Shown here piece by piece: positions 1 to 58,753 of a DNA stretch of 58,753 nucleotides (within the stretch, counting starts at the first letter, position 1; each line of letters starts with the position of its first letter). Origin of the DNA: an uncultured Acidobacteriia bacterium (GTDB lineage: Bacteria; Acidobacteriota; Terriglobia; Bryobacterales; Bryobacteraceae); contig CAITIX010000299.1 in the NCBI GenBank assembly GCA_903892565.1, positions 1 to 58,753 of the forward strand, given 5' to 3'. A program made the translations under genes and the position numbers. The notes below the pieces were generated by a model, which searched no databases, was not told where the DNA came from, and saw only the letters and a program-made list of their open reading frames with translations.

Positions 1-503
1 CCATCGGTGAAGATCTGGCGGTATCCTGCGTCGCGCTCGTTGAGGACTAGGAGGAGTTTCGGAGTCTGCACGAACTTTCGGTAAAAGGGATCGACGAGCA
101 TGCGCGGCGTCCCGAGCGGCTTGCAATGCGTGGGCGGATCGTCGATGCCGAAATTGGCCTTCGCTTGTTTCACGGCCTCGGCCGCCCATGGCTGATATGG
201 CAATCCCTCGGGAAGCCGCGCGCCGAAATTCACCCAGCCTACGTTGCTCGCGAGAGGGTTTGTGCCCTTGGTGGAATCGCCTGCGCATTCTCCTGCGATG
301 CATGTTCCGGGAGGCTTGCCTGTATCGTCTTCCCAAATGCCGGACAGATCGGGCTTGCCGTCGGCGGTTCGCGGCGCGGGTGCGGACAAGTTGGGTTTGC
401 CATCGGCCGTGCGCGGCACTCCCACCGTGGGATATTGCAGCCACTGCCCGCCCGCGCACACGGGAATGAAGGCCAATACCACGCACACTTGCCACATCGC
501 CAT
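1..503 (-). CDS. Exported protein of the acidobacterial PRTADGKPDLSGIW type, partial
   Basis: An open frame on the minus strand begins at ATG 503 and runs off the left edge, so about 167 residues of the N-terminal part are visible. It opens with a short hydrophobic signal-like segment (MAMWQVCVVLAFIPVCAGG). Then come two copies of a P-R-T-A-D-G-K-P-x-L-S motif, the second leading into D-L-S-G-I-W. The rest has the polar, Pro/Gly-rich composition of large acidobacterial exported proteins of unknown role that share this motif. The D-L-S/T-G-x-W element recurs in the two paralogs at 4531-6358, so a loose family relationship is likely. It is divergent from the TonB-dependent receptor, with only about 70 bp between the starts. 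An in-frame ATG at 497 is an alternative start. The reaction, if any, is unknown. Confidence 0.7.
   Translation of the reverse strand, partial: MAMWQVCVVLAFIPVCAGGQWLQYPTVGVPRTADGKPNLSAPAPRTADGKPDLSGIWEDDTGKPPGTCIAGECAGDSTKGTNPLASNVGWVNFGARLPEGLPYQPWAAEAVKQAKANFGIDDPPTHCKPLGTPRMLVDPFYRKFVQTPKLLLVLNERDAGYRQIFTD
341..418 (-). repeat. In-frame 42-bp tandem duplication inside the partial exported gene
   Basis: Two diverged copies (341-376 and 383-418) are offset by 42 bp, i.e. 14 codons, and encode the motif P-R-T-A-D-G-K-P-x-L-S twice just after the signal segment. The reading frame is kept. Confidence 0.7.
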
Positions 504-572
504 CGAGAAGCCCCCCGGAGCATCATCCTATCGGATCGGTCGGCGCGCGGCAAGAAGGGCGAAGTTGGGATA

Positions 573-3347
573 ATGCTCAGGATGCAGTTTGGTGGCGGAC
601 GAGTCTTGTCGTGTGTGGTCTTCGCGCTCGTAGGGTGTGCGATGGCCCTTGCTCAGAACACGCCAGTCGGTGCGAATGTAGGACAACTCAGCGTGCAGGT
701 GAAAGATCCATCGGGTGCGGCGATGCAATCCTCCGGGTTGCTGAGCGGCGTGGGCCGGGATCGCATATTCCAAACCGATGCGCAGGGATCGTACATATTT
801 TCGAATTTGACTCCAGGTCGCTATCGTCTGGAGCTATCGAAGACCGGCTTTGCGACGGAGCTTTCGTTTGTGGACATCGCGCCAGGAGCGTCGCTCTCGC
901 AATCGATCACGCTGGAGTTGGCGACACAGGTCTCCGCCGTGGACGTTGTTTCCGCCACGCCACTTCCGGGAACAGATTTACCGATCGATCAAATTGCCGC
1001 GCCGGTGCAGACGTTGAGCGCGCGCGAGCTGGACCAGAGCGGCTCGCTCGATCTTTCCGATGTGCTCAATCGGCGGCTGGGCGGCGTCAATGTCAATGAG
1101 AATCAGGGGAATCCATTTCAGCCGGATGTGAATTTTCGCGGCTACACGGCATCGCCGTTGTTGGGAACGCCGCAGGGGATTTCGGTGTACGTGGACGGCG
1201 TGCGCCAGAATCAACCCTTTGGCGACGTGGTGAGTTGGGATCTTATCCCGAAAATTGCGATTGCCGATATTGCGCTGATCCCGGGCTCGAATCCCGTGTT
1301 CGGGTTGAACACGCTGGGCGGAGCGCTATCGGTAGAAACAAAAGACGGCCACAGCGCGCCCGGTACATCCATCGCGGCGAGCGGTGGCAGCTTTGGAAGG
1401 CGCGCAGTGGAATTCGAGCACGGCGGCAGTTCCTCCAGCGGGCCCGCGTGGCGGCAAGGCTTGCACTGGTATTTCGCAGGGAACCTTTTCCATGAGGACG
1501 GATGGCGCGTATCGTCGCCGTCGGATGTGCGGCAAGTGTTCAGCAAGATCGGCCACCAGAGCGCGACGACTGCTATTGCGCTGAGTTTTGCCTACGCGGG
1601 AAATACGCTGATTGGCAATGGGTTACAGCAGGCGCAGTTGCTGTCGAAGGATTACACGAGCGCCTACACGCTGGGCGACATCACAGGCAACCATTCGCCG
1701 TCGTTCAATCTGAGCGCACGCCACGCGTTGTCGAATGCTTTGACGTTTTCCGGCAACGCATACTATCGCTACATCCGCGCCGATACGGTGAATACGAATC
1801 TCAATACGAATTCGCTGGATCAATCGGTGTATCAGCCGTCGGCGTCGGATCAAGCGGCGCTGAAAGCCGCGGGCTACACGGGATATCCCACGAGCGGTGC
1901 GACTGCCGCGAACACCCCATTTCCCTACTGGCGTTGCATTGCGCAGGCGCTGCGATTGGCCGATCCTTCGTCCTACTGCGACGGCATCATCGCCAACACG
2001 TTCGCGCGGCAGAATAACTATGGCTTGTCGGGACAGTTTACGTGGATCGCAAATCCGCGCGGGCATCGCAATCAATTCACGGCGGGCGCCGCGTGGGATC
2101 GCAGCAGCTTGACGTTTATCCAAACCGCACAATTTGCCTACATCAATGCGGATCGCACGATGACGCCGGTGAACGCGTTCGCCGACGGCAGCACCAGTTC
2201 CGATGGCACGCCCGTGGATTCGCGCGTGAACCTGCACGGCCTGCCGCAAACCTGGGGTTTGTACGCGACCGATACCTTGACCTTGAGCAAGGCCTGGAGC
2301 GTCACGCTTTCGGGTCGCTATAATCGCACGACGATCGACAATCGCGATCGCATTGATCCCGGCGGAGGGCCCGGATCGCTCGACGGGCAATATGTGTTTG
2401 GACGCCTGAATCCGGCGGTGGGCGTGACGTTTAATCCGTTCTCCGATTTCACGGCGTATGCGAGCTATAGCGAAAGCAGCCGCGCGCCGACGTCGATCGA
2501 GCTGGGGTGCGCAGATCCGAACAATCCCTGCAGTTTGCCGAATGCGGTGACGAGCGATCCGGCGCTCGATCAGGTGGTCACGCGGACGTTCGAAGCCGGA
2601 GTGCGCGGAGGTCGTGAGAAGGATTTCAACTGGAGTGCCGGATGGTTCCGTGGCGAAAATCACAACGATCTTTTGTTCGTCGCCTCGCAGCAAACCGGCA
2701 ATGGGTATTTCAAGAACTTTGGGCAGACGCTGCGCCAAGGCGCGGAAGTGCACGTCGGCGGACGCATCAAGCGGGTGACGCTCGGCGGGAACTACACGTT
2801 CGTGCGCGCGACGTATCAAACGGCGGAAGAGGTTGATGGATCGAGCAACAGCACGAATGACGCTGCGCTCGCGGGTTCGCGGGGATTTGGCGGCGTTGTG
2901 CAGATCCAGCCGGGTGATCGAATTCCCTTGATCCCCCAACACATGTTCAAGGCTTTTGCGGATGCGCAGATCGGCAAGAAGCTCTCTCTGGACGTCGATT
3001 TCACGGCGCTTTCAAGCTCCTTCGCGCGTGGCAACGAAAATAATTTGAGTCAGGCTGACGGCTTGTATTACTTGGGTCCGGGGACGTCGCCCGGCTACGG
3101 TGTTGTGAACCTGGGGGCGCACTATCAGCTCGCCAAGCGCGTGCAGGTGTTCGGCGAGATCAAGAATCTGCTGGATCATCACTATTACACGGCAGCGCAG
3201 TTGGCGGTCACGGGATTCACCACCGCTGGGACGTTTCTCGCGCGTCCACTCCCGGCAGTGAATGGAAATTTTCCACTGATCCACGCGACGTTTTACGCGC
3301 CCGGGGCACCTTTCGGGGCATGGGGTGGAATCCGATTTACGTTCTGA
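573..3347 (+). CDS. TonB-dependent receptor with carboxypeptidase-regulatory-like domain
   Basis: A 924-residue outer-membrane active transporter, expected to import an unidentified ligand using TonB/ExbB/ExbD energy. The frame is open from 126, but a signal peptide (MLRMQFGGGRVLSCVVFALV, cleaved near A-L-A-Q) starts only at ATG 573 or 582, and the upstream part overlaps the divergent minus-strand gene, so I use 573. Residues about 35-115 form a carboxypeptidase-D regulatory-like beta-sandwich (S-V-Q-V-K-D-P-S-G, then F-S-N-L-T-P-G-R-Y). The plug domain follows near 130-260 (Y-V-D-G-V-R-Q-N-Q-P-F-G-D; G-G-A-L-S-V-E-T-K). The remainder alternates beta-barrel strands and the protein ends in G-I-R-F-T-F with the C-terminal Phe of outer-membrane barrels. 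Ligand specificity cannot be read from the sequence. No siderophore or cobalamin genes are nearby. Confidence 0.88.
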   Translation: MLRMQFGGGRVLSCVVFALVGCAMALAQNTPVGANVGQLSVQVKDPSGAAMQSSGLLSGVGRDRIFQTDAQGSYIFSNLTPGRYRLELSKTGFATELSFVDIAPGASLSQSITLELATQVSAVDVVSATPLPGTDLPIDQIAAPVQTLSARELDQSGSLDLSDVLNRRLGGVNVNENQGNPFQPDVNFRGYTASPLLGTPQGISVYVDGVRQNQPFGDVVSWDLIPKIAIADIALIPGSNPVFGLNTLGGALSVETKDGHSAPGTSIAASGGSFGRRAVEFEHGGSSSSGPAWRQGLHWYFAGNLFHEDGWRVSSPSDVRQVFSKIGHQSATTAIALSFAYAGNTLIGNGLQQAQLLSKDYTSAYTLGDITGNHSPSFNLSARHALSNALTFSGNAYYRYIRADTVNTNLNTNSLDQSVYQPSASDQAALKAAGYTGYPTSGATAANTPFPYWRCIAQALRLADPSSYCDGIIANTFARQNNYGLSGQFTWIANPRGHRNQFTAGAAWDRSSLTFIQTAQFAYINADRTMTPVNAFADGSTSSDGTPVDSRVNLHGLPQTWGLYATDTLTLSKAWSVTLSGRYNRTTIDNRDRIDPGGGPGSLDGQYVFGRLNPAVGVTFNPFSDFTAYASYSESSRAPTSIELGCADPNNPCSLPNAVTSDPALDQVVTRTFEAGVRGGREKDFNWSAGWFRGENHNDLLFVASQQTGNGYFKNFGQTLRQGAEVHVGGRIKRVTLGGNYTFVRATYQTAEEVDGSSNSTNDAALAGSRGFGGVVQIQPGDRIPLIPQHMFKAFADAQIGKKLSLDVDFTALSSSFARGNENNLSQADGLYYLGPGTSPGYGVVNLGAHYQLAKRVQVFGEIKNLLDHHYYTAAQLAVTGFTTAGTFLARPLPAVNGNFPLIHATFYAPGAPFGAWGGIRFTF

Positions 3348-3497
3348 CCGTGCTCCTGAAAGTGGGGCGGCTTACATTCCCTTAACAATTTCCGGGGGTG
3401 TTTTCTACAAACTCTTTACGTGGTATCAGTATGCTGTTAGATGGATGTTTGAGGCCTTAGAATCCGCGAACGCGCGGATAGGGGAGTAGAAGAACCC

Positions 3498-4520
3498 GTG
3501 AAGTTCCTTCTCGATTCGATTCAGTTTCGGAGCATGACCCGTAGGAAAGTCCGGACCAAGTGGGGCGCGGTAATGTTCGCCGCCTGCGCCTGCTCCGTTA
3601 TGACGATGGCGCAGAGTGGTGGCACTGCGCTCGAAACGGTTCAACTGCGCCCGAATTTTTACATGATTGGTGGCGCGGGTGGCAATATCGGAGTGCAGGT
3701 CGGCTCCGATGGCGTCGTGTTGGTGGATGCTGGGCGCGCCGATAGGGCCGATCAAGTGATCGCCGCGGTGAAGAAGATCACTGACAAGCCAATCCGCTAC
3801 ATCATCAATACGAACGCCGATGCCGATCACGTCGGCGGCAATGCGAAGGTCGCCAAAGCGGGGAAGACATTCTTTGATGTCAGTGGTCCCCGGTCGGAGA
3901 TGGCCAAGTCGATGACGAACGGTGGAGCGGCTGCGATTCTAGCTCCCGATCAAGTCTTGAGCCGGATGAGCGAAGCGGTGGGCAGCGCGCCCGCGTTTCC
4001 GTCCGAGGGCTGGCCGACCGAAGCGTTCTTTCAAGACCGCAAGGCGATCTATTTGAACCATGAGGGCATTGAGATCCTACGGCAGCCCGACGCGCATTCC
4101 GACGCCGATAGCTTTGTGTTCTTTCGCGGTTCGGATGTGGTGATGGCCGGCGACGTTCTGGATACCACGCAGTTCCCGCGTATCGATCTGGCGCACGGCG
4201 GCACGGTGCAGGGCGAAATCGCGGCGCTCAATCGCTTGATGCAGATCGCGATTACTTCGATCCCGCTGGTGAATCAGGAAGGCGGTACGTATGTGATTTC
4301 CGGTCACGGCCGCATCTGCGATCAGATTGACGTGGTGGATTATCGCGACATGGTCGTCATCGTTCGGGACAACGTACAGGACTTGATCAAGCAGGGAAAG
4401 ACCCTCGATCAGATCAAGGCTGCCAGGCCCGCCAAGGCCTATGAAACGCAATACGGGACAGTGCCCGGCAGTACCAACGCGTTCATCGAAGCCCTGTATA
4501 AGAACTTGACGGCGAAATAA
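3498..4520 (+). CDS. Exported metallo-beta-lactamase-fold protein with degenerate metal site 1
   Basis: A 340-residue MBL-superfamily hydrolase. GTG 3498 has a GGGGAG ribosome binding site 11 bp upstream; ATG 3534 would give a neater signal peptide (MTRRKVRTKWGAVMFAACAC). The fold is recognisable from V-V-L-V-D-A-G (73-79), the metal motif at 106-111, H200, D219 (M-A-G-D-V-L-D) and H270 (V-I-S-G-H-G). The canonical H-x-H-x-D-H motif reads N-A-D-A-D-H: the first two histidines of zinc site 1 are Asn106 and Asp108, while the site-2 ligands Asp110, His111, Asp219 and His270 remain. It may therefore bind a single metal or a different one. The substrate is unknown. The two exported paralogs downstream (gap 10 bp) probably share its transcript. 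Confidence 0.85.
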   Translation: MKFLLDSIQFRSMTRRKVRTKWGAVMFAACACSVMTMAQSGGTALETVQLRPNFYMIGGAGGNIGVQVGSDGVVLVDAGRADRADQVIAAVKKITDKPIRYIINTNADADHVGGNAKVAKAGKTFFDVSGPRSEMAKSMTNGGAAAILAPDQVLSRMSEAVGSAPAFPSEGWPTEAFFQDRKAIYLNHEGIEILRQPDAHSDADSFVFFRGSDVVMAGDVLDTTQFPRIDLAHGGTVQGEIAALNRLMQIAITSIPLVNQEGGTYVISGHGRICDQIDVVDYRDMVVIVRDNVQDLIKQGKTLDQIKAARPAKAYETQYGTVPGSTNAFIEALYKNLTAK

Positions 4521-4530
4521 GGAACGCGGC

Positions 4531-5304
4531 ATGAGAACGAACTCAAACGCTTTCATCATGGAGAAACGCAACGTGTTTCAGAAACAAAGCACACGGCTTT
4601 TCATGGCCGCGCTCGCGGGTTTGCTGGCGATTCAGACGCCGGGCTTCGGGCAAGGAACGGCAATGGCCGCGAAGGCAGCGACGCCGGTCGATCTGACAGG
4701 TTACTGGGTTTCGGTGGTGACCACACTGGATTGGCGCTTCCGCATGGTGCTGCCACCCCGAGGCGATTACTTCGGCGTGCGGATGACGCCGGCCGCGACG
4801 AAGATCGCCGACGCTTGGGATCCGGCGAAAGACGAAGCCGCGGGCGAGCAGTGCAAATCCTTCGGTGCCGCCGGAATCATGCGCGTGCCCGGACGTTTGC
4901 ACATCACCAAGCCGGACGACAAAACACTGCGCATCGATATCGACGCCGGAACGCAGACCAGGATCTTTCACTTCGGCGATTGGAAAGCTCCGGGCGGAGA
5001 GCCCACGTGGCAGGGCGATTCGGTGGCGTCGTGGGATACGTCGGGATCGGGCGGTTTGAAGGTGGTTACGACGCACATGCGCCCGGGCTACCTCCGTCGC
5101 AACGGAGTCCCGTATAGCGCGAACGCAGTGCTCACGGAGTACTACGATGTGGTCAAAGAAAAGAGTGGCGTGCAGCGGATCGTGCTGACGAGTAGCGTGG
5201 ACGATCCGACGTATCTGGCGGGGCCCTTTGCCGGCAGTGTGCATTTTAAGAAGCAGGCCGATGGCGCAGGGTGGGACCCGAGCGCGTGTTCGGCCAAATG
5301 GTAG
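4531..5304 (+). CDS. Exported protein of unknown function, tandem paralog A
   Basis: A 257-residue secreted protein; a hydrophobic signal segment (F-M-A-A-L-A-G-L-L-A-I) ends near G-F-G-Q-G. ATG 4531 lies 10 bp after the metallo-hydrolase stop; ATG 4558 is an alternative start. The mature part contains D-L-T-G-Y-W near residue 55, then T-T-H-M-R-P-G-Y-L-R-R-N-G-V-P-Y-S and a run ending D-D-P-T-Y-L. These match D-L-S-G-S-W, T-T-H-M-K-S-G-F-I-R-R-N-G and D-S-V-Y-L in the next gene, so the two are tandem paralogs. Exported proteins with this layout are abundant in Acidobacteriota and look like a calycin/beta-barrel fold, but no catalytic residues are evident and I assign no reaction. Confidence 0.75.
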   Translation: MRTNSNAFIMEKRNVFQKQSTRLFMAALAGLLAIQTPGFGQGTAMAAKAATPVDLTGYWVSVVTTLDWRFRMVLPPRGDYFGVRMTPAATKIADAWDPAKDEAAGEQCKSFGAAGIMRVPGRLHITKPDDKTLRIDIDAGTQTRIFHFGDWKAPGGEPTWQGDSVASWDTSGSGGLKVVTTHMRPGYLRRNGVPYSANAVLTEYYDVVKEKSGVQRIVLTSSVDDPTYLAGPFAGSVHFKKQADGAGWDPSACSAKW

Positions 5305-5320
5305 GTTCGGAAAATTAGCG

Positions 5321-6358
5321 ATGAGGATCAATAAACGTATGAAGATCCATATGCCTGTAGTTTTGCCGGCGCTTTTGATGGCCGTGTCGTTTGTCGCACA
5401 GCCCGCGCGCGCCGAAGTCGATCTATCCGGATCGTGGGCCAGTACCGCAATGGGCGACGATATCCTGTTGCTGACCGATTTCACGGGCATCCCGTACAAC
5501 GAAGCGGGGCGTGAAAGAGGATTGAGCTATTCGCAGTCCCAGATTTCGATTCCCGAGCGCGTATGTTCGTTTTATACGCAGACGCAGCTGTTCGGAGGAC
5601 CCTTCGGATTGAAGATCCTCAAGCAGGCCGGCAAGGACGGGAAGACCACCGCTTGGGTGCTGGCCGGCTGGGAAGATCGCTCGCCGATGACGATCTGGCT
5701 TGATGGGCGTCCGCAGGCTTCGGCTTCCGCGCCGCACGATAAGACCGGTTTTACAACCGGCCAATGGGAAGGCGACACGCTGGTCAGCTACACCACGCAC
5801 ATGAAGTCCGGCTTCATCCGCCGCAACGGCGCTCCGCACAGTGACCAGGCGACGATGACCATCCACTATATTCTGCACGACGATTTGCTGACGCTGGCCG
5901 CGATGCTGGAAGATTCGGTCTATTTGTCGGAGCCGCTGTACTGGTCGCGGACGTTCCGCCGCAGCCGCAACAATGTTGAACTTCTCGACGGGCCGTGCGT
6001 GCAAGGATACGAAGGCGTGGAAGAAGGCGTGGTGCCGCACTACCTGCCCGGCAAGAATCCTTTCACGGATGAAATGGCCAAGGGATATCACATCCCGGTT
6101 TACGCGTCCCTCGGCGGTGCCGAAACCATGTATCCGGAATTCCGCAAGAAGATGAAAGCGGACTTCATCATCATCGACAAATGCACGCGCAATTGCGGCT
6201 CGCGCGGAGGTCCTCCTCCTGGCGCGGGCGGCCCTGGGGGCGGTCCCGGAGGTGGTCCTCCGGGAGGTGGAGCAGGTGGACGCGGCGGACCTCCTGGAGA
6301 CAGACCTCCGGGTGCAGGGCCAGGTGCAGGCCCCGGTCGTGGTGGCCCCCCGCAGTAG
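5321..6358 (+). CDS. Exported protein of unknown function, tandem paralog B with Gly/Pro-rich tail
   Basis: A 345-residue secreted protein. ATG 5321 (or 5339) precedes a clear signal peptide (K-I-H-M-P-V-V-L-P-A-L-L-M-A-V, cleaved near A-R-A-E). The frame is open upstream to 5228, but that part overlaps the preceding gene. It shares D-L-S-G-S-W, T-T-H-M-K-S-G-F-I-R-R-N-G and the D-S-V-Y-L region with the gene before it, 16 bp upstream, and is a diverged duplicate. Conserved cysteines near the end of the folded part (I-D-K-C-T-R-N-C-G) are followed by about 50 residues of almost pure Gly/Pro/Arg low complexity, probably an unstructured tail. The function is unknown. Position suggests one operon with the metallo-hydrolase. 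Confidence 0.78.
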   Translation: MRINKRMKIHMPVVLPALLMAVSFVAQPARAEVDLSGSWASTAMGDDILLLTDFTGIPYNEAGRERGLSYSQSQISIPERVCSFYTQTQLFGGPFGLKILKQAGKDGKTTAWVLAGWEDRSPMTIWLDGRPQASASAPHDKTGFTTGQWEGDTLVSYTTHMKSGFIRRNGAPHSDQATMTIHYILHDDLLTLAAMLEDSVYLSEPLYWSRTFRRSRNNVELLDGPCVQGYEGVEEGVVPHYLPGKNPFTDEMAKGYHIPVYASLGGAETMYPEFRKKMKADFIIIDKCTRNCGSRGGPPPGAGGPGGGPGGGPPGGGAGGRGGPPGDRPPGAGPGAGPGRGGPPQ

Positions 6359-6371
6359 GCGTATTCAGGAA

Positions 6372-7775
6372 TTAGGACGAAGCCACTTGTTCGGTCGCGC
6401 GATTAGTGCTCGGCACTCCAAATGCGGATGCTGTCGACGTCTGATCGCTAGTGGAAACCAGCGCCGTTGCGATCAAGCCAAGCAGCGCGGCGAACGAGAG
6501 CCACAGTCCCGGCATGGCACGATTGCCGGTGACGTGGATTAAGTATGTCGATACGGCGGGCGTGAATCCGCCAAACAATCCGGCCGCTAAACTGAACGCC
6601 AGCGAAAATCCCGAGGCGCGAATCTTCGCCGGCATGATTTCCGTGAGTAGCGCGACCATCGATCCGTTATATCCGCCGAAGATGATGGAGAACCACACCG
6701 CCACTATCACCAGCCTTCCAAAGGATGGAGCGCGGACCAGCCACAGCAGCGCAGGATAGGCAGTCAGAAGTGCAGCGATGGAAAACGTCGCCAGCATGCG
6801 GCGACGCCCGAACCTATCCGATGCCGCGCCGCCAGAAGGCACGGTGATGAAGTTGGAAAATCCAACGATGAGCGTCACCAGCATGCTGGTTGTGGTGGAG
6901 AGCTTCAGCACGCTCGTGCCGTAGGTCGGCATATAGGCGGTAATTACGTAAAACGTCACCGTGGTCATGGTGGAAAGCATCATGCCGAGGATCACCAAGC
7001 GCCAGTTGGAGGCGACTGTGCTCAGGATCTCCCGCACGCCGGGATGATGTTTGCGCGCCAGGAATTCGTCGGTTTCTTGCAGCGAGCGCCGCATCATGAC
7101 GACAAAGGGAATCATGAGCGAGCCGAGAAGCAGGGGCACGCGCCAGCCCCATCCGGCCATCTCTTCAGGACGCAGGACGCGAGAAAGGATCAAGCCCAGC
7201 ACGGCGGCGAACATCACCGCGACCTGCTGGCTTCCGGACTGCCACGCCGTGTAGAATCCGCGACGCCCGGGCGTGGCGATTTCCGCGAGATAGACGCTGG
7301 CTCCGCCCAGTTCCACGCCCGCCGACAGACCTTGAATGAGGCGAGAGAAGACGACGAGGATCGGCGCCAGCATCCCGATGGATTCGTAACCGGGCATGCA
7401 GCCGATGGCCAGCGTTCCGAAGGCCATCATGCCGAACGTGAGCAGGAGTCCTTTGCGCCGCCCGTGCTGATCGATATAGGCGCCCAGAATGATCGCTCCG
7501 AGAGGGCGCATGAGATATCCGGTGCCAAAGGTCATGAACGAGAGCATCAAGGATGCGTATTCGCTCTGTGCCGGGAAGAAGGCGCGACCGATGCCTGCGG
7601 CGTAGTAGCCGAAGACCATGAAATCGTACATCTCCAGGAAGTTGCCGGAGGCCACACGGACCACGGCCATGGCGCGAGATTTTGCTGTCATGGCCGGGCG
7701 GGGAAGCGTCTCGGCGGGGCGCGATGGATTGGGCTGTGGACGGCTACTCACGAGCAAGGGATCCTGAGAGAGCAT
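6372..7775 (-). CDS. MFS transporter, metabolite:proton symporter (MHS) type
   Basis: A 467-residue inner-membrane permease with about 12 hydrophobic segments. After a Pro-rich N-terminal extension comes the MHS signature start (S-G-N-F-L-E-M-Y-D-F-M-V-F-G-Y), then the loop 2-3 motif D-Q-H-G-R-R-K-G and the loop 8-9 counterpart S-D-R-F-G-R-R-R-M. Relatives move di- and tricarboxylates, proline or betaine together with protons; the closest resemblance is to citrate/tricarballylate permeases, but the substrate is inferred. ATG 7775 has no strong ribosome binding site; ATG 7691 is a possible later start. The gene is convergent with the exported paralogs (13 bp between stops) and divergent from the DUF6152 gene. 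A perfect 7-bp inverted repeat lies 15 bp upstream of its start. Confidence 0.85.
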   Translation of the reverse strand: MLSQDPLLVSSRPQPNPSRPAETLPRPAMTAKSRAMAVVRVASGNFLEMYDFMVFGYYAAGIGRAFFPAQSEYASLMLSFMTFGTGYLMRPLGAIILGAYIDQHGRRKGLLLTFGMMAFGTLAIGCMPGYESIGMLAPILVVFSRLIQGLSAGVELGGASVYLAEIATPGRRGFYTAWQSGSQQVAVMFAAVLGLILSRVLRPEEMAGWGWRVPLLLGSLMIPFVVMMRRSLQETDEFLARKHHPGVREILSTVASNWRLVILGMMLSTMTTVTFYVITAYMPTYGTSVLKLSTTTSMLVTLIVGFSNFITVPSGGAASDRFGRRRMLATFSIAALLTAYPALLWLVRAPSFGRLVIVAVWFSIIFGGYNGSMVALLTEIMPAKIRASGFSLAFSLAAGLFGGFTPAVSTYLIHVTGNRAMPGLWLSFAALLGLIATALVSTSDQTSTASAFGVPSTNRATEQVASS

Positions 7776-7789
7776 ATCACATTGATATC

Positions 7790-7808
7790 GTTGCGGACGT
7801 GCCGCAAC
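7790..7808. promoter_or_regulatory. Inverted repeat upstream of the MFS gene
   Basis: GTTGCGG and CCGCAAC form a perfect 7-bp palindrome with a 5-bp spacer, 15 bp upstream of the transporter ATG. It could be an operator for a dimeric regulator or a hairpin in the leader. No regulator gene is adjacent. Confidence 0.35.
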
Positions 7809-7941
7809 CAGCCCGAATGCGGCATTTCGGGCGCCATCGTCCCCGTAGAAAGGCCGATGCGGGCCAAGTCGCTCGCTCCGTGCAAGTTATTCAAATGGGG
7901 GTACTAATTCCGTCACTGACCCGATTCCGACCGTTCCCCTG

Positions 7942-7969
7942 TTGCGCGGGGCCCTCGCCGTGATATGCT
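7942..7969 (+). promoter_or_regulatory. Candidate sigma-70-type promoter for the DUF6152 gene
   Basis: TTGCGC (-35-like, 7942-7947) and TATGCT (-10-like, 7964-7969) are separated by 16 bp, about 50 bp before the ATG at 8021, which has a strong AGGAGAGG ribosome binding site. Confidence 0.35.
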
Positions 7970-8020
7970 CATTTTCGGAAGCGCGGCATCGCGCCTTCCT
8001 TAGGAGAGGAACGATACTTT

Positions 8021-8410
8021 ATGAAGCGTGCAATGCTTGCCTTGGTGATCGCCGCAGCGGCGGTGGTTTCTGGTGGCCGGGCCTATGCCCACCACTCTTT
8101 CGCGGCGACGTATTTCGAAGACAAGACCCAGAAGGTGGAAGGGAAGCTGGTCCAGTTCCTGTTCCGCAACCCGCACTCGTTTGTCCAGGTGGAAGCCAAG
8201 GACGATAAGGGTGAAGTCGTGCGCTGGGCCGTGGAATGGGGCGCCGGTGGTCAGTTGGGCCGCCAGGGCGTCACGCGTGACACGCTGAAGCCGGGCGACC
8301 AAGTGATCATCGTGGGCAATCCGGGACGCAATCCCGAAGATCATCGCCTGCGTATGGTCAACATCACCCGTCCTTCGGATGGCTGGAAGTGGGGCGGCAG
8401 CTTCGACTAA
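8021..8410 (+). CDS. DUF6152 family periplasmic protein
   Basis: A 129-residue exported protein. The signal peptide (MKRAMLALVIAAAAVVSGG) is cleaved near A-Y-A-H, leaving an N-terminal H-H-S-F-A, a start conserved in DUF6152 proteins and suggestive of metal binding. The core has F-R-N-P-H-S-F-V near residue 45, W-G-A-G-G-Q-L, then G-D-Q-V-I-I-V-G-N-P-G-R, consistent with a small OB-like beta-barrel. DUF6152 genes are commonly found next to DUF6644 membrane proteins, as here, which points to a shared process, but its nature is unknown. The ATG follows a strong AGGAGAGG ribosome binding site. A terminator-like hairpin lies between this gene and the DUF6644 pair, so the cluster may be partly uncoupled. 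Confidence 0.83.
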   Translation: MKRAMLALVIAAAAVVSGGRAYAHHSFAATYFEDKTQKVEGKLVQFLFRNPHSFVQVEAKDDKGEVVRWAVEWGAGGQLGRQGVTRDTLKPGDQVIIVGNPGRNPEDHRLRMVNITRPSDGWKWGGSFD

Positions 8411-8451
8411 GCAGCTTCCCGCAACAGAAGCCTGAGACTGAACAAGTCTGA

Positions 8452-8512
8452 AAGCCTGCGTGGCTCCCGAGCTTGGGTTAATAAGCGAGTTCGGGTCCCG
8501 TGGGCTTTTTTT
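8452..8512 (+). terminator. Rho-independent terminator downstream of the DUF6152 gene
   Basis: Outer arms AAGCC and GGCTT and inner arms CCCGA and TCGGG can form one interrupted hairpin, followed directly by a run of T. The stem has an internal loop, so strength is uncertain. Confidence 0.5.
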
Positions 8513-8644
8513 ATTTGCGCGGGCGGCGCGCGAGTCGAGGATCCTTCCGCCGGGTTGCTGTCCGCCCCCGCGCTGCGTGTATATTGTTTGAAGGCGTATT
8601 TTTAGACACGGTACGTCCGGCGCCCCACTCAGAAGACTTCACCT

Positions 8645-9139
8645 ATGTCCCTCTACGAAATCTGCCAGCTCATTCAGGATTCGGAAATTGGCACGGCTAT
8701 CCGCGAGTCGCAGATTGTTTTTCCGGTGATCGAATCGTTCCATGTGCTGGGACTTGCCATATCGGCGGGTGTGATCGTCCTATTGGATTTGCGGCTCACG
8801 GGTCTGGGGATGGGGCGTGTCATGCCTGCGCACATCATGCGCCGTTTGAAGTCCTTGTACATGACCGGATTCGGAATTATGGTGGTGACCGGAGCGCTGC
8901 TCTTTTGGGCTGAGGCCGAAAAGCTCTATCGCAGTCCGACCTTTCGCTGGAAATTGGTGTTTCTGGTGATCGCGGGTTTGAATGCCGCGTATTACGAGGT
9001 CAAGTACGTCCCCACGATGGACACCTGGGACGGCAAGAAAGAGCTTCCAGCGGGAGCAAAACTGGCCGGATGGTGCTCGCTGATCAGTTGGGCGGCAGTC
9101 ATCGGCTTTGGACGCTGGACCGCATACGGTCTGAAATAA
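8645..9139 (+). CDS. DUF6644 family membrane protein (first copy)
   Basis: A 164-residue integral membrane protein with four hydrophobic segments (about residues 25-48, 75-95, 100-118 and 140-158). The N-terminal pattern I-R-E-S-Q-I-V-F-P-V-I-E-S-F-H-V-L-G-L corresponds to I-R-D-S-T-W-A-F-A-A-L-E-V-V-H-L-L-G-L in the next gene. The shared S-x(8)-E-x(2)-H-x-L-G-L element has an in-membrane Glu and His that could ligate heme or metal, but this is inference. It sits between the DUF6152 gene and the second DUF6644 gene. The stop codon lies inside an imperfect 24-bp-period duplication. Function unknown. Confidence 0.8.
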   Translation: MSLYEICQLIQDSEIGTAIRESQIVFPVIESFHVLGLAISAGVIVLLDLRLTGLGMGRVMPAHIMRRLKSLYMTGFGIMVVTGALLFWAEAEKLYRSPTFRWKLVFLVIAGLNAAYYEVKYVPTMDTWDGKKELPAGAKLAGWCSLISWAAVIGFGRWTAYGLK

Positions 9140-9168
9140 GCGACTGCGGGCGGTCTGAAGTCAGCGAC
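9127..9168. repeat. 24-bp-period duplication across a stop codon
   Basis: CGGTCTGAA-x-x-AGCGAC occurs at 9127-9144 and again at 9151-9168. The first copy contains the TAA stop of the first DUF6644 gene; the second is in the intergenic space before the next ribosome binding site. Confidence 0.7.
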
Positions 9169-9198
9169 GGCTACGAACGTAAGATAAGGAGACAGCGG

Positions 9199-9666
9199 AT
9201 GAACGTTCACGCGATATTTCGGTGGTTCGATCATTGTGCCTTAGCCACTCTGATTCGCGACTCCACCTGGGCCTTTGCCGCTCTCGAAGTGGTCCACTTA
9301 TTGGGACTGACGCTCCTCTTGGGATCCATCGCCGTATTGAGCTTCCGGCTGCTGGGCCGCGGTCTGAAAGATCAGACTGTCGTGGAGATCGCGCTCGATA
9401 CCTCGCCTTGGACCATGATCGGCCTGGGGACGGTGACACTTACTGGAATTGTCATGGCCGTGGCCGAGGCCAATCGATTGTACGACAGCGAACCCTTTTT
9501 CATTAAGATGGTCCTGTTCGCGCTGGCCGTGATTCTCACGTTTACGTTTAATCGCGGGTTGACGAAGGCAGAACCATCCGCTGGAGCGGCGCTCGGCGGA
9601 GGCATCGCCTCGTTGCTTCTGTGGTTCGGCGTAGGTTTTGCCGGTCGTGCGATTGCCTTCTTTTAG
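9199..9666 (+). CDS. DUF6644 family membrane protein (second copy)
   Basis: A 155-residue membrane protein paralogous to the preceding gene, sharing the I-R-[ED]-S-x(8)-E-x(2)-H-x-L-G-L element in the first membrane segment, and having four hydrophobic segments (around 20-45, 70-90, 100-118 and 133-153). ATG 9199 is preceded by AAGGAGA with 7-bp spacing, an excellent ribosome binding site that fixes the start; the frame is open upstream to 9070 but without such a signal. A tandem DUF6644 pair next to DUF6152 suggests a membrane heterodimer working with a periplasmic partner. That is inference from context only. Confidence 0.8.
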   Translation: MNVHAIFRWFDHCALATLIRDSTWAFAALEVVHLLGLTLLLGSIAVLSFRLLGRGLKDQTVVEIALDTSPWTMIGLGTVTLTGIVMAVAEANRLYDSEPFFIKMVLFALAVILTFTFNRGLTKAEPSAGAALGGGIASLLLWFGVGFAGRAIAFF

Positions 9667-9743
9667 AGCGGTTGCGGTAACCTGGGCAGGGTAAATAGAG
9701 TCCTTTTTTTAAGGGCTATTCTTCACGGAATCACTTCCCCATC

Positions 9744-10250
9744 ATGCGATCTCATTCTTATCTTTCTTATCGCGGCTGCCCGCTTCTGACTGCCTTCCTG
9801 GGGCTTCTATTGGCTTGCGGTGTTTGTTTTGGCGAGGCCCCGCCGCGCAAGCAGACCGAGGCCCGATTGCTGGATCAGGCGGCGCTGCTGTGCAATAACT
9901 GCTTTTTCGGAACCAGCGATTATTACTATTGTTTCGAGACTCCGGAGGCGGTCCTGATTGGCTACCAGCGCGCAGCGGTGATCAATTGGTGGGACAAGTC
10001 GAAGAATTACGCCACCAAGCTCCATCCGTCCTGGACGGCGCTCGACGTTCCCCGGGAGGCGTTGCGCGTGGAATACGACGAAAAGCATATCTGGGTCATG
10101 CGCGCGGACCAGGACGCCGTACAAAAGGCCGGCGGGCGCCTGCATCCGATCATCCAGGAAAGCCGGGACGTCCAGCTCACGCAGAGCTACAAGCGTGATG
10201 TGTTCACCGACAAACGTTGCCAGGATGCGGTTCGCTCCAAGTCGCGCTAA
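9744..10250 (+). CDS. Exported Cys-rich protein of unknown function
   Basis: A 168-residue protein with an N-terminal hydrophobic segment (P-L-L-T-A-F-L-G-L-L-L-A-C-G-V-C-F-G) that reads as a signal peptide cleaved near F-G-E, or a lipoprotein-like anchor at the Cys of L-L-A-C. A cluster C-N-N-C-F-F-G-T-S-D-Y-Y-Y-C-F follows near residues 50-64. The Cys-x-x-Cys plus third Cys could form a disulfide or bind metal. The C-terminal half is basic and hydrophilic. I do not recognise the family. It lies between the DUF6644 pair and the efflux operon, with more than 75 bp on each side, so it may be transcribed alone. Confidence 0.65.
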   Translation: MRSHSYLSYRGCPLLTAFLGLLLACGVCFGEAPPRKQTEARLLDQAALLCNNCFFGTSDYYYCFETPEAVLIGYQRAAVINWWDKSKNYATKLHPSWTALDVPREALRVEYDEKHIWVMRADQDAVQKAGGRLHPIIQESRDVQLTQSYKRDVFTDKRCQDAVRSKSR

Positions 10251-10471
10251 TTGTGAGCGAGCCTCGCTTCTGTAAAGACCCATTCACACAAAGCATTTGC
10301 CTCTTTGTTACCATTTCTGGGAATGGATCCATGACCGCGACGAGGCGATCATGGAGTCACTCCATCTCGGAAAACGTGGCCTCGCCGCCGCACGAATCTT
10401 GCGAATTTCGAGCACGCTGGGAGGGTGTGTTACCTATGCGCCCCCTGTGTAGTCAATCAATATAGGCCGTA

Positions 10472-11995
10472 ATGACAAACATGAATTCTCCTGAATCGCT
10501 GACCGGTGCCGGACGTCCTGGCCCATCGTCGGATACGTCGTCCGAATCCAAGAAGCCGAAAAAGCGAGGGCTCCTGTGGCTGCTCTTTCTGCTCATTATT
10601 GTAGGAGTTGCGGGCTACACGGTCTGGAAGGTCGGCCAGCCAGCCGCGCCCGCCGCAGGGGGGGCTGGTAATGCCGGGAAAGGCAAGGGCGGCGGTGGCG
10701 GTGGCCGCTTTGGGGGATTGGGGCCTGTGCCCGTGGTGGTCCAAAAAGTCGGACGCTCCAGCATCCCTGTCTATCTCAATGGGTTGGGAAATGTCACGGC
10801 CTTCTACACGGTCACGGTGAAATCGCGCGTCGACGGCCAGTTGATGAACGTGATGTTCAAAGAAGGCGATCAGGTTCAGCAGGGGCAGACGTTGATCGAT
10901 ATCGATCCGCGGCCGTATCAAGTGCAACTGCAGTTAGCGGAAGCCACGCTTGCCCGCGATTCCGCCACGCTCGCCAATGCCCGGCTCGATTTGGAACGCT
11001 ATCGCGGCGCACTCGCCACGGATGCGATTCCCAAGCAGCAGTTCGACACGCAGACGGCTTTGGTTTCCCAGCTGGAAGGCACTATCAAGCAGGATCAGGC
11101 GAACATCGACAATGCCAAGCTGCAGATTACGTATGCCCACATCACGGCGCCCATCACAGGCGTCGTGGGCTTGCGTTTGGTGGATCCAGGGAACATCGTG
11201 CACGCCAACGATCAAGGCGGCATGGTTGTGATCACGCAGCTACAGCCAATCACGGCGCTCTTCACGATTCCCGAAGACAGTCTGCCGCAGGTCGTCCAAA
11301 AACTACGCGGCGGCGTGAAGTTGCCTGCCGACGCCTACAATCGCGACAATACCAAGAAGTTGGCGTCGGGAACGCTGCTCACTCTGGACAACCAGATTAA
11401 TAGCTCCACTGGTACGGCGCAGTTGAAAGCCGTATTCGACAACAAGGATAATGCTCTCTACCCGCAGCAATTCGTCAACATTCGTCTGTTGGTCGACACG
11501 CTCACGAACCAGATGGTGGTGCCCAACGTAGCGATCCAGAACGGCCAGCAGGGTACGTTCGTGTACGTCGTTGACGACGACTCGAAAGTGCACTTGAAGA
11601 CCGTTCAGGTTGGCGTGACTACCGATAAAGTTTCGGACATTGTCGGCGGCATCGCGGATACCGATCGTGTTGTGGTTGACGGAACCGATCGTTTGATTGA
11701 AGGCGCCGTGGTGCGTGTTCGCAAGCCGGGTGAGCTCGATAATCTGGATGCCGCCCCTGCCGGTGGCCGTGGACGCGGCAAAGGCCGCGGCGGCAACAAG
11801 GGTGGCGGTGACAAAGGCGCCGCTGACAAAGGCGGCGGTGATGCCAAGGCCGGGGGCGATGCCACCGTTGGCACGGGCGACGGTGCGGCAGACGGCGGCG
11901 GCAAGAAGCGCGACGGCAGCGGCAAGCGCGGTGATGGCAGTTTCAAGAAGCGCGATGGCAGCTTCAAGAAAAGTGACGGAGGCGGATCGCAGTGA
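10472..11995 (+). CDS. RND efflux periplasmic adaptor subunit (MdtA-like)
   Basis: A 507-residue membrane fusion protein linking the inner-membrane RND pump to the outer-membrane channel. A single anchor helix (about 31-48: [12 protein letters not shown]) follows a basic N-terminus. After a Gly-rich linker come the barrel-sandwich/lipoyl half (V-K-S-R-V-D-G-Q-L near 110), a coiled-coil hairpin (about 145-205), the second lipoyl half ([10 protein letters not shown]) and the beta-barrel and membrane-proximal domains up to about 425. The last 80 residues are a lysine/glycine/aspartate repeat tail (K-K-R-D-G-S-F type) not usual in MdtA and probably disordered. It is the first gene of a four-gene operon: its stop overlaps the next GTG start in GTGA. 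Confidence 0.92.
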
Positions 11996-14900
11996 GTCCG
12001 TCCCGCCTGTTCATCCTGCGGCCCGTGGCCACCTCGCTGATGATGGCGGGCGTGGTCCTGGTTGGTTTTGTCGCCTTCCGGCAATTGCCCGTATCGGCTC
12101 TGCCGCAGGTGGATTATCCCACCATGCAGATCCAGACCTTCTACCCGGGTGCGAGCCCTGAGGTTGTCACGTCTTCGATTACCGCTCCGCTCGAAAAGCA
12201 ATTCGGACAGGTGCCGGGATTGACGCAGATGACGTCGGTCAGTTCGTTCGGTAGCTCTCTCATCACGCTGCAATTTTCGCTGGATCTCAGTATCGATATC
12301 GCGGAACAGGAAGTGCAGGCGGCGATCAATGCGGCTACTACGTTTCTGCCGAGGGATCTCCCCGTTCCGCCCGTATACAGTAAAACGAATCCCGCCGACG
12401 CGCCCATCCTGACGCTGGCGATCACGTCCTCTACCGTCCCACTGCCAAAAGTGGAAGAACTGGCGGAGACGCGCATGGCGCAGAGGATTTCTCAGCTCCG
12501 CGGCGTCGGCTTGGTGAGCATCAGCGGAGGCCAGCGGCCCGCCGTGCGCGTACAGGCCAATCCCACGGCTCTTGCGTCCTACGGCATGAGCCTCGAGACC
12601 TTGCGCTCCGCCTTGGCCAGCGCCAACGTCAATCAGGCGAAGGGTAATTTCGATGGGCCGGATCAGGCGTGGACCATCAATGACAACGATCAGTTGCAGT
12701 CCGGCGCGCAGTATTTGCCCATCATCATCGCGTATCGCAACGGCGCGCCCGTGCGCGTTTCCGATGTCGCGAAAGTGGTCGACGGCGCCGAAAACACGAA
12801 GCTCGCCGCGTGGGTGAATGACGATCCCGCGATCATTCTGAACATCCAGCGCCAGCCGGGCACAAACATCATTAGCGTGGTGGATACGGTGCAGGCGCTG
12901 TTGCCGCAAATCACGGCCTCCTTGCCGCAAGGTGTCAACGTGCGAACCGTGAGTGATCGTACGATCACCATCCGCGCCTCGGTGGAAGACGTCGAATTTG
13001 AATTGTTATTGACCACGGCGCTGGTCGTCATGGTGATCTTCCTGTTTCTGCGCAGCGCTTCGGCCACCATCATCCCCGGCATTGCTGTCCCGCTTTCTCT
13101 TGTAGGCACGTTCGCCGTGATGTATCTGCTGGGCTACAGTCTGGATAACTTGTCGCTGATGGCGCTGACGATTTCCACCGGATTCGTGGTGGACGACGCG
13201 ATCGTCATGATCGAAAACATTACCCGCTATCTCGAAATGGGCGATACGGCGATGGAGGCCGCGCTTAAGGGCTCCGCCGAAATTGGCTTCACGATTGTGT
13301 CGTTGACCGTGTCGCTGATTGCCGTGTTGATCCCGCTGTTGTTCATGGCGGATATTGTCGGACGTCTGTTCCGCGAGTTTGCCGTTACGCTCGCCGTGAC
13401 GATTATTTTCTCGGCCTTTGTTTCGCTGACGCTCACGCCGATGATGGCGGCGCGCATTTTGAAACACAAGCCCGAGCACGAACAAGGCAAGTTATATCAA
13501 TGGTCGGAAATGTGCTTCGTAAAAACAATCGAATTTTACGGAAGCATGGTTCGCGTCGTTCTGCGTCATCAGACGTTAACGTTGTTTGTAGCCCTTGGGA
13601 CGCTCGGGCTCACCGTTTATCTCTACGACATCGTCCCCAAAGGATTCTTTCCGGTGCAGGACACGGGCGCCATCCTGGGCATCTCGCAAGCTCCGGAAAC
13701 AGTTTCGTTTCCTGCCATGTCCCAGCTGCAGAGACGTTTAGTGGAAGAGATCCGCAAGGATCCGGCGGTGGAAAATCTCGCGTCGTTTATCGGCGCAGAT
13801 GGCGTCAACACCACCATGAACAGCGGCCGCATTCAAATCACATTGAAGCCCGTGGAGCAACGCAAGGGCGTGACCGCGCTCGACGTGATCCGCCGCCTGA
13901 CGCCGCGTCTGCGCAACGATGTCGCCGGGATTCAACTCTTCTTGCAGCCGGTGCAGGATCTCACGGTCGAAGATCGCATCAGCCGCACGCAGTATCAGTA
14001 CACGCTCGACGCGCCGGACAAAGCGCTGCTCGATCTCTGGGTGCCGCGTCTGCTGGAGAAAATGAAGGCGCTGCCGGAATTGCTTGACGTCGCCAGCGAC
14101 CAGCAGAACAACGGCCTGGGCGTATTGGTGAGGATTGATCGGGACACTGCCGGCCGCATGGGCATTACGCCGCAGAATATCGACGATGCACTTTACGATT
14201 CTTTCGGGCAACGTCAGGTCTCTACGATTTATACGCAGACCAATCAGTTTCACGTCATCCTTGAAGTGGCTCCGCAGTTTCGGCAGAACGTAGAGGGGCT
14301 GCAGAGTATGTACGTGCCGATCGGATCCGCTTCGGCGAATCTCGCATCTACTGTGGCGTTGGCTGGAACCAACACCGCGCTCACGGGAGCCGCGGCGCTG
14401 CCTCCCGCGCCGATGCGCTCCTTCGTGCATCCCGAACTGATTCCTTCGCCGATTACGATCAACCACCAAAGCCAGTTTCCGGTCGTGACCATGTCCTTTA
14501 ATCTTGCGCCGGGCGCGTCCCTCGGGGCGGCGGTCGCGCGCATCAGACAGGTCACCAAGGAACTGGGCATGCCCGCCAGCATTGAGCCGGCATTCCAGGG
14601 CACGGCGCGTGCGTTTGAATCGTCGCTCGCCAATGAATCGCTACTGATCCTCGCCGCGATTGTGACCGTTTATATTGTGCTCGGCGTGCTGTACGAGAGC
14701 TTCATTCATCCCATTACGATTCTTTCGACATTACCGTCGGCCGGTGTCGGTGCGATCCTCGCGCTGGTTCTTTTCAAGATGGATCTTGATGTTATTGCTC
14801 TGATCGGCATCATTCTTCTCATTGGCATCGTGAAGAAAAACGCCATCATGATGATCGATTTTGCGCTCGAAGCGGAGCGCAACGAGGGTAAATCGCCGGA

Positions 14901-15192
14901 GGAGGCGATTTATCAAGCGTGCTTGCTGCGTTTTCGTCCCATCATGATGACCACGATGGCCGCTCTGCTGGGCGCCGTGCCACTGGCCTTCGGTAGCGGC
15001 GTCGGCAGCGAATTGCGCAAGCCACTTGGCATCTGCATCATCGGAGGACTGCTGGTGAGTCAGGTGCTGACGCTGTTCACCACGCCCGTGATTTACCTGT
15101 TCTTCGGTAGAATTTCCGCCTGGGTTGGCCGCCGTGTCGGATCCGAGCGGCTGGACGAAATGAATTCCGTGCCGGAATTGACGCGGAGCTAA
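11992..15192 (+). CDS. RND efflux permease (MdtB-like, HAE1 family)
   Basis: A 1066-residue inner-membrane proton-driven drug or metabolite exporter, close to the usual length for the family. It starts at GTG overlapping the adaptor stop by 4 bp. TM1 is preceded by the typical [12 protein letters not shown] start; periplasmic porter domains follow. TM4 carries the proton-relay aspartates in [12 protein letters not shown] and TM10 the partner lysine in [12 protein letters not shown]. MdtBC-type pumps assemble as heterotrimers of two different permeases, which fits the second permease immediately downstream. Substrates are not readable; MdtABC relatives export bile salts, novobiocin and metal-chelating compounds. 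Confidence 0.93.
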
Positions 15193-15197
15193 CGACC

Positions 15198-18100
15198 ATG
15201 AGTATTTCAAAGCCATTCATTCAGAGACCGGTCGCCACCACGCTGCTGTTGATCGCGCTGACCTTGGCCGGGGCCATCGCGTACACGCAGCTTTCGGTTT
15301 CCGCTCTGCCTGAAGTGGATTTCCCAACCATCTTCGTGAACGCCAATCTTCCCGGCGCCAGCCCCGAGGTCATGGCGGCTTCGGTGGCCACGCCACTCGA
15401 GAAACAATTCACGCGTATTGCGGGGATTACGGAAATGACGTCCCGCAGTTCCGTAGGCTCCGCCTCCGTTACGATTCAATTCGATCTCAATCGCGACATC
15501 AATGCCGCCGCGCGCGAAGTGCAGGCAGCGATCAATTCCGCTGCTGGATTCCTTCCGGCTAATTTGCCTTCGCTCCCCAAGTACCGCAAGATCAATCCGG
15601 CGGAACAATCGATTTTGGTGCTGACACTGGAGTCGGACGTCGTTCCCCGGCCGCAGTTGTACGATATCGCCTCATCGATCTTCGCGCAGAAGTTGTCGCA
15701 GGTGAATGGCGTCGGACAGGTCACGGTGGGTGGGAGTTCGCTGCCGGCGGTGCGCGTGGAAGTCAATCCACAACCGCTCTCCCGCTACAACGTGGGGCTC
15801 GACCAAATCGGCACGTTCCTGCAGTCCTCCAACGCCAATCGGCCCAAGGGCTCTTTTGCGAACCAGGATGTTCAGGTGCCGATTTATTCCAGCGATCAGC
15901 TGTTTACGGCGAAGGACTACAAAGACCTGGTGGTTGTTTACCGCAACGGCGCGCCGGTTCGTCTGTCGGATCTCGGGCGCGTTGTCGACGGTAACGAAGA
16001 TATCCGGAACTACGCGTTGGTGAACGACAGGCCGATGGTGCAAATCTCCATCAATCGTCAACCCGGCGCGAACGTCGTCGAGACGGTGGCGCGGATCAAG
16101 GCGCTGATGCCCGGATTCCAGGCGCAACTTCCACCCTCGGTGCAATTCAAAATTGCCAGTGATCGTACGCTCACTACGCAGGCGTCTTTGAAGGACGGCC
16201 AGCGCAACATGGTGATCTCGATCGGGCTCGTGATTCTCGTCGTGTTCGTCTTCTTGCGCAACGGATGGGCGACGTTCATCCCCAGCATTTCCGTTCCGGT
16301 ATCGATTATTGCGACGTTTGGTGCGATGTACTTGATCGGCTATACGTTGGATAATTTGTCCCTGATGGCGCTGACCATCGCCACCGGATTCGTGGTGGAT
16401 GATGCGATCGTCGTGATCGAAAACATCACGCGCCACATGGAAAACGGAATGAAGCCGATGGCGGCCGCCCTGCGAGGCGCCGAAGAGATCGGCTTCACCG
16501 TGTTATCGATGAGCATCTCGCTGATCGCCGTCTTCATCCCCATTTTGATGATGAGTGGGATTGTCGGGCGTCTGTTTCGCGAGTTTGCGGTGATCCTTTC
16601 CGTGTCGATCACAATCTCCATGGTGATTTCCTTGACCGCCACGCCAATGATGTGCGCCTGGCTGCTGAGGGAACACCGTCAACACGGGTATCTGTACAAC
16701 CAGACGGAAAAGTTCTATCGCTGGATTATTTCCACGTATGGCGCCGCGCTCGATATGGCGCTGAATTATCCCGCCGCCGTCTTGTTTATTGTGCTCGCCA
16801 CGGTGGGCGTGAATGTGTACCTCTACGTCAAGGTGCCGAAGGGATTCTTCCCGCAGCAGGACAGCGGCAGGCTCAATGGAATTGTGGTGGGCCAGCAGCA
16901 CATCTCATACCAGGCTCTGGTGGAGAAAGCGAAGTGGTTCGAACAACAGGTGCATGCCGATCCCGACGTCGACACCGTCACCATGGTCGCCGGCACCAGT
17001 GGTGGCGGGTTCGGCGGCAACAACGCCAACATCAATGTTCAGTTGAAGCCCGTGGGGGTTCGGCAGAGTACGTCGGATCAGGTCGTTGCTCGCATTCGAC
17101 GCAAGACCAACGGGGTTCCGGGCGCTGTTCTAATTTTGCAAAATAGCCAGGATATTCGCATCGGCGGGCGTATTTCCAACGCGCAGTATCAATACACGCT
17201 GCAGGCTCCCGATTTTCAAACCCTGTCGGTTTGGGCGCCGCGCCTGCTGAACCGGCTTTATGATCTGCCTGAAATTACGGATGTCACGAACGATCAACAA
17301 AATTCCGGGTTATCGTCGAACGTCACGATCGATCGCGATACGGCCTCCCGGCTCGGCCTGACCGCGCAAGCCGTCGATGCGGCGCTGTACGATTCGTTCG
17401 GCCAACGCCAGGTCTCCGTGATGTACAAATCGATCAACCAGTATCACGTTGTCTTGGCGTTGGAGCAGCAATGGTGGGAGAGTCCTGACTTCCTCAAAAC
17501 CATTTACGTGCAGACGCCCAAAGGGACGTCGATTCCTTTGTCCACGTTCGCGCACTTTACGCAGGGCCTCACTCCGATTTCTCTGCCGCACCAAGGGCAG
17601 TTTCCCGCGACCACGTATTCGTTCAACCTGACAGAAAACACCCCGCTCAGCGATGCCGTCGCGGCGATCAATCGCGCGGAAATCGATATGGGCATGCCCG
17701 CCACATTGGCGGGAAAATTTGCAGGAACCGCGCAAGCGTATCAAGACTCACTGAAGAATCAGCCTATTTTGATCGGCACCGCTTTGCTTGCCGTCTATAT
17801 TGTTTTGGGGATGTTGTACGAAAGCCTCATTCATCCTCTAACTATCATTTCGACATTGCCTTCGGCTGGCGTCGGAGCACTGATGGCGATGGTCCTCTTC
17901 AAGAGCAACCTGGACATCATTGGAATGATTGGAATCATTCTGCTCATCGGAATCGTCAAGAAGAACGCCATTATGATGATCGATTTTGCTCTCGCTGCCG
18001 AGCGCAATGAGGGCTTGAATGCGCGCGACGCCATTTATCAGGCGTGCTTGCTACGCTTCCGTCCCATCATGATGACGACGATGTGCGCTCTGTTTGGCGG

Positions 18101-18326
18101 CCTGCCGATGGCCTTGGGCTGGGGCGCGGGCGCGGAACTTCGCAAGCCGCTGGGAATCGCAATTGTGGGTGGCCTCGCCGTGAGCCAAATGCTCACGTTG
18201 TTTACGACGCCCGTCATCTACCTCTACATGGATCGCATCCGGCGCTATTTCGAGCGGCGCCAACCGAAGTACACGAACCGCCCTGGATTCCTGATTCCAG
18301 GCGGTCTTCCACAAAGCGGCGACTAA
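15198..18326 (+). CDS. RND efflux permease (MdtC-like, HAE1 family)
   Basis: A 1042-residue second RND permease, 5 bp after the first and clearly homologous along its length (for example [20 protein letters not shown] in TM4 and the same [12 protein letters not shown] in TM10). Both permeases therefore keep the proton relay, unlike cases where one partner is degenerate. A Gly-rich loop (G-T-S-G-G-G-F-G-G-N-N) is in the second periplasmic half. Operon structure (adaptor, permease, permease, outer-membrane factor) implies a heteromeric MdtBC-type pump. Start ATG 15198 is 5 bp downstream of the previous stop. Confidence 0.93.
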   Translation: MSISKPFIQRPVATTLLLIALTLAGAIAYTQLSVSALPEVDFPTIFVNANLPGASPEVMAASVATPLEKQFTRIAGITEMTSRSSVGSASVTIQFDLNRDINAAAREVQAAINSAAGFLPANLPSLPKYRKINPAEQSILVLTLESDVVPRPQLYDIASSIFAQKLSQVNGVGQVTVGGSSLPAVRVEVNPQPLSRYNVGLDQIGTFLQSSNANRPKGSFANQDVQVPIYSSDQLFTAKDYKDLVVVYRNGAPVRLSDLGRVVDGNEDIRNYALVNDRPMVQISINRQPGANVVETVARIKALMPGFQAQLPPSVQFKIASDRTLTTQASLKDGQRNMVISIGLVILVVFVFLRNGWATFIPSISVPVSIIATFGAMYLIGYTLDNLSLMALTIATGFVVDDAIVVIENITRHMENGMKPMAAALRGAEEIGFTVLSMSISLIAVFIPILMMSGIVGRLFREFAVILSVSITISMVISLTATPMMCAWLLREHRQHGYLYNQTEKFYRWIISTYGAALDMALNYPAAVLFIVLATVGVNVYLYVKVPKGFFPQQDSGRLNGIVVGQQHISYQALVEKAKWFEQQVHADPDVDTVTMVAGTSGGGFGGNNANINVQLKPVGVRQSTSDQVVARIRRKTNGVPGAVLILQNSQDIRIGGRISNAQYQYTLQAPDFQTLSVWAPRLLNRLYDLPEITDVTNDQQNSGLSSNVTIDRDTASRLGLTAQAVDAALYDSFGQRQVSVMYKSINQYHVVLALEQQWWESPDFLKTIYVQTPKGTSIPLSTFAHFTQGLTPISLPHQGQFPATTYSFNLTENTPLSDAVAAINRAEIDMGMPATLAGKFAGTAQAYQDSLKNQPILIGTALLAVYIVLGMLYESLIHPLTIISTLPSAGVGALMAMVLFKSNLDIIGMIGIILLIGIVKKNAIMMIDFALAAERNEGLNARDAIYQACLLRFRPIMMTTMCALFGGLPMALGWGAGAELRKPLGIAIVGGLAVSQMLTLFTTPVIYLYMDRIRRYFERRQPKYTNRPGFLIPGGLPQSGD

Positions 18327-18361
18327 CGGGAATGGGCAATGATTCGGAGATTGGCACTTCA

Positions 18362-19879
18362 ATGACGAGACGTTCTCTAGGTGTAGCCCTTGCTGCATCT
18401 CTCCTTTGTTCTTCGTGCATGATTGGGCCTAAATACCAGCGCCCGGTTGCACAAACCCCGCCTGCGTTGAAAGAACTTGCGGGCAATGACCAGTGGCAGA
18501 TGGCTACGCCGAGCGACGATCTCCTAAAAGGCAATTGGTGGGAGATGTTCGGCGACGCCGAACTCAATCGTTTGGAAGAAATGGTCAGCGTCAACAACCA
18601 GAACATCAAGCAGGCGGAGGCACAGTACCGCCAAGCACGCGCCATCGTGAATCTCAATCACGCGAATTATTATCCGGTGATCGGTTCCACTCCTTCGATC
18701 TCGCAAACCGACGCCGGGACCAATGCAGTCCGCGGTGGCGGAAACAGTCAGACGTTCTCATTGGGAGCGGCCGCCTCATGGGAACCCGATTTCTGGGGTC
18801 GTGTACGCACTGCTGTCGAGGGATCCACGGCGAGTGCGCAGGCCAGCGCCGCACTAGTTGAAAACGTCCGGCTCGCGCAGCAGACGCTTCTTGCCACGGA
18901 TTATTTCGCGATTGCGGCCAATGAAATGCAACAGGACGTCTTGAAGCAATCGATTGAGGCCTACGAGAAGAACGTGCAGCTGGCTTCGGATCGCTTCAAA
19001 TTCGGCGTTGCCTCGCGCAGCGATATCGCGCTGGCTCAAGCGCAGCTCGCTGGCGCGCAAGCGCAGCGCACGGACCTGAGCGTCGCGCATGCCCAACTCG
19101 AGCATGCGATCGCCACCATCACGGGACAACCCGCATCTGCGTTGACGATCACGGCCAACCGAATCGCGGGACCTCCTCCTCCCATACCGGTTGCGCTGCC
19201 CTCGCGCCTGCTGGAGCGTCGTCCCGACATCGCCTCCGCGGAACGCCAAGTTGCCGCCGCGAACGCCAATATCGGACTGGCGCAGGCGGCGTTCTATCCC
19301 ACGCTGACTCTTTCCGCGAGCGTCGGTTTTCTGACCACGGATCTCGCGAATCTCTTTACGTTCGCCAGCCGCAGCCGGTCCGCCGGGCCTTCGATTACGC
19401 AAACTCTTTTCGATTTCGGCCGCCGTGGCGCTACGATGCAAAACGTAGAGGCCGCCTATGATGCAACCGCCGCTTCCTACCGGCAAACCGTTCTTGCCGC
19501 ATTTCAGGAAGTGGAGGACGATCTTTCCAGCCTGCACTACCTTGCCCAGGAGGCCGTGGTTCAGGATCAAGCCGTCAAGGCCTCGCAAGAATCCTTGAGT
19601 TTGGAGCTGGATCGCTACAAGGCGGGAACGGATTCCTACGTCAATGTCATAACGACGCAGAATATCGCGCTTGGCAATCAGCTCACCGCCATCGGAATCT
19701 TGCAGCGCCGCGTGGTAGCGGCCGTGGATCTCGTCAAAGCGGTGGGCGGAGGATGGGATTCTTCGACGTTGCCTTCGACCGACGCGTTGCGTGCGGTGAA
19801 TGCGAATACTCCGAAGCCGCCGGCCTATCCCGTGGGCACGCCGAGCAATCCGTTGAAGCCGGTCCGTGACGCGAAGTAA
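18362..19879 (+). CDS. Outer-membrane efflux lipoprotein, NodT/OprM family
   Basis: A protein of about 505 residues, the outer-membrane channel of the RND system. The frame is open from 18044, but the signal sequence M-T-R-R-S-L-G-V-A-L-A-A-S-L-L-C-S-S-C begins at ATG 18362 (ATG 18332 also possible), and the S-S-C ending followed by M-I-G-P-K-Y-Q-R-P is the usual NodT lipoprotein start. Two outer-membrane-efflux repeats follow, each with long alpha-helical segments. The Q-A-E-A-Q-Y-R-Q-A-R-A and L-E-R-R-P-D-I-A-S-A-E-R-Q motifs are typical. The tail is Pro-rich. It closes the operon; the next gene is on the opposite strand 11 bp away. Confidence 0.9.
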   Translation: MTRRSLGVALAASLLCSSCMIGPKYQRPVAQTPPALKELAGNDQWQMATPSDDLLKGNWWEMFGDAELNRLEEMVSVNNQNIKQAEAQYRQARAIVNLNHANYYPVIGSTPSISQTDAGTNAVRGGGNSQTFSLGAAASWEPDFWGRVRTAVEGSTASAQASAALVENVRLAQQTLLATDYFAIAANEMQQDVLKQSIEAYEKNVQLASDRFKFGVASRSDIALAQAQLAGAQAQRTDLSVAHAQLEHAIATITGQPASALTITANRIAGPPPPIPVALPSRLLERRPDIASAERQVAAANANIGLAQAAFYPTLTLSASVGFLTTDLANLFTFASRSRSAGPSITQTLFDFGRRGATMQNVEAAYDATAASYRQTVLAAFQEVEDDLSSLHYLAQEAVVQDQAVKASQESLSLELDRYKAGTDSYVNVITTQNIALGNQLTAIGILQRRVVAAVDLVKAVGGGWDSSTLPSTDALRAVNANTPKPPAYPVGTPSNPLKPVRDAK

Positions 19880-19890
19880 GTTTTCGCGTT

Positions 19891-20622
19891 TTACGAACCA
19901 GCCGCAGCCACAATAATCGGCACGGTGGTGGGGATGGCTGATCCCGTTGCTGGTTCCAGTGTTACGGCGACCGCTTTCAGGGCGTCCAAATCCAACGGAC
20001 CTGTCAGGAGGTGCAATCCCCGCATGCCATCGGACTGGAACAGCCCTGCCGGACGGGGAGCGCCGACTTTCGGGATCACCCACATCTCGTACGCCTTGCC
20101 CGCACCCGCTGCCGGAAGATTCGAGGCGATTAGCATCACGCCGAGTTGCGGATGCAGGAACACATACCCGCGCCGCGGCGCGCTCTGCCCTTTACCGAAG
20201 CTGGCCGGGCGCGTTTCGGGATCGGACAAAAACTGGGCAGCTTGATTCAGGCGATCGCGTTCTCCGGTGACCTGCAGCAATTCTTTGCGCGCATCGGCGA
20301 GCTGATTCGAGCGTTCGCGCTCTTGCGTCCCAAGCCACACGGCGAGCACCAGCATCAGCGCGGCAGCCAAGGCTCCGGCCCAGAACCAGCCTGGTCTCTC
20401 ATAGCCGATGGATGCCAGCAGGCGATGTCTCAAGCGCTTGCTGGGCGCCTCTTCGGGACCGATGCTCAACAGCACGGCGTTGAAGGCCATGGCATGGGCG
20501 AGGCTCCGTTTGCATTCCTTGCAGTCGCGGGCCAGATGCGCGTCGATTTCGGATTTCTCGCCGTCGTCCAGCACGCCGAGCGCGTAGAGCTCGAACATAT
20601 CCTTTAACTCTTCGCAGTTCAT
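19891..20622 (-). CDS. Anti-sigma factor, RskA-like with zinc-binding N-terminus
   Basis: A 243-residue membrane anti-sigma factor. ATG 20622 overlaps the sigma-factor stop as ATGA, so the two are translationally coupled. The cytoplasmic anti-sigma domain (1-75) has M-N-C-E-E-L, then H-L-A-R-D-C-K-E-C, the H-x3-C-x2-C arrangement of zinc anti-sigma domains. One membrane helix (about 80-97: W-A-G-A-L-A-A-A-L-M-L-V-L) is followed by a short coiled coil and a periplasmic RskA-type beta domain with Y-E-M-W-V-I-P-K. It should hold the ECF sigma factor inactive until a periplasmic signal triggers its release or proteolysis. The signal is unknown; the TonB-dependent receptor upstream is a candidate target or sensor partner. 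Confidence 0.88.
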   Translation of the reverse strand: MNCEELKDMFELYALGVLDDGEKSEIDAHLARDCKECKRSLAHAMAFNAVLLSIGPEEAPSKRLRHRLLASIGYERPGWFWAGALAAALMLVLAVWLGTQERERSNQLADARKELLQVTGERDRLNQAAQFLSDPETRPASFGKGQSAPRRGYVFLHPQLGVMLIASNLPAAGAGKAYEMWVIPKVGAPRPAGLFQSDGMRGLHLLTGPLDLDALKAVAVTLEPATGSAIPTTVPIIVAAAGS

Positions 20623-21257
20623 GCTACGGCCGCCTCGCTCAGTTCGGATCGCAGCACCTGCAGTGCGGAGCGGGTCCACGTTTTCACGGTGCCTAACGGC
20701 TGCTGGAGGCGCTCGGCCATCTCCGTGTGGGACATGCCTTCGTAGTATGCCAGCTCAATGACCGTCCTTTGATTCGCGGTCAGCTTTTCGAGCGCGCTCT
20801 TCAATCGACGCGCCCTGTCGATCGTCAATGCACTGGTGTCCAGATCCATGAACAGCCCCGGACGCTCCAGGCGATCCAGATCCACTGCGTTGGCTTCGAG
20901 CTTCCCGTCTTGCGAACGGACGTGATCGATCGCGCGATTGCGCGCCACCGTCAGCACCCACGGCGTGAGCGCGCCGCGTTCGCTATCGAAGGACCCCACG
21001 CGATTCCACACGCGCAGGAATGTCTCCTGCGTGAGGTCTTCGGCGACGCCAACATTTCGCACGATGCGCAGGATCACCGAGTAGGCCAGCCGTCCGCAGC
21101 GCTGGTAGAGATCGGCCATGGCCTTGGGCTCGCGCGCTTTGAGACGACGCACAAGGTCCGGGTCGTCCTCACGCCGCAGCACAACTTGGAACAGTGCATA
21201 GAACAGTACAGCGGGAATCAGTTGTATGAGTCGCAACTTAAACAAGAGTCGATCCAA
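20619..21257 (-). CDS. ECF RNA polymerase sigma factor
   Basis: A 212-residue sigma-70 family protein. Region 2 spans about 40-110 (A-D-L-Y-Q-R-C-G-R-L-A-Y-S; D-L-T-Q-E-T-F-L-R-V-W; P-W-V-L-T-V-A-R-N-R-A-I-D) and region 4 about 150-205 (L-E-K-L-T-A-N-Q-R-T-V-I-E-L-A; G-T-V-K-T-W-T-R-S-A-L). Region 3 is absent, as in ECF factors. The TTG start at 21257 gives about 25 hydrophobic residues before the sigma fold; GTG 21182 may be the real start. It is cotranscribed with the anti-sigma gene, and together they resemble SigK/RskA pairs. A strong terminator separates it from the receptor gene upstream. Confidence 0.9.
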   Translation of the reverse strand: MDRLLFKLRLIQLIPAVLFYALFQVVLRREDDPDLVRRLKAREPKAMADLYQRCGRLAYSVILRIVRNVGVAEDLTQETFLRVWNRVGSFDSERGALTPWVLTVARNRAIDHVRSQDGKLEANAVDLDRLERPGLFMDLDTSALTIDRARRLKSALEKLTANQRTVIELAYYEGMSHTEMAERLQQPLGTVKTWTRSALQVLRSELSEAAVA

Positions 21258-21313
21258 CCTCTAAATCTTATACGAAGCATGGAGGGGAATGGATTGCCCC
21301 TCGTATCCCCGTC

Positions 21314-21351
21314 AAAAGAAAAAGGCGGCCGATGCCGAAGCACCGACCGCC
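21314..21351 (-). terminator. Strong rho-independent terminator after the second TonB-dependent receptor
   Basis: Read on the minus strand, a 12-bp stem (two G-U wobbles) closed by a TTCG tetraloop is followed by TTTTTCTTTT. It starts 20 bp after the receptor stop. Confidence 0.85.
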
Positions 21352-21371
21352 CGCTTCCCTACGAATGTTTC

Positions 21372-24300
21372 TTAGAACGAATACTTCAGCGCAAACTGGA
21401 TCTTGCGCGTCGGATAGGCGCCCAGGATCTGGCCGAACTGATTGTTGTTGATCAGCGCGAAACCGGGGCCCGTGGCGGGGTTGCCGAAGTTCGTGGCAAA
21501 GCGCCCGGAGCCGGGAGTCACGTCCGCAGCCATCTGCGCCACGAAAGCATTGAACAGGTTGAATGCATCCGCGCGGAGCTCGATATTCTGATGCTCCGTG
21601 ATGCGGAACACGCGGGACATGGCAACATCGAGGTCCCAGTACGTGGGGCCAGTGATGCTGTTCCAGCCGAGGTTCCCGGTGTAGGGAATCACGCCGTTGA
21701 CTGCGGCCTGGGGCGCGAAGGCCGACTTGTTCAAGTAGAAGCAACCGCCGCAAGACTGGCCCGTATACACGCCGCTGGGGTTGATCAAGTCCGGCTGTTG
21801 GTGATTGATGGTGGATGCCGAAACGTCCGTGCCATCCTGGATCATCATCGGTGTGCCGGAGGTGAATTTGTAGATGCCCGAAATCTTCCAATCGGAAGCG
21901 GCGAGCTTCATTGCGCGGTTGGCGAACTTCGGCGTTTCCGCCACAGCCGTTACGTTGAAGACGTTGCGACGGTCGCTGTCGCAGTTGCCGACCTTGTTGT
22001 AGTTGATCGGATCCGTGCTGGTCTGTTCCGGTTTGGTGTTGTAACCGAGGACCTGGCCGATGCAATGCGAGATGGTCCAGTTGCCGCTCACGCTGTAGTG
22101 GTTGGCCAAGCGGCGCGTGGCGGAAAGCAACAATCCTTCATAGTGCTGATTGCCGCCCGCATTCCAGTTCATCACGTTGGAGAACGAATAACCGGAATTG
22201 GGGTTCAGCGTCGCGAGATAGCGGCGAGTTGCGAGATTGGCCGCCGTCGCTCCCGGAGCCGCTACGCCGTAGTTTTCGGCGACGCTGATATACAGGTGCG
22301 AAACTTTGCTGCCCATATAGGTGGCAGATACCAACCACGGGTTGCCGATCTGACGCTGAATCGCAAAGTTCCAGGTGGAATACGTCGGCGACGGTGTGTT
22401 GTACGGAGTTGTCGCAAACAGACCGTTCGGAGTGAACGTCAGGTTCTTGTTGCCGATGTCGTACGGATACGGATTCACGCTGGTTCCGAAGGGATTCGTG
22501 AAGTTCACGTAGCCCAAACCGCCGGGGGTTCCGTTCGGAGTGCTCGTCAGAATCTGACGGCCGCCCCACGGATCCTGTCCCTGCTGATCTTCGCGCGTCA
22601 GGCCAGGAACGAACGCGTAGCCGAAGCCGTAGGACGAACGGATCGACGTCTTGCCATCGCCGAACGGATCCCATGCGACGCCAAGGCGCGGGGCAAAGTT
22701 CGCCCACTGACTATACTCGCCGCTTTTTCCAGGGAAGCCCGGATCGCCCGGATAGTAGAACCCCGGAGGTGCGTTCACGTACTGGGTGCTCTTCGTGCCC
22801 GCGACGTAGCGGGTCAGATCGAAGTTGAAGATCACGCCCGTGGGTACCGTGATCGGGAGATACGGCTCCCAGCGGATGCCGGCGTTGACGGTCAATCTCG
22901 AAGAGACCTTCCATGTGTCCGTCAGATACAGGTCGAAGAACGTTTCGTGCATGGATTGCGTGTTCGGCAAGCCGTCCTGCATCTGCGACGCGTGGCCGAT
23001 CAGGAAGTTGTTCAGACCCGTGAAGTTGAACTGTCCGTTGCTCGCAAAGTTGTTGCGCGAGGTAAAGCGTCCGTTGGAGACGGATCCACCGAAGGACAGC
23101 TGGTGCGCGCCGCGGACCCAAGTAATGTCGTCGTTGGCGATATAGTTGGCGCTGCGATACCAGGACCCGCCCCCGTTCGGCGGAGGATCCGAGTAGTTCA
23201 CGCCGGCCGAGTAACCGTTCACGATGAGCAGCGCTCCGAACTGCTGCTTGTTTTCGCCGCACCAGAAATTCTGGACGCCGGCGGTGCAGTAATTGAAGAA
23301 GTCGTTCGAAAGCCGAGTGGCATTGATACGCGTGAAGCCGAGGCGGGCCGAATTCACCATCGTGGAACTGACCACCCACGTTTCGCCCAACGCATACGAA
23401 TAAGACGGCGTGTCGAAACCGGTGTTTGCAGAGAGCAAGAGGTTGTTGGAGACATCGGTCAACGTCGGCTGATGTTCCTTGCTATAGAGATCGCGCAGGA
23501 ACATGGAGTGCTTGTCGTTGATCGTGTAATCGATCTTGAATTCGTACTCCGTGTTGTTCTGGTAGAACGGCGTGTTATATACGACGTTGCCGCAAGCATC
23601 CGGATTGGCGCCGACGCTCTGCGCGCTCTTTAGGAACGCGTTGGAGATATAAACGGCCGGAGCCGAGAGCAGGGCGGGATCCACCGTGTTTGCCGCGAAG
23701 CCGTTGGTTCCGAACGGAGCCGCGAGCGGTGCCGGGCGTCCGCAACCGGCGGTCTCGTATTTGGTGAAGTCGCCCTTGATCATGTCGGCCGTGGCGATCA
23801 CCGCCGTGCTGTTGCCGGGATTGTTGCGCTGCGTGGTGCCTTGATAGCCGCCGAAGAAAAACAACTTGTTCTTCACGATCGGTCCGCCGATGGTGCCGCC
23901 GAACTGATTTCGCTTATAAGAGTTCTGCGCCACCGGGGGCGTCGAGGTGGGGCTCGGAAGAATGCGGTAATCCGCCGCGCTGCCGAAGCCGCCGTTACGG
24001 AGGAACTCAAACGCATTGCCGTGGAACGAATTCGTTCCCGAGCGCATCACCATTTCCACCGACGCGTTGTTGCCGCGCGCAGCCGCGAGACCGCTGGTTT
24101 CGACCTTAAACTCCTGCATGGCGTCAGGCATGGCGATGGGCATCGTGGTGCCGGACATAAAGTCCCAGTGGCTGGTGCCGTCCATGACCCAATCGACTTG
24201 GCCGCCGCCGAGCGGCAGCGAAGCCATACCGGCGATGGAGATCATCGGGCGACCGCTAAAGATGCGCGTGTCCGTGGTGCCGGTTTGCACCGCGCCGCCG

Positions 24301-24767
24301 TTGAGCGTTACCAGATCGGCCACCTGACGGCCGTTCAGCGGCAATTCGAGAATTCGTTGCGTTTCGACCACGGAGCCGACGCCCGAATTACGGGTTTCGA
24401 CCAGCGCCGCGTTGGCTTCAACGTTTACCTGCTCGGAGACTTGTCCGATCTTGAGGGAAATATCGATGAGCGGATCGCCATTGACCTGCAGCACGACGCC
24501 GGACTGCACCGCAGTCGCGAAACCTTGCTTGCCGACTTCGATCTTATAAGGACCAACGGGCAGCGCGGGGATAACATATCCGCCGTCGGCGCCAGTTGTG
24601 GCGGAGCGCGAGGCTCCCGTTTCCGTTTGCGTAGCCTTCACTTCGGCGCCCGGAATCGCTGCGCCCGTAGTGTCATTGATGGTGCCGTGGATCTGCGCGG
24701 TGCCCTGCGCCCAGACGGTGGCACACGCGAAAACGAACAGAGCGAATCTGCCAAGAAATCTCTTCAT
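21372..24767 (-). CDS. Oar-like TonB-dependent receptor with carboxypeptidase-regulatory-like domain
   Basis: A 1131-residue outer-membrane receptor of the large Oar-like class abundant in Acidobacteriota, where many are thought to handle plant or microbial polymers. ATG 24767 has AAGGGG 5 bp upstream and a clear signal peptide (M-K-R-F-L-G-R-F-A-L-F-V-F-A-C-A-T-V-W-A). Residues about 25-105 are the regulatory-like beta-sandwich (I-H-G-T-I-N-D-T-T-G-A-A-I-P-G-A-E-V). The plug is near 115-230 (R-I-L-E-L-P-L-N-G-R-Q-V), and a long barrel with large loops ends in Q-F-A-L-K-Y-S-F. Its ligand is unknown. The sigma/anti-sigma pair lies downstream on the same strand, beyond a terminator. Confidence 0.9.
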   Translation of the reverse strand: MKRFLGRFALFVFACATVWAQGTAQIHGTINDTTGAAIPGAEVKATQTETGASRSATTGADGGYVIPALPVGPYKIEVGKQGFATAVQSGVVLQVNGDPLIDISLKIGQVSEQVNVEANAALVETRNSGVGSVVETQRILELPLNGRQVADLVTLNGGAVQTGTTDTRIFSGRPMISIAGMASLPLGGGQVDWVMDGTSHWDFMSGTTMPIAMPDAMQEFKVETSGLAAARGNNASVEMVMRSGTNSFHGNAFEFLRNGGFGSAADYRILPSPTSTPPVAQNSYKRNQFGGTIGGPIVKNKLFFFGGYQGTTQRNNPGNSTAVIATADMIKGDFTKYETAGCGRPAPLAAPFGTNGFAANTVDPALLSAPAVYISNAFLKSAQSVGANPDACGNVVYNTPFYQNNTEYEFKIDYTINDKHSMFLRDLYSKEHQPTLTDVSNNLLLSANTGFDTPSYSYALGETWVVSSTMVNSARLGFTRINATRLSNDFFNYCTAGVQNFWCGENKQQFGALLIVNGYSAGVNYSDPPPNGGGSWYRSANYIANDDITWVRGAHQLSFGGSVSNGRFTSRNNFASNGQFNFTGLNNFLIGHASQMQDGLPNTQSMHETFFDLYLTDTWKVSSRLTVNAGIRWEPYLPITVPTGVIFNFDLTRYVAGTKSTQYVNAPPGFYYPGDPGFPGKSGEYSQWANFAPRLGVAWDPFGDGKTSIRSSYGFGYAFVPGLTREDQQGQDPWGGRQILTSTPNGTPGGLGYVNFTNPFGTSVNPYPYDIGNKNLTFTPNGLFATTPYNTPSPTYSTWNFAIQRQIGNPWLVSATYMGSKVSHLYISVAENYGVAAPGATAANLATRRYLATLNPNSGYSFSNVMNWNAGGNQHYEGLLLSATRRLANHYSVSGNWTISHCIGQVLGYNTKPEQTSTDPINYNKVGNCDSDRRNVFNVTAVAETPKFANRAMKLAASDWKISGIYKFTSGTPMMIQDGTDVSASTINHQQPDLINPSGVYTGQSCGGCFYLNKSAFAPQAAVNGVIPYTGNLGWNSITGPTYWDLDVAMSRVFRITEHQNIELRADAFNLFNAFVAQMAADVTPGSGRFATNFGNPATGPGFALINNNQFGQILGAYPTRKIQFALKYSF

Positions 24768-24804
24768 ATTGCCCCTTTGTGCCATTCGACCCTAGCGAAT
24801 TGGC

Positions 24805-24833
24805 CATATTTCTAGCTTGAAAGAGCATATCAA
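24805..24833 (-). promoter_or_regulatory. Candidate sigma-70-type promoter for the second TonB-dependent receptor
   Basis: On the minus strand TTGATA (24833-24828) and AATATG (24810-24805) are spaced by 17 bp, about 40 bp before the receptor start. The -35 box is good and the -10 box is weak. Confidence 0.35.
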
Positions 24834-25004
24834 AGTTGGCGAGGCAATGTGGCGCCGCTCGACCGGGGCGCGGGCAATCGCCGTTACTTGGGAAATCGGC
24901 CCACAACTTCAGATGCGGCCCAGCTAATCTAGAAAGAGAGTGGATGTTCCAACGGCACAGCCGCCAAAGCGCCGCTCCCCGCTGGTTCTTTTCTTTTCGG
25001 TTCC

Positions 25005-25475
25005 ATGATGAAGACGACAACACCTATCCGCCGCGGCAATCCGCTGGTTCGTATCCTTCTGAGTCTGGGCATGCTTGGGCTCATGTTGTATATCGTGATC
25101 CGCGAAGGCAAGCCTGCAAAGAAAGTGCCGGTCGTGCCGAACTTCCGTTCCAGCGCGCCTTCCTCCGAAGGGACCAACAGTTTCGCGTGGATCCCCCGTT
25201 ATCCGGGAGCCGAGCTCACCAACATCCGCACGCGTGAAACGGAAGGCGAACTCAACTACGGCTTCGCGTTCCAATCGAAGGATGCTCCCGCGGCCATCGC
25301 GGATTATTTCGAGCGAGGCTTGCGCTCCAGTGGATTTAAGGTCGAAACGCGCCGTCCCAGCGGCGACGAAACGAATATTCACGCCGAAGCTTCGAGCCCC
25401 AAGCGTTCGATCGACGTGGGCATCGACAAAGTGCAAACCGGATCGTATATCTCGGTCGGCGCGACACAGAAATAA
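25005..25475 (+). CDS. Single-pass membrane protein of unknown function
   Basis: A 156-residue protein with a basic N-terminus and one membrane helix (about 15-34: V-R-I-L-L-S-L-G-M-L-G-L-M-L-Y-I-V-I), then a periplasmic domain of about 110 residues. That domain has I-P-R-Y-P-G-A-E-L and A-A-I-A-D-Y-F-E-R-G-L-R-S-S-G-F-K-V, the pattern of small proteins that combine a stalk with an alpha/beta domain (Y-P-G-A followed by a helix of the type A-D-Y-F). ATG 25005 and 25008 are both possible. It precedes the U32 gene by 13 bp and is probably cotranscribed. Function unknown. Confidence 0.72.
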   Translation: MMKTTTPIRRGNPLVRILLSLGMLGLMLYIVIREGKPAKKVPVVPNFRSSAPSSEGTNSFAWIPRYPGAELTNIRTRETEGELNYGFAFQSKDAPAAIADYFERGLRSSGFKVETRRPSGDETNIHAEASSPKRSIDVGIDKVQTGSYISVGATQK

Positions 25476-25488
25476 TAGACGACAAGGA

Positions 25489-28122
25489 ATGACGTCCCCA
25501 CTACGCAAGCCCGGCGAGTTTCGCAGACCGGAGGTCAAAAGCCCCGTCGGCCACTGGCCCCAACTCCATGCCGCGATCGAAGCCGGTGCCGATGGTGTCT
25601 ACTTCGGGCTCCGGCATTTCACCGCGCGCGCGAAAACCGGCTTTGAACTGGGAGAACTGCACGAAGCCATGCGCACACTGCACGGGCGCGGCGTGAAGGG
25701 CTACGTCACGTTCAATACGCTGATCTTCGAGCACGAGCTCGCCGAAGCCGCCAGAGTCCTGGGAGCGATTGCCGAAGCCGGCGTAGACGGCGTCATCGTG
25801 CAGGACTACGCCGCCGTGAAACTTGCGCACCAGATCGCTCCGCACATGGAGATCCACGGCAGCACGCAGATGAGTGTGACCGACGTGCGCGGCGTGCAGC
25901 TCGCCCAACGTCTGGGTGCCGATCGCGTAACCTTGGCGCGCGAGCTCTCGCTCGAAGAAATCGGCAAGATCGCGGCGGAAACCACGTGCGATCTCGAAAT
26001 TTTCGTGCACGGCGCGTTGTGTGTCGCGTACTCCGGCCAATGTCTTTCGTCTGAAGCTTGGGGTGGACGCAGCGCCAATCGAGGCCAATGCGCGCAAGCC
26101 TGCCGCTTGCCCTACGAGCTGATGGTGGATGGAGAGCTTCAGCCGCTGGGTGATGCGCGCTATCTGCTCTCTCCCGGCGATCTCTACGCGCTACGCCAAG
26201 TGCCCGAGCTCATGGCGATGGGCGTCGCGGCGTTGAAGATCGAGGGCCGTTACAAGGACGCCGAGTATGTCGCCCTCACCACGAAAGCCTATCGTGAAGC
26301 AGTCGACGCGGTGTTGGCCGGGCAGAATCCCGCGCCCGATCCGCAGGAAGAATTGCAGCTCGAACAGGTTTATTCCCGTGGACTCGGGGCGCACTTCCTC
26401 ACGGGCACAAATCATCAGGCTGTTGTGACGGGCCGCGCCCCGCGCCATCGCGGCGTCCGCGTGGGCGTCGTGCTGCGCACCGAAGGCGATCGCGTGATTC
26501 TCAAGCCGAGCCGCGAACATCGGCTGGCTCCTCTCAAGGCCGGGGACGGCCTCGTGTTCGATGCCGCGGATTGGCGCAGTCCCGAGGAGCCCGAAGAGGG
26601 CGGCCGCGTTTTCGAGGTCGTCGAAGGACGCAGCGGCGGCATCGAGCTCGGTTTTGGTCGCGGCGCGATTCAAACTCGCAGGATTCGCGCCGGAGACGTC
26701 GTCTGGCGCACGCACGATCCCGATGTAGATCGCGCGGCTCGCAAATTTACGCAGGCGACAACGCCGGTGGCACGGCAACGTGTCGATGTTCGCGTACGCG
26801 CTCACGTTGGCGAACCGCTTTCCGCCGAGTGGACGCTCGCAGCTTATCCCGAGATCCAGGTTCGCGTGGAAACCGAAGCCGCGTTGGAGCCCGCTCGCGA
26901 TTCGAGCAAAGTACGCGATTCGGGCAAAGCACGCGATTCGGGCAAAGCACGCGATTCGGGCAAAGCACGCGATTCAGGAAATGCGCGCGGTTCAGGAAAT
27001 GCCCGGGGAAATCTGGCCGACCTTTTACGCGATCAACTCGGGCGGCTCGGCGGCACGCCGTATGAGCTCGGCGAAATTCATCTCGAGGTGGACGGCTCGC
27101 CCTTCGCGCCAGTGTCTGTGCTGAATCAGCTGCGCCGCGAGGCCGTGGAGCTGCTGCAAGCCGAGCAACTTCGCGAACCTTCGGCGGAGATCCGTGATCC
27201 GAACGACGTACTGGCGCATTTGCAGACGCCGGATTCCGTGCAGAAAGACGCCGCAGCTCCGCAGCTTCACATTCTTGTCCGCACGCCGGAGCAACTCGAA
27301 GCCGCGCTCGATCTCGCACCGGCAAGCATTACGCTGGATTACCTCGATTTCTACGGACTCCGTCCATCCATTGAACGCGTGAAGCAACAGGGCATTGCCG
27401 CGCGTGTCGCCAGCCCTCGCGTGATGAAGCCCGGCGAGTCACGCATTCTGAACTTCTTAGTCAGTCTCGATTGCCCCATCCTGGTGCGCCCCGCTGGATT
27501 GCTCGATGCTCTGCAGGCCATCGAGCACGCGCCCCTGATTGGCGATTTCAGCTTGAACGCCGCGAATTCGGTGGCGGCGGATATGTTCCTGGCGATGGGC
27601 GTGGAACGCATCACCCCCGCGCACGACCTCAACGCCGCGCAAATTGCCGAACTTGCGCATCACACCGGCGGCGATCGCATGGAGGTGGTCGCCTACCAGC
27701 ACCTGCCCGTCTTCCACACCGAGCACTGCGTCTTCTGCCGCTTTCTTTCCACGGGCACAAGCTATCGCGATTGCGGACGCCCGTGCGAAACCCATCGCGT
27801 CGAATTGAAAGATCACGCCGGACGCTCGCATCCTCTGTTGGCCGATGTCGGTTGCCGCAATACTGTTTTCGGCGCCGAAGCGCAGGAATCCAGTGCGCAT
27901 CTCGATACGTGGAAACGCGCAGGCATCCGCCACTGGCGCCTGGAGTTCGTCCACGAAAGCGGAGATCAAGTGCGCCGCGTATTCCGCGCCTTCGATAAGG
28001 CGCTCCGCGGAGGTTCTTCGCGCGAGCTCGCAAACGAATTGAAGAACATTGCGCCCGAAGGCACCACGCAAGGCAGCCTTTACGTATCGCCGGATTATCA
28101 ACTGCTCCCCATCCTGCAATAA
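25489..28122 (+). CDS. Two-module U32 family protein (RlhA/YdcP-like)
   Basis: An 877-residue member of peptidase family U32. The family signature is complete near residues 165-185 (E-I-F-V-H-G-A-L-C-V-A-Y-S-G-Q-C-L-S-S), followed by G-Q-C-A-Q-A-C-R-L-P-Y, cysteines expected to bind an Fe-S cluster. A second U32-like module at about 590-800 has P-V-F-H-T-E-H-C-V-F-C-R-F-L and D-C-G-R-P-C-E. Two-module U32 proteins such as E. coli RlhA are RNA-modification factors (23S rRNA C2501 hydroxylation) rather than classic proteases; a similar role is likely but inferred. The linker (about 470-505) is an expanded 18-bp repeat. ATG 25489 is chosen by length and context; upstream in-frame sequence overlaps the previous gene. 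Confidence 0.88.
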   Translation: MTSPLRKPGEFRRPEVKSPVGHWPQLHAAIEAGADGVYFGLRHFTARAKTGFELGELHEAMRTLHGRGVKGYVTFNTLIFEHELAEAARVLGAIAEAGVDGVIVQDYAAVKLAHQIAPHMEIHGSTQMSVTDVRGVQLAQRLGADRVTLARELSLEEIGKIAAETTCDLEIFVHGALCVAYSGQCLSSEAWGGRSANRGQCAQACRLPYELMVDGELQPLGDARYLLSPGDLYALRQVPELMAMGVAALKIEGRYKDAEYVALTTKAYREAVDAVLAGQNPAPDPQEELQLEQVYSRGLGAHFLTGTNHQAVVTGRAPRHRGVRVGVVLRTEGDRVILKPSREHRLAPLKAGDGLVFDAADWRSPEEPEEGGRVFEVVEGRSGGIELGFGRGAIQTRRIRAGDVVWRTHDPDVDRAARKFTQATTPVARQRVDVRVRAHVGEPLSAEWTLAAYPEIQVRVETEAALEPARDSSKVRDSGKARDSGKARDSGKARDSGNARGSGNARGNLADLLRDQLGRLGGTPYELGEIHLEVDGSPFAPVSVLNQLRREAVELLQAEQLREPSAEIRDPNDVLAHLQTPDSVQKDAAAPQLHILVRTPEQLEAALDLAPASITLDYLDFYGLRPSIERVKQQGIAARVASPRVMKPGESRILNFLVSLDCPILVRPAGLLDALQAIEHAPLIGDFSLNAANSVAADMFLAMGVERITPAHDLNAAQIAELAHHTGGDRMEVVAYQHLPVFHTEHCVFCRFLSTGTSYRDCGRPCETHRVELKDHAGRSHPLLADVGCRNTVFGAEAQESSAHLDTWKRAGIRHWRLEFVHESGDQVRRVFRAFDKALRGGSSRELANELKNIAPEGTTQGSLYVSPDYQLLPILQ
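26896..27003 (+). repeat. 18-bp in-frame minisatellite in the U32 gene
   Basis: Six head-to-tail units of 18 bp (consensus CGCGATTCGGGCAAAGCA), three of them identical, encode R-D-S-G-K-A repeats, with the outer units diverged. The tract adds 36 residues to an inter-domain linker without changing frame. Confidence 0.95.
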
Positions 28123-28180
28123 TCTGCAGCGCTATTTCATTTGTAGTGCCGCAGGAGGGCATCCGATACAATGCCTAAAC

Positions 28181-29122
28181 ATGCGCATTCTCTTTGCAGG
28201 AGATACCTTTCCCGAAGCGCGCCGTCGTCTGGCCCCCAAATTGACTGACGATGAAATCGTCTTCTGCGAACGTTCCGCGCTCCGGGACGCCGTGCCCGGC
28301 GCCGATGTTGTGATCCCTTTGATGTCGCGCATTGATCGCGCTGTGATGGAGGCCGGCACGTTTCGTCTGGTGCAGCAGTGGGGTGCGGGACTCGAAGGCG
28401 TGGACCTCGAAGCCGCACGCAGCAAGGGCATACGCGTGGCCAACGTTCCCGCCACCGGAAACAACGCCGATTCCGTTGCCGAACATACGGTCTTATTGCT
28501 GCTTGCTCTGTTGCGCGAGCTTCCTCGGTGTCAGGACAACGTGCGCAAAGGCTTGCTCGGCATTCCAGCCGGTAGGATGCTTGCCGGACAAACCGTGTGT
28601 CTCTACGGGCTCGGCGCGATTGCTCGCGCCACCGCTCAGCGGTTGTGGAATTTCAACGTCCGCCTCATCGGCATCTCACGCGAGCCCACCGCCCAAAAGA
28701 TCGCGGAACTTCAACTGGAAGCTTGCTGCTCCGTTGCGGACCGCGCGGCAGCGCTCGCGCAAACGGACATTCTCGTCATCTGTTCGCGCATGACACAGGA
28801 AACCCGCGGGACCATTGATGAAGCAGCGCTGCGCTCTTTACCCAAGGGCGCGTATGTCGTCAACGCGGCTCGTGGAGGATTGATCGACTACGACGCGTTC
28901 TACCACGCGCTCTCGAGTGGACATCTCGGCGGAGCCGGGCTTGACGTCTATTGGGACGAGCCTATTTCTCCTGACGATCCGCTCCTCGCGCTGCCAAACG
29001 TGATCGCCACGCCGCATGTTGCGGGAGTCACGGACCAGTCGTACGAAGAAATCGCTGTGGCCGTGGCCGCCAACATTGATCGTCTACGCCGCGGTATCGA
29101 ACCACTCAACTGCGTGGTCTGA
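28181..29122 (+). CDS. D-isomer-specific 2-hydroxyacid dehydrogenase (NAD-binding)
   Basis: A 313-residue oxidoreductase of the D-2-hydroxyacid dehydrogenase/phosphoglycerate dehydrogenase family, cytoplasmic, converting a 2-hydroxyacid and NAD to the 2-oxoacid. The Rossmann motif G-L-G-A-I-A-R-A-T-A is near residue 148. The catalytic Arg lies in C-S-R-M-T-Q-E-T-R-G, Glu in Y-W-D-E-P-I and His in A-T-P-H-V-A-G. Length fits family members without the serine-binding ACT domain, so this is not SerA itself. ATG 28181 is in frame but has no close ribosome binding site; an AGGAGGG at 28153-28159 would suit an out-of-frame ATG at 28171 better. The stop codon is inside a 14-bp duplication. Confidence 0.88.
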   Translation: MRILFAGDTFPEARRRLAPKLTDDEIVFCERSALRDAVPGADVVIPLMSRIDRAVMEAGTFRLVQQWGAGLEGVDLEAARSKGIRVANVPATGNNADSVAEHTVLLLLALLRELPRCQDNVRKGLLGIPAGRMLAGQTVCLYGLGAIARATAQRLWNFNVRLIGISREPTAQKIAELQLEACCSVADRAAALAQTDILVICSRMTQETRGTIDEAALRSLPKGAYVVNAARGGLIDYDAFYHALSSGHLGGAGLDVYWDEPISPDDPLLALPNVIATPHVAGVTDQSYEEIAVAVAANIDRLRRGIEPLNCVV

Positions 29123-29141
29123 ATTATGTGGTCTGAACTAT
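29114..29141. repeat. 14-bp tandem duplication at a convergent gene junction
   Basis: GTGGTCTGAATTAT (29114-29127) is followed directly by GTGGTCTGAACTAT (29128-29141). The first unit carries the TGA stop of the dehydrogenase; the second carries the TAG stop (minus strand) of the helicase. Confidence 0.85.
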
Positions 29142-31495
29142 CTGCCAAGCAACGCGTTCAAAATCCTACTCGCGATCTCTTTCCCGCGCTCGCCCACTTC
29201 GCCAATCGGCCCCACACATCCCGGACATCCCGCTTCGCAAGGGCACGCGCCCACGAGCTCTGCCGCGCCTTCCAAAAGCCGTTGACGCAGCTTGAATAGC
29301 GCCGCGCTTTGCCCTATGCCTCCGGGATAGTTGTCGTAAAGATACAGATTCGGCTCGAACGTTGCGAGTCCCCCGGCAATCGCTTCCGTAATCGATACGC
29401 CAAGATCTCGCGGATCGCACATCACCGCGAGCGATCCCACCGTGCGCAACAACGCAGCCGTGCCGACCAAGCCCGCTTGCTTTTCCGTCGGCGTCAAATC
29501 CGCGAACCGCGCCAGAAATGCCTCGGGAAAGTGTAGCCAGAATGCCGTCGTGTGCATTTCCTGCTCCGGCATGGAAAGGCTGCCCGACCCGACGTTTTCC
29601 ATCGTGTAAAACTTCACCTTCTTCCAGCCCACAATCTGCCGGTTTAGTCGGACGTCTCCGTGAGCCGCCTTCGCCGATGCCTTGAGCGGAGCCGATTCGA
29701 ATTCTTCGAGCTCTTTCACTTGCGTGTAATCGATCGCATCGGTGAAATAGTCCGAGTCGATCGCGCGCACGTACGCCTTGCGACCCTCATAGTCGAAGCG
29801 TTCCACTTGATACTGCCGGGCCTCGTGCAAGTAGATCGCTTTCTCGTGCAGCGCCGTCAGTGCGTCCGTAAACGAAACCGTCGCGATGATGCGATGATCT
29901 CCCGTAATATCCACCACCACGAAGTTGTCGCTTGAAATAGATCGCAGGCTGATCGCATCGGCCGGATACGTGTCCGAGGTCCAGTGCCAGGATCCGGCGG
30001 ATTTGTGTAGCAACTTGAGATCCGCCAGGAACTGGCACATTTCGCCGATGTCGCGCGTCCCGAACTTCTCACCATCGCGCAGCGGTAACTCAAACGCCGC
30101 GCATTTCAAATGATTCAGCAGGATCTCGAGGTTGTCCGCGTTGATGCGCGCGTGCTCCGGCGGACGCTCGAAAAAATACTCCGGATGTTCGATGATGTAC
30201 TGATCGAGCGGCGCGCTCGACGCCACCATCACCGCGAGCGACGTGGTTTGCCGACGTCCTGCACGGCCCGCGCGCTGCCACGTGGATGCAATGGTCCCCG
30301 GGTATCCGGCCATCACCACGGCATCGAGCGATCCAATGTCGATGCCCAACTCCAGCGCGTTTGTCGAGACCACCGCGCGGATCTCGCCATCACGCAGCTT
30401 CTGTTCGATATCCCGGCGTTCTTTCGGCAAATAGCCGCCGCGATAACCGCGCACGCCCGGGTGATCGTCTTTCAAATACGTCAATAGGAGCTCTGTCGCA
30501 AGCCTTGAATTCGCAAACACCAGCGTCTGCTGGCCGCGATCCAGAAGCTCTCGCGCAATGCGCCGCGTCTCGCCAAGGTAGCCTTTGCGAATTCCCAGCG
30601 CACGATTCACCACCGGAGGATTGTAGAAGACCACGTACTTATCGCCCGACGGCGCGCCGTTTTCCGCCACCAACTCGAACGAAGATCCCGTGAGGGATTC
30701 CGCCAGTTCCTTCGGATTCGCAATCGTCGCCGAGCAGCAAATAAATTGTGGTGACGATCCGTAAAACTCGCAGATACGCTTCAGTCTGCGCAGCAAATTC
30801 GCGACATGGCTCCCGTAGACGCCGCGATAGGAATGCAACTCGTCGATCACGATGTAGCGCAGGTTCTCGAACGCCTTCGCCCACTTTGTGTGATGCGGCA
30901 AAATCCCCGCATGCAGCATGTCGGGATTCGTCAGCACCACATTGGCCCGTTCGCGAATCGCGCGGCGCGCGTCCTGCGGCGTGTCGCCGTCGTAGGTGAA
31001 GGCTCGCAGATCTTTTCCTGATGCAGAGCCGCCCATCGCATCCACCGCGGCCTGGAATTGCTGCAATTGATCCTCGGCCAACGCCTTCGTCGGAAATAAA
31101 TACAACGCCCGAGCCGCTGGATCGGCAATCAATCGATTTAACACCGGCAAGTTGTAGCACAGCGTCTTGCCGCTGGCCGTTGGCGTTACCACCACCACGT
31201 TGCGACCCGCTTCCGCATGTTCCAGCGCTTGTGCCTGATGGGAATACAACTGGTGAATGCCGCGCGTCGCCAGCGATTGTTTCAACGAGGGCGCCATCGC
31301 CGTGGGGAAATCGGCGTAGACGCCCGCGCGCGCCGGCTGATGGCGGATCGCACGCACGGGGGATTCCGGATCGGCCATCCATTCGTGAAAGCGCGCGATG
31401 GCTCCGGCCAATCCGGTGCGCCGCGCCAGGATCTTTTCGCTCAGCGGCTCGATCTCGTCCGCGGCTCCCGTTCCTAGATAAGGACTCAAGCTCAT
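29138..31495 (-). CDS. DEAD/DEAH-box helicase of the MrfA/YprA type with DUF1998-like zinc domain
   Basis: A 785-residue superfamily 2 helicase. ATG 31495 is preceded by AAAGGG; the frame is open to 31567, but those extra residues look non-coding. RecA domain 1 holds T-P-T-A-S-G-K-T (Walker A), V-I-D-E-L-H-S-Y-R-G (DEVH-like box) and C-S-A-T-I-A-N-P. Domain 2 has V-S-T-N-A-L-E-L-G-I-D-I-G and the arginine-finger motif Q-R-A-G-R-A-G-R. The C-terminal region has C-D-P-R-D-L-G and C-P-C-E-A-G-C-P-G-C, the four-Cys zinc site of MrfA, a 3'-5' DNA helicase involved in mitomycin C repair in Bacillus. A repair role fits, but the exact substrate is inferred. Confidence 0.9.
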   Translation of the reverse strand: MSLSPYLGTGAADEIEPLSEKILARRTGLAGAIARFHEWMADPESPVRAIRHQPARAGVYADFPTAMAPSLKQSLATRGIHQLYSHQAQALEHAEAGRNVVVVTPTASGKTLCYNLPVLNRLIADPAARALYLFPTKALAEDQLQQFQAAVDAMGGSASGKDLRAFTYDGDTPQDARRAIRERANVVLTNPDMLHAGILPHHTKWAKAFENLRYIVIDELHSYRGVYGSHVANLLRRLKRICEFYGSSPQFICCSATIANPKELAESLTGSSFELVAENGAPSGDKYVVFYNPPVVNRALGIRKGYLGETRRIARELLDRGQQTLVFANSRLATELLLTYLKDDHPGVRGYRGGYLPKERRDIEQKLRDGEIRAVVSTNALELGIDIGSLDAVVMAGYPGTIASTWQRAGRAGRRQTTSLAVMVASSAPLDQYIIEHPEYFFERPPEHARINADNLEILLNHLKCAAFELPLRDGEKFGTRDIGEMCQFLADLKLLHKSAGSWHWTSDTYPADAISLRSISSDNFVVVDITGDHRIIATVSFTDALTALHEKAIYLHEARQYQVERFDYEGRKAYVRAIDSDYFTDAIDYTQVKELEEFESAPLKASAKAAHGDVRLNRQIVGWKKVKFYTMENVGSGSLSMPEQEMHTTAFWLHFPEAFLARFADLTPTEKQAGLVGTAALLRTVGSLAVMCDPRDLGVSITEAIAGGLATFEPNLYLYDNYPGGIGQSAALFKLRQRLLEGAAELVGACPCEAGCPGCVGPIGEVGERGKEIASRILNALLGR

Positions 31496-31600
31496 ATTTC
31501 GCCCTTTCTTCGCTTCGTCCATTGTAGCCGACCGACCCGCCCGACTGTCGCTGCGCATCCTGGTCATGTTAGGATCGACTCAAATGGCCGAGGATCCGGA

Positions 31601-32359
31601 TTGCTCGATTTTCTAAAAAAGCCGATCGAGACGTTCCAGGATTTTTTGTTCCTGAGCGGCCGCGCCTTCCGGAATATTTTCCGGAGCCCTCACTACGCCG
31701 ATGACATCCTTTTACAGATGGACGCCATCGGTGTCGGTTCTCTTTTCATCGTCCTGCTGATCGGCTTCTTCAGCGGCGTCGTCATGAGCCTGCAAATGTC
31801 CCGCGCACTGGCTACTTATGGCGCGCAAGGCAAGATCGGCGAAATCGTTTCTATTACCCTCGTGCGCGAACTGGGTCCCGTGCTGACGGCCGTCCTGGTC
31901 GCGGGCCGCAACGCCAGCGGCATTGCCAGCGAGCTTGGGTCGATGAAGGTCACCGAGCAAATCGACGCCATGCGCGCGCTGGGAACCGACCCGATTCAGA
32001 AACTGGTCACGCCGCGCCTCATCGCCACAGCCATCGTGCTGCCCTTGCTGACGATCATCGCCGACTTCATTGGCTTGATCGGCGGCGGATTCATCGCCAG
32101 CACCATGATGGATATCCCCTTCAGTCAGTATTGGAACTCGGCCTGGCGGACTCTGGAGTACAACGATCTGGTGCAAGGTCTGGTCAAGCCCTTCCTCTTT
32201 GCGATTGTCATTGCATTGGTGGGCTGCTTCTACGGGATCACGACTTCCGGCGGAACCCAGGGAGTGGGACGCGCGACAACCAAGGCCGTCGTCGTCGCGT
32301 CGGTCTGGATCTTTGTGATTACGTCGCTTTTGGATCCCTTGTTCGTCAACCTGAAATAG
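31601..32359 (+). CDS. mlaE: MlaE-family ABC lipid transporter permease
   Basis: A 252-residue inner-membrane permease of the Mla/Mce phospholipid transport system. It starts at TTG with GAGGA 6 bp upstream; no in-frame ATG gives the conserved N-terminus (L-D-F-L-K-K-P-I-E-T-F-Q-D). Five to six hydrophobic segments are present, and the MlaE hallmark V-R-E-L-G-P-V-L-T-A-V-L-V-A-G-R (about 87-102) with E-L-G-S-M-K-V-T-E-Q-I-D-A-M is intact. It heads a three-gene operon with the ATPase and MCE protein, and moves lipids between the inner membrane and a periplasmic carrier; the direction is not settled by sequence. Confidence 0.94.
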   Translation: MLDFLKKPIETFQDFLFLSGRAFRNIFRSPHYADDILLQMDAIGVGSLFIVLLIGFFSGVVMSLQMSRALATYGAQGKIGEIVSITLVRELGPVLTAVLVAGRNASGIASELGSMKVTEQIDAMRALGTDPIQKLVTPRLIATAIVLPLLTIIADFIGLIGGGFIASTMMDIPFSQYWNSAWRTLEYNDLVQGLVKPFLFAIVIALVGCFYGITTSGGTQGVGRATTKAVVVASVWIFVITSLLDPLFVNLK

Positions 32360-32371
32360 AATTCGCGCGAC

Positions 32372-33226
32372 ATGCCATCCGTGCCAATGCCACAGGACAC
32401 AACAGTCGTTCGCTTCGAGGACGTCAGCCTCCACTACGACGAAACGCCGGCGCTCGACCATTTGTCCTTTTCCATGAAGGCAGGCCAAACCTGCGTGATT
32501 CTAGGCGCTGCCGGCAGCGGCAAGACCATGCTTTTAAAATGCACCGTGGGACTGGCCAAGCCCGATACCGGCCACGTGTTTCTTTTCGGCCGCGATGTCA
32601 CCGCATGGACCGAGAATCAGATGTTCGACATTCGCTCCAAGGTGGGCATCTTGTTTCAAGAGGGCGGATTGTTCGATTCGCTGACCGTTGCCGAAAACGT
32701 CGCTTATCCTCTGGAAAACCAGCGTGCCGCCGCGGGCCACCCCATGCCCTCGCCCGACGAAATCATGCAGCGTGTTCGCGATTCCCTGCGCTTCGTCGAA
32801 CTCGAGCACACTCTGGAAAAATTCCCCAGCGAATTGTCGGGAGGCATGCGCCGCCGCGTCGGCATCGCGCGTGCCACCGTGACCGCGCCGCCTCTTGTTC
32901 TCTACGATTCGCCCACCGCCGGGCTTGATCCCATCACCGCGAATACCATCATCAACCTCATCATCAAAGAGCGCGATCTTCGCAACACCGCAGCGATTAT
33001 GGTGACCCACCGGTTTCTCGACGGGCACCTGATGGCCAATTTCCGCTACAATCCGAACAATGGGAACGTGGAGCTACATGCCAAGGGCCAGGGCGAGGAT
33101 AGCGCCGTGAGTACGAAGTTCCTTGTGATGAAAGAAGGTCGCTTGGTGTTCGAAGGCCCCGAGCACGAACTCCTCGCGAGTCCAGATCCGTACGTGCAAA
33201 AATTCTGCAGGGCCGGGACGTCCTAA
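32372..33226 (+). CDS. mlaF: MlaF-family ABC lipid transporter ATP-binding protein
   Basis: A 284-residue ATPase driving the MlaE permease. Walker A is G-A-A-G-S-G-K-T (about 49-56), the signature is L-S-G-G-M-R-R-R-V (with Met for Gln, normal in MlaF), and Walker B is L-V-L-Y-D-S-P-T-A-G-L-D-P. A roughly 25-residue insertion near 215-240 (R-Y-N-P-N-N-G-N-V) between the H-loop strand (V-T-H-R) and the C-terminal helix is unusual. ATG 32372 lies 12 bp after mlaE, and the MCE gene begins 6 bp after its stop. Confidence 0.94.
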   Translation: MPSVPMPQDTTVVRFEDVSLHYDETPALDHLSFSMKAGQTCVILGAAGSGKTMLLKCTVGLAKPDTGHVFLFGRDVTAWTENQMFDIRSKVGILFQEGGLFDSLTVAENVAYPLENQRAAAGHPMPSPDEIMQRVRDSLRFVELEHTLEKFPSELSGGMRRRVGIARATVTAPPLVLYDSPTAGLDPITANTIINLIIKERDLRNTAAIMVTHRFLDGHLMANFRYNPNNGNVELHAKGQGEDSAVSTKFLVMKEGRLVFEGPEHELLASPDPYVQKFCRAGTS

Positions 33227-33232
33227 TACTTT

Positions 33233-34306
33233 ATGCCGAGCCAAGAAAAGAAAACCTGGGCCAAACTCAAGGTCGGATTGCTGGCCACCGCCGCTTTGAT
33301 CATCTTCGCGGTGCTGGTGTTTGTTCTGACAAGTTCCCGCGGCCTTTTCAAAAGCCGCACGGAACTCTTCACCTACATGGACGATTCCGCCGCCGTCGCC
33401 CTGGGCGCTCCTGTGCGTTTGAACGGAATCGATGTAGGCCGCATCTCCGCGGTCAATCTCTCTGGATCGGCGGAACCCAATCGCGTCGTCAAAGTTACGC
33501 TGGAAATCAACGACGAATTCCTCGCGGCCATTCCCGTGGACTCGCAGGCCACCATCGCCGCCGAAAATTTACTAGGCACCAAGTACATCAACATCAAGAA
33601 AGGCCATAGCCCCATGGTCGTGGCCAAAGGTGCCGAGATAAAAAGCCTGGATACCCGCGAATTCGACGACGTCGTGCAGCAGGGCTATTCGGCGCTTTCC
33701 GCCCTCGACGGAATCCTGAAGAAGGTCGACGGCATCATTGATTCCATCCAGGTCGGCAAGGGCACAATCGGCAAACTGCTGTCTGACGATCAGCTCTACA
33801 ATCGCGCGATGAACATCGCCACTGAAGTGCAGAAGCTCACGGAGACTCTGAATTCCGACAAAGGTACGCTCGGCAAATTGATGCATGATCCGGCCTTGTA
33901 CGACGATATTCATGGCACCGTGACGCGCGTCAACACGCTGGTCGACGACCTCCAAAAAGGCGAAGGCACTGCCGGCAAACTGCTGAAAGATCCCTCGCTG
34001 TATAACGACACTCGTGCGACGATCGCCGATGTCCGCAAACTGCTCGCCGGAATCAACAGCGGCGACGGCGACATTGGGAAGCTGATCAAGAGCGACGAGC
34101 TGCATCAGGAATTGAAGGCCACCATGGGCCGCTTGGATACCATTCTGGATAAGGTCAACAGCGGGCAGGGCACGCTGGGCCAGCTTCTCGTGAATCCGTC
34201 GTTGTACGAAACGCTCGACGGCACCACGAAGGAAATGCACGGGCTGATGAAGGATTTCCGGGCAAATCCCAAAAAGTTCCTGTACATTAAGCTGGGCCTT
34301 TTTTAG
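33233..34306 (+). CDS. mlaD: MCE/MlaD domain protein
   Basis: A 357-residue periplasmic lipid-shuttling subunit. One N-terminal anchor helix (about 11-32: V-G-L-L-A-T-A-A-L-I-I-F-A-V-L-V-F-V-L) is followed by a single MCE domain (about 40-125; A-A-V-A-L-G-A-P-V-R-L-N-G-I-D-V-G; A-E-N-L-L-G-T-K-Y-I-N). The long C-terminal part (130-350) is built of repeated helical units with G-T-[IL]-G-K-L-[LM]-x-D, G-T-A-G-K-L-L-K-D and G-T-L-G-Q-L-L-V-N, about 35 residues apart. Such repeats are typical of MCE proteins that form a periplasmic needle. It completes the mlaEFD operon. Confidence 0.93.
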   Translation: MPSQEKKTWAKLKVGLLATAALIIFAVLVFVLTSSRGLFKSRTELFTYMDDSAAVALGAPVRLNGIDVGRISAVNLSGSAEPNRVVKVTLEINDEFLAAIPVDSQATIAAENLLGTKYINIKKGHSPMVVAKGAEIKSLDTREFDDVVQQGYSALSALDGILKKVDGIIDSIQVGKGTIGKLLSDDQLYNRAMNIATEVQKLTETLNSDKGTLGKLMHDPALYDDIHGTVTRVNTLVDDLQKGEGTAGKLLKDPSLYNDTRATIADVRKLLAGINSGDGDIGKLIKSDELHQELKATMGRLDTILDKVNSGQGTLGQLLVNPSLYETLDGTTKEMHGLMKDFRANPKKFLYIKLGLF

Positions 34307-34336
34307 AGCGCTCCCGTTCCAACACTTGCTCCGCAG

Positions 34337-35146
34337 ATGAAACCCGGCGTTCGAAAACTCGTAGTGAACGCCGACGATTTCGGTTTCACGCGCGACGTCA
34401 ATCAGGGAATCATCGAGGCACACCGCAAGGGGATCCTGACCGCGACTACGTTGATGGCGGCGGGCGCCTTCGATCCTGAAGCGTTCGATGACGCCGTGCG
34501 CCTCGCCCGCGAAACGCCCACTCTCGATATCGGCTGTCATCTGGTCTTAGTTGGTGGCGATCCATTTCCTCGCACCGTCACGCAACTCGTGCGCGCGGTC
34601 GCCTTGCGGCGGATCGCAATCTATAGCGAACTTCGCTCGCAAGTTCGGCGCATCCTGGACGCGGGCATTCGCCCCACGCATCTCGATACGCACAAGCACA
34701 CGCATCTCCTGCCGCCGGTTTTGGACGCCGTCGCGCGCATCTCGCAGGAGTTCAAAATCCCGTGGGTGCGCCGTCCGTTCGATTTTCCATTCACTGCGGA
34801 AGGTGTTTCCAGCACAAAACGCGCGGTGACCAAGGCGATGACTCTGGTGCGTGGACGCTCCACTCGCGTATTGGCCGCGTACGGATGTCGTTCTACCGAT
34901 CACTTCGCGGGATTTCAAATCACGGGCCGCTATGATGCAGTTAGCCTCGTCGCCCTGTTGCGCGCCCTGCCCGTGGGCTCTACGGAATTGATGACGCATC
35001 CGGGAATTCTAGGTTCTTCGCTCCGCAGCGCTCCCACGCGCTTAAAAGAGAGTCGCGAACAGGAACTGCGCGCGCTCACGTCTCCCGAGGTTCGCGCCTG
35101 CCTCGACGAATGCGGAATTCAATTGTGTGGCTATCGGGATTTGTAA
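34337..35146 (+). CDS. YdjC/ChbG-HpnK family deacetylase
   Basis: A 269-residue carbohydrate deacetylase. The family N-terminal metal motif N-A-D-D-F-G-F-T is at about 11-18, and the histidines of T-H-L-D-T-H-K-H-T-H (about 114-123) complete the metal site. Relatives deacetylate chitooligosaccharides (ChbG) or act in hopanoid side-chain synthesis (HpnK). The closest-looking features (M-T-H-P-G near the C-terminus; Q-x-G-I-I-E-A-H) fit either, and no hopanoid genes are in the window. It starts 30 bp after the MCE gene on the same strand and may be cotranscribed with it. The stop codon abuts a 15/16-bp duplication. Confidence 0.88.
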   Translation: MKPGVRKLVVNADDFGFTRDVNQGIIEAHRKGILTATTLMAAGAFDPEAFDDAVRLARETPTLDIGCHLVLVGGDPFPRTVTQLVRAVALRRIAIYSELRSQVRRILDAGIRPTHLDTHKHTHLLPPVLDAVARISQEFKIPWVRRPFDFPFTAEGVSSTKRAVTKAMTLVRGRSTRVLAAYGCRSTDHFAGFQITGRYDAVSLVALLRALPVGSTELMTHPGILGSSLRSAPTRLKESREQELRALTSPEVRACLDECGIQLCGYRDL

Positions 35147-35176
35147 ACCGCTAGCGCGTCAACCGGCTAGCGCGTC
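35146..35176. repeat. 15/16-bp tandem duplication between two convergent stop codons
   Basis: AACCGCTAGCGCGTC (35146-35160) is followed by AACCGGCTAGCGCGTC (35161-35176), with one inserted G. It touches the TAA of the deacetylase and the second unit contains the TAG of the convergent CPBP gene. Confidence 0.85.
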
Positions 35177-35877
35177 AATAAGAATCCCGCGAACTGCGTC
35201 GCATTGAAACCCGCATGCATCAGGAAGGATGCTGTCGTAGCGCCTGTCTTGTAGCGCGCGAATCCGAAGACCATGCCCGCAGTGCCGATCAGCACCAGTT
35301 GCTGCCACGCCCACTGGTTCTGTGCGCCGTGCGGCAGCGCGAAAACAATCGCAGTCAGAACGATCGACACCCACGGCCCTGCCGATCGCGCGATCAGCGG
35401 AAACAAAAATCCGCGAAAAAAGAGTTCTTCGACGAAGGGCGCAATGACCACGCCAAAGAACACGACGGCAACCAGCGACGCGCGCCCTGTAATCATTTCG
35501 CGAATCGGATCGCGCAACTCCGGAGTGTGGATCGCCACTCCCAGTGCCGATATGCCAACGGCCAGCAGCGGCCCCGCAAGCAAGCTCAGGATGTCTCCTC
35601 GAAACGCGACCGTCCAGCCAAGAGCGCTCCAAAAGGGCTGCCCATATTTCAGAGAAACCACAAGAAACAGCGCGCCCACCATGAACAGGTAGACCAGCAA
35701 TTGAAACGTCAGGTTGCTGACGGCCGCGCTTGCGGAAAACGCCGGAGCAAGCCACCGCAAGAGCTTCATCAGCACCAGACTCAATCCGAAAGCGGGAAGA
35801 AACGCGCCTCCGAGCAGCGCCACGTCTTCCCATCCCCAAACTGGCAGCCTCGTAGGCTCACTTTCGTGCGGTGTCAT
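35167..35877 (-). CDS. CPBP family intramembrane glutamic protease
   Basis: A 236-residue membrane protein with about seven hydrophobic segments. The CPBP (Rce1-like) motifs are present: V-E-E-L-F-F-R-G-F (E-E-x3-R, about 154-160), a second motif with His in F-A-L-P-H-G-A-Q-N, and a third in M-H-A-G-F-N-A-T (H-x3-N). All catalytic positions are therefore intact. Bacterial members are implicated in peptide or bacteriocin maturation and immunity; the substrate here is unknown. ATG 35877 opens the protein. The next gene upstream on the same strand ends 14 bp before it, so it is probably last in a uvrA-led minus-strand operon. Confidence 0.9.
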   Translation of the reverse strand: MTPHESEPTRLPVWGWEDVALLGGAFLPAFGLSLVLMKLLRWLAPAFSASAAVSNLTFQLLVYLFMVGALFLVVSLKYGQPFWSALGWTVAFRGDILSLLAGPLLAVGISALGVAIHTPELRDPIREMITGRASLVAVVFFGVVIAPFVEELFFRGFLFPLIARSAGPWVSIVLTAIVFALPHGAQNQWAWQQLVLIGTAGMVFGFARYKTGATTASFLMHAGFNATQFAGFLLTR

Positions 35878-35891
35878 CGCTCATTTTCGAT

Positions 35892-36869
35892 TCAGTCCGG
35901 CTCGCTCTCGATGAGCGCAGCCGCCAACAGCGGGATCATCAACTCATGATGGCCCGTCAAGGAATATCCTCGCCCGCCAGCTTTTGCATGCGGACGCTCC
36001 ACCACGTTCATCTTCGGGCGGTATTGCTGCAGAAAATCGAAATTGACGGTAGTGAAGTTCGTCAGCGGATAGCCCAGGTTTCGCACTACCGAAACCGCCT
36101 TCAAAAATACTTCGGGCAATACCACGGCGGAACCCACGTTGAGATACACGCCGCCGTTGTCGAGTCCTCTGACGAGCGAGCACAGCAGGCGGAAATCATG
36201 ATGCGTTCCCGCCCCGATGGCCGCCCCATCCGCAGCGGCGTGTGTGTGCGGAGTATCGGTGCCAACGGCAACATGCACGGTGACCGGAACACTCGCTTGA
36301 TACGCGGATGCCACAATGCTGTGCCGTCCGAATTCTTTCTTGGACAATTCTTTCTTCGCGAGCGTTTCGAGCCTGCGTCCCAGCGCTTCCCCAATCCCGA
36401 TGCCATCGCGCACACCTTCGTTGATCGCCACGTTCATCTCGCGTCCGGTTTCTTCCGCCGCGCCGAAACGTCCATCGGGCAGCACCGCTTCGACGTCTTC
36501 GCTCGTTTGTCCGGCAATCGCGATTTCGAAATCGTGAATCGATGCCGCGCCGTTCATCACGAATCCCGTCACCCACCCGCGTCGCATCAAGTCGACGAGA
36601 ACATCGCCCAGGCCGCATTTCACAACATGGCCGCCCATGCCCCACAGGATCGCCCGCTTCTCCGCGCGAGCCTTCCGCAGGGCCTCCACCGCGGCGCGAA
36701 ATGAATCTGCCGCCAGGATGTGCGGCAGCGAATCGAGCAATCCCGCGACGCCTTCGCCTTTGCGATACGGACGCGCGAAGTGCTGCACCTGCACCTTGCC
36801 TCCGCGCTCCTCGATCGGGACGGTCTTCAGTTTGTCGAAACGGAGTGGCTCGTCTTTGTATCTGCTCAT
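35892..36869 (-). CDS. Conserved cytoplasmic protein, deoxyhypusine-synthase-like by resemblance
   Basis: A 325-residue protein that I recognise as widespread in bacteria but without a settled function. ATG 36869 is chosen; the in-frame region to 36992 lies inside uvrA. Highly conserved-looking blocks are W-G-M-G-G-H-V-V-K-C-G-L (about 77-88), F-V-M-N-G-A-A-S-I-H-D-F-E (about 104-116), V-A-V-G-T-D-T-P-H (about 200-208), N-V-G-S-A-V-V-L-P-E-V-F-L-K-A (about 249-263) and the C-terminal L-T-G-H-H-E-L-M-I-P-L. Glycine-rich alternating strands and helices suggest a Rossmann-like fold, and some relatives have been labelled deoxyhypusine synthase. That label is doubtful because the partner lysine protein is not evident in bacteria. 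It ends up 4 bp from the uvrA stop. Confidence 0.7.
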   Translation of the reverse strand: MSRYKDEPLRFDKLKTVPIEERGGKVQVQHFARPYRKGEGVAGLLDSLPHILAADSFRAAVEALRKARAEKRAILWGMGGHVVKCGLGDVLVDLMRRGWVTGFVMNGAASIHDFEIAIAGQTSEDVEAVLPDGRFGAAEETGREMNVAINEGVRDGIGIGEALGRRLETLAKKELSKKEFGRHSIVASAYQASVPVTVHVAVGTDTPHTHAAADGAAIGAGTHHDFRLLCSLVRGLDNGGVYLNVGSAVVLPEVFLKAVSVVRNLGYPLTNFTTVNFDFLQQYRPKMNVVERPHAKAGGRGYSLTGHHELMIPLLAAALIESEPD

Positions 36870-36873
36870 GATT

Positions 36874-39621
36874 CTATGCGGCTCGTCCCTTCCATGCCTG
36901 TCGCAGAGCCTGCCCCGTGTAGCTCTTGGCTGTCTTCGCGATCTCTTCCGGCGTTCCGCACGCCACCAGCGTTCCTCCGCGATCTCCACCATCCGGCCCC
37001 AGGTCGATCACCCAGTCCGCGCTTTGGATCACGTCCAGTTGATGTTCGATCACCACGACAGTATTGCCCAATTTCACCAGACTCTGCAGCACGTCGAGCA
37101 GCTTGCGGACATCTTCGAAGTGTAAGCCTGTTGTTGGCTCGTCCAATATGTACAGCGTCTTGCCCGTCTGCCTGCGGCTCAACTCGCGGGCGAGCTTGAT
37201 CCGCTGTGCCTCGCCTCCGGAAAGCGTGGTCGACGATTGCCCCAGGTGCAAATATCCCAGTCCCACGTCCACCAGCGTCGCAAGCCGAATCTTAATTTGC
37301 GGGATATTCTCCAGCAGCGGCAGCGCATCTTCCACCTGCATCTCCAGCAGATCGGCAATGGAGTGGCCGTTGTATTTCACCTGCAGCGTTTCGTGATTGT
37401 AGCGGCGGCCTCTGCACACATCGCACGTCACGAAGACGTCCGGCAGAAAATTCATCACGATGCGCTTATTGCCGTCGCCCTGGCAGGCCTCGCAGCGCCC
37501 GCCCTTTACGTTGAAGCTGAAGCGCCCCGGCTTGTACCCGCGTGCACGCGACTCCGGCAGCATCGAGAACAACTCGCGGATGTGCGTGAACACCTGCGTA
37601 TACGTCGCCGGATTCGAACGCGGCGTGCGACCGATCGCAGCCTGGTCAATTTCAATGACCTTGTCGATCAGATCCAATCCTTCGATCCCCGTATTCGCAC
37701 CTGGCATGGCGTGCGATCCGTACACATGCTTCGCCGCCGCGCGATACAAAATGTCGTTCACCAGTGTCGATTTGCCGCTGCCCGAAACGCCCGTCACTGC
37801 GATAAATAGTCCCAGAGGAAAATCCACATCGACGTTTTTCAGATTGTGTTCCGTAGCGCCCTGGATCGAAATGCGCGGCTTCTCCGGCTTGCGCCGAACT
37901 TTCGGAATCGGGATCGCGCGCGCGCCGGAAAGATATTGCCCCGTAAGCGACGCTTCACTGCTCAGGATCTGCGCCGGCGTCCCTTGCGCCACAAGATACC
38001 CGCCCAACCGACCCGCGCCCGGACCAAGATCGATCACATAATCGGCGCGTTCAATCGTCTCCGCGTCATGCTCCACCACCAGCACCGTATTGCCCAAGTC
38101 GCGCAAATTTTGCAGCGAATCGATCAAGCGCCCGTTGTCGCGTGGATGCAGCCCAATGGACGGTTCATCGAGCACATACAAAACCCCGCGCAGCTTCGAT
38201 CCGATCTGTGTAGCCAAGCGAATGCGCTGCGCTTCGCCGCCGGAAAGCGTCGCCGACGAGCGCTCCAGGCTCAGATACTCCAACCCCACGGCCAGCAGGA
38301 ATTCCAAGCGATTGCGGATCTCGTCCACCGGCTTCGCGCCGATCTTCAATTCGCGGCCGATCAACTTCCACTTCTTTACCGTGTCCACCGCGCGCAGGAT
38401 CGACATGCTCGTCAAATCCGCAATCGTCACGCCTTTGACTTTCACGGCCAAGCTCGAAGGTTTCAGTCGTTTCCCGTTGCACGTGGGACAAACCGTCGAC
38501 GATTGATACTCCATCAACCAGTCGCGCTGATCCTCCGACATTTCTTCCGCGTCGTAGAAATGATCCAGCGCCTTCACTAAGCCTTCGGACAGCGCCTCTT
38601 GCGATTTCTTCGGCAATTGATCGAACGGCTTCTGAATCGGGATCTTCAACCGCAGCGCCAGCAATCGCATATCGCCCGCCACATGCGTCGAGGTGGACGC
38701 AATCGCCAGCGCCCCATCCAACAAAGGACGCGCCGGATCTGAAATCACTTTCCCCGGATCGAAAGCCCACTTGCTGCCCAATCCATTGCACGTCTCGCAC
38801 GCGCCGTATGGACTGTTGAACGAAAACGAGCGCGGCTCCAACTGCTCCACGTTCGCACCGCATTCCGGACATCCCAGTTTCTGCGAGTACAACCGCTCGG
38901 GACCTTCCACTTGCGCGACGATCACCAGCCCGTCGGCCAGTTTCATCGCCGTCTCAATGGACGCTTCCAGGCGCTTCTCCACTTCAGGCTTGATCAGCAG
39001 CCGATCCACCACCACTTCAATCGAGTGGTTCTTGCGCTTATCGAGCGTGATCTCTTCGTCCAGCGATCGCAGCACGCCATCCACGCGCGCCCGCACGAAT
39101 CCCTGGCGCAGCAGCTTTTCGAGCTCCTTCTTGTATTCACCCTTGCGCCCTCGCGCAATCGGCGCCAGGATCATCACACGTTCCTGCGGACCCAGCGCCA
39201 TCACCTGCTGCAAAATCTGTTGCGTGGATTGCCGCGAAATCTCCAGCCCGCATGTAGGACAATGCGGAATACCAATGGACGCGTACAGCACGCGCAGATA
39301 GTCGTAAATTTCCGTAATCGTCCCGACGGTCGACCTCGGACTGCGGCTCGTGGTCTTCTGCTCAATCGAAATCGCGGGACTCAGGCCATCGATGGAATCC
39401 ACATCGGGCCGTTCCATTTGATCCAGGAACTGGCGCGCGTAAGGCGACAGCGTCTCGACATAGCGCCGCTGCCCCTCGGCGTAAATCGTGTCGAAGGCCA
39501 GCGAGCTCTTGCCGGATCCGCTCAATCCAGTGATCACTGTGAAGGTGTTGCGCGGAATCTCGACGTCGATATTCTTTAAGTTGTGCTGCCGTGCCCCATG
39601 CACGGTGATGCGGTCTAGCAA
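36874..39621 (-). CDS. uvrA: Excinuclease ABC subunit A
   Basis: A 915-residue DNA damage recognition ATPase of nucleotide excision repair, working with UvrB and UvrC. Two ABC modules are seen: Walker [12 protein letters not shown] near the N-terminus and [10 protein letters not shown] near 620; signatures L-S-G-G-E-A-Q-R-I appear twice. Zinc modules are C-P-T-C-G, C-P-E-C-G...C-E-T-C-N-G, and C-E-A-C-Q-G...C-D-V-C-R-G. UvrA proteins normally begin L-D-R-I-x-V-x-G-A-R-x-H-N-L, which here follows a TTG at 39621; the frame is open to ATG 39678, which would add 19 atypical residues. Two genes lie 4 and 18 bp downstream on the same strand. Confidence 0.96.
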
Positions 39622-39703
39622 GGTTCTTTCATTTTCCCAGATCCAGCAATCCAGTATCGGATTGAAAATCTGCGCCACTGGCTTTCACCAACATTTCTCC
39701 CAT

Positions 39704-39733
39704 GTCATCCCGAGCGAAGTCGAGGGATCTGCT
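39704..39733 (+). repeat. REP-like dispersed repeat, copy 1
   Basis: This 30-bp copy begins GTCATCCCGAGCGAAGTCGA and ends GGGATCTGCT. The arms ATCCC and GGGAT form a stem around a GCGAAG core. It lies 28 bp before the gamma-glutamyltransferase start. It is identical to the copies at 42250 and 51231. Confidence 0.9.
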
Positions 39734-39761
39734 TTTTTGTTCGTGTGCCCACGATGCTAAA

Positions 39762-41450
39762 ATGACCCCAATCATGCGATCCCTCCGCGTCCTCGCGACC
39801 CTGCCTCTGCTGGCGCTCACCCTCCACGTCACGATGTTCGGGCAGGGACGCAACTACGGACGCTCCATGGTCATCACGCAGCAGGGCATCGCCGCTACGA
39901 GTCAAACGCTCGCGTCCTCCGCTGCCGCGCAGATTCTCGCCAAAGGCGGATCTGCCGTCGACGCCGCCATCGCCGCGAACACCGTCCTCGCCGTCGTCGA
40001 GCCCATGAAGACCGGCCTTGGTGGCGATCTCTTCGTGATGTATTGGGAAGCAGGCACTGGCAAACTCGTGGGACTCAACGCCTCGGGCACCGCACCGAAG
40101 GCGCTGACGCCCGAGTTTCTCGCCAAGCAAGGCATCAAGACCATGCCGGGATACGGCATCCACAGCTTCACCGTTCCCGGAGCCGTCGACGGATGGGCGC
40201 AAATCCACAAGCGCTATGGCAAGCTCCCGTGGAAAGATTTGTTCCAGTCCGCCATCGCCTACGCCGAGCAAGGATTTCCCGTCACCGAAGCCATCCAGGA
40301 ATCCTGGGCCGGCGCGGAGCCTCGCCTGCGCGTGCATCCCGAATCCGTCCGCGTGTTTCTTCCCGGCGGAAAAGTTCCCAAGCAAGGTGATCTTTTCAAG
40401 AATCCCGACATCGGCCACGCGCTGCGCCTCATCGCCGAGCAAGGCCCGTCGGCCTATTACAAAGGCGACATCGCCGCCGCCATCTTGAAGACATCGAAAA
40501 AACTCGGTGGCACCATGACCGCCGAGGACCTCGCGGGCTTCTCCTCCGAATGGGTGACTCCCATCTCCATCGACTATAGAGGCTGGAAAATTGCCGAGCT
40601 CCCGCCGAACAGCCAAGGCGTCGCCGCGCTCGAAATGCTCAACATTATGGAGGTCACGCCCGCCTCGCCCTTCGGAGCTTTTAGTCCAGCCGAAATGCAC
40701 AAGCGCATTGAAGCGATGAAGCTCGCCTATGCGGACGTGCGCCGTTTTGTGGCCGATCCTCACACCTACGATGCGCCCGTCGACCGCATGCTTTCGAAAG
40801 AATACGCCAAGAAACGTGCCGCGCTCATCAATCCGCGTGAGGCGCAGTGCGACGTCCCCAATGGCGATCCTCTGGGCAGCAACACCACATACTTGACCGT
40901 GGTGGACAAAGACGGTAACATCGCCAGTTGGATCGAAAGCGTCTACGAAGAATTCGGTTCCGGGCTCACCGCTGAAGGTATGGGATTCATCATGCAAAAT
41001 CGCGGCGCGCTCTTCACACTCGATCCGAAGCACCCCAACGTTCTCGCCGGAGGCAAGCGTCCGTTCCACACCATCATCCCCGCCTTTATGGAAAAGGGCG
41101 ACCAGCACATCGGCTTCGGGATCATGGGCGGCGCGAACCAGCCTCTGGCGCACGCGCAATTCGCATCCAACGTCATCGACTTCAATATGAACATCCAGCA
41201 GGCGCTGGAATCTCCGCGCTTCACCAAGAAAAACTCCGGCGGTTGCGATGTCTCGATTGAATCGCGTGTCCCCGCCGCCACGCTGCAGCAACTTTCCGAA
41301 CGCGGCCACGAGATTCGCATCCGCCGCGAATATACGCAAGAAATGGGACGTGGACAGGCGATCCTGCACGACTCCAAAACGAAGACCAATTACGCCGCCT
41401 CCGACCCCCGCGCTGATGGCGAAGCCATTCCAGAGCCAATCATTAGGTAA
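39762..41450 (+). CDS. ggt: Gamma-glutamyltransferase (glutathione hydrolase family)
   Basis: A 562-residue exported Ntn-hydrolase that transfers or hydrolyses gamma-glutamyl groups of glutathione-like peptides. ATG 39762 or 39774 precedes a signal peptide (M-R-S-L-R-V-L-A-T-L-P-L-L-A-L-T); the upstream frame crosses the REP-like repeat. The N-terminal chain has G-G-S-A-V-D-A-A-I-A-A-N and T-G-L-G-G-D-L-F. Autocleavage is expected at the Thr of N-T-T-Y-L-T-V-V-D (about residue 372), followed by G-S-G-L-T-A-E-G-M-G-F-I-M-Q-N-R-G. G-G-x-R-P-F-H-T-I-I-P-A-F is typical of the acylase/Ggt-like branch, so the natural substrate may be another peptide. The stop codon lies in the first unit of a 22-bp tandem repeat. 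Confidence 0.92.
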   Translation: MTPIMRSLRVLATLPLLALTLHVTMFGQGRNYGRSMVITQQGIAATSQTLASSAAAQILAKGGSAVDAAIAANTVLAVVEPMKTGLGGDLFVMYWEAGTGKLVGLNASGTAPKALTPEFLAKQGIKTMPGYGIHSFTVPGAVDGWAQIHKRYGKLPWKDLFQSAIAYAEQGFPVTEAIQESWAGAEPRLRVHPESVRVFLPGGKVPKQGDLFKNPDIGHALRLIAEQGPSAYYKGDIAAAILKTSKKLGGTMTAEDLAGFSSEWVTPISIDYRGWKIAELPPNSQGVAALEMLNIMEVTPASPFGAFSPAEMHKRIEAMKLAYADVRRFVADPHTYDAPVDRMLSKEYAKKRAALINPREAQCDVPNGDPLGSNTTYLTVVDKDGNIASWIESVYEEFGSGLTAEGMGFIMQNRGALFTLDPKHPNVLAGGKRPFHTIIPAFMEKGDQHIGFGIMGGANQPLAHAQFASNVIDFNMNIQQALESPRFTKKNSGGCDVSIESRVPAATLQQLSERGHEIRIRREYTQEMGRGQAILHDSKTKTNYAASDPRADGEAIPEPIIR

Positions 41451-41520
41451 ACAAGCTTAGGTAAAAAGGTAAACAAGCTTAGGTAAAACAAACCTAGGTA
41501 AAACTAGGTAAACTAACCTA
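41445..41520 (+). repeat. 22-bp tandem repeat and AGGTAAA-rich tract at the ggt 3' end
   Basis: Two identical 22-bp units (41445-41466, 41467-41488; core AGGTAAACAAGCTTAGG) are followed by a diverged tract of CTAGGTAAA repeats to 41520. The first unit contains the ggt stop TAA. The tract is AT-rich, unlike the surroundings, and occupies almost the whole gap before the next gene. Confidence 0.93.
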
Positions 41521-41533
41521 AAGAAGCTCCAGG

Positions 41534-42232
41534 GTGCCATTAGCACTAAGGGAAAACCTAAACTTCGACTTGGCCTCGGCCGAAGGAGAGACTGTGCTTG
41601 ATCATCCCGAGCAAACTACGTCCTGGAAGCAACTGCGTCCCTCTGTAGGACGCCTCGTGCGGCGCTATCTCACGCCATTTGTGCGGAAAGCGCGCCCTCT
41701 TGAAGTCCATCCACGTGAATTGTATCCACGTGAATTATATCCACAGCTCCGCCGAGCTCTCGCCGTAATCGCGCCCGTCGCCGGAATCCTTCTATTTTCT
41801 TCCTCCGTCGCCGACGCCACCGTAGACACGCGACCCGCGCTCGCAGCCGCGATCAAGCGCTCGCGCATGGACCCGCGCGCCGTGCGCCTGTCAAAATTCT
41901 TCAAGATGTACAACTGTCCAACGCCGACTTATATTCCCGAATACCTGCGCATCGCCGATCAAAACGACCTGGACTATCGCCTGCTCCCCGCCATCTCCAT
42001 TCGCGAAACGCAGTGCGGACTGCACGACAAAGGCAACAACTGGCTCGGCTTCCATCCCGACTGGTCCTTGCAATTCCGCACCCCTCTCGAAGGCATCGAA
42101 CTCGTCGGCAAGCGCCTCGCGCAGCACCCCTTCTACAAGGGCAAGAGCCTCGAAAAGAAGCTTTTCACGTACAACCCGTATCCCAAATATCCGGGCGAAG
42201 TGATGTGGATCATGAGCCAGATCGAGCCGTAA
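41534..42232 (+). CDS. Lysozyme-like-fold exported protein with in-frame repeat
   Basis: A 232-residue protein starting at GTG 41534 (later starts possible). A long cytoplasmic-type N-terminus of about 70 residues contains a 15-bp repeat (H-P-R-E-L-Y-P-R-E-L-Y-P). A hydrophobic segment (A-V-I-A-P-V-A-G-I-L-L-F-S-S-S-V) then leads to a C-terminal domain with S-I-R-E-T-Q-C-G-L-H (about 157-166), N-N-W-L-G-F-H-P and Y-N-P-Y-P-K-Y-P. The R-E-T-x-C-G plus N-x-x-G pattern matches small lysozyme-like or glucosaminidase-like domains where the Glu is catalytic, so a peptidoglycan-cleaving role is plausible but inferred. Confidence 0.7.
   Translation: MPLALRENLNFDLASAEGETVLDHPEQTTSWKQLRPSVGRLVRRYLTPFVRKARPLEVHPRELYPRELYPQLRRALAVIAPVAGILLFSSSVADATVDTRPALAAAIKRSRMDPRAVRLSKFFKMYNCPTPTYIPEYLRIADQNDLDYRLLPAISIRETQCGLHDKGNNWLGFHPDWSLQFRTPLEGIELVGKRLAQHPFYKGKSLEKKLFTYNPYPKYPGEVMWIMSQIEP
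41708..41746 (+). repeat. 15-bp in-frame tandem repeat in the lysozyme-like gene
   Basis: Two and a half units of TATCCACGTGAATTA encode H-P-R-E-L-Y-P-R-E-L-Y-P in the N-terminal segment before the membrane anchor. The period keeps the frame. Confidence 0.9.
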
Positions 42233-42249
42233 CCACAACTTCAACCCTC

Positions 42250-42279
42250 GTCATCCCGAGCGAAGTCGAGGGATCTGCT
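42250..42279 (+). repeat. REP-like dispersed repeat, copy 2
   Basis: Identical over 30 bp to copies at 39704 and 51231. It stands alone between the lysozyme-like gene and the cytochrome c gene. Just downstream GCCAACCCCG occurs twice, at 42308-42317 and 42327-42336. Confidence 0.9.
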
Positions 42280-42358
42280 GTTTATCCGGGGGAAGCAACG
42301 CTACATCGCCAACCCCGCTCTAGATTGCCAACCCCGGCAAATGATACGCTGGCAGATC

Positions 42359-43129
42359 ATGAACCCTGTTCTTGTTCTGGCTCTGTTGCTCTCCGCCGGA
42401 ATCGCCAATGCGCAGCACGGCTACACGCAAACGGAGATCGAAGAAGGCGGACGTCAGTACCGCCTAAATTGCATCAACTGCCATGGACCCGACGGCAATC
42501 TCGTCGGCGGCATCGATTTCGGCCACGGCAAATTCCGCAACGCCGTTTCCGATGACGACCTCATCAATGTGATCAACCTCGGCGTCCCCGGCGCCGGCAT
42601 GCCCGCCTTCGAAATGCCCAATGCGCGTGCGACGGCCATCATCGCGTATTTGCGATCTTTGCCCGCGGAAGCGCCCGTAGCTTCGCAAATTGCGAAATCG
42701 GGCGACCGCGCTCGCGGCAAAGTAATCTTTGAAAGCGCGAATACGGGATGCACTCAATGCCATCGCGTGCGCGGCACAGGCGGCACCGCCGGGCCCGATC
42801 TCAGCGAAATCGCGCTTAGCAAGCGCCTCGTTGAAATCGAAATGGCCATCATGAGACCCGGCCCCGGCAAAGCCCTCGAAAATCGCCCCGTACGCCTTGT
42901 CCGCAAGGACGGCACCACGATCAACGGCTTGCTTCTCAACGAGGACACCTTCACCGTGCAGATCATCGCGCCCGATGGCAAGCCCACGTCCTTCCAGCGT
43001 TCCGATCTCACCGAGTTTTCGTTTCTCGCGACATCGCTGATGCCGTCCTATCAAGGAAGATTGCCCCCGCAAGATCTGGCCGACCTGATCGCCTATCTGT
43101 CGTCGCTCAAGGGAGCCCCTGTACAATGA
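42359..43129 (+). CDS. Di-heme cytochrome c domain protein
   Basis: A 256-residue exported electron carrier. ATG 42359 gives a signal peptide cleaved at A-N-A-Q; ATG 42341 adds six residues. Two heme c sites are C-I-N-C-H (38-42) and C-T-Q-C-H (131-135), with likely distal methionines in G-A-G-M-P-A-F. A C-terminal domain (about 150-230, V-R-L-V-R-K-D-G-T-T-I-N-G-L-L-L-N-E-D) resembles the small beta domain in large acidobacterial and planctomycete cytochromes. It overlaps the PQQ dehydrogenase start by 4 bp (ATGA), so it is almost surely the electron acceptor of that enzyme. Confidence 0.9.
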   Translation: MNPVLVLALLLSAGIANAQHGYTQTEIEEGGRQYRLNCINCHGPDGNLVGGIDFGHGKFRNAVSDDDLINVINLGVPGAGMPAFEMPNARATAIIAYLRSLPAEAPVASQIAKSGDRARGKVIFESANTGCTQCHRVRGTGGTAGPDLSEIALSKRLVEIEMAIMRPGPGKALENRPVRLVRKDGTTINGLLLNEDTFTVQIIAPDGKPTSFQRSDLTEFSFLATSLMPSYQGRLPPQDLADLIAYLSSLKGAPVQ

Positions 43130-44772
43130 ACCTTACTCGATTCGCCTTCATCGCTGCGCTCGCGGCACCTTTATGTGCGACGTTATGTGTGACATCTGCC
43201 TTTGCGCAAGTCACGCCCGAGCGCCTCCTGCGTTCCAACTTTGAGCCCCAGAACTGGCTCACCTATTCGGGCGATTACGCCGGACGCCGCCACAGCGCTC
43301 TCAATCAGATCAACCTCCAGAACGTGAGCAACCTTGAACTCAAGTGGGTCTTTCAAGCCCACTCGTTTGAGAAGTTCGAAGCCACGCCCATCGTGGTCGA
43401 TGGCGTCCTCTACACCGTGCAGGCTCCTAACGACGTTGTCGCCATGGACGCCGCCACCGGGCGCATCTTCTGGACCTTCAACTACACGCCTTCCAAAGCC
43501 GCGCGCGTCTGCTGCGGACGCGTGAACCGCGGTGTCGCGGTCGCCGACAATCTCATCTTCATGGGCACGCTCGACGCGCACCTCATCGCGATCGATGCCA
43601 AAAGCGGCAAGTCCGTTTGGAACACCACCGTCGGCAAGCCCGAGCTCGGCTATGCGCTCACGCATGCGCCGCTCGTCGTGAAAGATAAAGTAATCGTCGG
43701 CGTCGCCGGTGGAGAATACGGCATTCGCGGATACATCGCCGCCTACGACATCCACACCGGAAAAGAAGCCTGGAAGTTTTACACCATCCCCGCCGCGGGC
43801 GAACCCGGCGTGGAAACCTGGGCGGGCGATTCGTGGAAGCACGGCGGTGGATCCATCTGGGTCACCGGAGCCTACGATCCCGCGCTGAACCTCACGTATT
43901 GGGGCGTCGGGAATCCCGGGCCCGATTGGAATGGCGACACGCGCAAGGGCGACAACCTTTATAGCGATTCCGTCGTCGCGCTCGATGCCGATACCGGCAA
44001 GCTCAAATGGTATTACCAGTTCTCGCCGCACGATGAGTTCGATTACGACTCCGTGCAAGTGCCCGTCCTCGCCGATATTGAATTGCAAGGCCAGCCGCGC
44101 AAGGTCATGCTGTGGGCCAATCGCAACGGCATGTATTACACGCTCGATCGCGTCACGGGAAAATTCCTCGTCGGCAAGCCGTTCACGCAAGTGAACTGGG
44201 CCAATGGATTCGACGAAGCGGGCCGCCCCATGCGCGTCGCCGGAAAAGTCCCTTCGCGCGAAGGCACTCTCATCTATCCCAGCAACCAGGGCGCAACAAA
44301 TTGGTATTCGCCGTCCTTCAGTCCGAAAACCGGCCTCTTCTACATCCCCGCCTGGGACGACACATTTTCCATCTACGTCAAGGCCGACGAAGAATACAAG
44401 GAAGGCCAGCGTTACTCCGGCGGCACGCATAATTCCAGCTTCGCCATGGGCGGCACCCCCACCAACACGCGCAGGCCGGAGGACGGCCACGGCGCCATCA
44501 TCGCCATCGATCCCACCACCGGCGAGAAGAAGTGGAAGTTCAACCTGACGGACGTCACCGACGCCGGCATCCTAACCACGGATTCCGATCTCCTCTTCAG
44601 CGGCAGCCGCGAGCAATATTTCTATGCGCTCGACGCCCGCAACGGCAGCCTGCTCTGGAAAACCTCCCTCGGAGGCCCCATCGTGAACGGCCCGATGACG
44701 TATTCCGTGAACGGCAAACAGATGGTCGCGGTGAATGCCGGGAATTCGTTATATGTTTTTGGGTTGAAGTAA
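43126..44772 (+). CDS. PQQ-dependent alcohol dehydrogenase-type quinoprotein
   Basis: A 548-residue periplasmic eight-bladed beta-propeller. The signal peptide (L-T-R-F-A-F-I-A-A-L-A-A-P-L-C) ends near A-F-A-Q. Repeated tryptophan-docking motifs are seen (A-A-T-G-R-I-F-W-T-F, A-D-T-G-K-L-K-W-Y, N-G-S-L-L-W-K-T). The vicinal disulfide pair C129-C130 in R-V-C-C-G-R, a hallmark of methanol/ethanol-type quinoproteins that contact PQQ, is present, as is G-D-N-L-Y-S-D-S. It should oxidise an alcohol or aldose and pass electrons to the co-translated cytochrome. Whether calcium or a lanthanide is used I cannot decide by eye. No pqq biosynthesis genes are in the window. Confidence 0.9.
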   Translation: MNLTRFAFIAALAAPLCATLCVTSAFAQVTPERLLRSNFEPQNWLTYSGDYAGRRHSALNQINLQNVSNLELKWVFQAHSFEKFEATPIVVDGVLYTVQAPNDVVAMDAATGRIFWTFNYTPSKAARVCCGRVNRGVAVADNLIFMGTLDAHLIAIDAKSGKSVWNTTVGKPELGYALTHAPLVVKDKVIVGVAGGEYGIRGYIAAYDIHTGKEAWKFYTIPAAGEPGVETWAGDSWKHGGGSIWVTGAYDPALNLTYWGVGNPGPDWNGDTRKGDNLYSDSVVALDADTGKLKWYYQFSPHDEFDYDSVQVPVLADIELQGQPRKVMLWANRNGMYYTLDRVTGKFLVGKPFTQVNWANGFDEAGRPMRVAGKVPSREGTLIYPSNQGATNWYSPSFSPKTGLFYIPAWDDTFSIYVKADEEYKEGQRYSGGTHNSSFAMGGTPTNTRRPEDGHGAIIAIDPTTGEKKWKFNLTDVTDAGILTTDSDLLFSGSREQYFYALDARNGSLLWKTSLGGPIVNGPMTYSVNGKQMVAVNAGNSLYVFGLK

Positions 44773-44799
44773 TTTGGCCGGAGGGGTGCACAGTGTCTA

Positions 44800-46032
44800 T
44801 TACTCTGCCGCGCCTCTGATCGTTATAGTTTCCCGACGTGTGTCGTAGCCCCTAGCGTGAATGTGATAGTACAAGTTGAGGTCTTCCAGGTCTTTTAGGG
44901 GCTTGTTGAGCGCAAACACTGGATGTTCCGGGATGAAGGCGCCCATGCTGGGCGTTAGGACAGGCATTAAAGACTCTACGCCGTGCGGTTCTGCGGGCAT
45001 TTGGCTCGTGTACCGGCAATAGAAATATTGGTCGTTCTCCAGGTTTTCCTGCCGATAGTAGAGTAGGTTGCGGACGGTGATCGCGCCTGGTGGCCGAAAA
45101 GCGGATCCTGGAGCCCAAGCCTCGATCATAATGAGGTCAAGGTCGATGTTTCCAACATTGGCGACGCTAAATCGCAGATTGCCGCCCTGAACTACGGGGC
45201 GTACGACCAATTGTTTGTATATCAAAGATGCCTCCGCAGCGCGGACTTCCTCCCGATATTCCAGAGCGTCGACTTGAGTGCTGGTCATGCCGGTCTCTCG
45301 ACGAATATCAAAAAGGATACTCTCGATGTCGCCGACCTCTCTGCCGTTATAGCCAGCAAGAGGGAAGGTGAGCTTGGAAAATGTGAAATCTTTGATAGCA
45401 ACTGGTATGACCGTCGCACCTGCGCCGTCGCCGAATCCGGCCTCAAAGTTTATCCATTCGCGCTTCGCCGACTCTTGCGAGACCAGGACCAAAACGACAT
45501 GCGACGAGCGCAGGTTAGTGATGATGTGCTCGAACCACTTCCGCCCACCCCCAATGCTTGATAGGTCGGACGAAACAAATACCGCGAGATCGGGCCCGAA
45601 TGCCTTCTGGAGGTATTCCTTTAGCTTTAGAGCGACGGGCTTTTCTTGGGCGATGTGACTGATAAAAATCTGGCGGCGATCTCTTGCCTCGCTCTCACTC
45701 CGCAGATCGACTAGTTTCCGTTGTCCCTCGACTGAAATCCGCACCCGAATTCTGCCAGGATCTGCTGGGGAATGAAAAACCTGCCGGGGATTCTGCCAAG
45801 CGTCTAACGACTTTTCTTCGTGGCCATCCCACGCCGCAACATCAATGAGCCGATCAGAGTGCATCCTGGCCAGAACTTCTTCGACCTCGATGTCGGGAAT
45901 AAAGAACTCACTGGATAATTCTGCGATTCGCAAGTGGTCCCTGGCCGGCGTCGTCACCGAGGCACGAGAGAGGATGTGCAGCGTCAATTTATCGTACTGG
46001 TCCACCGTCGAGAACTCGGGCTTCTTAGACAC
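44800..46032 (-). CDS. TIR-domain protein with N-terminal winged-helix-like domain
   Basis: A 410-residue soluble protein. Residues about 13-68 look like a winged helix (D-Q-Y-D-K-L-T-L-H-I-L; I-E-V-E-E-V-L-A-R-M-H-S-D-R-L-I). A TIR domain occupies about 120-220, starting R-R-Q-I-F-I-S-H-I-A and carrying the candidate catalytic Glu197 in E-W-I-N-F-E-A-G-F, the position used by NAD-cleaving TIRs. The C-terminal 150 residues appear beta-rich (L-R-F-S-V-A-N-V-G-N-I-D-L-D) and are unrecognised. Bacterial TIR proteins commonly act in anti-phage defence by depleting NAD or making signal nucleotides; this role is inferred. GTG 46032 overlaps the stop of an upstream ParD-like gene; TTG 46053 is also possible. 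Confidence 0.85.
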   Translation of the reverse strand: MSKKPEFSTVDQYDKLTLHILSRASVTTPARDHLRIAELSSEFFIPDIEVEEVLARMHSDRLIDVAAWDGHEEKSLDAWQNPRQVFHSPADPGRIRVRISVEGQRKLVDLRSESEARDRRQIFISHIAQEKPVALKLKEYLQKAFGPDLAVFVSSDLSSIGGGRKWFEHIITNLRSSHVVLVLVSQESAKREWINFEAGFGDGAGATVIPVAIKDFTFSKLTFPLAGYNGREVGDIESILFDIRRETGMTSTQVDALEYREEVRAAEASLIYKQLVVRPVVQGGNLRFSVANVGNIDLDLIMIEAWAPGSAFRPPGAITVRNLLYYRQENLENDQYFYCRYTSQMPAEPHGVESLMPVLTPSMGAFIPEHPVFALNKPLKDLEDLNLYYHIHARGYDTRRETITIRGAAE

Positions 46033-46276
46033 GCTTGGCGCGAAGCTCCGCAAACACCTGTTCCGCCGGGATCGCCTGCCCCGCGCGCGATTGTTCCCGC
46101 GCCTCGTTTATGGCCGCGTGGGTTTCGCGAAACTCTTCATCGTCCATCGCGCCGGCTTCGTAATCCAGGTAAAACGCGACGGCCTGTTCCACAAGCCCGT
46201 CCGCGCTCTGGATTTCGCCGCGCTCCACCTTTTCAGCGAGGCGTTTTTCGAGTTCTTGGCTCAATGCGACATTCAT
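46025..46276 (-). CDS. ParD-like ribbon-helix-helix antitoxin, orphan
   Basis: An 83-residue protein with an N-terminal RHH strand-helix-helix (M-N-V-A-L-S-Q-E-L-E-K-R-L; A-D-G-L-V-E-Q-A-V-A-F-Y-L) and an acidic, then amphipathic, C-terminal segment ending P-A-E-Q-V-F-A-E-L-R. This is the arm that ParD proteins use to wrap the ParE toxin. The normal partner parE is missing: the gene at the toxin position, overlapping its end by 8 (or 29) bp, is the TIR protein. It may bind operator DNA upstream of itself and autoregulate the pair. The 47-bp gap to the divergent methyltransferase would hold that promoter. Confidence 0.8.
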   Translation of the reverse strand: MNVALSQELEKRLAEKVERGEIQSADGLVEQAVAFYLDYEAGAMDDEEFRETHAAINEAREQSRAGQAIPAEQVFAELRAKRV

Positions 46277-46323
46277 ACGAGATCAGCCTCAATCATGGCT
46301 GCGCCCACAGATTACCATAAGTC

Positions 46324-47169
46324 ATGGACGCCCCTCCTCCCACCAACTGGAACCCCTCGCTATACCTCAAATTCGAGGACGACCGCACGCGTCCCGCTCG
46401 CGATCTCCTCGCGCAAGTGCCTCTTCAGCAACCCCGCACCGTGATCGATCTCGGCTGCGGACCCGGCAATTCTACGGAGCTTCTCATCAACCGCTTCCCC
46501 AACGCGCTCGTCACCGGACTCGATTCCTCGCCCGACATGCTCCAGCAAGCGCGCCAGCGTCTGCCGAACTGCGCGTTCCTCGAAGCCGATCTCGCCACCT
46601 GGACGCCTCCCGCGCAAGCCGATCTTCTTTTCTCGAACGCCGTGTTTCACTGGGTGCCCGATCATCCGCATGTGCTGCAGCGTTTCATTGACGCGCTGCC
46701 GCCCGGCGGAGTCCTCGCCGTGCAGATGCCCGATAACACGCGTGAGCCTTCGCACCTTCTGATGCAGGAAGTCGCAAAGAAAGGACCCTGGGCCCAGCAC
46801 CCGGAACTTCATGCGACACTTCACGCGGCACTTCACGCGACACTTCACGCGACACTTCATGCACCCCTGGCGGAAGCCATGCGCGCCGATCTCCCCGCCC
46901 CCGAGTTTTACTACGATCTTTTGAAGCCATCCTGCAGCCGCCTCGACATCTGGCACGCCGTTTACAACCACGTCGTAGACGGACCCGCGGCCATCGTCGA
47001 ATGGTTTAAGTCAACCGCGCTGCGGCCCTTTATTTCCGGGATGAGTGCGGAGCTCGCGGCCGATTATCTCGCCGCGTACACCGCGGAAATCGCGCGCCAC
47101 TATCCCATGCGCATCGATGGCAAAGTGCTGCTGCGTTTTCCTCGTCTATTTATCGTCGCCACGCGCTAG
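46324..47169 (+). CDS. tam: Trans-aconitate 2-methyltransferase-like SAM methyltransferase
   Basis: A 281-residue class I methyltransferase. The start W-N-P-S-L-Y-L-K-F-E-D-D-R-T-R-P-A-R-D-L is diagnostic of Tam. SAM motif I is V-I-D-L-G-C-G-P-G-N-S-T (about 39-50), with D-S-S-P-D-M at motif II and S-N-A-V-F-H-W-V-P-D at motif IV/V. Tam methylates trans-aconitate, which otherwise inhibits aconitase. Residues about 162-181 are an inserted 12-bp DNA repeat (L-H-A-T units) in a region that is variable in the family. It is divergent from the RHH-TIR pair. Confidence 0.88.
   Translation: MDAPPPTNWNPSLYLKFEDDRTRPARDLLAQVPLQQPRTVIDLGCGPGNSTELLINRFPNALVTGLDSSPDMLQQARQRLPNCAFLEADLATWTPPAQADLLFSNAVFHWVPDHPHVLQRFIDALPPGGVLAVQMPDNTREPSHLLMQEVAKKGPWAQHPELHATLHAALHATLHATLHAPLAEAMRADLPAPEFYYDLLKPSCSRLDIWHAVYNHVVDGPAAIVEWFKSTALRPFISGMSAELAADYLAAYTAEIARHYPMRIDGKVLLRFPRLFIVATR
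46807..46866 (+). repeat. 12-bp in-frame tandem repeat in tam
   Basis: Five units of CTTCACGCGACA (two identical, the others with one to four substitutions) encode L-H-A-T-type repeats. The reading frame is conserved. Confidence 0.94.
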
Positions 47170-47184
47170 CGGAGCGAGGGCCGC

Positions 47185-47760
47185 CTAGTTGCCGGAGCCC
47201 TTTTTGTCGTCGTCGCGTTTGAAGAAGTGGACGACCTTCTTCCCGGCTTCTTCCGTGTAGTACAACGTCACTTTGCCGGCCTTCTCGGCTTCCTTGCCCG
47301 TGAACTTGCCGGCGTCCACCACCGCGCGATCGGTGGCCTTGTACGCGGTCACTGTCCCGTCGGCGGTTTTCACGGCAATTGTTCTGGCGCCGCGATCCAC
47401 GGTGCTGGCCATGCCCTGCATCACCTTGAGCCCACCCTCGCCGATCTTGTCCAGTTCCCGCCCGGTCTTCACTCCGGCCTGTTCCGTGTAGTGCACCACC
47501 ACGCGGCTGCCTTCTTTGACGCCGTGCATGCCGTCCTTCGCGCCCGCTTCCGTGGCTTCCCATCCGTGGACCGAGGTCTTCTTGACGAAGTGAATCGCGT
47601 GCTCCGTGCCGTCCGCCGTAGCCACCACAACCGTCTTGCCCGCCGCGTCCACTTTCTTTACCGTTCCCTCGACCGCCGTCACCACGTCTTCGGCTGCAAA
47701 CACGACAGGCGTGGCCACCAGCGCCGCCAATCCCATTCCAAGCATGAACTGTTTCATCAT
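47185..47760 (-). CDS. Exported protein with two internal beta-repeat units
   Basis: A 191-residue secreted protein with a clear signal peptide (M-K-Q-F-M-L-G-M-G-L-A-A-L-V-A-T, cleaved at V-F-A-A). The mature part has two related halves: K-T-V-V-V-A-T-A-D-G-T-E-H-A-I followed by V-V-V-H-Y-T-E-Q-A-G, and R-T-I-A-V-K-T-A-D-G-T-V-T-A-Y followed by V-T-L-Y-Y-T-E-E-A-G. This suggests an internal duplication of an OB-like or small barrel unit. The tail is strongly basic. ATG 47760 or 47757 may be used. Function unknown. It is convergent with tam and follows another exported protein gene on the same strand 39 bp upstream. Confidence 0.78.
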   Translation of the reverse strand: MMKQFMLGMGLAALVATPVVFAAEDVVTAVEGTVKKVDAAGKTVVVATADGTEHAIHFVKKTSVHGWEATEAGAKDGMHGVKEGSRVVVHYTEQAGVKTGRELDKIGEGGLKVMQGMASTVDRGARTIAVKTADGTVTAYKATDRAVVDAGKFTGKEAEKAGKVTLYYTEEAGKKVVHFFKRDDDKKGSGN

Positions 47761-47799
47761 GCATTACATTTTGCCACTGATCCTGGCGAACGTTTGTGA

Positions 47800-48636
47800 C
47801 TACATTTCCAGCTTGCCGTTTACCACCATATCCTTCGGATGGAATCTCTCCTTCACGCTGGAGCCTGCGAACTTGAATGCCACCTCGACGTCTTTGTCGT
47901 CCGCCGTAAATGCGTTCTTCTTGGAGAAGAACAGAAATGCGTCCATGGATCCATTGCTCTCGTGCAGTTGGACATCGGTCGGCGTCAGCGCGTCCTTGCC
48001 CTTTGCCGTGAGCGTGCATTCCTGCATCGCCGCTTTGACCGCGTCCGAATCGAGCCCGCTTCCGCGCCGGCCGCCCCGTCCACCGCCCGCTGGAGGAACA
48101 ATGGTGACCACCACAATGTACTCTTTTTCCTCGCGCTCGATCAGCGCCTTCGCCTCCGTCGATGTCGCCACTTCTTTTCCCAAGCGCAATTTCTGCGCCC
48201 CCTGCTTCATCGGGACCGCCGACATGAACCGGATGACGTACGTTTGCGTCAGATCCTGCGCACCTTGACCGCGTCCTCCGCCGCCCCGGCCCCCGCCACC
48301 GCCCGCACCGCCGCCCGCACCCTCCGCGCCTCCGACCGAGCCCTTCCCCGATCCGCCTTTTCCGCCCGCTGTCGCTGCGTTGCTCGCAGCCCCGCCGCCG
48401 CCTCCTCCCGTCGAAAGATTGGTGGCCTGGGGCAGATTATTTCCTCCCGCCGGTGGCAGCACAATGGGCGTAACCGTCGTGGTTTTCGCCCACGGCGAAT
48501 CCGTCATCAATTTCTGCAGCTCTTTGTCCGACCATTCCGTATACGGTTTGGCCGTCCAAAAATCGGCTGCCGTCAACTCGAAGGTCATCAGTAGGAACGA
48601 GGCGGATGCGGCTAGAAAGAAGAATCGTTTTCTCAT
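47800..48636 (-). CDS. Exported protein with long glycine-rich insert
   Basis: A 278-residue secreted protein. The signal peptide (K-R-F-F-F-L-A-A-S-A-S-F-L-L-M-T) ends near L-T-A-A-D. A short conserved-looking segment Y-T-E-W-S-D-K-E-L-Q-K-L-M-T-D-S-P-W-A (about 32-50) is frequent at the start of acidobacterial exported proteins. A 55-residue Gly/Ala-rich stretch (about 76-130) and a smaller R-G-G-R-R-G-S-G segment interrupt a C-terminal beta-rich domain ending K-D-M-V-V-N-G-K-L-E-M. No enzyme motif is visible. The opposite strand also shows open frames here because of composition. Confidence 0.75.
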   Translation of the reverse strand: MRKRFFFLAASASFLLMTFELTAADFWTAKPYTEWSDKELQKLMTDSPWAKTTTVTPIVLPPAGGNNLPQATNLSTGGGGGGAASNAATAGGKGGSGKGSVGGAEGAGGGAGGGGGRGGGGRGQGAQDLTQTYVIRFMSAVPMKQGAQKLRLGKEVATSTEAKALIEREEKEYIVVVTIVPPAGGGRGGRRGSGLDSDAVKAAMQECTLTAKGKDALTPTDVQLHESNGSMDAFLFFSKKNAFTADDKDVEVAFKFAGSSVKERFHPKDMVVNGKLEM

Positions 48637-48750
48637 GGATTTCAGGCGGTCGGACCAGGCGTATTTCGGCCTCCCGGTGCCTTTCTGATTTATTGTGCAA
48701 CAGGATTGTGAGCAGACTGTGTGGCAACCGCCGCGTTGCGGCGCGTGTTC

Positions 48751-49032
48751 CTACGTGTCGCTGCGGTATTCCGCCATGTGGTCGGCGGATTTCTTGACCA
48801 GAACCAGGATTCCCAGCACGGCCGAACACTTCTTAAAGGACGGGAAATAGTCGGAAGCCAGCAGCGATCCAACTACCATGACCATCATGAAGATCACCAG
48901 CCCGTTTAGGATCGACCGGCCGTAATCCCCCAGTTGCTTCTTCGGATGATGGTTTGGTGCAGGGGCGTTACACGTGAAGCAAACGGTTTCGTCGTTTCGC
49001 AGAAGCGAATTGCACTGCAAGCATTTCTGCAT
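48751..49032 (-). CDS. Small zinc-ribbon membrane protein
   Basis: A 93-residue protein with an N-terminal zinc ribbon C-L-Q-C-N-S...C-F-T-C-N-A (two C-x2-C pairs 13 residues apart) and one long or two short hydrophobic segments (about 40-60 and 65-80). ATG 49032 starts directly with M-Q-K-C; the frame is open upstream to 49119 without coding character. Small ribbon-plus-TM proteins of this sort are common and uncharacterised. It is divergent from the amidase gene. Confidence 0.68.
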   Translation of the reverse strand: MQKCLQCNSLLRNDETVCFTCNAPAPNHHPKKQLGDYGRSILNGLVIFMMVMVVGSLLASDYFPSFKKCSAVLGILVLVKKSADHMAEYRSDT

Positions 49033-49149
49033 GGCTAGTTCGAGTCTATCCGTCCCATGACTCCAGAGCGATAAGGCGATCCCCTGAGAGGGCTTTAGAG
49101 ATTTGCCCGTAGCTCTCACTCGTATCGCTCTTGTGCCCGGACAATTATC

Positions 49150-50574
49150 ATGAATAAATCCATGTCCGAGCTATCCTTTCTCCCCGCCCTTGAACTCGCG
49201 CGCCTCATTCGCACCAAAGCCGCGAGCGCCGCCGAAATCATGCAAGCTCACCTCTCGCAGATTGAGCGCGTGAATCCGAAAGTGAATGCCATCGTCACGC
49301 TCGTGGCCGATCAGGCGCTCGCGCAAGCTCGCTTGGCCGACGACGCCCTTGCCCGAGGAGCAAACATCGGCGCGCTCCACGGCCTGCCCGTCGCCCACAA
49401 AGACCTGTTCGAAACCCGGGGCATTCGCACCACGTTCGGCTCCCGCATCTACAAGGACAACGTCCCCGACCGCGACTCCATCATCGTCGAGCGCGCCAAG
49501 GCCGCCGGAGCCATCACCATCGGCAAAACCAACACGCCCGAATTCGGAGCCGGATCACAAACGTTCAACGAAGTTTTCGGCACCACCGCCAACCCCTGTG
49601 ACGCGACGAAAACCTGCGGAGGTTCGAGTGGCGGTGCCGCCGTCGCGCTCGCTTGCGGCATGACGCCGTTGGCCGATGGCAGCGATCACGCGGCCTCTTT
49701 GCGAAATCCCGCGGCCTTTTGCGGCGTGGTCGGCATGCGCCCCGCTCCCGGACGCGTCCCGACCGCACCCGCGTCGAACCCTTGGTCCACCATGAGCGTC
49801 GATGGACCCATGGCCCGTAACGTTGCCGATCTCGCGTTCTATCTGAGCGCTCTTGCCGGACCCGATACGCGCAGCCCCATCGCCATTTCCGAATCCGGCG
49901 CGAAATTCGCCGGCGATCTCCAGCGCGATTTCAAAGGCGTCCGCGTCGCCTGGTTCAAGGATCTCGGCGGAGTGCCTTTTGACCGAAAGATTCTCGAAAA
50001 TATACGTGTTCAGCGCAAAGTGTTCGAAGCTCTCGGCTGCATCGTCGAAGAGGCCGAGCCCGATTGGACCGAAGCCACCGAATCGTATAACGTCCTGCGC
50101 GCTCAGGGCTTCCTCGGAGCCCATGCCGAACACGTCCGCCAGCATCGCGAGCTCGTAAAAGACACGATCCTCTGGCAGGTGGAAGAAGGCCGCAAGCTCA
50201 CCGCCGAGCAGATCGTGCGCGCGACTACGCAGCGTGCGCAGTTATACGAACGCATGCGCCTGTTTATGCAGCGCTACGAATACTTCGTCCTGCCCACCAC
50301 GCAGGTGCTGCCCTTCGATATCCATCAGCCCTACGTCACTGAAATCGACGGCGTAAAAATGAACTCCTACATCGATTGGATGAAGAGCTGCTACTACATC
50401 ACCATGGTGGAGACTCCGGCGATCTCCGTGCCTTGCGGATTCACCGCAGAGGGTTTGCCAATCGGGCTGCAGATCGTCGGCCGCCATCGCGATGAGTGGA
50501 GCGTGCTGCAAATGGCGCATGCCTATGAGCAGGCGTCGGGCGAAGGGTGGAGGAAGCCAACGGTCGCGTCGTAG
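49150..50574 (+). CDS. Amidase signature family enzyme
   Basis: A 474-residue amidohydrolase. The Ser-cisSer-Lys triad can be placed by spacing: Lys84 in V-A-H-K-D-L-F, cis-Ser159 in C-G-G-S-S-G-G and nucleophile Ser183 in D-G-S-D-H-A-A-S-L-R-N-P, with the family intervals of 75 and 24 residues. The usual T-G-G-S before R is H-A-A-S here, so the oxyanion-hole loop is altered, but the nucleophile is kept. The substrate could be an amide, an aryl acylamide or a carbamate-type compound. A GatA role is unlikely without gatB/gatC nearby. ATG 49150 is used; ATG 49162 is an alternative. Confidence 0.88.
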   Translation: MNKSMSELSFLPALELARLIRTKAASAAEIMQAHLSQIERVNPKVNAIVTLVADQALAQARLADDALARGANIGALHGLPVAHKDLFETRGIRTTFGSRIYKDNVPDRDSIIVERAKAAGAITIGKTNTPEFGAGSQTFNEVFGTTANPCDATKTCGGSSGGAAVALACGMTPLADGSDHAASLRNPAAFCGVVGMRPAPGRVPTAPASNPWSTMSVDGPMARNVADLAFYLSALAGPDTRSPIAISESGAKFAGDLQRDFKGVRVAWFKDLGGVPFDRKILENIRVQRKVFEALGCIVEEAEPDWTEATESYNVLRAQGFLGAHAEHVRQHRELVKDTILWQVEEGRKLTAEQIVRATTQRAQLYERMRLFMQRYEYFVLPTTQVLPFDIHQPYVTEIDGVKMNSYIDWMKSCYYITMVETPAISVPCGFTAEGLPIGLQIVGRHRDEWSVLQMAHAYEQASGEGWRKPTVAS

Positions 50575-50591
50575 GAATTGGGGCTGCATCG

Positions 50592-51020
50592 ATGGGATCG
50601 AAACAAGACTGTGAAGAGCTAATGAACGCGGTCCTTCCCATAGCGGAGTCTATGCTCCGTCAACATGGCGAATTCTATCCCTATGCCGCGTATATGAAGG
50701 CCGACCGATCTATCGTTCACGTCGCAGCGGCGGATCATGATACCGATCATCCGAAACCGAGGGATCTGCTCTATGTCCTCGAGGACTCGTTGCGGCAACT
50801 TGCGCGCAATAGCGAGTGCATAGCGGTTGCATTGGTTTGGGACGTTACCGTGGATCTACCCGAAACCGCAGTTCCCGGCGACGCCATTCAGTTGTGTCTC
50901 GAACATTTGGACGGTTATTCGGTCGAAGTCTTCTTCCCCTATCGCATCGCCGAAGGGAGCGTCGTCTTCGGCGAATCTTTTGCTCAACGTCGCGTACCCG
51001 CCGTGTTCGGGATGGAATAA
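50592..51020 (+). CDS. Small cytoplasmic protein of unknown function
   Basis: A 142-residue soluble protein. ATG 50592 lies 18 bp after the amidase stop; the frame extends upstream into the amidase without support. The predicted fold is alpha/beta: M-N-A-V-L-P-I-A-E-S-M-L-R-Q-H-G-E-F-Y-P-Y at the start, D-L-L-Y-V-L-E-D-S-L-R-Q-L-A, then V-A-L-V-W-D-V-T-V-D and V-E-V-F-F-P-Y. The alternation and small size resemble immunity-type proteins, but I do not recognise the family. Its stop codon is followed 8 bp later by an inverted REP-like copy. Confidence 0.65.
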   Translation: MGSKQDCEELMNAVLPIAESMLRQHGEFYPYAAYMKADRSIVHVAAADHDTDHPKPRDLLYVLEDSLRQLARNSECIAVALVWDVTVDLPETAVPGDAIQLCLEHLDGYSVEVFFPYRIAEGSVVFGESFAQRRVPAVFGME

Positions 51021-51028
51021 AGACAAAC

Positions 51029-51058
51029 AGCAGATCCCTCGACTCCGCTCGGGATGAC
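51029..51058 (-). repeat. REP-like dispersed repeat, copy 3 (inverted)
   Basis: The inverse of the 30-bp repeat with a single A-to-G change in the GCGAAG core on the repeat strand. It is 172 bp away from, and facing, copy 4. Confidence 0.9.
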
Positions 51059-51230
51059 AAAAGAGAGGTTGAGCTGGAAGGTCGGGCTTGATCGGGCGGA
51101 TTGGCGCGGGCAAGATGCCGCGAAAACGATTTGGACGCTAGATTGCGGTCGGCGATGGCGGGGATATCCCACGGGCGCGAAGCGGGCAATGGTAGAGAGC
51201 GCTTCTACCGATTACACTATCCCCTACGTT

Positions 51231-51260
51231 GTCATCCCGAGCGAAGTCGAGGGATCTGCT
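51231..51260 (+). repeat. REP-like dispersed repeat, copy 4 (left end of GIY-YIG element)
   Basis: Identical over 30 bp to copies 1 and 2. Its GAGGGA sits 8 bp before the TTG that opens the GIY-YIG reading frame. Confidence 0.92.
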
Positions 51261-51262
51261 GT

Positions 51263-51616
51263 TTGCGTGACCGGGACTATTTCGTATACATCCTCGCTAG
51301 TCGGACGCGTGTTTTGTACGTCGGCGTGACACGCGATTTGAACCGTCGAATCCGCGAGCACAAACAGGGAGAATTCGAAGGCTTCACGAAAAAGTATCGT
51401 GTCCATCGGCTTGTCTATTTTGAATCGTACCGCGACGTCCGCTCGGCCATCGGGCGCGAGAAGCAACTGAGGCGATGGGCCCGCGACAAAAAGGTCGGCC
51501 TGATCGAGGCCCAGAATCCAACCTGGGAGGATTTGTCTGAATCGTCTGCCGACCAGGAATTCTCGGACCAACAGTCGATCCCTCTTCGCTCTGGACGACA
51601 CCGCTCAGCTCATTGA
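51263..51616 (+). CDS. GIY-YIG nuclease domain protein
   Basis: A 117-residue single-domain GIY-YIG nuclease of the small UvrC-N-like family. The motif halves are V-Y-I (8-10) and Y-V-G (19-21), then Arg28/Arg29 and His33 in L-N-R-R-I-R-E-H, and the metal-binding Glu66 in G-R-E-K-Q. The family normally ends near N-P-x-W-E-D-L (85-91), which is present; residues 103-114 (Q-Q-S-I-P-L-R-S-G-R-H-R) are read-through of the inverted right repeat. No ATG exists near the domain start. TTG 51263 with GAGGGA 8 bp upstream, both provided by or adjoining the left repeat, is the best start. The frame is open upstream through the whole repeat. It should cut DNA; the target is unknown. Confidence 0.85.
   Translation: MRDRDYFVYILASRTRVLYVGVTRDLNRRIREHKQGEFEGFTKKYRVHRLVYFESYRDVRSAIGREKQLRRWARDKKVGLIEAQNPTWEDLSESSADQEFSDQQSIPLRSGRHRSAH
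51573..51599 (-). repeat. REP-like dispersed repeat, copy 5 (diverged, inverted; right end of GIY-YIG element)
   Basis: Matches the inverse of the 30-bp repeat in blocks (GATCCCTC, TTCGCTC, GGA-x-GAC) with a 3-bp deletion and a few substitutions. It lies in the 3' end of the nuclease frame. Confidence 0.7.
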
Positions 51617-51698
51617 AAAATTAGGAGGCAGTCCAAATTCCTCGAAACACACACTAGCCTCACTGTTTCTATCCAAACTAGCCAGATTCCAGTCAAAG

Positions 51699-51726
51699 TT
51701 GATCTTTTCCGCCGGGCTGTGATACC
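51699..51726 (+). promoter_or_regulatory. Candidate promoter for the ATP synthase operon
   Basis: TTGATC (51699-51704) and GATACC (51721-51726) with 16-bp spacing, about 65 bp before the first atp gene, in the only sizeable gap (51617-51792) upstream of the operon. The -10 match is weak. Confidence 0.28.
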
Positions 51727-51792
51727 GTTATTGATTGGACGCAGTCGTCGTAACCTGCGTTGCGAAGTTCGTCCGATCCCCGAAAAACCAGC

Positions 51793-52242
51793 ATGGAACA
51801 GACTCTGCAAGCACTGGTTGGCATCCTGCAAAAGGCTGTCCCCACCATTTTGCTGCTGCTTTTACTGTGGTTTTACTTCAAGGTCATGCTGTTTGGGCCT
51901 CTGTCGAAAATCCAGAAGCAGCGCGATGCGTTGACCAAAGGCGCGCGCAAGACGGCGGAAGAAAGCCTGGCTTCGGCCGAGCGCAAGACCACCGATTTCG
52001 AAAATAAACTGCGCGACGCTCGTAGCGAGGTCTATCGCGAACAAGAAGAGATGCGCAAGCAGTGGCTGGCCGATCAAGCCGCGCAGATCGAACAGGCCCG
52101 CGAAAAGAACGCAGCCTCGGTTCGTGGCGCGAAGGATCAGATCACCAAAGAAGCCGCTATCGCTCGCACCACGCTGAGCACCACGAGCGAGCAACTCGCG
52201 GATCAAATCGCCGGCAGCATCCTGAACAGGAGAGCCCAGTGA
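51793..52242 (+). CDS. atpF: ATP synthase Fo subunit b (first copy)
   Basis: A 149-residue peripheral stalk subunit. One N-terminal membrane helix (about 11-33: L-Q-K-A-V-P-T-I-L-L-L-L-L-L-W-F-Y-F) is followed by a charged, continuous helix to the end (E-S-L-A-S-A-E-R-K-T-T-D-F-E-N-K-L), the dimerising stalk. ATG 51793 gives the expected short N-terminus. It opens the atp operon. The end overlaps the GTG start of a second b-type gene, so the stalk is probably a b/b-prime heterodimer. Subunits a and c, which usually precede b, are not here. Confidence 0.92.
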   Translation: MEQTLQALVGILQKAVPTILLLLLLWFYFKVMLFGPLSKIQKQRDALTKGARKTAEESLASAERKTTDFENKLRDARSEVYREQEEMRKQWLADQAAQIEQAREKNAASVRGAKDQITKEAAIARTTLSTTSEQLADQIAGSILNRRAQ

Positions 52243-52856
52243 AAATGATCGCAAGGCGTTTGGCGCTGGTCTTATTATTCACGGTCGGCGGTTCCTGTAT
52301 CGTGATGGCGCAGGAAGCCGCGCCTTCTTCCGAAGCCACGGAGCAGAAGCCCGAGCAAAAAAAAGAAGCTCCAGAAGGCACCGAAATGTGGCGCTGGATC
52401 AACTTCGTGCTGCTGGCCGCGGGCCTCGGCTATTTGATCGGCACCAACGCGCCGGGCGTTTTCCGCGCACGCACCGCAACCATTCAGAAAGACATTACCG
52501 AAGCGCAGGCCGCGAAGAAGGATGCCGAAGCGCGAGCCGCCGCGGTCGACGCGCGCGTGCAGGCCTTGGGCGCGGAGATGAATAAGCTCCGGGAACAATC
52601 GAAAGCCGAAATGCAGCAGGAAGGCGATCGCATCCGTCAGGAAACGGCTCGGATGATCGCGCATTTGGAAGCGCAGGCATCCGGCGAAATTGAAGCCGCC
52701 GGTAAAGTGGCCAAGCGCGACTTGAAAGAATATTCCGCCAAGCTCGCCTTGGAGCTCGCCGAGCAGCGCATCCGCACCGGATCGAACGCCGCCACGGAAA
52801 ATGGTTTAGTGGACGCGTTTCTCTCTGATCTTTCTCGTCAGGGGTCGAAGAATTAG
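52239..52856 (+). CDS. atpF: ATP synthase Fo subunit b (second copy, with N-terminal signal-like helix)
   Basis: A 205-residue b-type subunit. GTG 52239 overlaps the previous stop and has AGGAGA 5 bp upstream; ATG 52245 is also possible. An extra N-terminal hydrophobic segment (R-R-L-A-L-V-L-L-F-T-V-G-G-S-C-I-V-M-A-Q) looks like a cleavable signal peptide. A Glu/Lys-rich stretch (35-55), the true membrane helix (about 57-75: W-R-W-I-N-F-V-L-L-A-A-G-L-G-Y-L-I-G) and a long coiled stalk follow. The signal-like start is unusual compared with textbook b subunits. The atpH start follows directly after its stop with no gap. Confidence 0.9.
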   Translation: MKMIARRLALVLLFTVGGSCIVMAQEAAPSSEATEQKPEQKKEAPEGTEMWRWINFVLLAAGLGYLIGTNAPGVFRARTATIQKDITEAQAAKKDAEARAAAVDARVQALGAEMNKLREQSKAEMQQEGDRIRQETARMIAHLEAQASGEIEAAGKVAKRDLKEYSAKLALELAEQRIRTGSNAATENGLVDAFLSDLSRQGSKN

Positions 52857-53399
52857 ATGATTTCCGTTGTCGCAACCCGTTACGCCAAGGCCCTTGCCGA
52901 CGTGGTCGTTGCCGCTCCGGGCGTGGATGCTGCCCAGGTTTTGACACAGCTCCAGTCCATTCAAACGTTGATCAACAGCTCTGCGGATTTGCGCAACGCG
53001 CTGGCTTCTCCCGCTGTGGCTCCGGCTCGCAAGCGGGCCGTGCTCGCGAAGTTGTTCGTGCCGCTGCACGTCTACAAGCAAGTTCAGAATTTCATGTATT
53101 TGATTTGCGATCATCGCCGCGTGACCGAATTCGCGTCGATCATCGAAGCGTTCGAGCATCGCATCGACGAGCGCCTTGGATTTATTCGCGCCGATGTCAC
53201 CAGCGCGAGCGAATTGAGTGCGGCGCAGCAGGCGGCGGTGCAGGCGCAGTTGACGCGCCTGTCCGGGCGCAACGCAAAAGTTCGATATTCAACCGATCCT
53301 TCGTTGCTTGCGGGATTGGTGGCGAAAGTGGGCTCCACCGTTTATGACGGCAGCGCCCGCGGCCAGTTAGCGCGGTTAAAAGTCAGGCTGGGGAGCTAA
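52857..53399 (+). CDS. atpH: ATP synthase F1 subunit delta
   Basis: A 180-residue subunit joining the peripheral stalk to the top of the alpha/beta head. It has the expected start (A-T-R-Y-A-K-A-L-A-D-V-V), the helical N-domain and the C-terminal signature G-L-V-A-K-V-G-S-T-V-Y-D-G-S-A-R-G-Q-L (about 155-173). ATG 52857 immediately follows the stop of the second b subunit. It is separated from atpA by 78 bp that contain a hairpin. Confidence 0.95.
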   Translation: MISVVATRYAKALADVVVAAPGVDAAQVLTQLQSIQTLINSSADLRNALASPAVAPARKRAVLAKLFVPLHVYKQVQNFMYLICDHRRVTEFASIIEAFEHRIDERLGFIRADVTSASELSAAQQAAVQAQLTRLSGRNAKVRYSTDPSLLAGLVAKVGSTVYDGSARGQLARLKVRLGS

Positions 53400-53417
53400 C
53401 AACGCCCCCTGTAAGAC

Positions 53418-53465
53418 GGGAAGCCGATCGCTTTCGTTATTTAGGCGGGAAGCCAAAAGCTTCCC
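53418..53465 (+). promoter_or_regulatory. Intercistronic hairpin with two alternative 5' arms before atpA
   Basis: GGGAAGC occurs at 53418-53424 and 53447-53453, and either can pair with GCTTCCC at 53459-53465. The proximal pair makes a perfect 7-bp stem with a CAAAA loop. The stem ends 2 bp before the atpA ribosome binding site AAAGGA (53468-53473). There is no T run, so it is not a terminator; mRNA processing or translational control is more likely. Confidence 0.55.
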
Positions 53466-53477
53466 TCAAAGGAATTT

Positions 53478-55004
<1,527 letters not shown>

Positions 55005-55006
55005 TT

Positions 55007-55040
55007 CATGCCTAGTTTGGCGATCTTCCATGCCTAGTTT
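55007..55040 (+). repeat. 22-bp-period duplication creating a decoy atpG start
   Basis: CATGCCTAGTTT is present at 55007-55018 and 55029-55040. The first copy opens a nine-codon frame (ATG 55008, stop TAG 55035-55037, encoding M-P-S-L-A-I-F-H-A) that terminates inside the first codons of atpG, which starts at ATG 55030 within the second copy. Confidence 0.88.
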
Positions 55041-55890
55041 AATCGACATCCGGCGGCGCGTCCGCTCCGTAAAAAACACGCAGCAGATCACCAAGGCCAT
55101 GAAAATGATCTCGGCGGCGAAGCTGCGCCGTGCTCAGGATCGTGCTCTTGCCGCGCGTCCCTACGGAGCGATGTTGCAGCAGATGCTGGCCAATGTGGCG
55201 GAAGCCGCGGGCCAGAGTCCCGATTCCAGCGGACATCCGCTGTTGGCCGTGCGTCCCGAAAAGAAAGTCCTGCTGATCGTCGTGACGGCCGATCGTGGCC
55301 TGGCGGCTGCGTTCAATACGAATCTCTTAAAAATGGCGCAGCGCTTCGTCGCGGACAATCGCGAAAAAGAGCTCACCTTCGAGACCATCGGGCGCAAAGG
55401 GCGCGACTTTTTCCGCAAGCGCGGCGAGAAGATCACCGGCGAATATCTCGACATGATGAAGCTATTGAGTGTCGAATATGCCGACAAGATCGCCAACAGC
55501 GTGATCGAGCGCTTTGCCAGCGGCGAAGTCGATGCCGTGTATCTCTTCACCAACGAGTTTAAGAGCGTGATGGCCTCCAATCTGAGCCAGACGCGCTTGT
55601 TGCCGATCGAAGTGCCGACCTCGGCCACATCGGTGGATTATATTTACGAGCAGAAGCCCGAGCAGTTGCTCGGCAGTCTCCTGCCGAAATACGTAAAAGG
55701 TCAGATTTATCGCGCGCTGTTGGAATCGGTTGCGGCGGAGCATGCCGCCCGTATGACCGCCATGGATGCCGCCAGTTCAAACGCCAACGACATGATCGAC
55801 AAGTTGACGTTGTATATGAACCGCGTTCGTCAGGCCAGCATCACGCGCGAAATTATTGAAATTGTCAGCGGAGCGGCTGCTCTGGATTAG
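55030..55890 (+). CDS. atpG: ATP synthase F1 subunit gamma
   Basis: A 286-residue central rotor shaft. The N-terminal helix starts S-L-I-D-I-R-R-R-V-R-S-V-K-N-T-Q-Q-I-T-K-A-M (2-23), and the C-terminal helix has M-D-A-A-S-S-N-A-N-D-M-I-D and V-R-Q-A-S-I-T-R-E-I-I-E-I-V-S-G, all classic. Start ATG 55030 is fixed by homology; an ATG at 55008 belongs to a duplicated, out-of-frame start. No ribosome binding site of note precedes 55030, so coupling through the nine-codon frame is possible. Confidence 0.97.
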   Translation: MPSLIDIRRRVRSVKNTQQITKAMKMISAAKLRRAQDRALAARPYGAMLQQMLANVAEAAGQSPDSSGHPLLAVRPEKKVLLIVVTADRGLAAAFNTNLLKMAQRFVADNREKELTFETIGRKGRDFFRKRGEKITGEYLDMMKLLSVEYADKIANSVIERFASGEVDAVYLFTNEFKSVMASNLSQTRLLPIEVPTSATSVDYIYEQKPEQLLGSLLPKYVKGQIYRALLESVAAEHAARMTAMDAASSNANDMIDKLTLYMNRVRQASITREIIEIVSGAAALD

Positions 55891-57399
<1,509 letters not shown>

Positions 57400-57405
57400 G
57401 CTTCT

Positions 57406-57663
57406 GTGGCCGATACTTTCCAGATCCAAATTTCGACGCCCGAAAAGCTCCTGCTCGACATGCAGGCGCAGTCCGCGCAGATCCCCGGCCTCGATGGCGA
57501 GATGGGCATCCTCCCGGGCCACGCCGCCTTGCTGAGCGAGCTCGGAGCAGGGAAGCTTTCCGTCACCGCCGTCGGCGGCAAGACGCAGGATTTGCAAATC
57601 TCCGGCGGCTACGTCGAAGTCCGCGACAATCACGTCAGAGTGCTCGCGGATAAAGCGGAGTAG
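57406..57663 (+). CDS. atpC: ATP synthase F1 subunit epsilon, short form
   Basis: An 85-residue protein starting at GTG 57406, 6 bp after atpD. The N-terminal beta-sandwich is complete (I-S-T-P-E-K-L-L-L; I-P-G-L-D-G-E-M-G-I-L-P-G-H-A; I-S-G-G-Y-V-E-V). It stops after V-R-V-L-A-D-K-A-E, so the C-terminal two-helix inhibitory domain of about 45 residues in standard epsilon is absent. The stop is clean and no remnant of the helices is seen downstream. Short epsilons are known in some phyla. Epsilon-type ATPase inhibition should be missing here. Confidence 0.92.
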   Translation: MADTFQIQISTPEKLLLDMQAQSAQIPGLDGEMGILPGHAALLSELGAGKLSVTAVGGKTQDLQISGGYVEVRDNHVRVLADKAE

Positions 57664-57696
57664 TCGACACTCGCCTACGCGCGGCAGAAAGTCAGG

Positions 57697-58128
57697 TTGT
57701 TATCCTGGTTCTTGCCTAGGTATCGTCCGATCAACATAGGTGTGCCCCTTCAAGCGAGCCGAAGCGACCTCGCCTCCTTTACGTGGTCGACGAACGGTAT
57801 CACGGCGGACTTCAACCTGCCTGACGACCAAGCTCACCTGTTGCGGGTTTCCTTCGACAAACAGTGCATCGTCAGGATATTGGACGAGATGGCGCTCAGC
57901 ACAGAGGAAGACGACACTCCGAATGAAGGGCTAGTCTCCGAGCATTTCGCATATTGGCTCGAAGATGCTACTTTCGCCCGCACTCAGTCCAGTTCTTGGA
58001 AGGCAGCGAGCGGGCCTCTGACTCACTATCGATTCATTACCGGTTGGGCCTGCGTGGATGTGCTCACGGCTGCTACTCCAGTCTTCGCCCTCGTACGCGG
58101 AACCGACAATGATAAACTCCAATCATGA
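57697..58128 (+). CDS. Protein of unknown function next to a toxin-antitoxin pair
   Basis: A 143-residue soluble protein; TTG 57697 is the earliest start and later starts are possible. The sequence has F-N-L-P-D-D-Q-A-H-L-L-R-V-S-F-D, E-H-F-A-Y-W-L-E-D-A-T-F-A and H-Y-R-F-I-T-G-W-A-C-V-D-V-L. Its end overlaps the ATG of the antitoxin gene by 4 bp (ATGA), so it is translationally coupled to it. I do not recognise the family. Confidence 0.6.
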   Translation: MLSWFLPRYRPINIGVPLQASRSDLASFTWSTNGITADFNLPDDQAHLLRVSFDKQCIVRILDEMALSTEEDDTPNEGLVSEHFAYWLEDATFARTQSSSWKAASGPLTHYRFITGWACVDVLTAATPVFALVRGTDNDKLQS

Positions 58129-58337
58129 GCCGGATTGAGGAGATCGAAGACGCCATCAGCCGTCTTTCTCCCGAAGAATATCAAAGCCTCGCGCATTGGT
58201 TCCTGGAACGCGAACAATCCAAGTGGGACCAGCAACTCGACCACGATTCCGCCTCGCGCAAACTCGATTCTCTCTTCGAGGAAGCCGATAGAGAAGGCCA
58301 ATGCGGGCTTCTTCGTGAATGGCCACAGGTCAAGTGA
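58125..58337 (+). CDS. Type II antitoxin (RelE/ParE-partner family)
   Basis: A 70-residue protein with an N-terminal helix (R-I-E-E-I-E-D-A-I-S-R-L-S-P-E-E-Y-Q-S-L-A-H-W-F-L-E-R) and an acidic C-terminal arm (K-L-D-S-L-F-E-E-A-D-R-E-G...L-R-E-W-P). This matches small antitoxins in which the L-F-E-E-A segment binds a RelE/ParE-fold toxin. ATG 58125 overlaps the upstream gene, and the stop overlaps the toxin start region (GTGA at 58334, or ATG 58319). Confidence 0.82.
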   Translation: MSRIEEIEDAISRLSPEEYQSLAHWFLEREQSKWDQQLDHDSASRKLDSLFEEADREGQCGLLREWPQVK

Positions 58338-58603
58338 AATCCGTCGCCACTCGGCGTTTTTGGAGCCTTTTTGAAGAGCTCCCCGCTTCGATTCAAGAAC
58401 TCGCAGTTAAGAACTACCGCCTTTGGCTGGACAATCCGAACCATCCGTCGCTGCATTTCCGCCGATTGCAAGGCAGCAATGATCGTTTCACGATTCGCGT
58501 AGGAGATCATCATAGGGCGCTGGGACACCTTCGGGATGGGACGATCACGTGGGTCTGGATCGGAACTCATTCAGAATATGATCGATTGACGCGGTCCGAA
58601 TAG
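58319..58603 (+). CDS. Type II toxin, RelE/ParE fold
   Basis: A 94-residue protein (89 from GTG 58334). The RelE/ParE layout is visible: two N-terminal helices (R-F-W-S-L-F-E-E-L-P-A-S-I-Q-E-L-A-V-K-N-Y), N-P-N-H-P-S-L-H-F, then strands F-T-I-R-V-G-D-H-H-R-A-L-G and I-T-W-V-W-I-G-T-H-S-E-Y-D-R-L. Proteins of this subgroup are expected mRNA interferases or gyrase poisons; the catalytic type is not decided. It is coupled to the antitoxin by overlap and followed by a repeat and a terminator. Confidence 0.85.
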   Translation: MATGQVKSVATRRFWSLFEELPASIQELAVKNYRLWLDNPNHPSLHFRRLQGSNDRFTIRVGDHHRALGHLRDGTITWVWIGTHSEYDRLTRSE

Positions 58604-58630
58604 CTGTCCCAACCTGTTCGTAGTTTGTCA

Positions 58631-58668
58631 ATCTGTCCGGTTTGATTCACACGTGATCTGTCCGGTTT
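58631..58668. repeat. 25-bp-period direct repeat downstream of the toxin
   Basis: ATCTGTCCGGTTT is present at 58631-58643 and again at 58656-58668. It could be part of an insertion-sequence end or another tandem duplication of the sort found elsewhere in the window. Confidence 0.7.
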
Positions 58669-58676
58669 AGCCTACC

Positions 58677-58723
58677 GCCCCTTTGGCGCTGCGTCGGCTG
58701 GCCGACGGGGGCTTTCTTGTTTT
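58677..58723 (+). terminator. Terminator-like hairpin after the toxin-antitoxin operon
   Basis: GCCCC pairs with GGGGC, and inside it GTCGG-CTGG-CCGAC forms a perfect small stem, followed by TTTCTTGTTTT. From 58604 to the window end I see no gene. Confidence 0.5.
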
Positions 58724-58753
58724 GGTTCTTAAGAGAGAAAGAGAACTCGCCGG

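Follow-up and report, generated by a model that had tools for sequence, protein, structure and literature searches.

A stand-alone GIY-YIG nuclease gene between facing REPs in an acidobacterial genome, and the recurrence of this pairing across bacteria

The window, a stretch of 58,753 nucleotides that forms contig CAITIX010000299.1 (C299) of an uncultured Acidobacteriia bacterium (Bryobacteraceae; assembly GCA_903892565.1), belongs to a 4.6-Mb genome in 454 contigs with a completeness of 95.6% and an estimated contamination of 4.0%. It contains a short gene for a stand-alone GIY-YIG nuclease, which lies between two facing copies of a dispersed, REP-like repeat, and further copies of that repeat (Table 1). 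The core of the repeat, GTCATCCCGAGCGAAGTCGAGGGATCT, is found without mismatch at 51231-51257 and at 39704 and 42250, all on the forward strand, as the original prediction had indicated. With one mismatch it is also found on the reverse strand at 51032-51058, and the mean number of matches in 100 shuffles was 0.00. Over 37 nt, the arm at 51024-51060 is 97% complementary to the one at 51229-51265.

Table 1. Features of the nuclease unit and additional repeat copies in the window
Feature	Position	Strand	Remarks
Solo REP copy	39704..39730	+	exact match to core
Solo REP copy	42250..42276	+	exact match to core
Extra REP copy, outward-facing	51024..51060	-	168 nt upstream of left arm
Left REP arm	51229..51265 (core 51231-51257)	+	GTC head outward; directly before domain
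GIY-YIG frame, stand-alone nuclease	51263..51616	+	TTG start, 117 aa + stop
Right REP arm, diverged, facing	51570..51600	-	overlaps 3' end of frame

The proposal that the nuclease is bounded by inverted repeats holds for the two arms, but the reading frame ends, stop codon included, at 51616 and not at 51599. The right arm carries a 3-nt deletion and aligns with a score of 18.5, as compared with a maximum of 13 in 2000 mononucleotide shuffles. It had been expected to encode the end of the protein; it does contribute to the C-terminus (approximately residues 103-113), but four further residues follow. The TTG at 51263 is the start codon closest to the GIY-YIG domain, and the GAGGGA that had been noted inside the left repeat as its ribosome binding site is indeed present (51249-51254), ending 8 nt ahead of this codon. 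This layout looks local to the window locus. Among 51 relatives from the phylum that possess arms, the left arm ends a median of 37 nt before the domain, and in only five of them does it end within 5 nt of the domain or inside it; the repeat-borrowed ribosome binding site was thus rejected as a general design feature. At the first of the solo copies, the ATG at 39702 that opens a 582-aa frame sits at the repeat, and an automatic start call would place the repeat inside the gene.

The encoded protein matches the GIY-YIG family of Pfam (PF01541) with 52 bits against a cut-off of 22.6. The family-conserved residues Y9, Y19, R29, H33, E66 and N85 are all present, and the domain together with its catalytic residues places the protein in the GIY-YIG superfamily. 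The predicted structure (mean pLDDT 85.6) is confident over the domain and of low confidence over the repeat-encoded tail. The closest solved relatives are UPF0213 proteins (PDB 1zg2 and 1ywl; E 6e-7 by sequence and 2.3e-4 by Foldseek), followed by Slx1 and the nuclease domain of UvrC, and no NCBIfam or PHROG family was matched. An identity as RAYT was rejected, the frame containing a GIY-YIG domain and no HUH/Y1 tyrosine transposase; a group I intron was likewise rejected, as no Rfam intron RNA matched in 50500-52300. The high-scoring subfamily of related nucleases has a common C-terminal NP-W-DL motif, and the homologue of Neisseria gonorrhoeae is 50.6% identical to the window protein over 85 aa (E 2e-26).

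The repeat has the layout GTC, stem, interior, complementary stem and C. In the window the stem is ATCCC...GGGAT (5 bp), the interior measures 12 nt and the tail is CTG. All 38 copies in the genome carry a TGTC or CGTC tag except two, which have GGTC or TGTT. When 122 loci were compared, with arms picked by left-right similarity alone, the own 5-nt stem of a locus was found to pair in 80, as compared with 5.1% for stems tried on loci of another stem type. The stems include ATCCC, ATCCT, ATTCC, ATTCT, ATTGC and ATCTC, and start with AT in most of these 122 loci. The REP stems covary: complementarity is kept while the sequence changes. Such covariation fits a hairpin, whether of DNA or of RNA, as well as a palindrome bound by a dimer. 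As single-stranded DNA, the dRS3 form of the repeat exceeds its shuffles in stability (z -3.9), whereas the window's own 30-mer merely equals them (z 0.15), which argues against its recognition as a single-stranded hairpin. The interior GCGAAGC of many copies resembles a very stable DNA mini-hairpin. Among 29 unique copies, obtained from 30 of the 38 loci (L004-L033), the 5' flank is rich in pyrimidines (66%, against 50% in the surroundings; p=2e-9) and an A is found at position -11 in 22; these features possibly reflect a target preference or a longer repeat.

At up to three mismatches, the 30-mer occurs in 38 copies on 29 contigs of the window's genome, and in none when read backwards. The same genome yields three GIY-YIG matches, namely a 666-aa frame of UvrC size, the nuclease of the window and a second stand-alone gene (L001), which likewise lies between facing REPs. 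On two other contigs, facing REPs stand 915-930 bp apart around unrelated genes (C221, L023/L032 31-975; C229, L024/L033); the pair on C221 encloses a frame resembling an exported protein, and an Xre-like frame begins near the pair on C229. Within the genus, the nuclease is found in one of 23 genomes and the repeat in one of 23, and this is the same genome (two nucleases, 38 repeats), the repeat being absent from the 22 others. Only one copy, at three mismatches, was found in 100 other genomes of the family, and none of 21 stand-alone GIY-YIG loci from other family genomes scored above 37 bits against the window protein. The simplest reading of this distribution would be that nuclease and repeat reached the window's lineage together and then dispersed, a reading that rests on one species and a fragmented assembly. 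Together, 23 of the 29 repeat-bearing contigs amount to ~585 kb, or 12.7% of the assembly, which is above the estimated contamination. Whether solo copies have empty counterparts in close relatives had been put forward as a check. The repeat is indeed missing genome-wide in the 22 relatives, but the exact sites were unreadable: these relatives align with the window from atpF onward and not upstream of it, and their genes near 39.7 kb lie on different contigs.

A protein search of the phylum gave a match in 137 of 396 genomes, and the resulting loci were searched for facing arms, five of 90 being left out as too short. Facing arms with a score of at least 18 were found at 51 of the 69 high-scoring loci, as compared with four of 20 loci of a lower-scoring subfamily, which is no more than in the far flanks of the latter (4 of 19). 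Over all loci of the subfamily, facing arms were present at 117 of 179, versus three of 158 flanks taken 0.8-1.1 kb away. Direct-orientation scores around the nuclease genes are often high as well, since the REPs are near-palindromic and clustered.

A second test asked for exact GTC hairpins that face the gene on both sides. Such pairs were found at 27 of 69 phylum loci, 15 of 28 genus loci and one of eight loci on viral contigs, against none of 20 loci of the other subfamily, none of ten other GIY-YIG loci and three of 154 far flanks (from the phylum, named-genome and genus groups). Loci with less than 200 bp of flank were left out (four other GIY-YIG, six named-genome, two viral and two genus loci), as were 29 of the 43 other GIY-YIG loci, many of them UvrC, that had no tblastn match. 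Among the 74 testable loci from named genomes (of 80 kept from at least 566 relatives among at least 580 candidate stretches), the exact pair was seen at 41, spread over at least 16 named phyla; 61 passed one or the other facing test, 13 had no detectable pair, and the Bacillota were weak with two of six. Of the phylum loci, 52 of 69 passed either test. The original prediction had counted homologous nucleases with no repeat nearby against itself. Nucleases without a detectable facing pair are present in part of each group (the 13 of 74 named-genome loci, 17 of 69 phylum loci and 10 of 28 genus loci), while most loci have the pair. Members of the subfamily also occur on ten viral contigs (L247-L256), where six of the eight testable loci passed the facing-repeat test. 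Several nuclease copies beside REPs (L142, L145, L146 and L117) look broken or shortened, as decaying units would.

Three records of 40 in a plasmid collection were chosen, not drawn at random, for closer inspection. They come from N. gonorrhoeae, Azospirillum lipoferum and Sinorhizobium meliloti (pSymB), and in each of them the nuclease gene has CGTC repeats to its left and to its right. The A. lipoferum nuclease is placed between sufB and sufC, and that of N. gonorrhoeae sits in a cluster of 16 dRS3 cores. The gonococcal record (NZ_CP119140.1; L357) is catalogued as a plasmid but, to judge by its length of 2.17 Mb and its content, is probably a chromosome.

The type of REP was found to follow the nuclease lineage in part. 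In a rapidly built tree of 87 nucleases, of which 54 carried a label, with few columns and many weak forks, the stem type changes 21 times, as compared with a shuffled mean of 29.9 (none of 200 shuffles as low); frames with stops or shorter than 70 aa and repeated rows were not included. The signal is carried by the stems ATTCC and ATTCT, and counter to it the type found in the window, ATCCC, shows no clustering. In genus g79, where 48 of 62 genomes have a nuclease, the REP GTCATTCCCGAAGGGAATCTGC is present in all ten genomes with a close nuclease (3 to 116 copies) and more abundant there than in the other 52 (p=1.7e-4). The 145-bit limit for such a cognate nuclease was chosen after viewing the hit list, and places G301 (133 bits, 98 copies) among the others. 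Between g79 genomes with only other nucleases and those with none, no difference in this REP was seen (p=0.37), and nine of the 14 genomes that lack a nuclease still have 2 to 40 copies, which argues against strict dependence. The idea that repeats should be scarce where the nuclease is lacking therefore stands in the window's genus (0 of 22) and gets a mixed answer in g79, where the repeat is enriched with its nuclease and yet persists without one. Several nucleases with different REP types are found within one genome. Taken over the tree and g79, nuclease lineages tend to retain their REP type.

The clearest case of a unit at a new site is L113 in genome G457, a 448-bp insert between a hisC-like aminotransferase gene and hisB (imidazoleglycerol-phosphate dehydratase). 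The comparison comprised 30 loci drawn from 62 genomes, one being the occupied site and one lacking a readable flank pair. In all 28 readable relatives the gap is empty, the flanking genes being separated by 6-176 bp, too little to hold the insert; this includes the nearest relative (G514), which has no REP in the gap. Loci that share nothing except the REP-nuclease-REP block were found when L113 was compared with its clade and in pairs within each of the genomes G239, G294 and G279. These comparisons show that in some genomes copies of the putative unit occupy different positions. The other nine of the ten genomes in the nuclease clade of G457 all have the gene at the same site, with an argG-like gene on one side and an argH-like gene on the other (gene names assigned by eye), from which it follows that retention is common and relocation rarer.

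Block ends were also counted systematically. Over the domain, 225 locus pairs, which are not independent of each other, share an isolated block, 32 blocks being at least 390 bp long and 193 shorter. Ten of the 32 long blocks have a GTC head within 7 bp of each of their ends (displaced control 2.3%), and a head lies this close to the left end in 20 and to the right end in 11 (controls 15% and 13.5%), an excess of ends at the heads that speaks for the unit. The short blocks, which consist mostly of the coding part, end at both heads in four of 193 (displaced control 1.5%). Against relocation as a discrete unit, 22 of the 32 long and 189 of the 193 short blocks do not end at both heads, and such block ends could in part arise if gene and REPs are under selection while their flanks drift. 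This count slightly lowers the odds of the reading as a relocating unit.

The tempo of the solo REPs was followed in two sister species, G332 and G427, over 400 kb that are colinear and 97.5% identical. A motif search found 22 REP clusters in each; most are present in both, several have changed in place and two were unplaceable. One clean case of presence and absence is a 102-bp REP-bearing stretch in G427 that is missing from G332. A high turnover had been expected here and was contradicted by the large share of common sites; the solo REPs are nearly static between these species. Facing REP pairs 200-900 bp apart were absent from the 2 x 400 kb.

A reasonably probable reading of the locus, and the one we favour, is a nuclease unit with a REP at each end, in which the enzyme recognises the REP that belongs to it, probably in single-stranded form. 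The unit has the form GTC-REP, GIY-YIG nuclease, REP-GAC, with the GTC heads outward and a length of about 370-490 bp. From the comparisons above we infer how recognition, single-strand cutting, rejoining by the host and the origin of solo REPs might proceed. The nuclease would recognise the cognate REP, most likely while it is folded into a hairpin on a single strand, for which the lagging-strand template and intermediates of repair or transformation are candidate sources, and would cut close to the GTC head. Once both facing REPs are cut, the unit would be exposed or released and then placed at another site by repair or recombination of the host, and abortive or partial events would give rise to solo REPs. 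In this way the nuclease would have for these repeats the role that RAYT has for GTAG REPs. As a hydrolytic nuclease of another fold than RAYT, it would need host functions for strand joining.

An alternative, which we regard as unlikely and yet the most serious, is that the protein is a single-strand endonuclease in the service of the host: by cutting incoming or exposed strands at REPs it would modulate natural transformation or recombination. The adjoining REPs would then simply be the targets closest to the gene, and units would relocate incidentally, when repeats recombine with each other. It is in line with the gonococcal homologue in its cluster of dRS3 cores and with the age and stability of most sites, as seen in the clade with one shared site and in G332 and G427. 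A self-spreading unit is better suited to the facing pair directly at the gene in most loci, the joint, lineage-specific presence with 38 copies, and the several nucleases with different REP types per genome. That the nuclease acts as a homing endonuclease, cutting double-stranded solo REPs into which repair copies the whole unit, appears improbable. GIY-YIG is a fold of homing endonucleases, and 19 of 60 relatives weakly match the model of a group I intron endonuclease; the lack of an intron RNA around the gene, the clean empty site of G514 without a REP and the presence of two copies of the target within the unit itself, a situation that homing avoids, speak against it. It is very improbable that another enzyme moves the REPs and that the nuclease gene is one passenger among others. 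The pairs around unrelated genes in the window's genome would agree with such cargo; an enrichment specific to one GIY-YIG subfamily, a REP type that follows the nuclease phylogeny and the lack of facing pairs 200-900 bp apart in the 2 x 400 kb of the two sister species would not. Chance or an assembly artefact, which the fragmented genome and its 4% contamination might suggest, has a negligible probability and was ruled out by the shuffle tests (expected matches zero), the recurrence of the pattern in independent genomes and the 12.7% share of the repeat-bearing contigs.

The prediction of a REP system other than that of RAYT is therefore well supported as far as the pairing of nuclease and REP is concerned, on the basis of the facing arrangement, the REP type on the tree and the joint arrival; nucleases without repeats and repeats without a nuclease mark its limits. 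More tentatively, and with slightly less than even confidence, we propose that the dedicated enzymes so far missing for CGTC and CGTC-like REPs may be GIY-YIG nucleases, and that the ~0.4 kb units may be autonomous, transposase-free elements that move through single-stranded DNA and are widespread in bacteria. If this is true, many genes annotated merely as "GIY-YIG nuclease family" would belong to mobile units of very small size and would form a natural set of repeat-specific nucleases. A testable candidate enzyme can now be named for the CGTC REPs, whose enzyme was left open in the sections consulted of a 2013 survey (PMC3733652). Natural cognate pairs of nuclease and repeat are available for assay, the GTC heads are suggested as element ends, and the repeats of Neisseria (dRS3), rhizobia and Acidobacteria are brought into one frame. 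No paper linking GIY-YIG nucleases with REPs was found in a literature search that had preprints and most subscription journals outside its scope; in the sections consulted, neither a 2006 survey of GIY-YIG proteins (PMC1564403) nor the 2025 RepRanger paper (PMC12306157) makes this link.

Among known systems, the small GIY-YIG proteins of UPF0213 are nearest to the window protein by sequence and fold, whereas the relatives of the window protein share the NP-W-DL motif at their C-terminus. The homologue in Neisseria is presumably Ssn, which is reportedly a site-specific single-strand GIY-YIG endonuclease with a repeat as its target and is said to affect transformation. If this identity is correct, the likeness consists of a homologous nuclease, about half identical to the gonococcal copy, and a dispersed repeat adjoining the gene; in contrast to Ssn, the window protein is known from its sequence, and its activity is putative. 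Part of the nuclease-REP pairing may therefore already be in print with the work on Ssn.

With regard to the repeats, the CGTC superfamily was defined by Di Nocera, De Gregorio and Rocco (2013; PMC3733652) as one of two large REP classes, and in the sections consulted its CGTC- or TGTC-tagged members are described as apparently without a dedicated transposase. Parts of the superfamily are equated there with dRS3, RPE-4 and RPE-6, and its families have stems of 8-9 bp, loops of 4-5 nt and tails of the CCA type (PMC3733652). The window repeat resembles them in its outer CGTC/TGTC tag, its stem starting with AT and its dispersed intergenic copies, but since its 5-bp stem is shorter, its 12-nt interior longer and its tail CTG, it is called CGTC-like and placed outside the four published families. 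Unlike the CGTC REPs as published, the repeats here are accompanied by a nuclease, and in N. gonorrhoeae, A. lipoferum and S. meliloti it is dRS3 cores and CGTC repeats themselves that flank the nuclease homologues. Finally, the unit has in common with the REPtrons, in which RAYT (TnpAREP) is combined with GTAG REPs, that facing REPs enclose one small gene for a DNA-processing enzyme, that solo REPs are scattered through the genome and that the repeat type is tied to the enzyme, and it differs from them in its tag and in having a GIY-YIG nuclease instead of an HUH tyrosine transposase. By analogy, the unit of the window would work like a RAYT REP system, with its enzyme gene flanked by facing REPs, and would not be a member of it.
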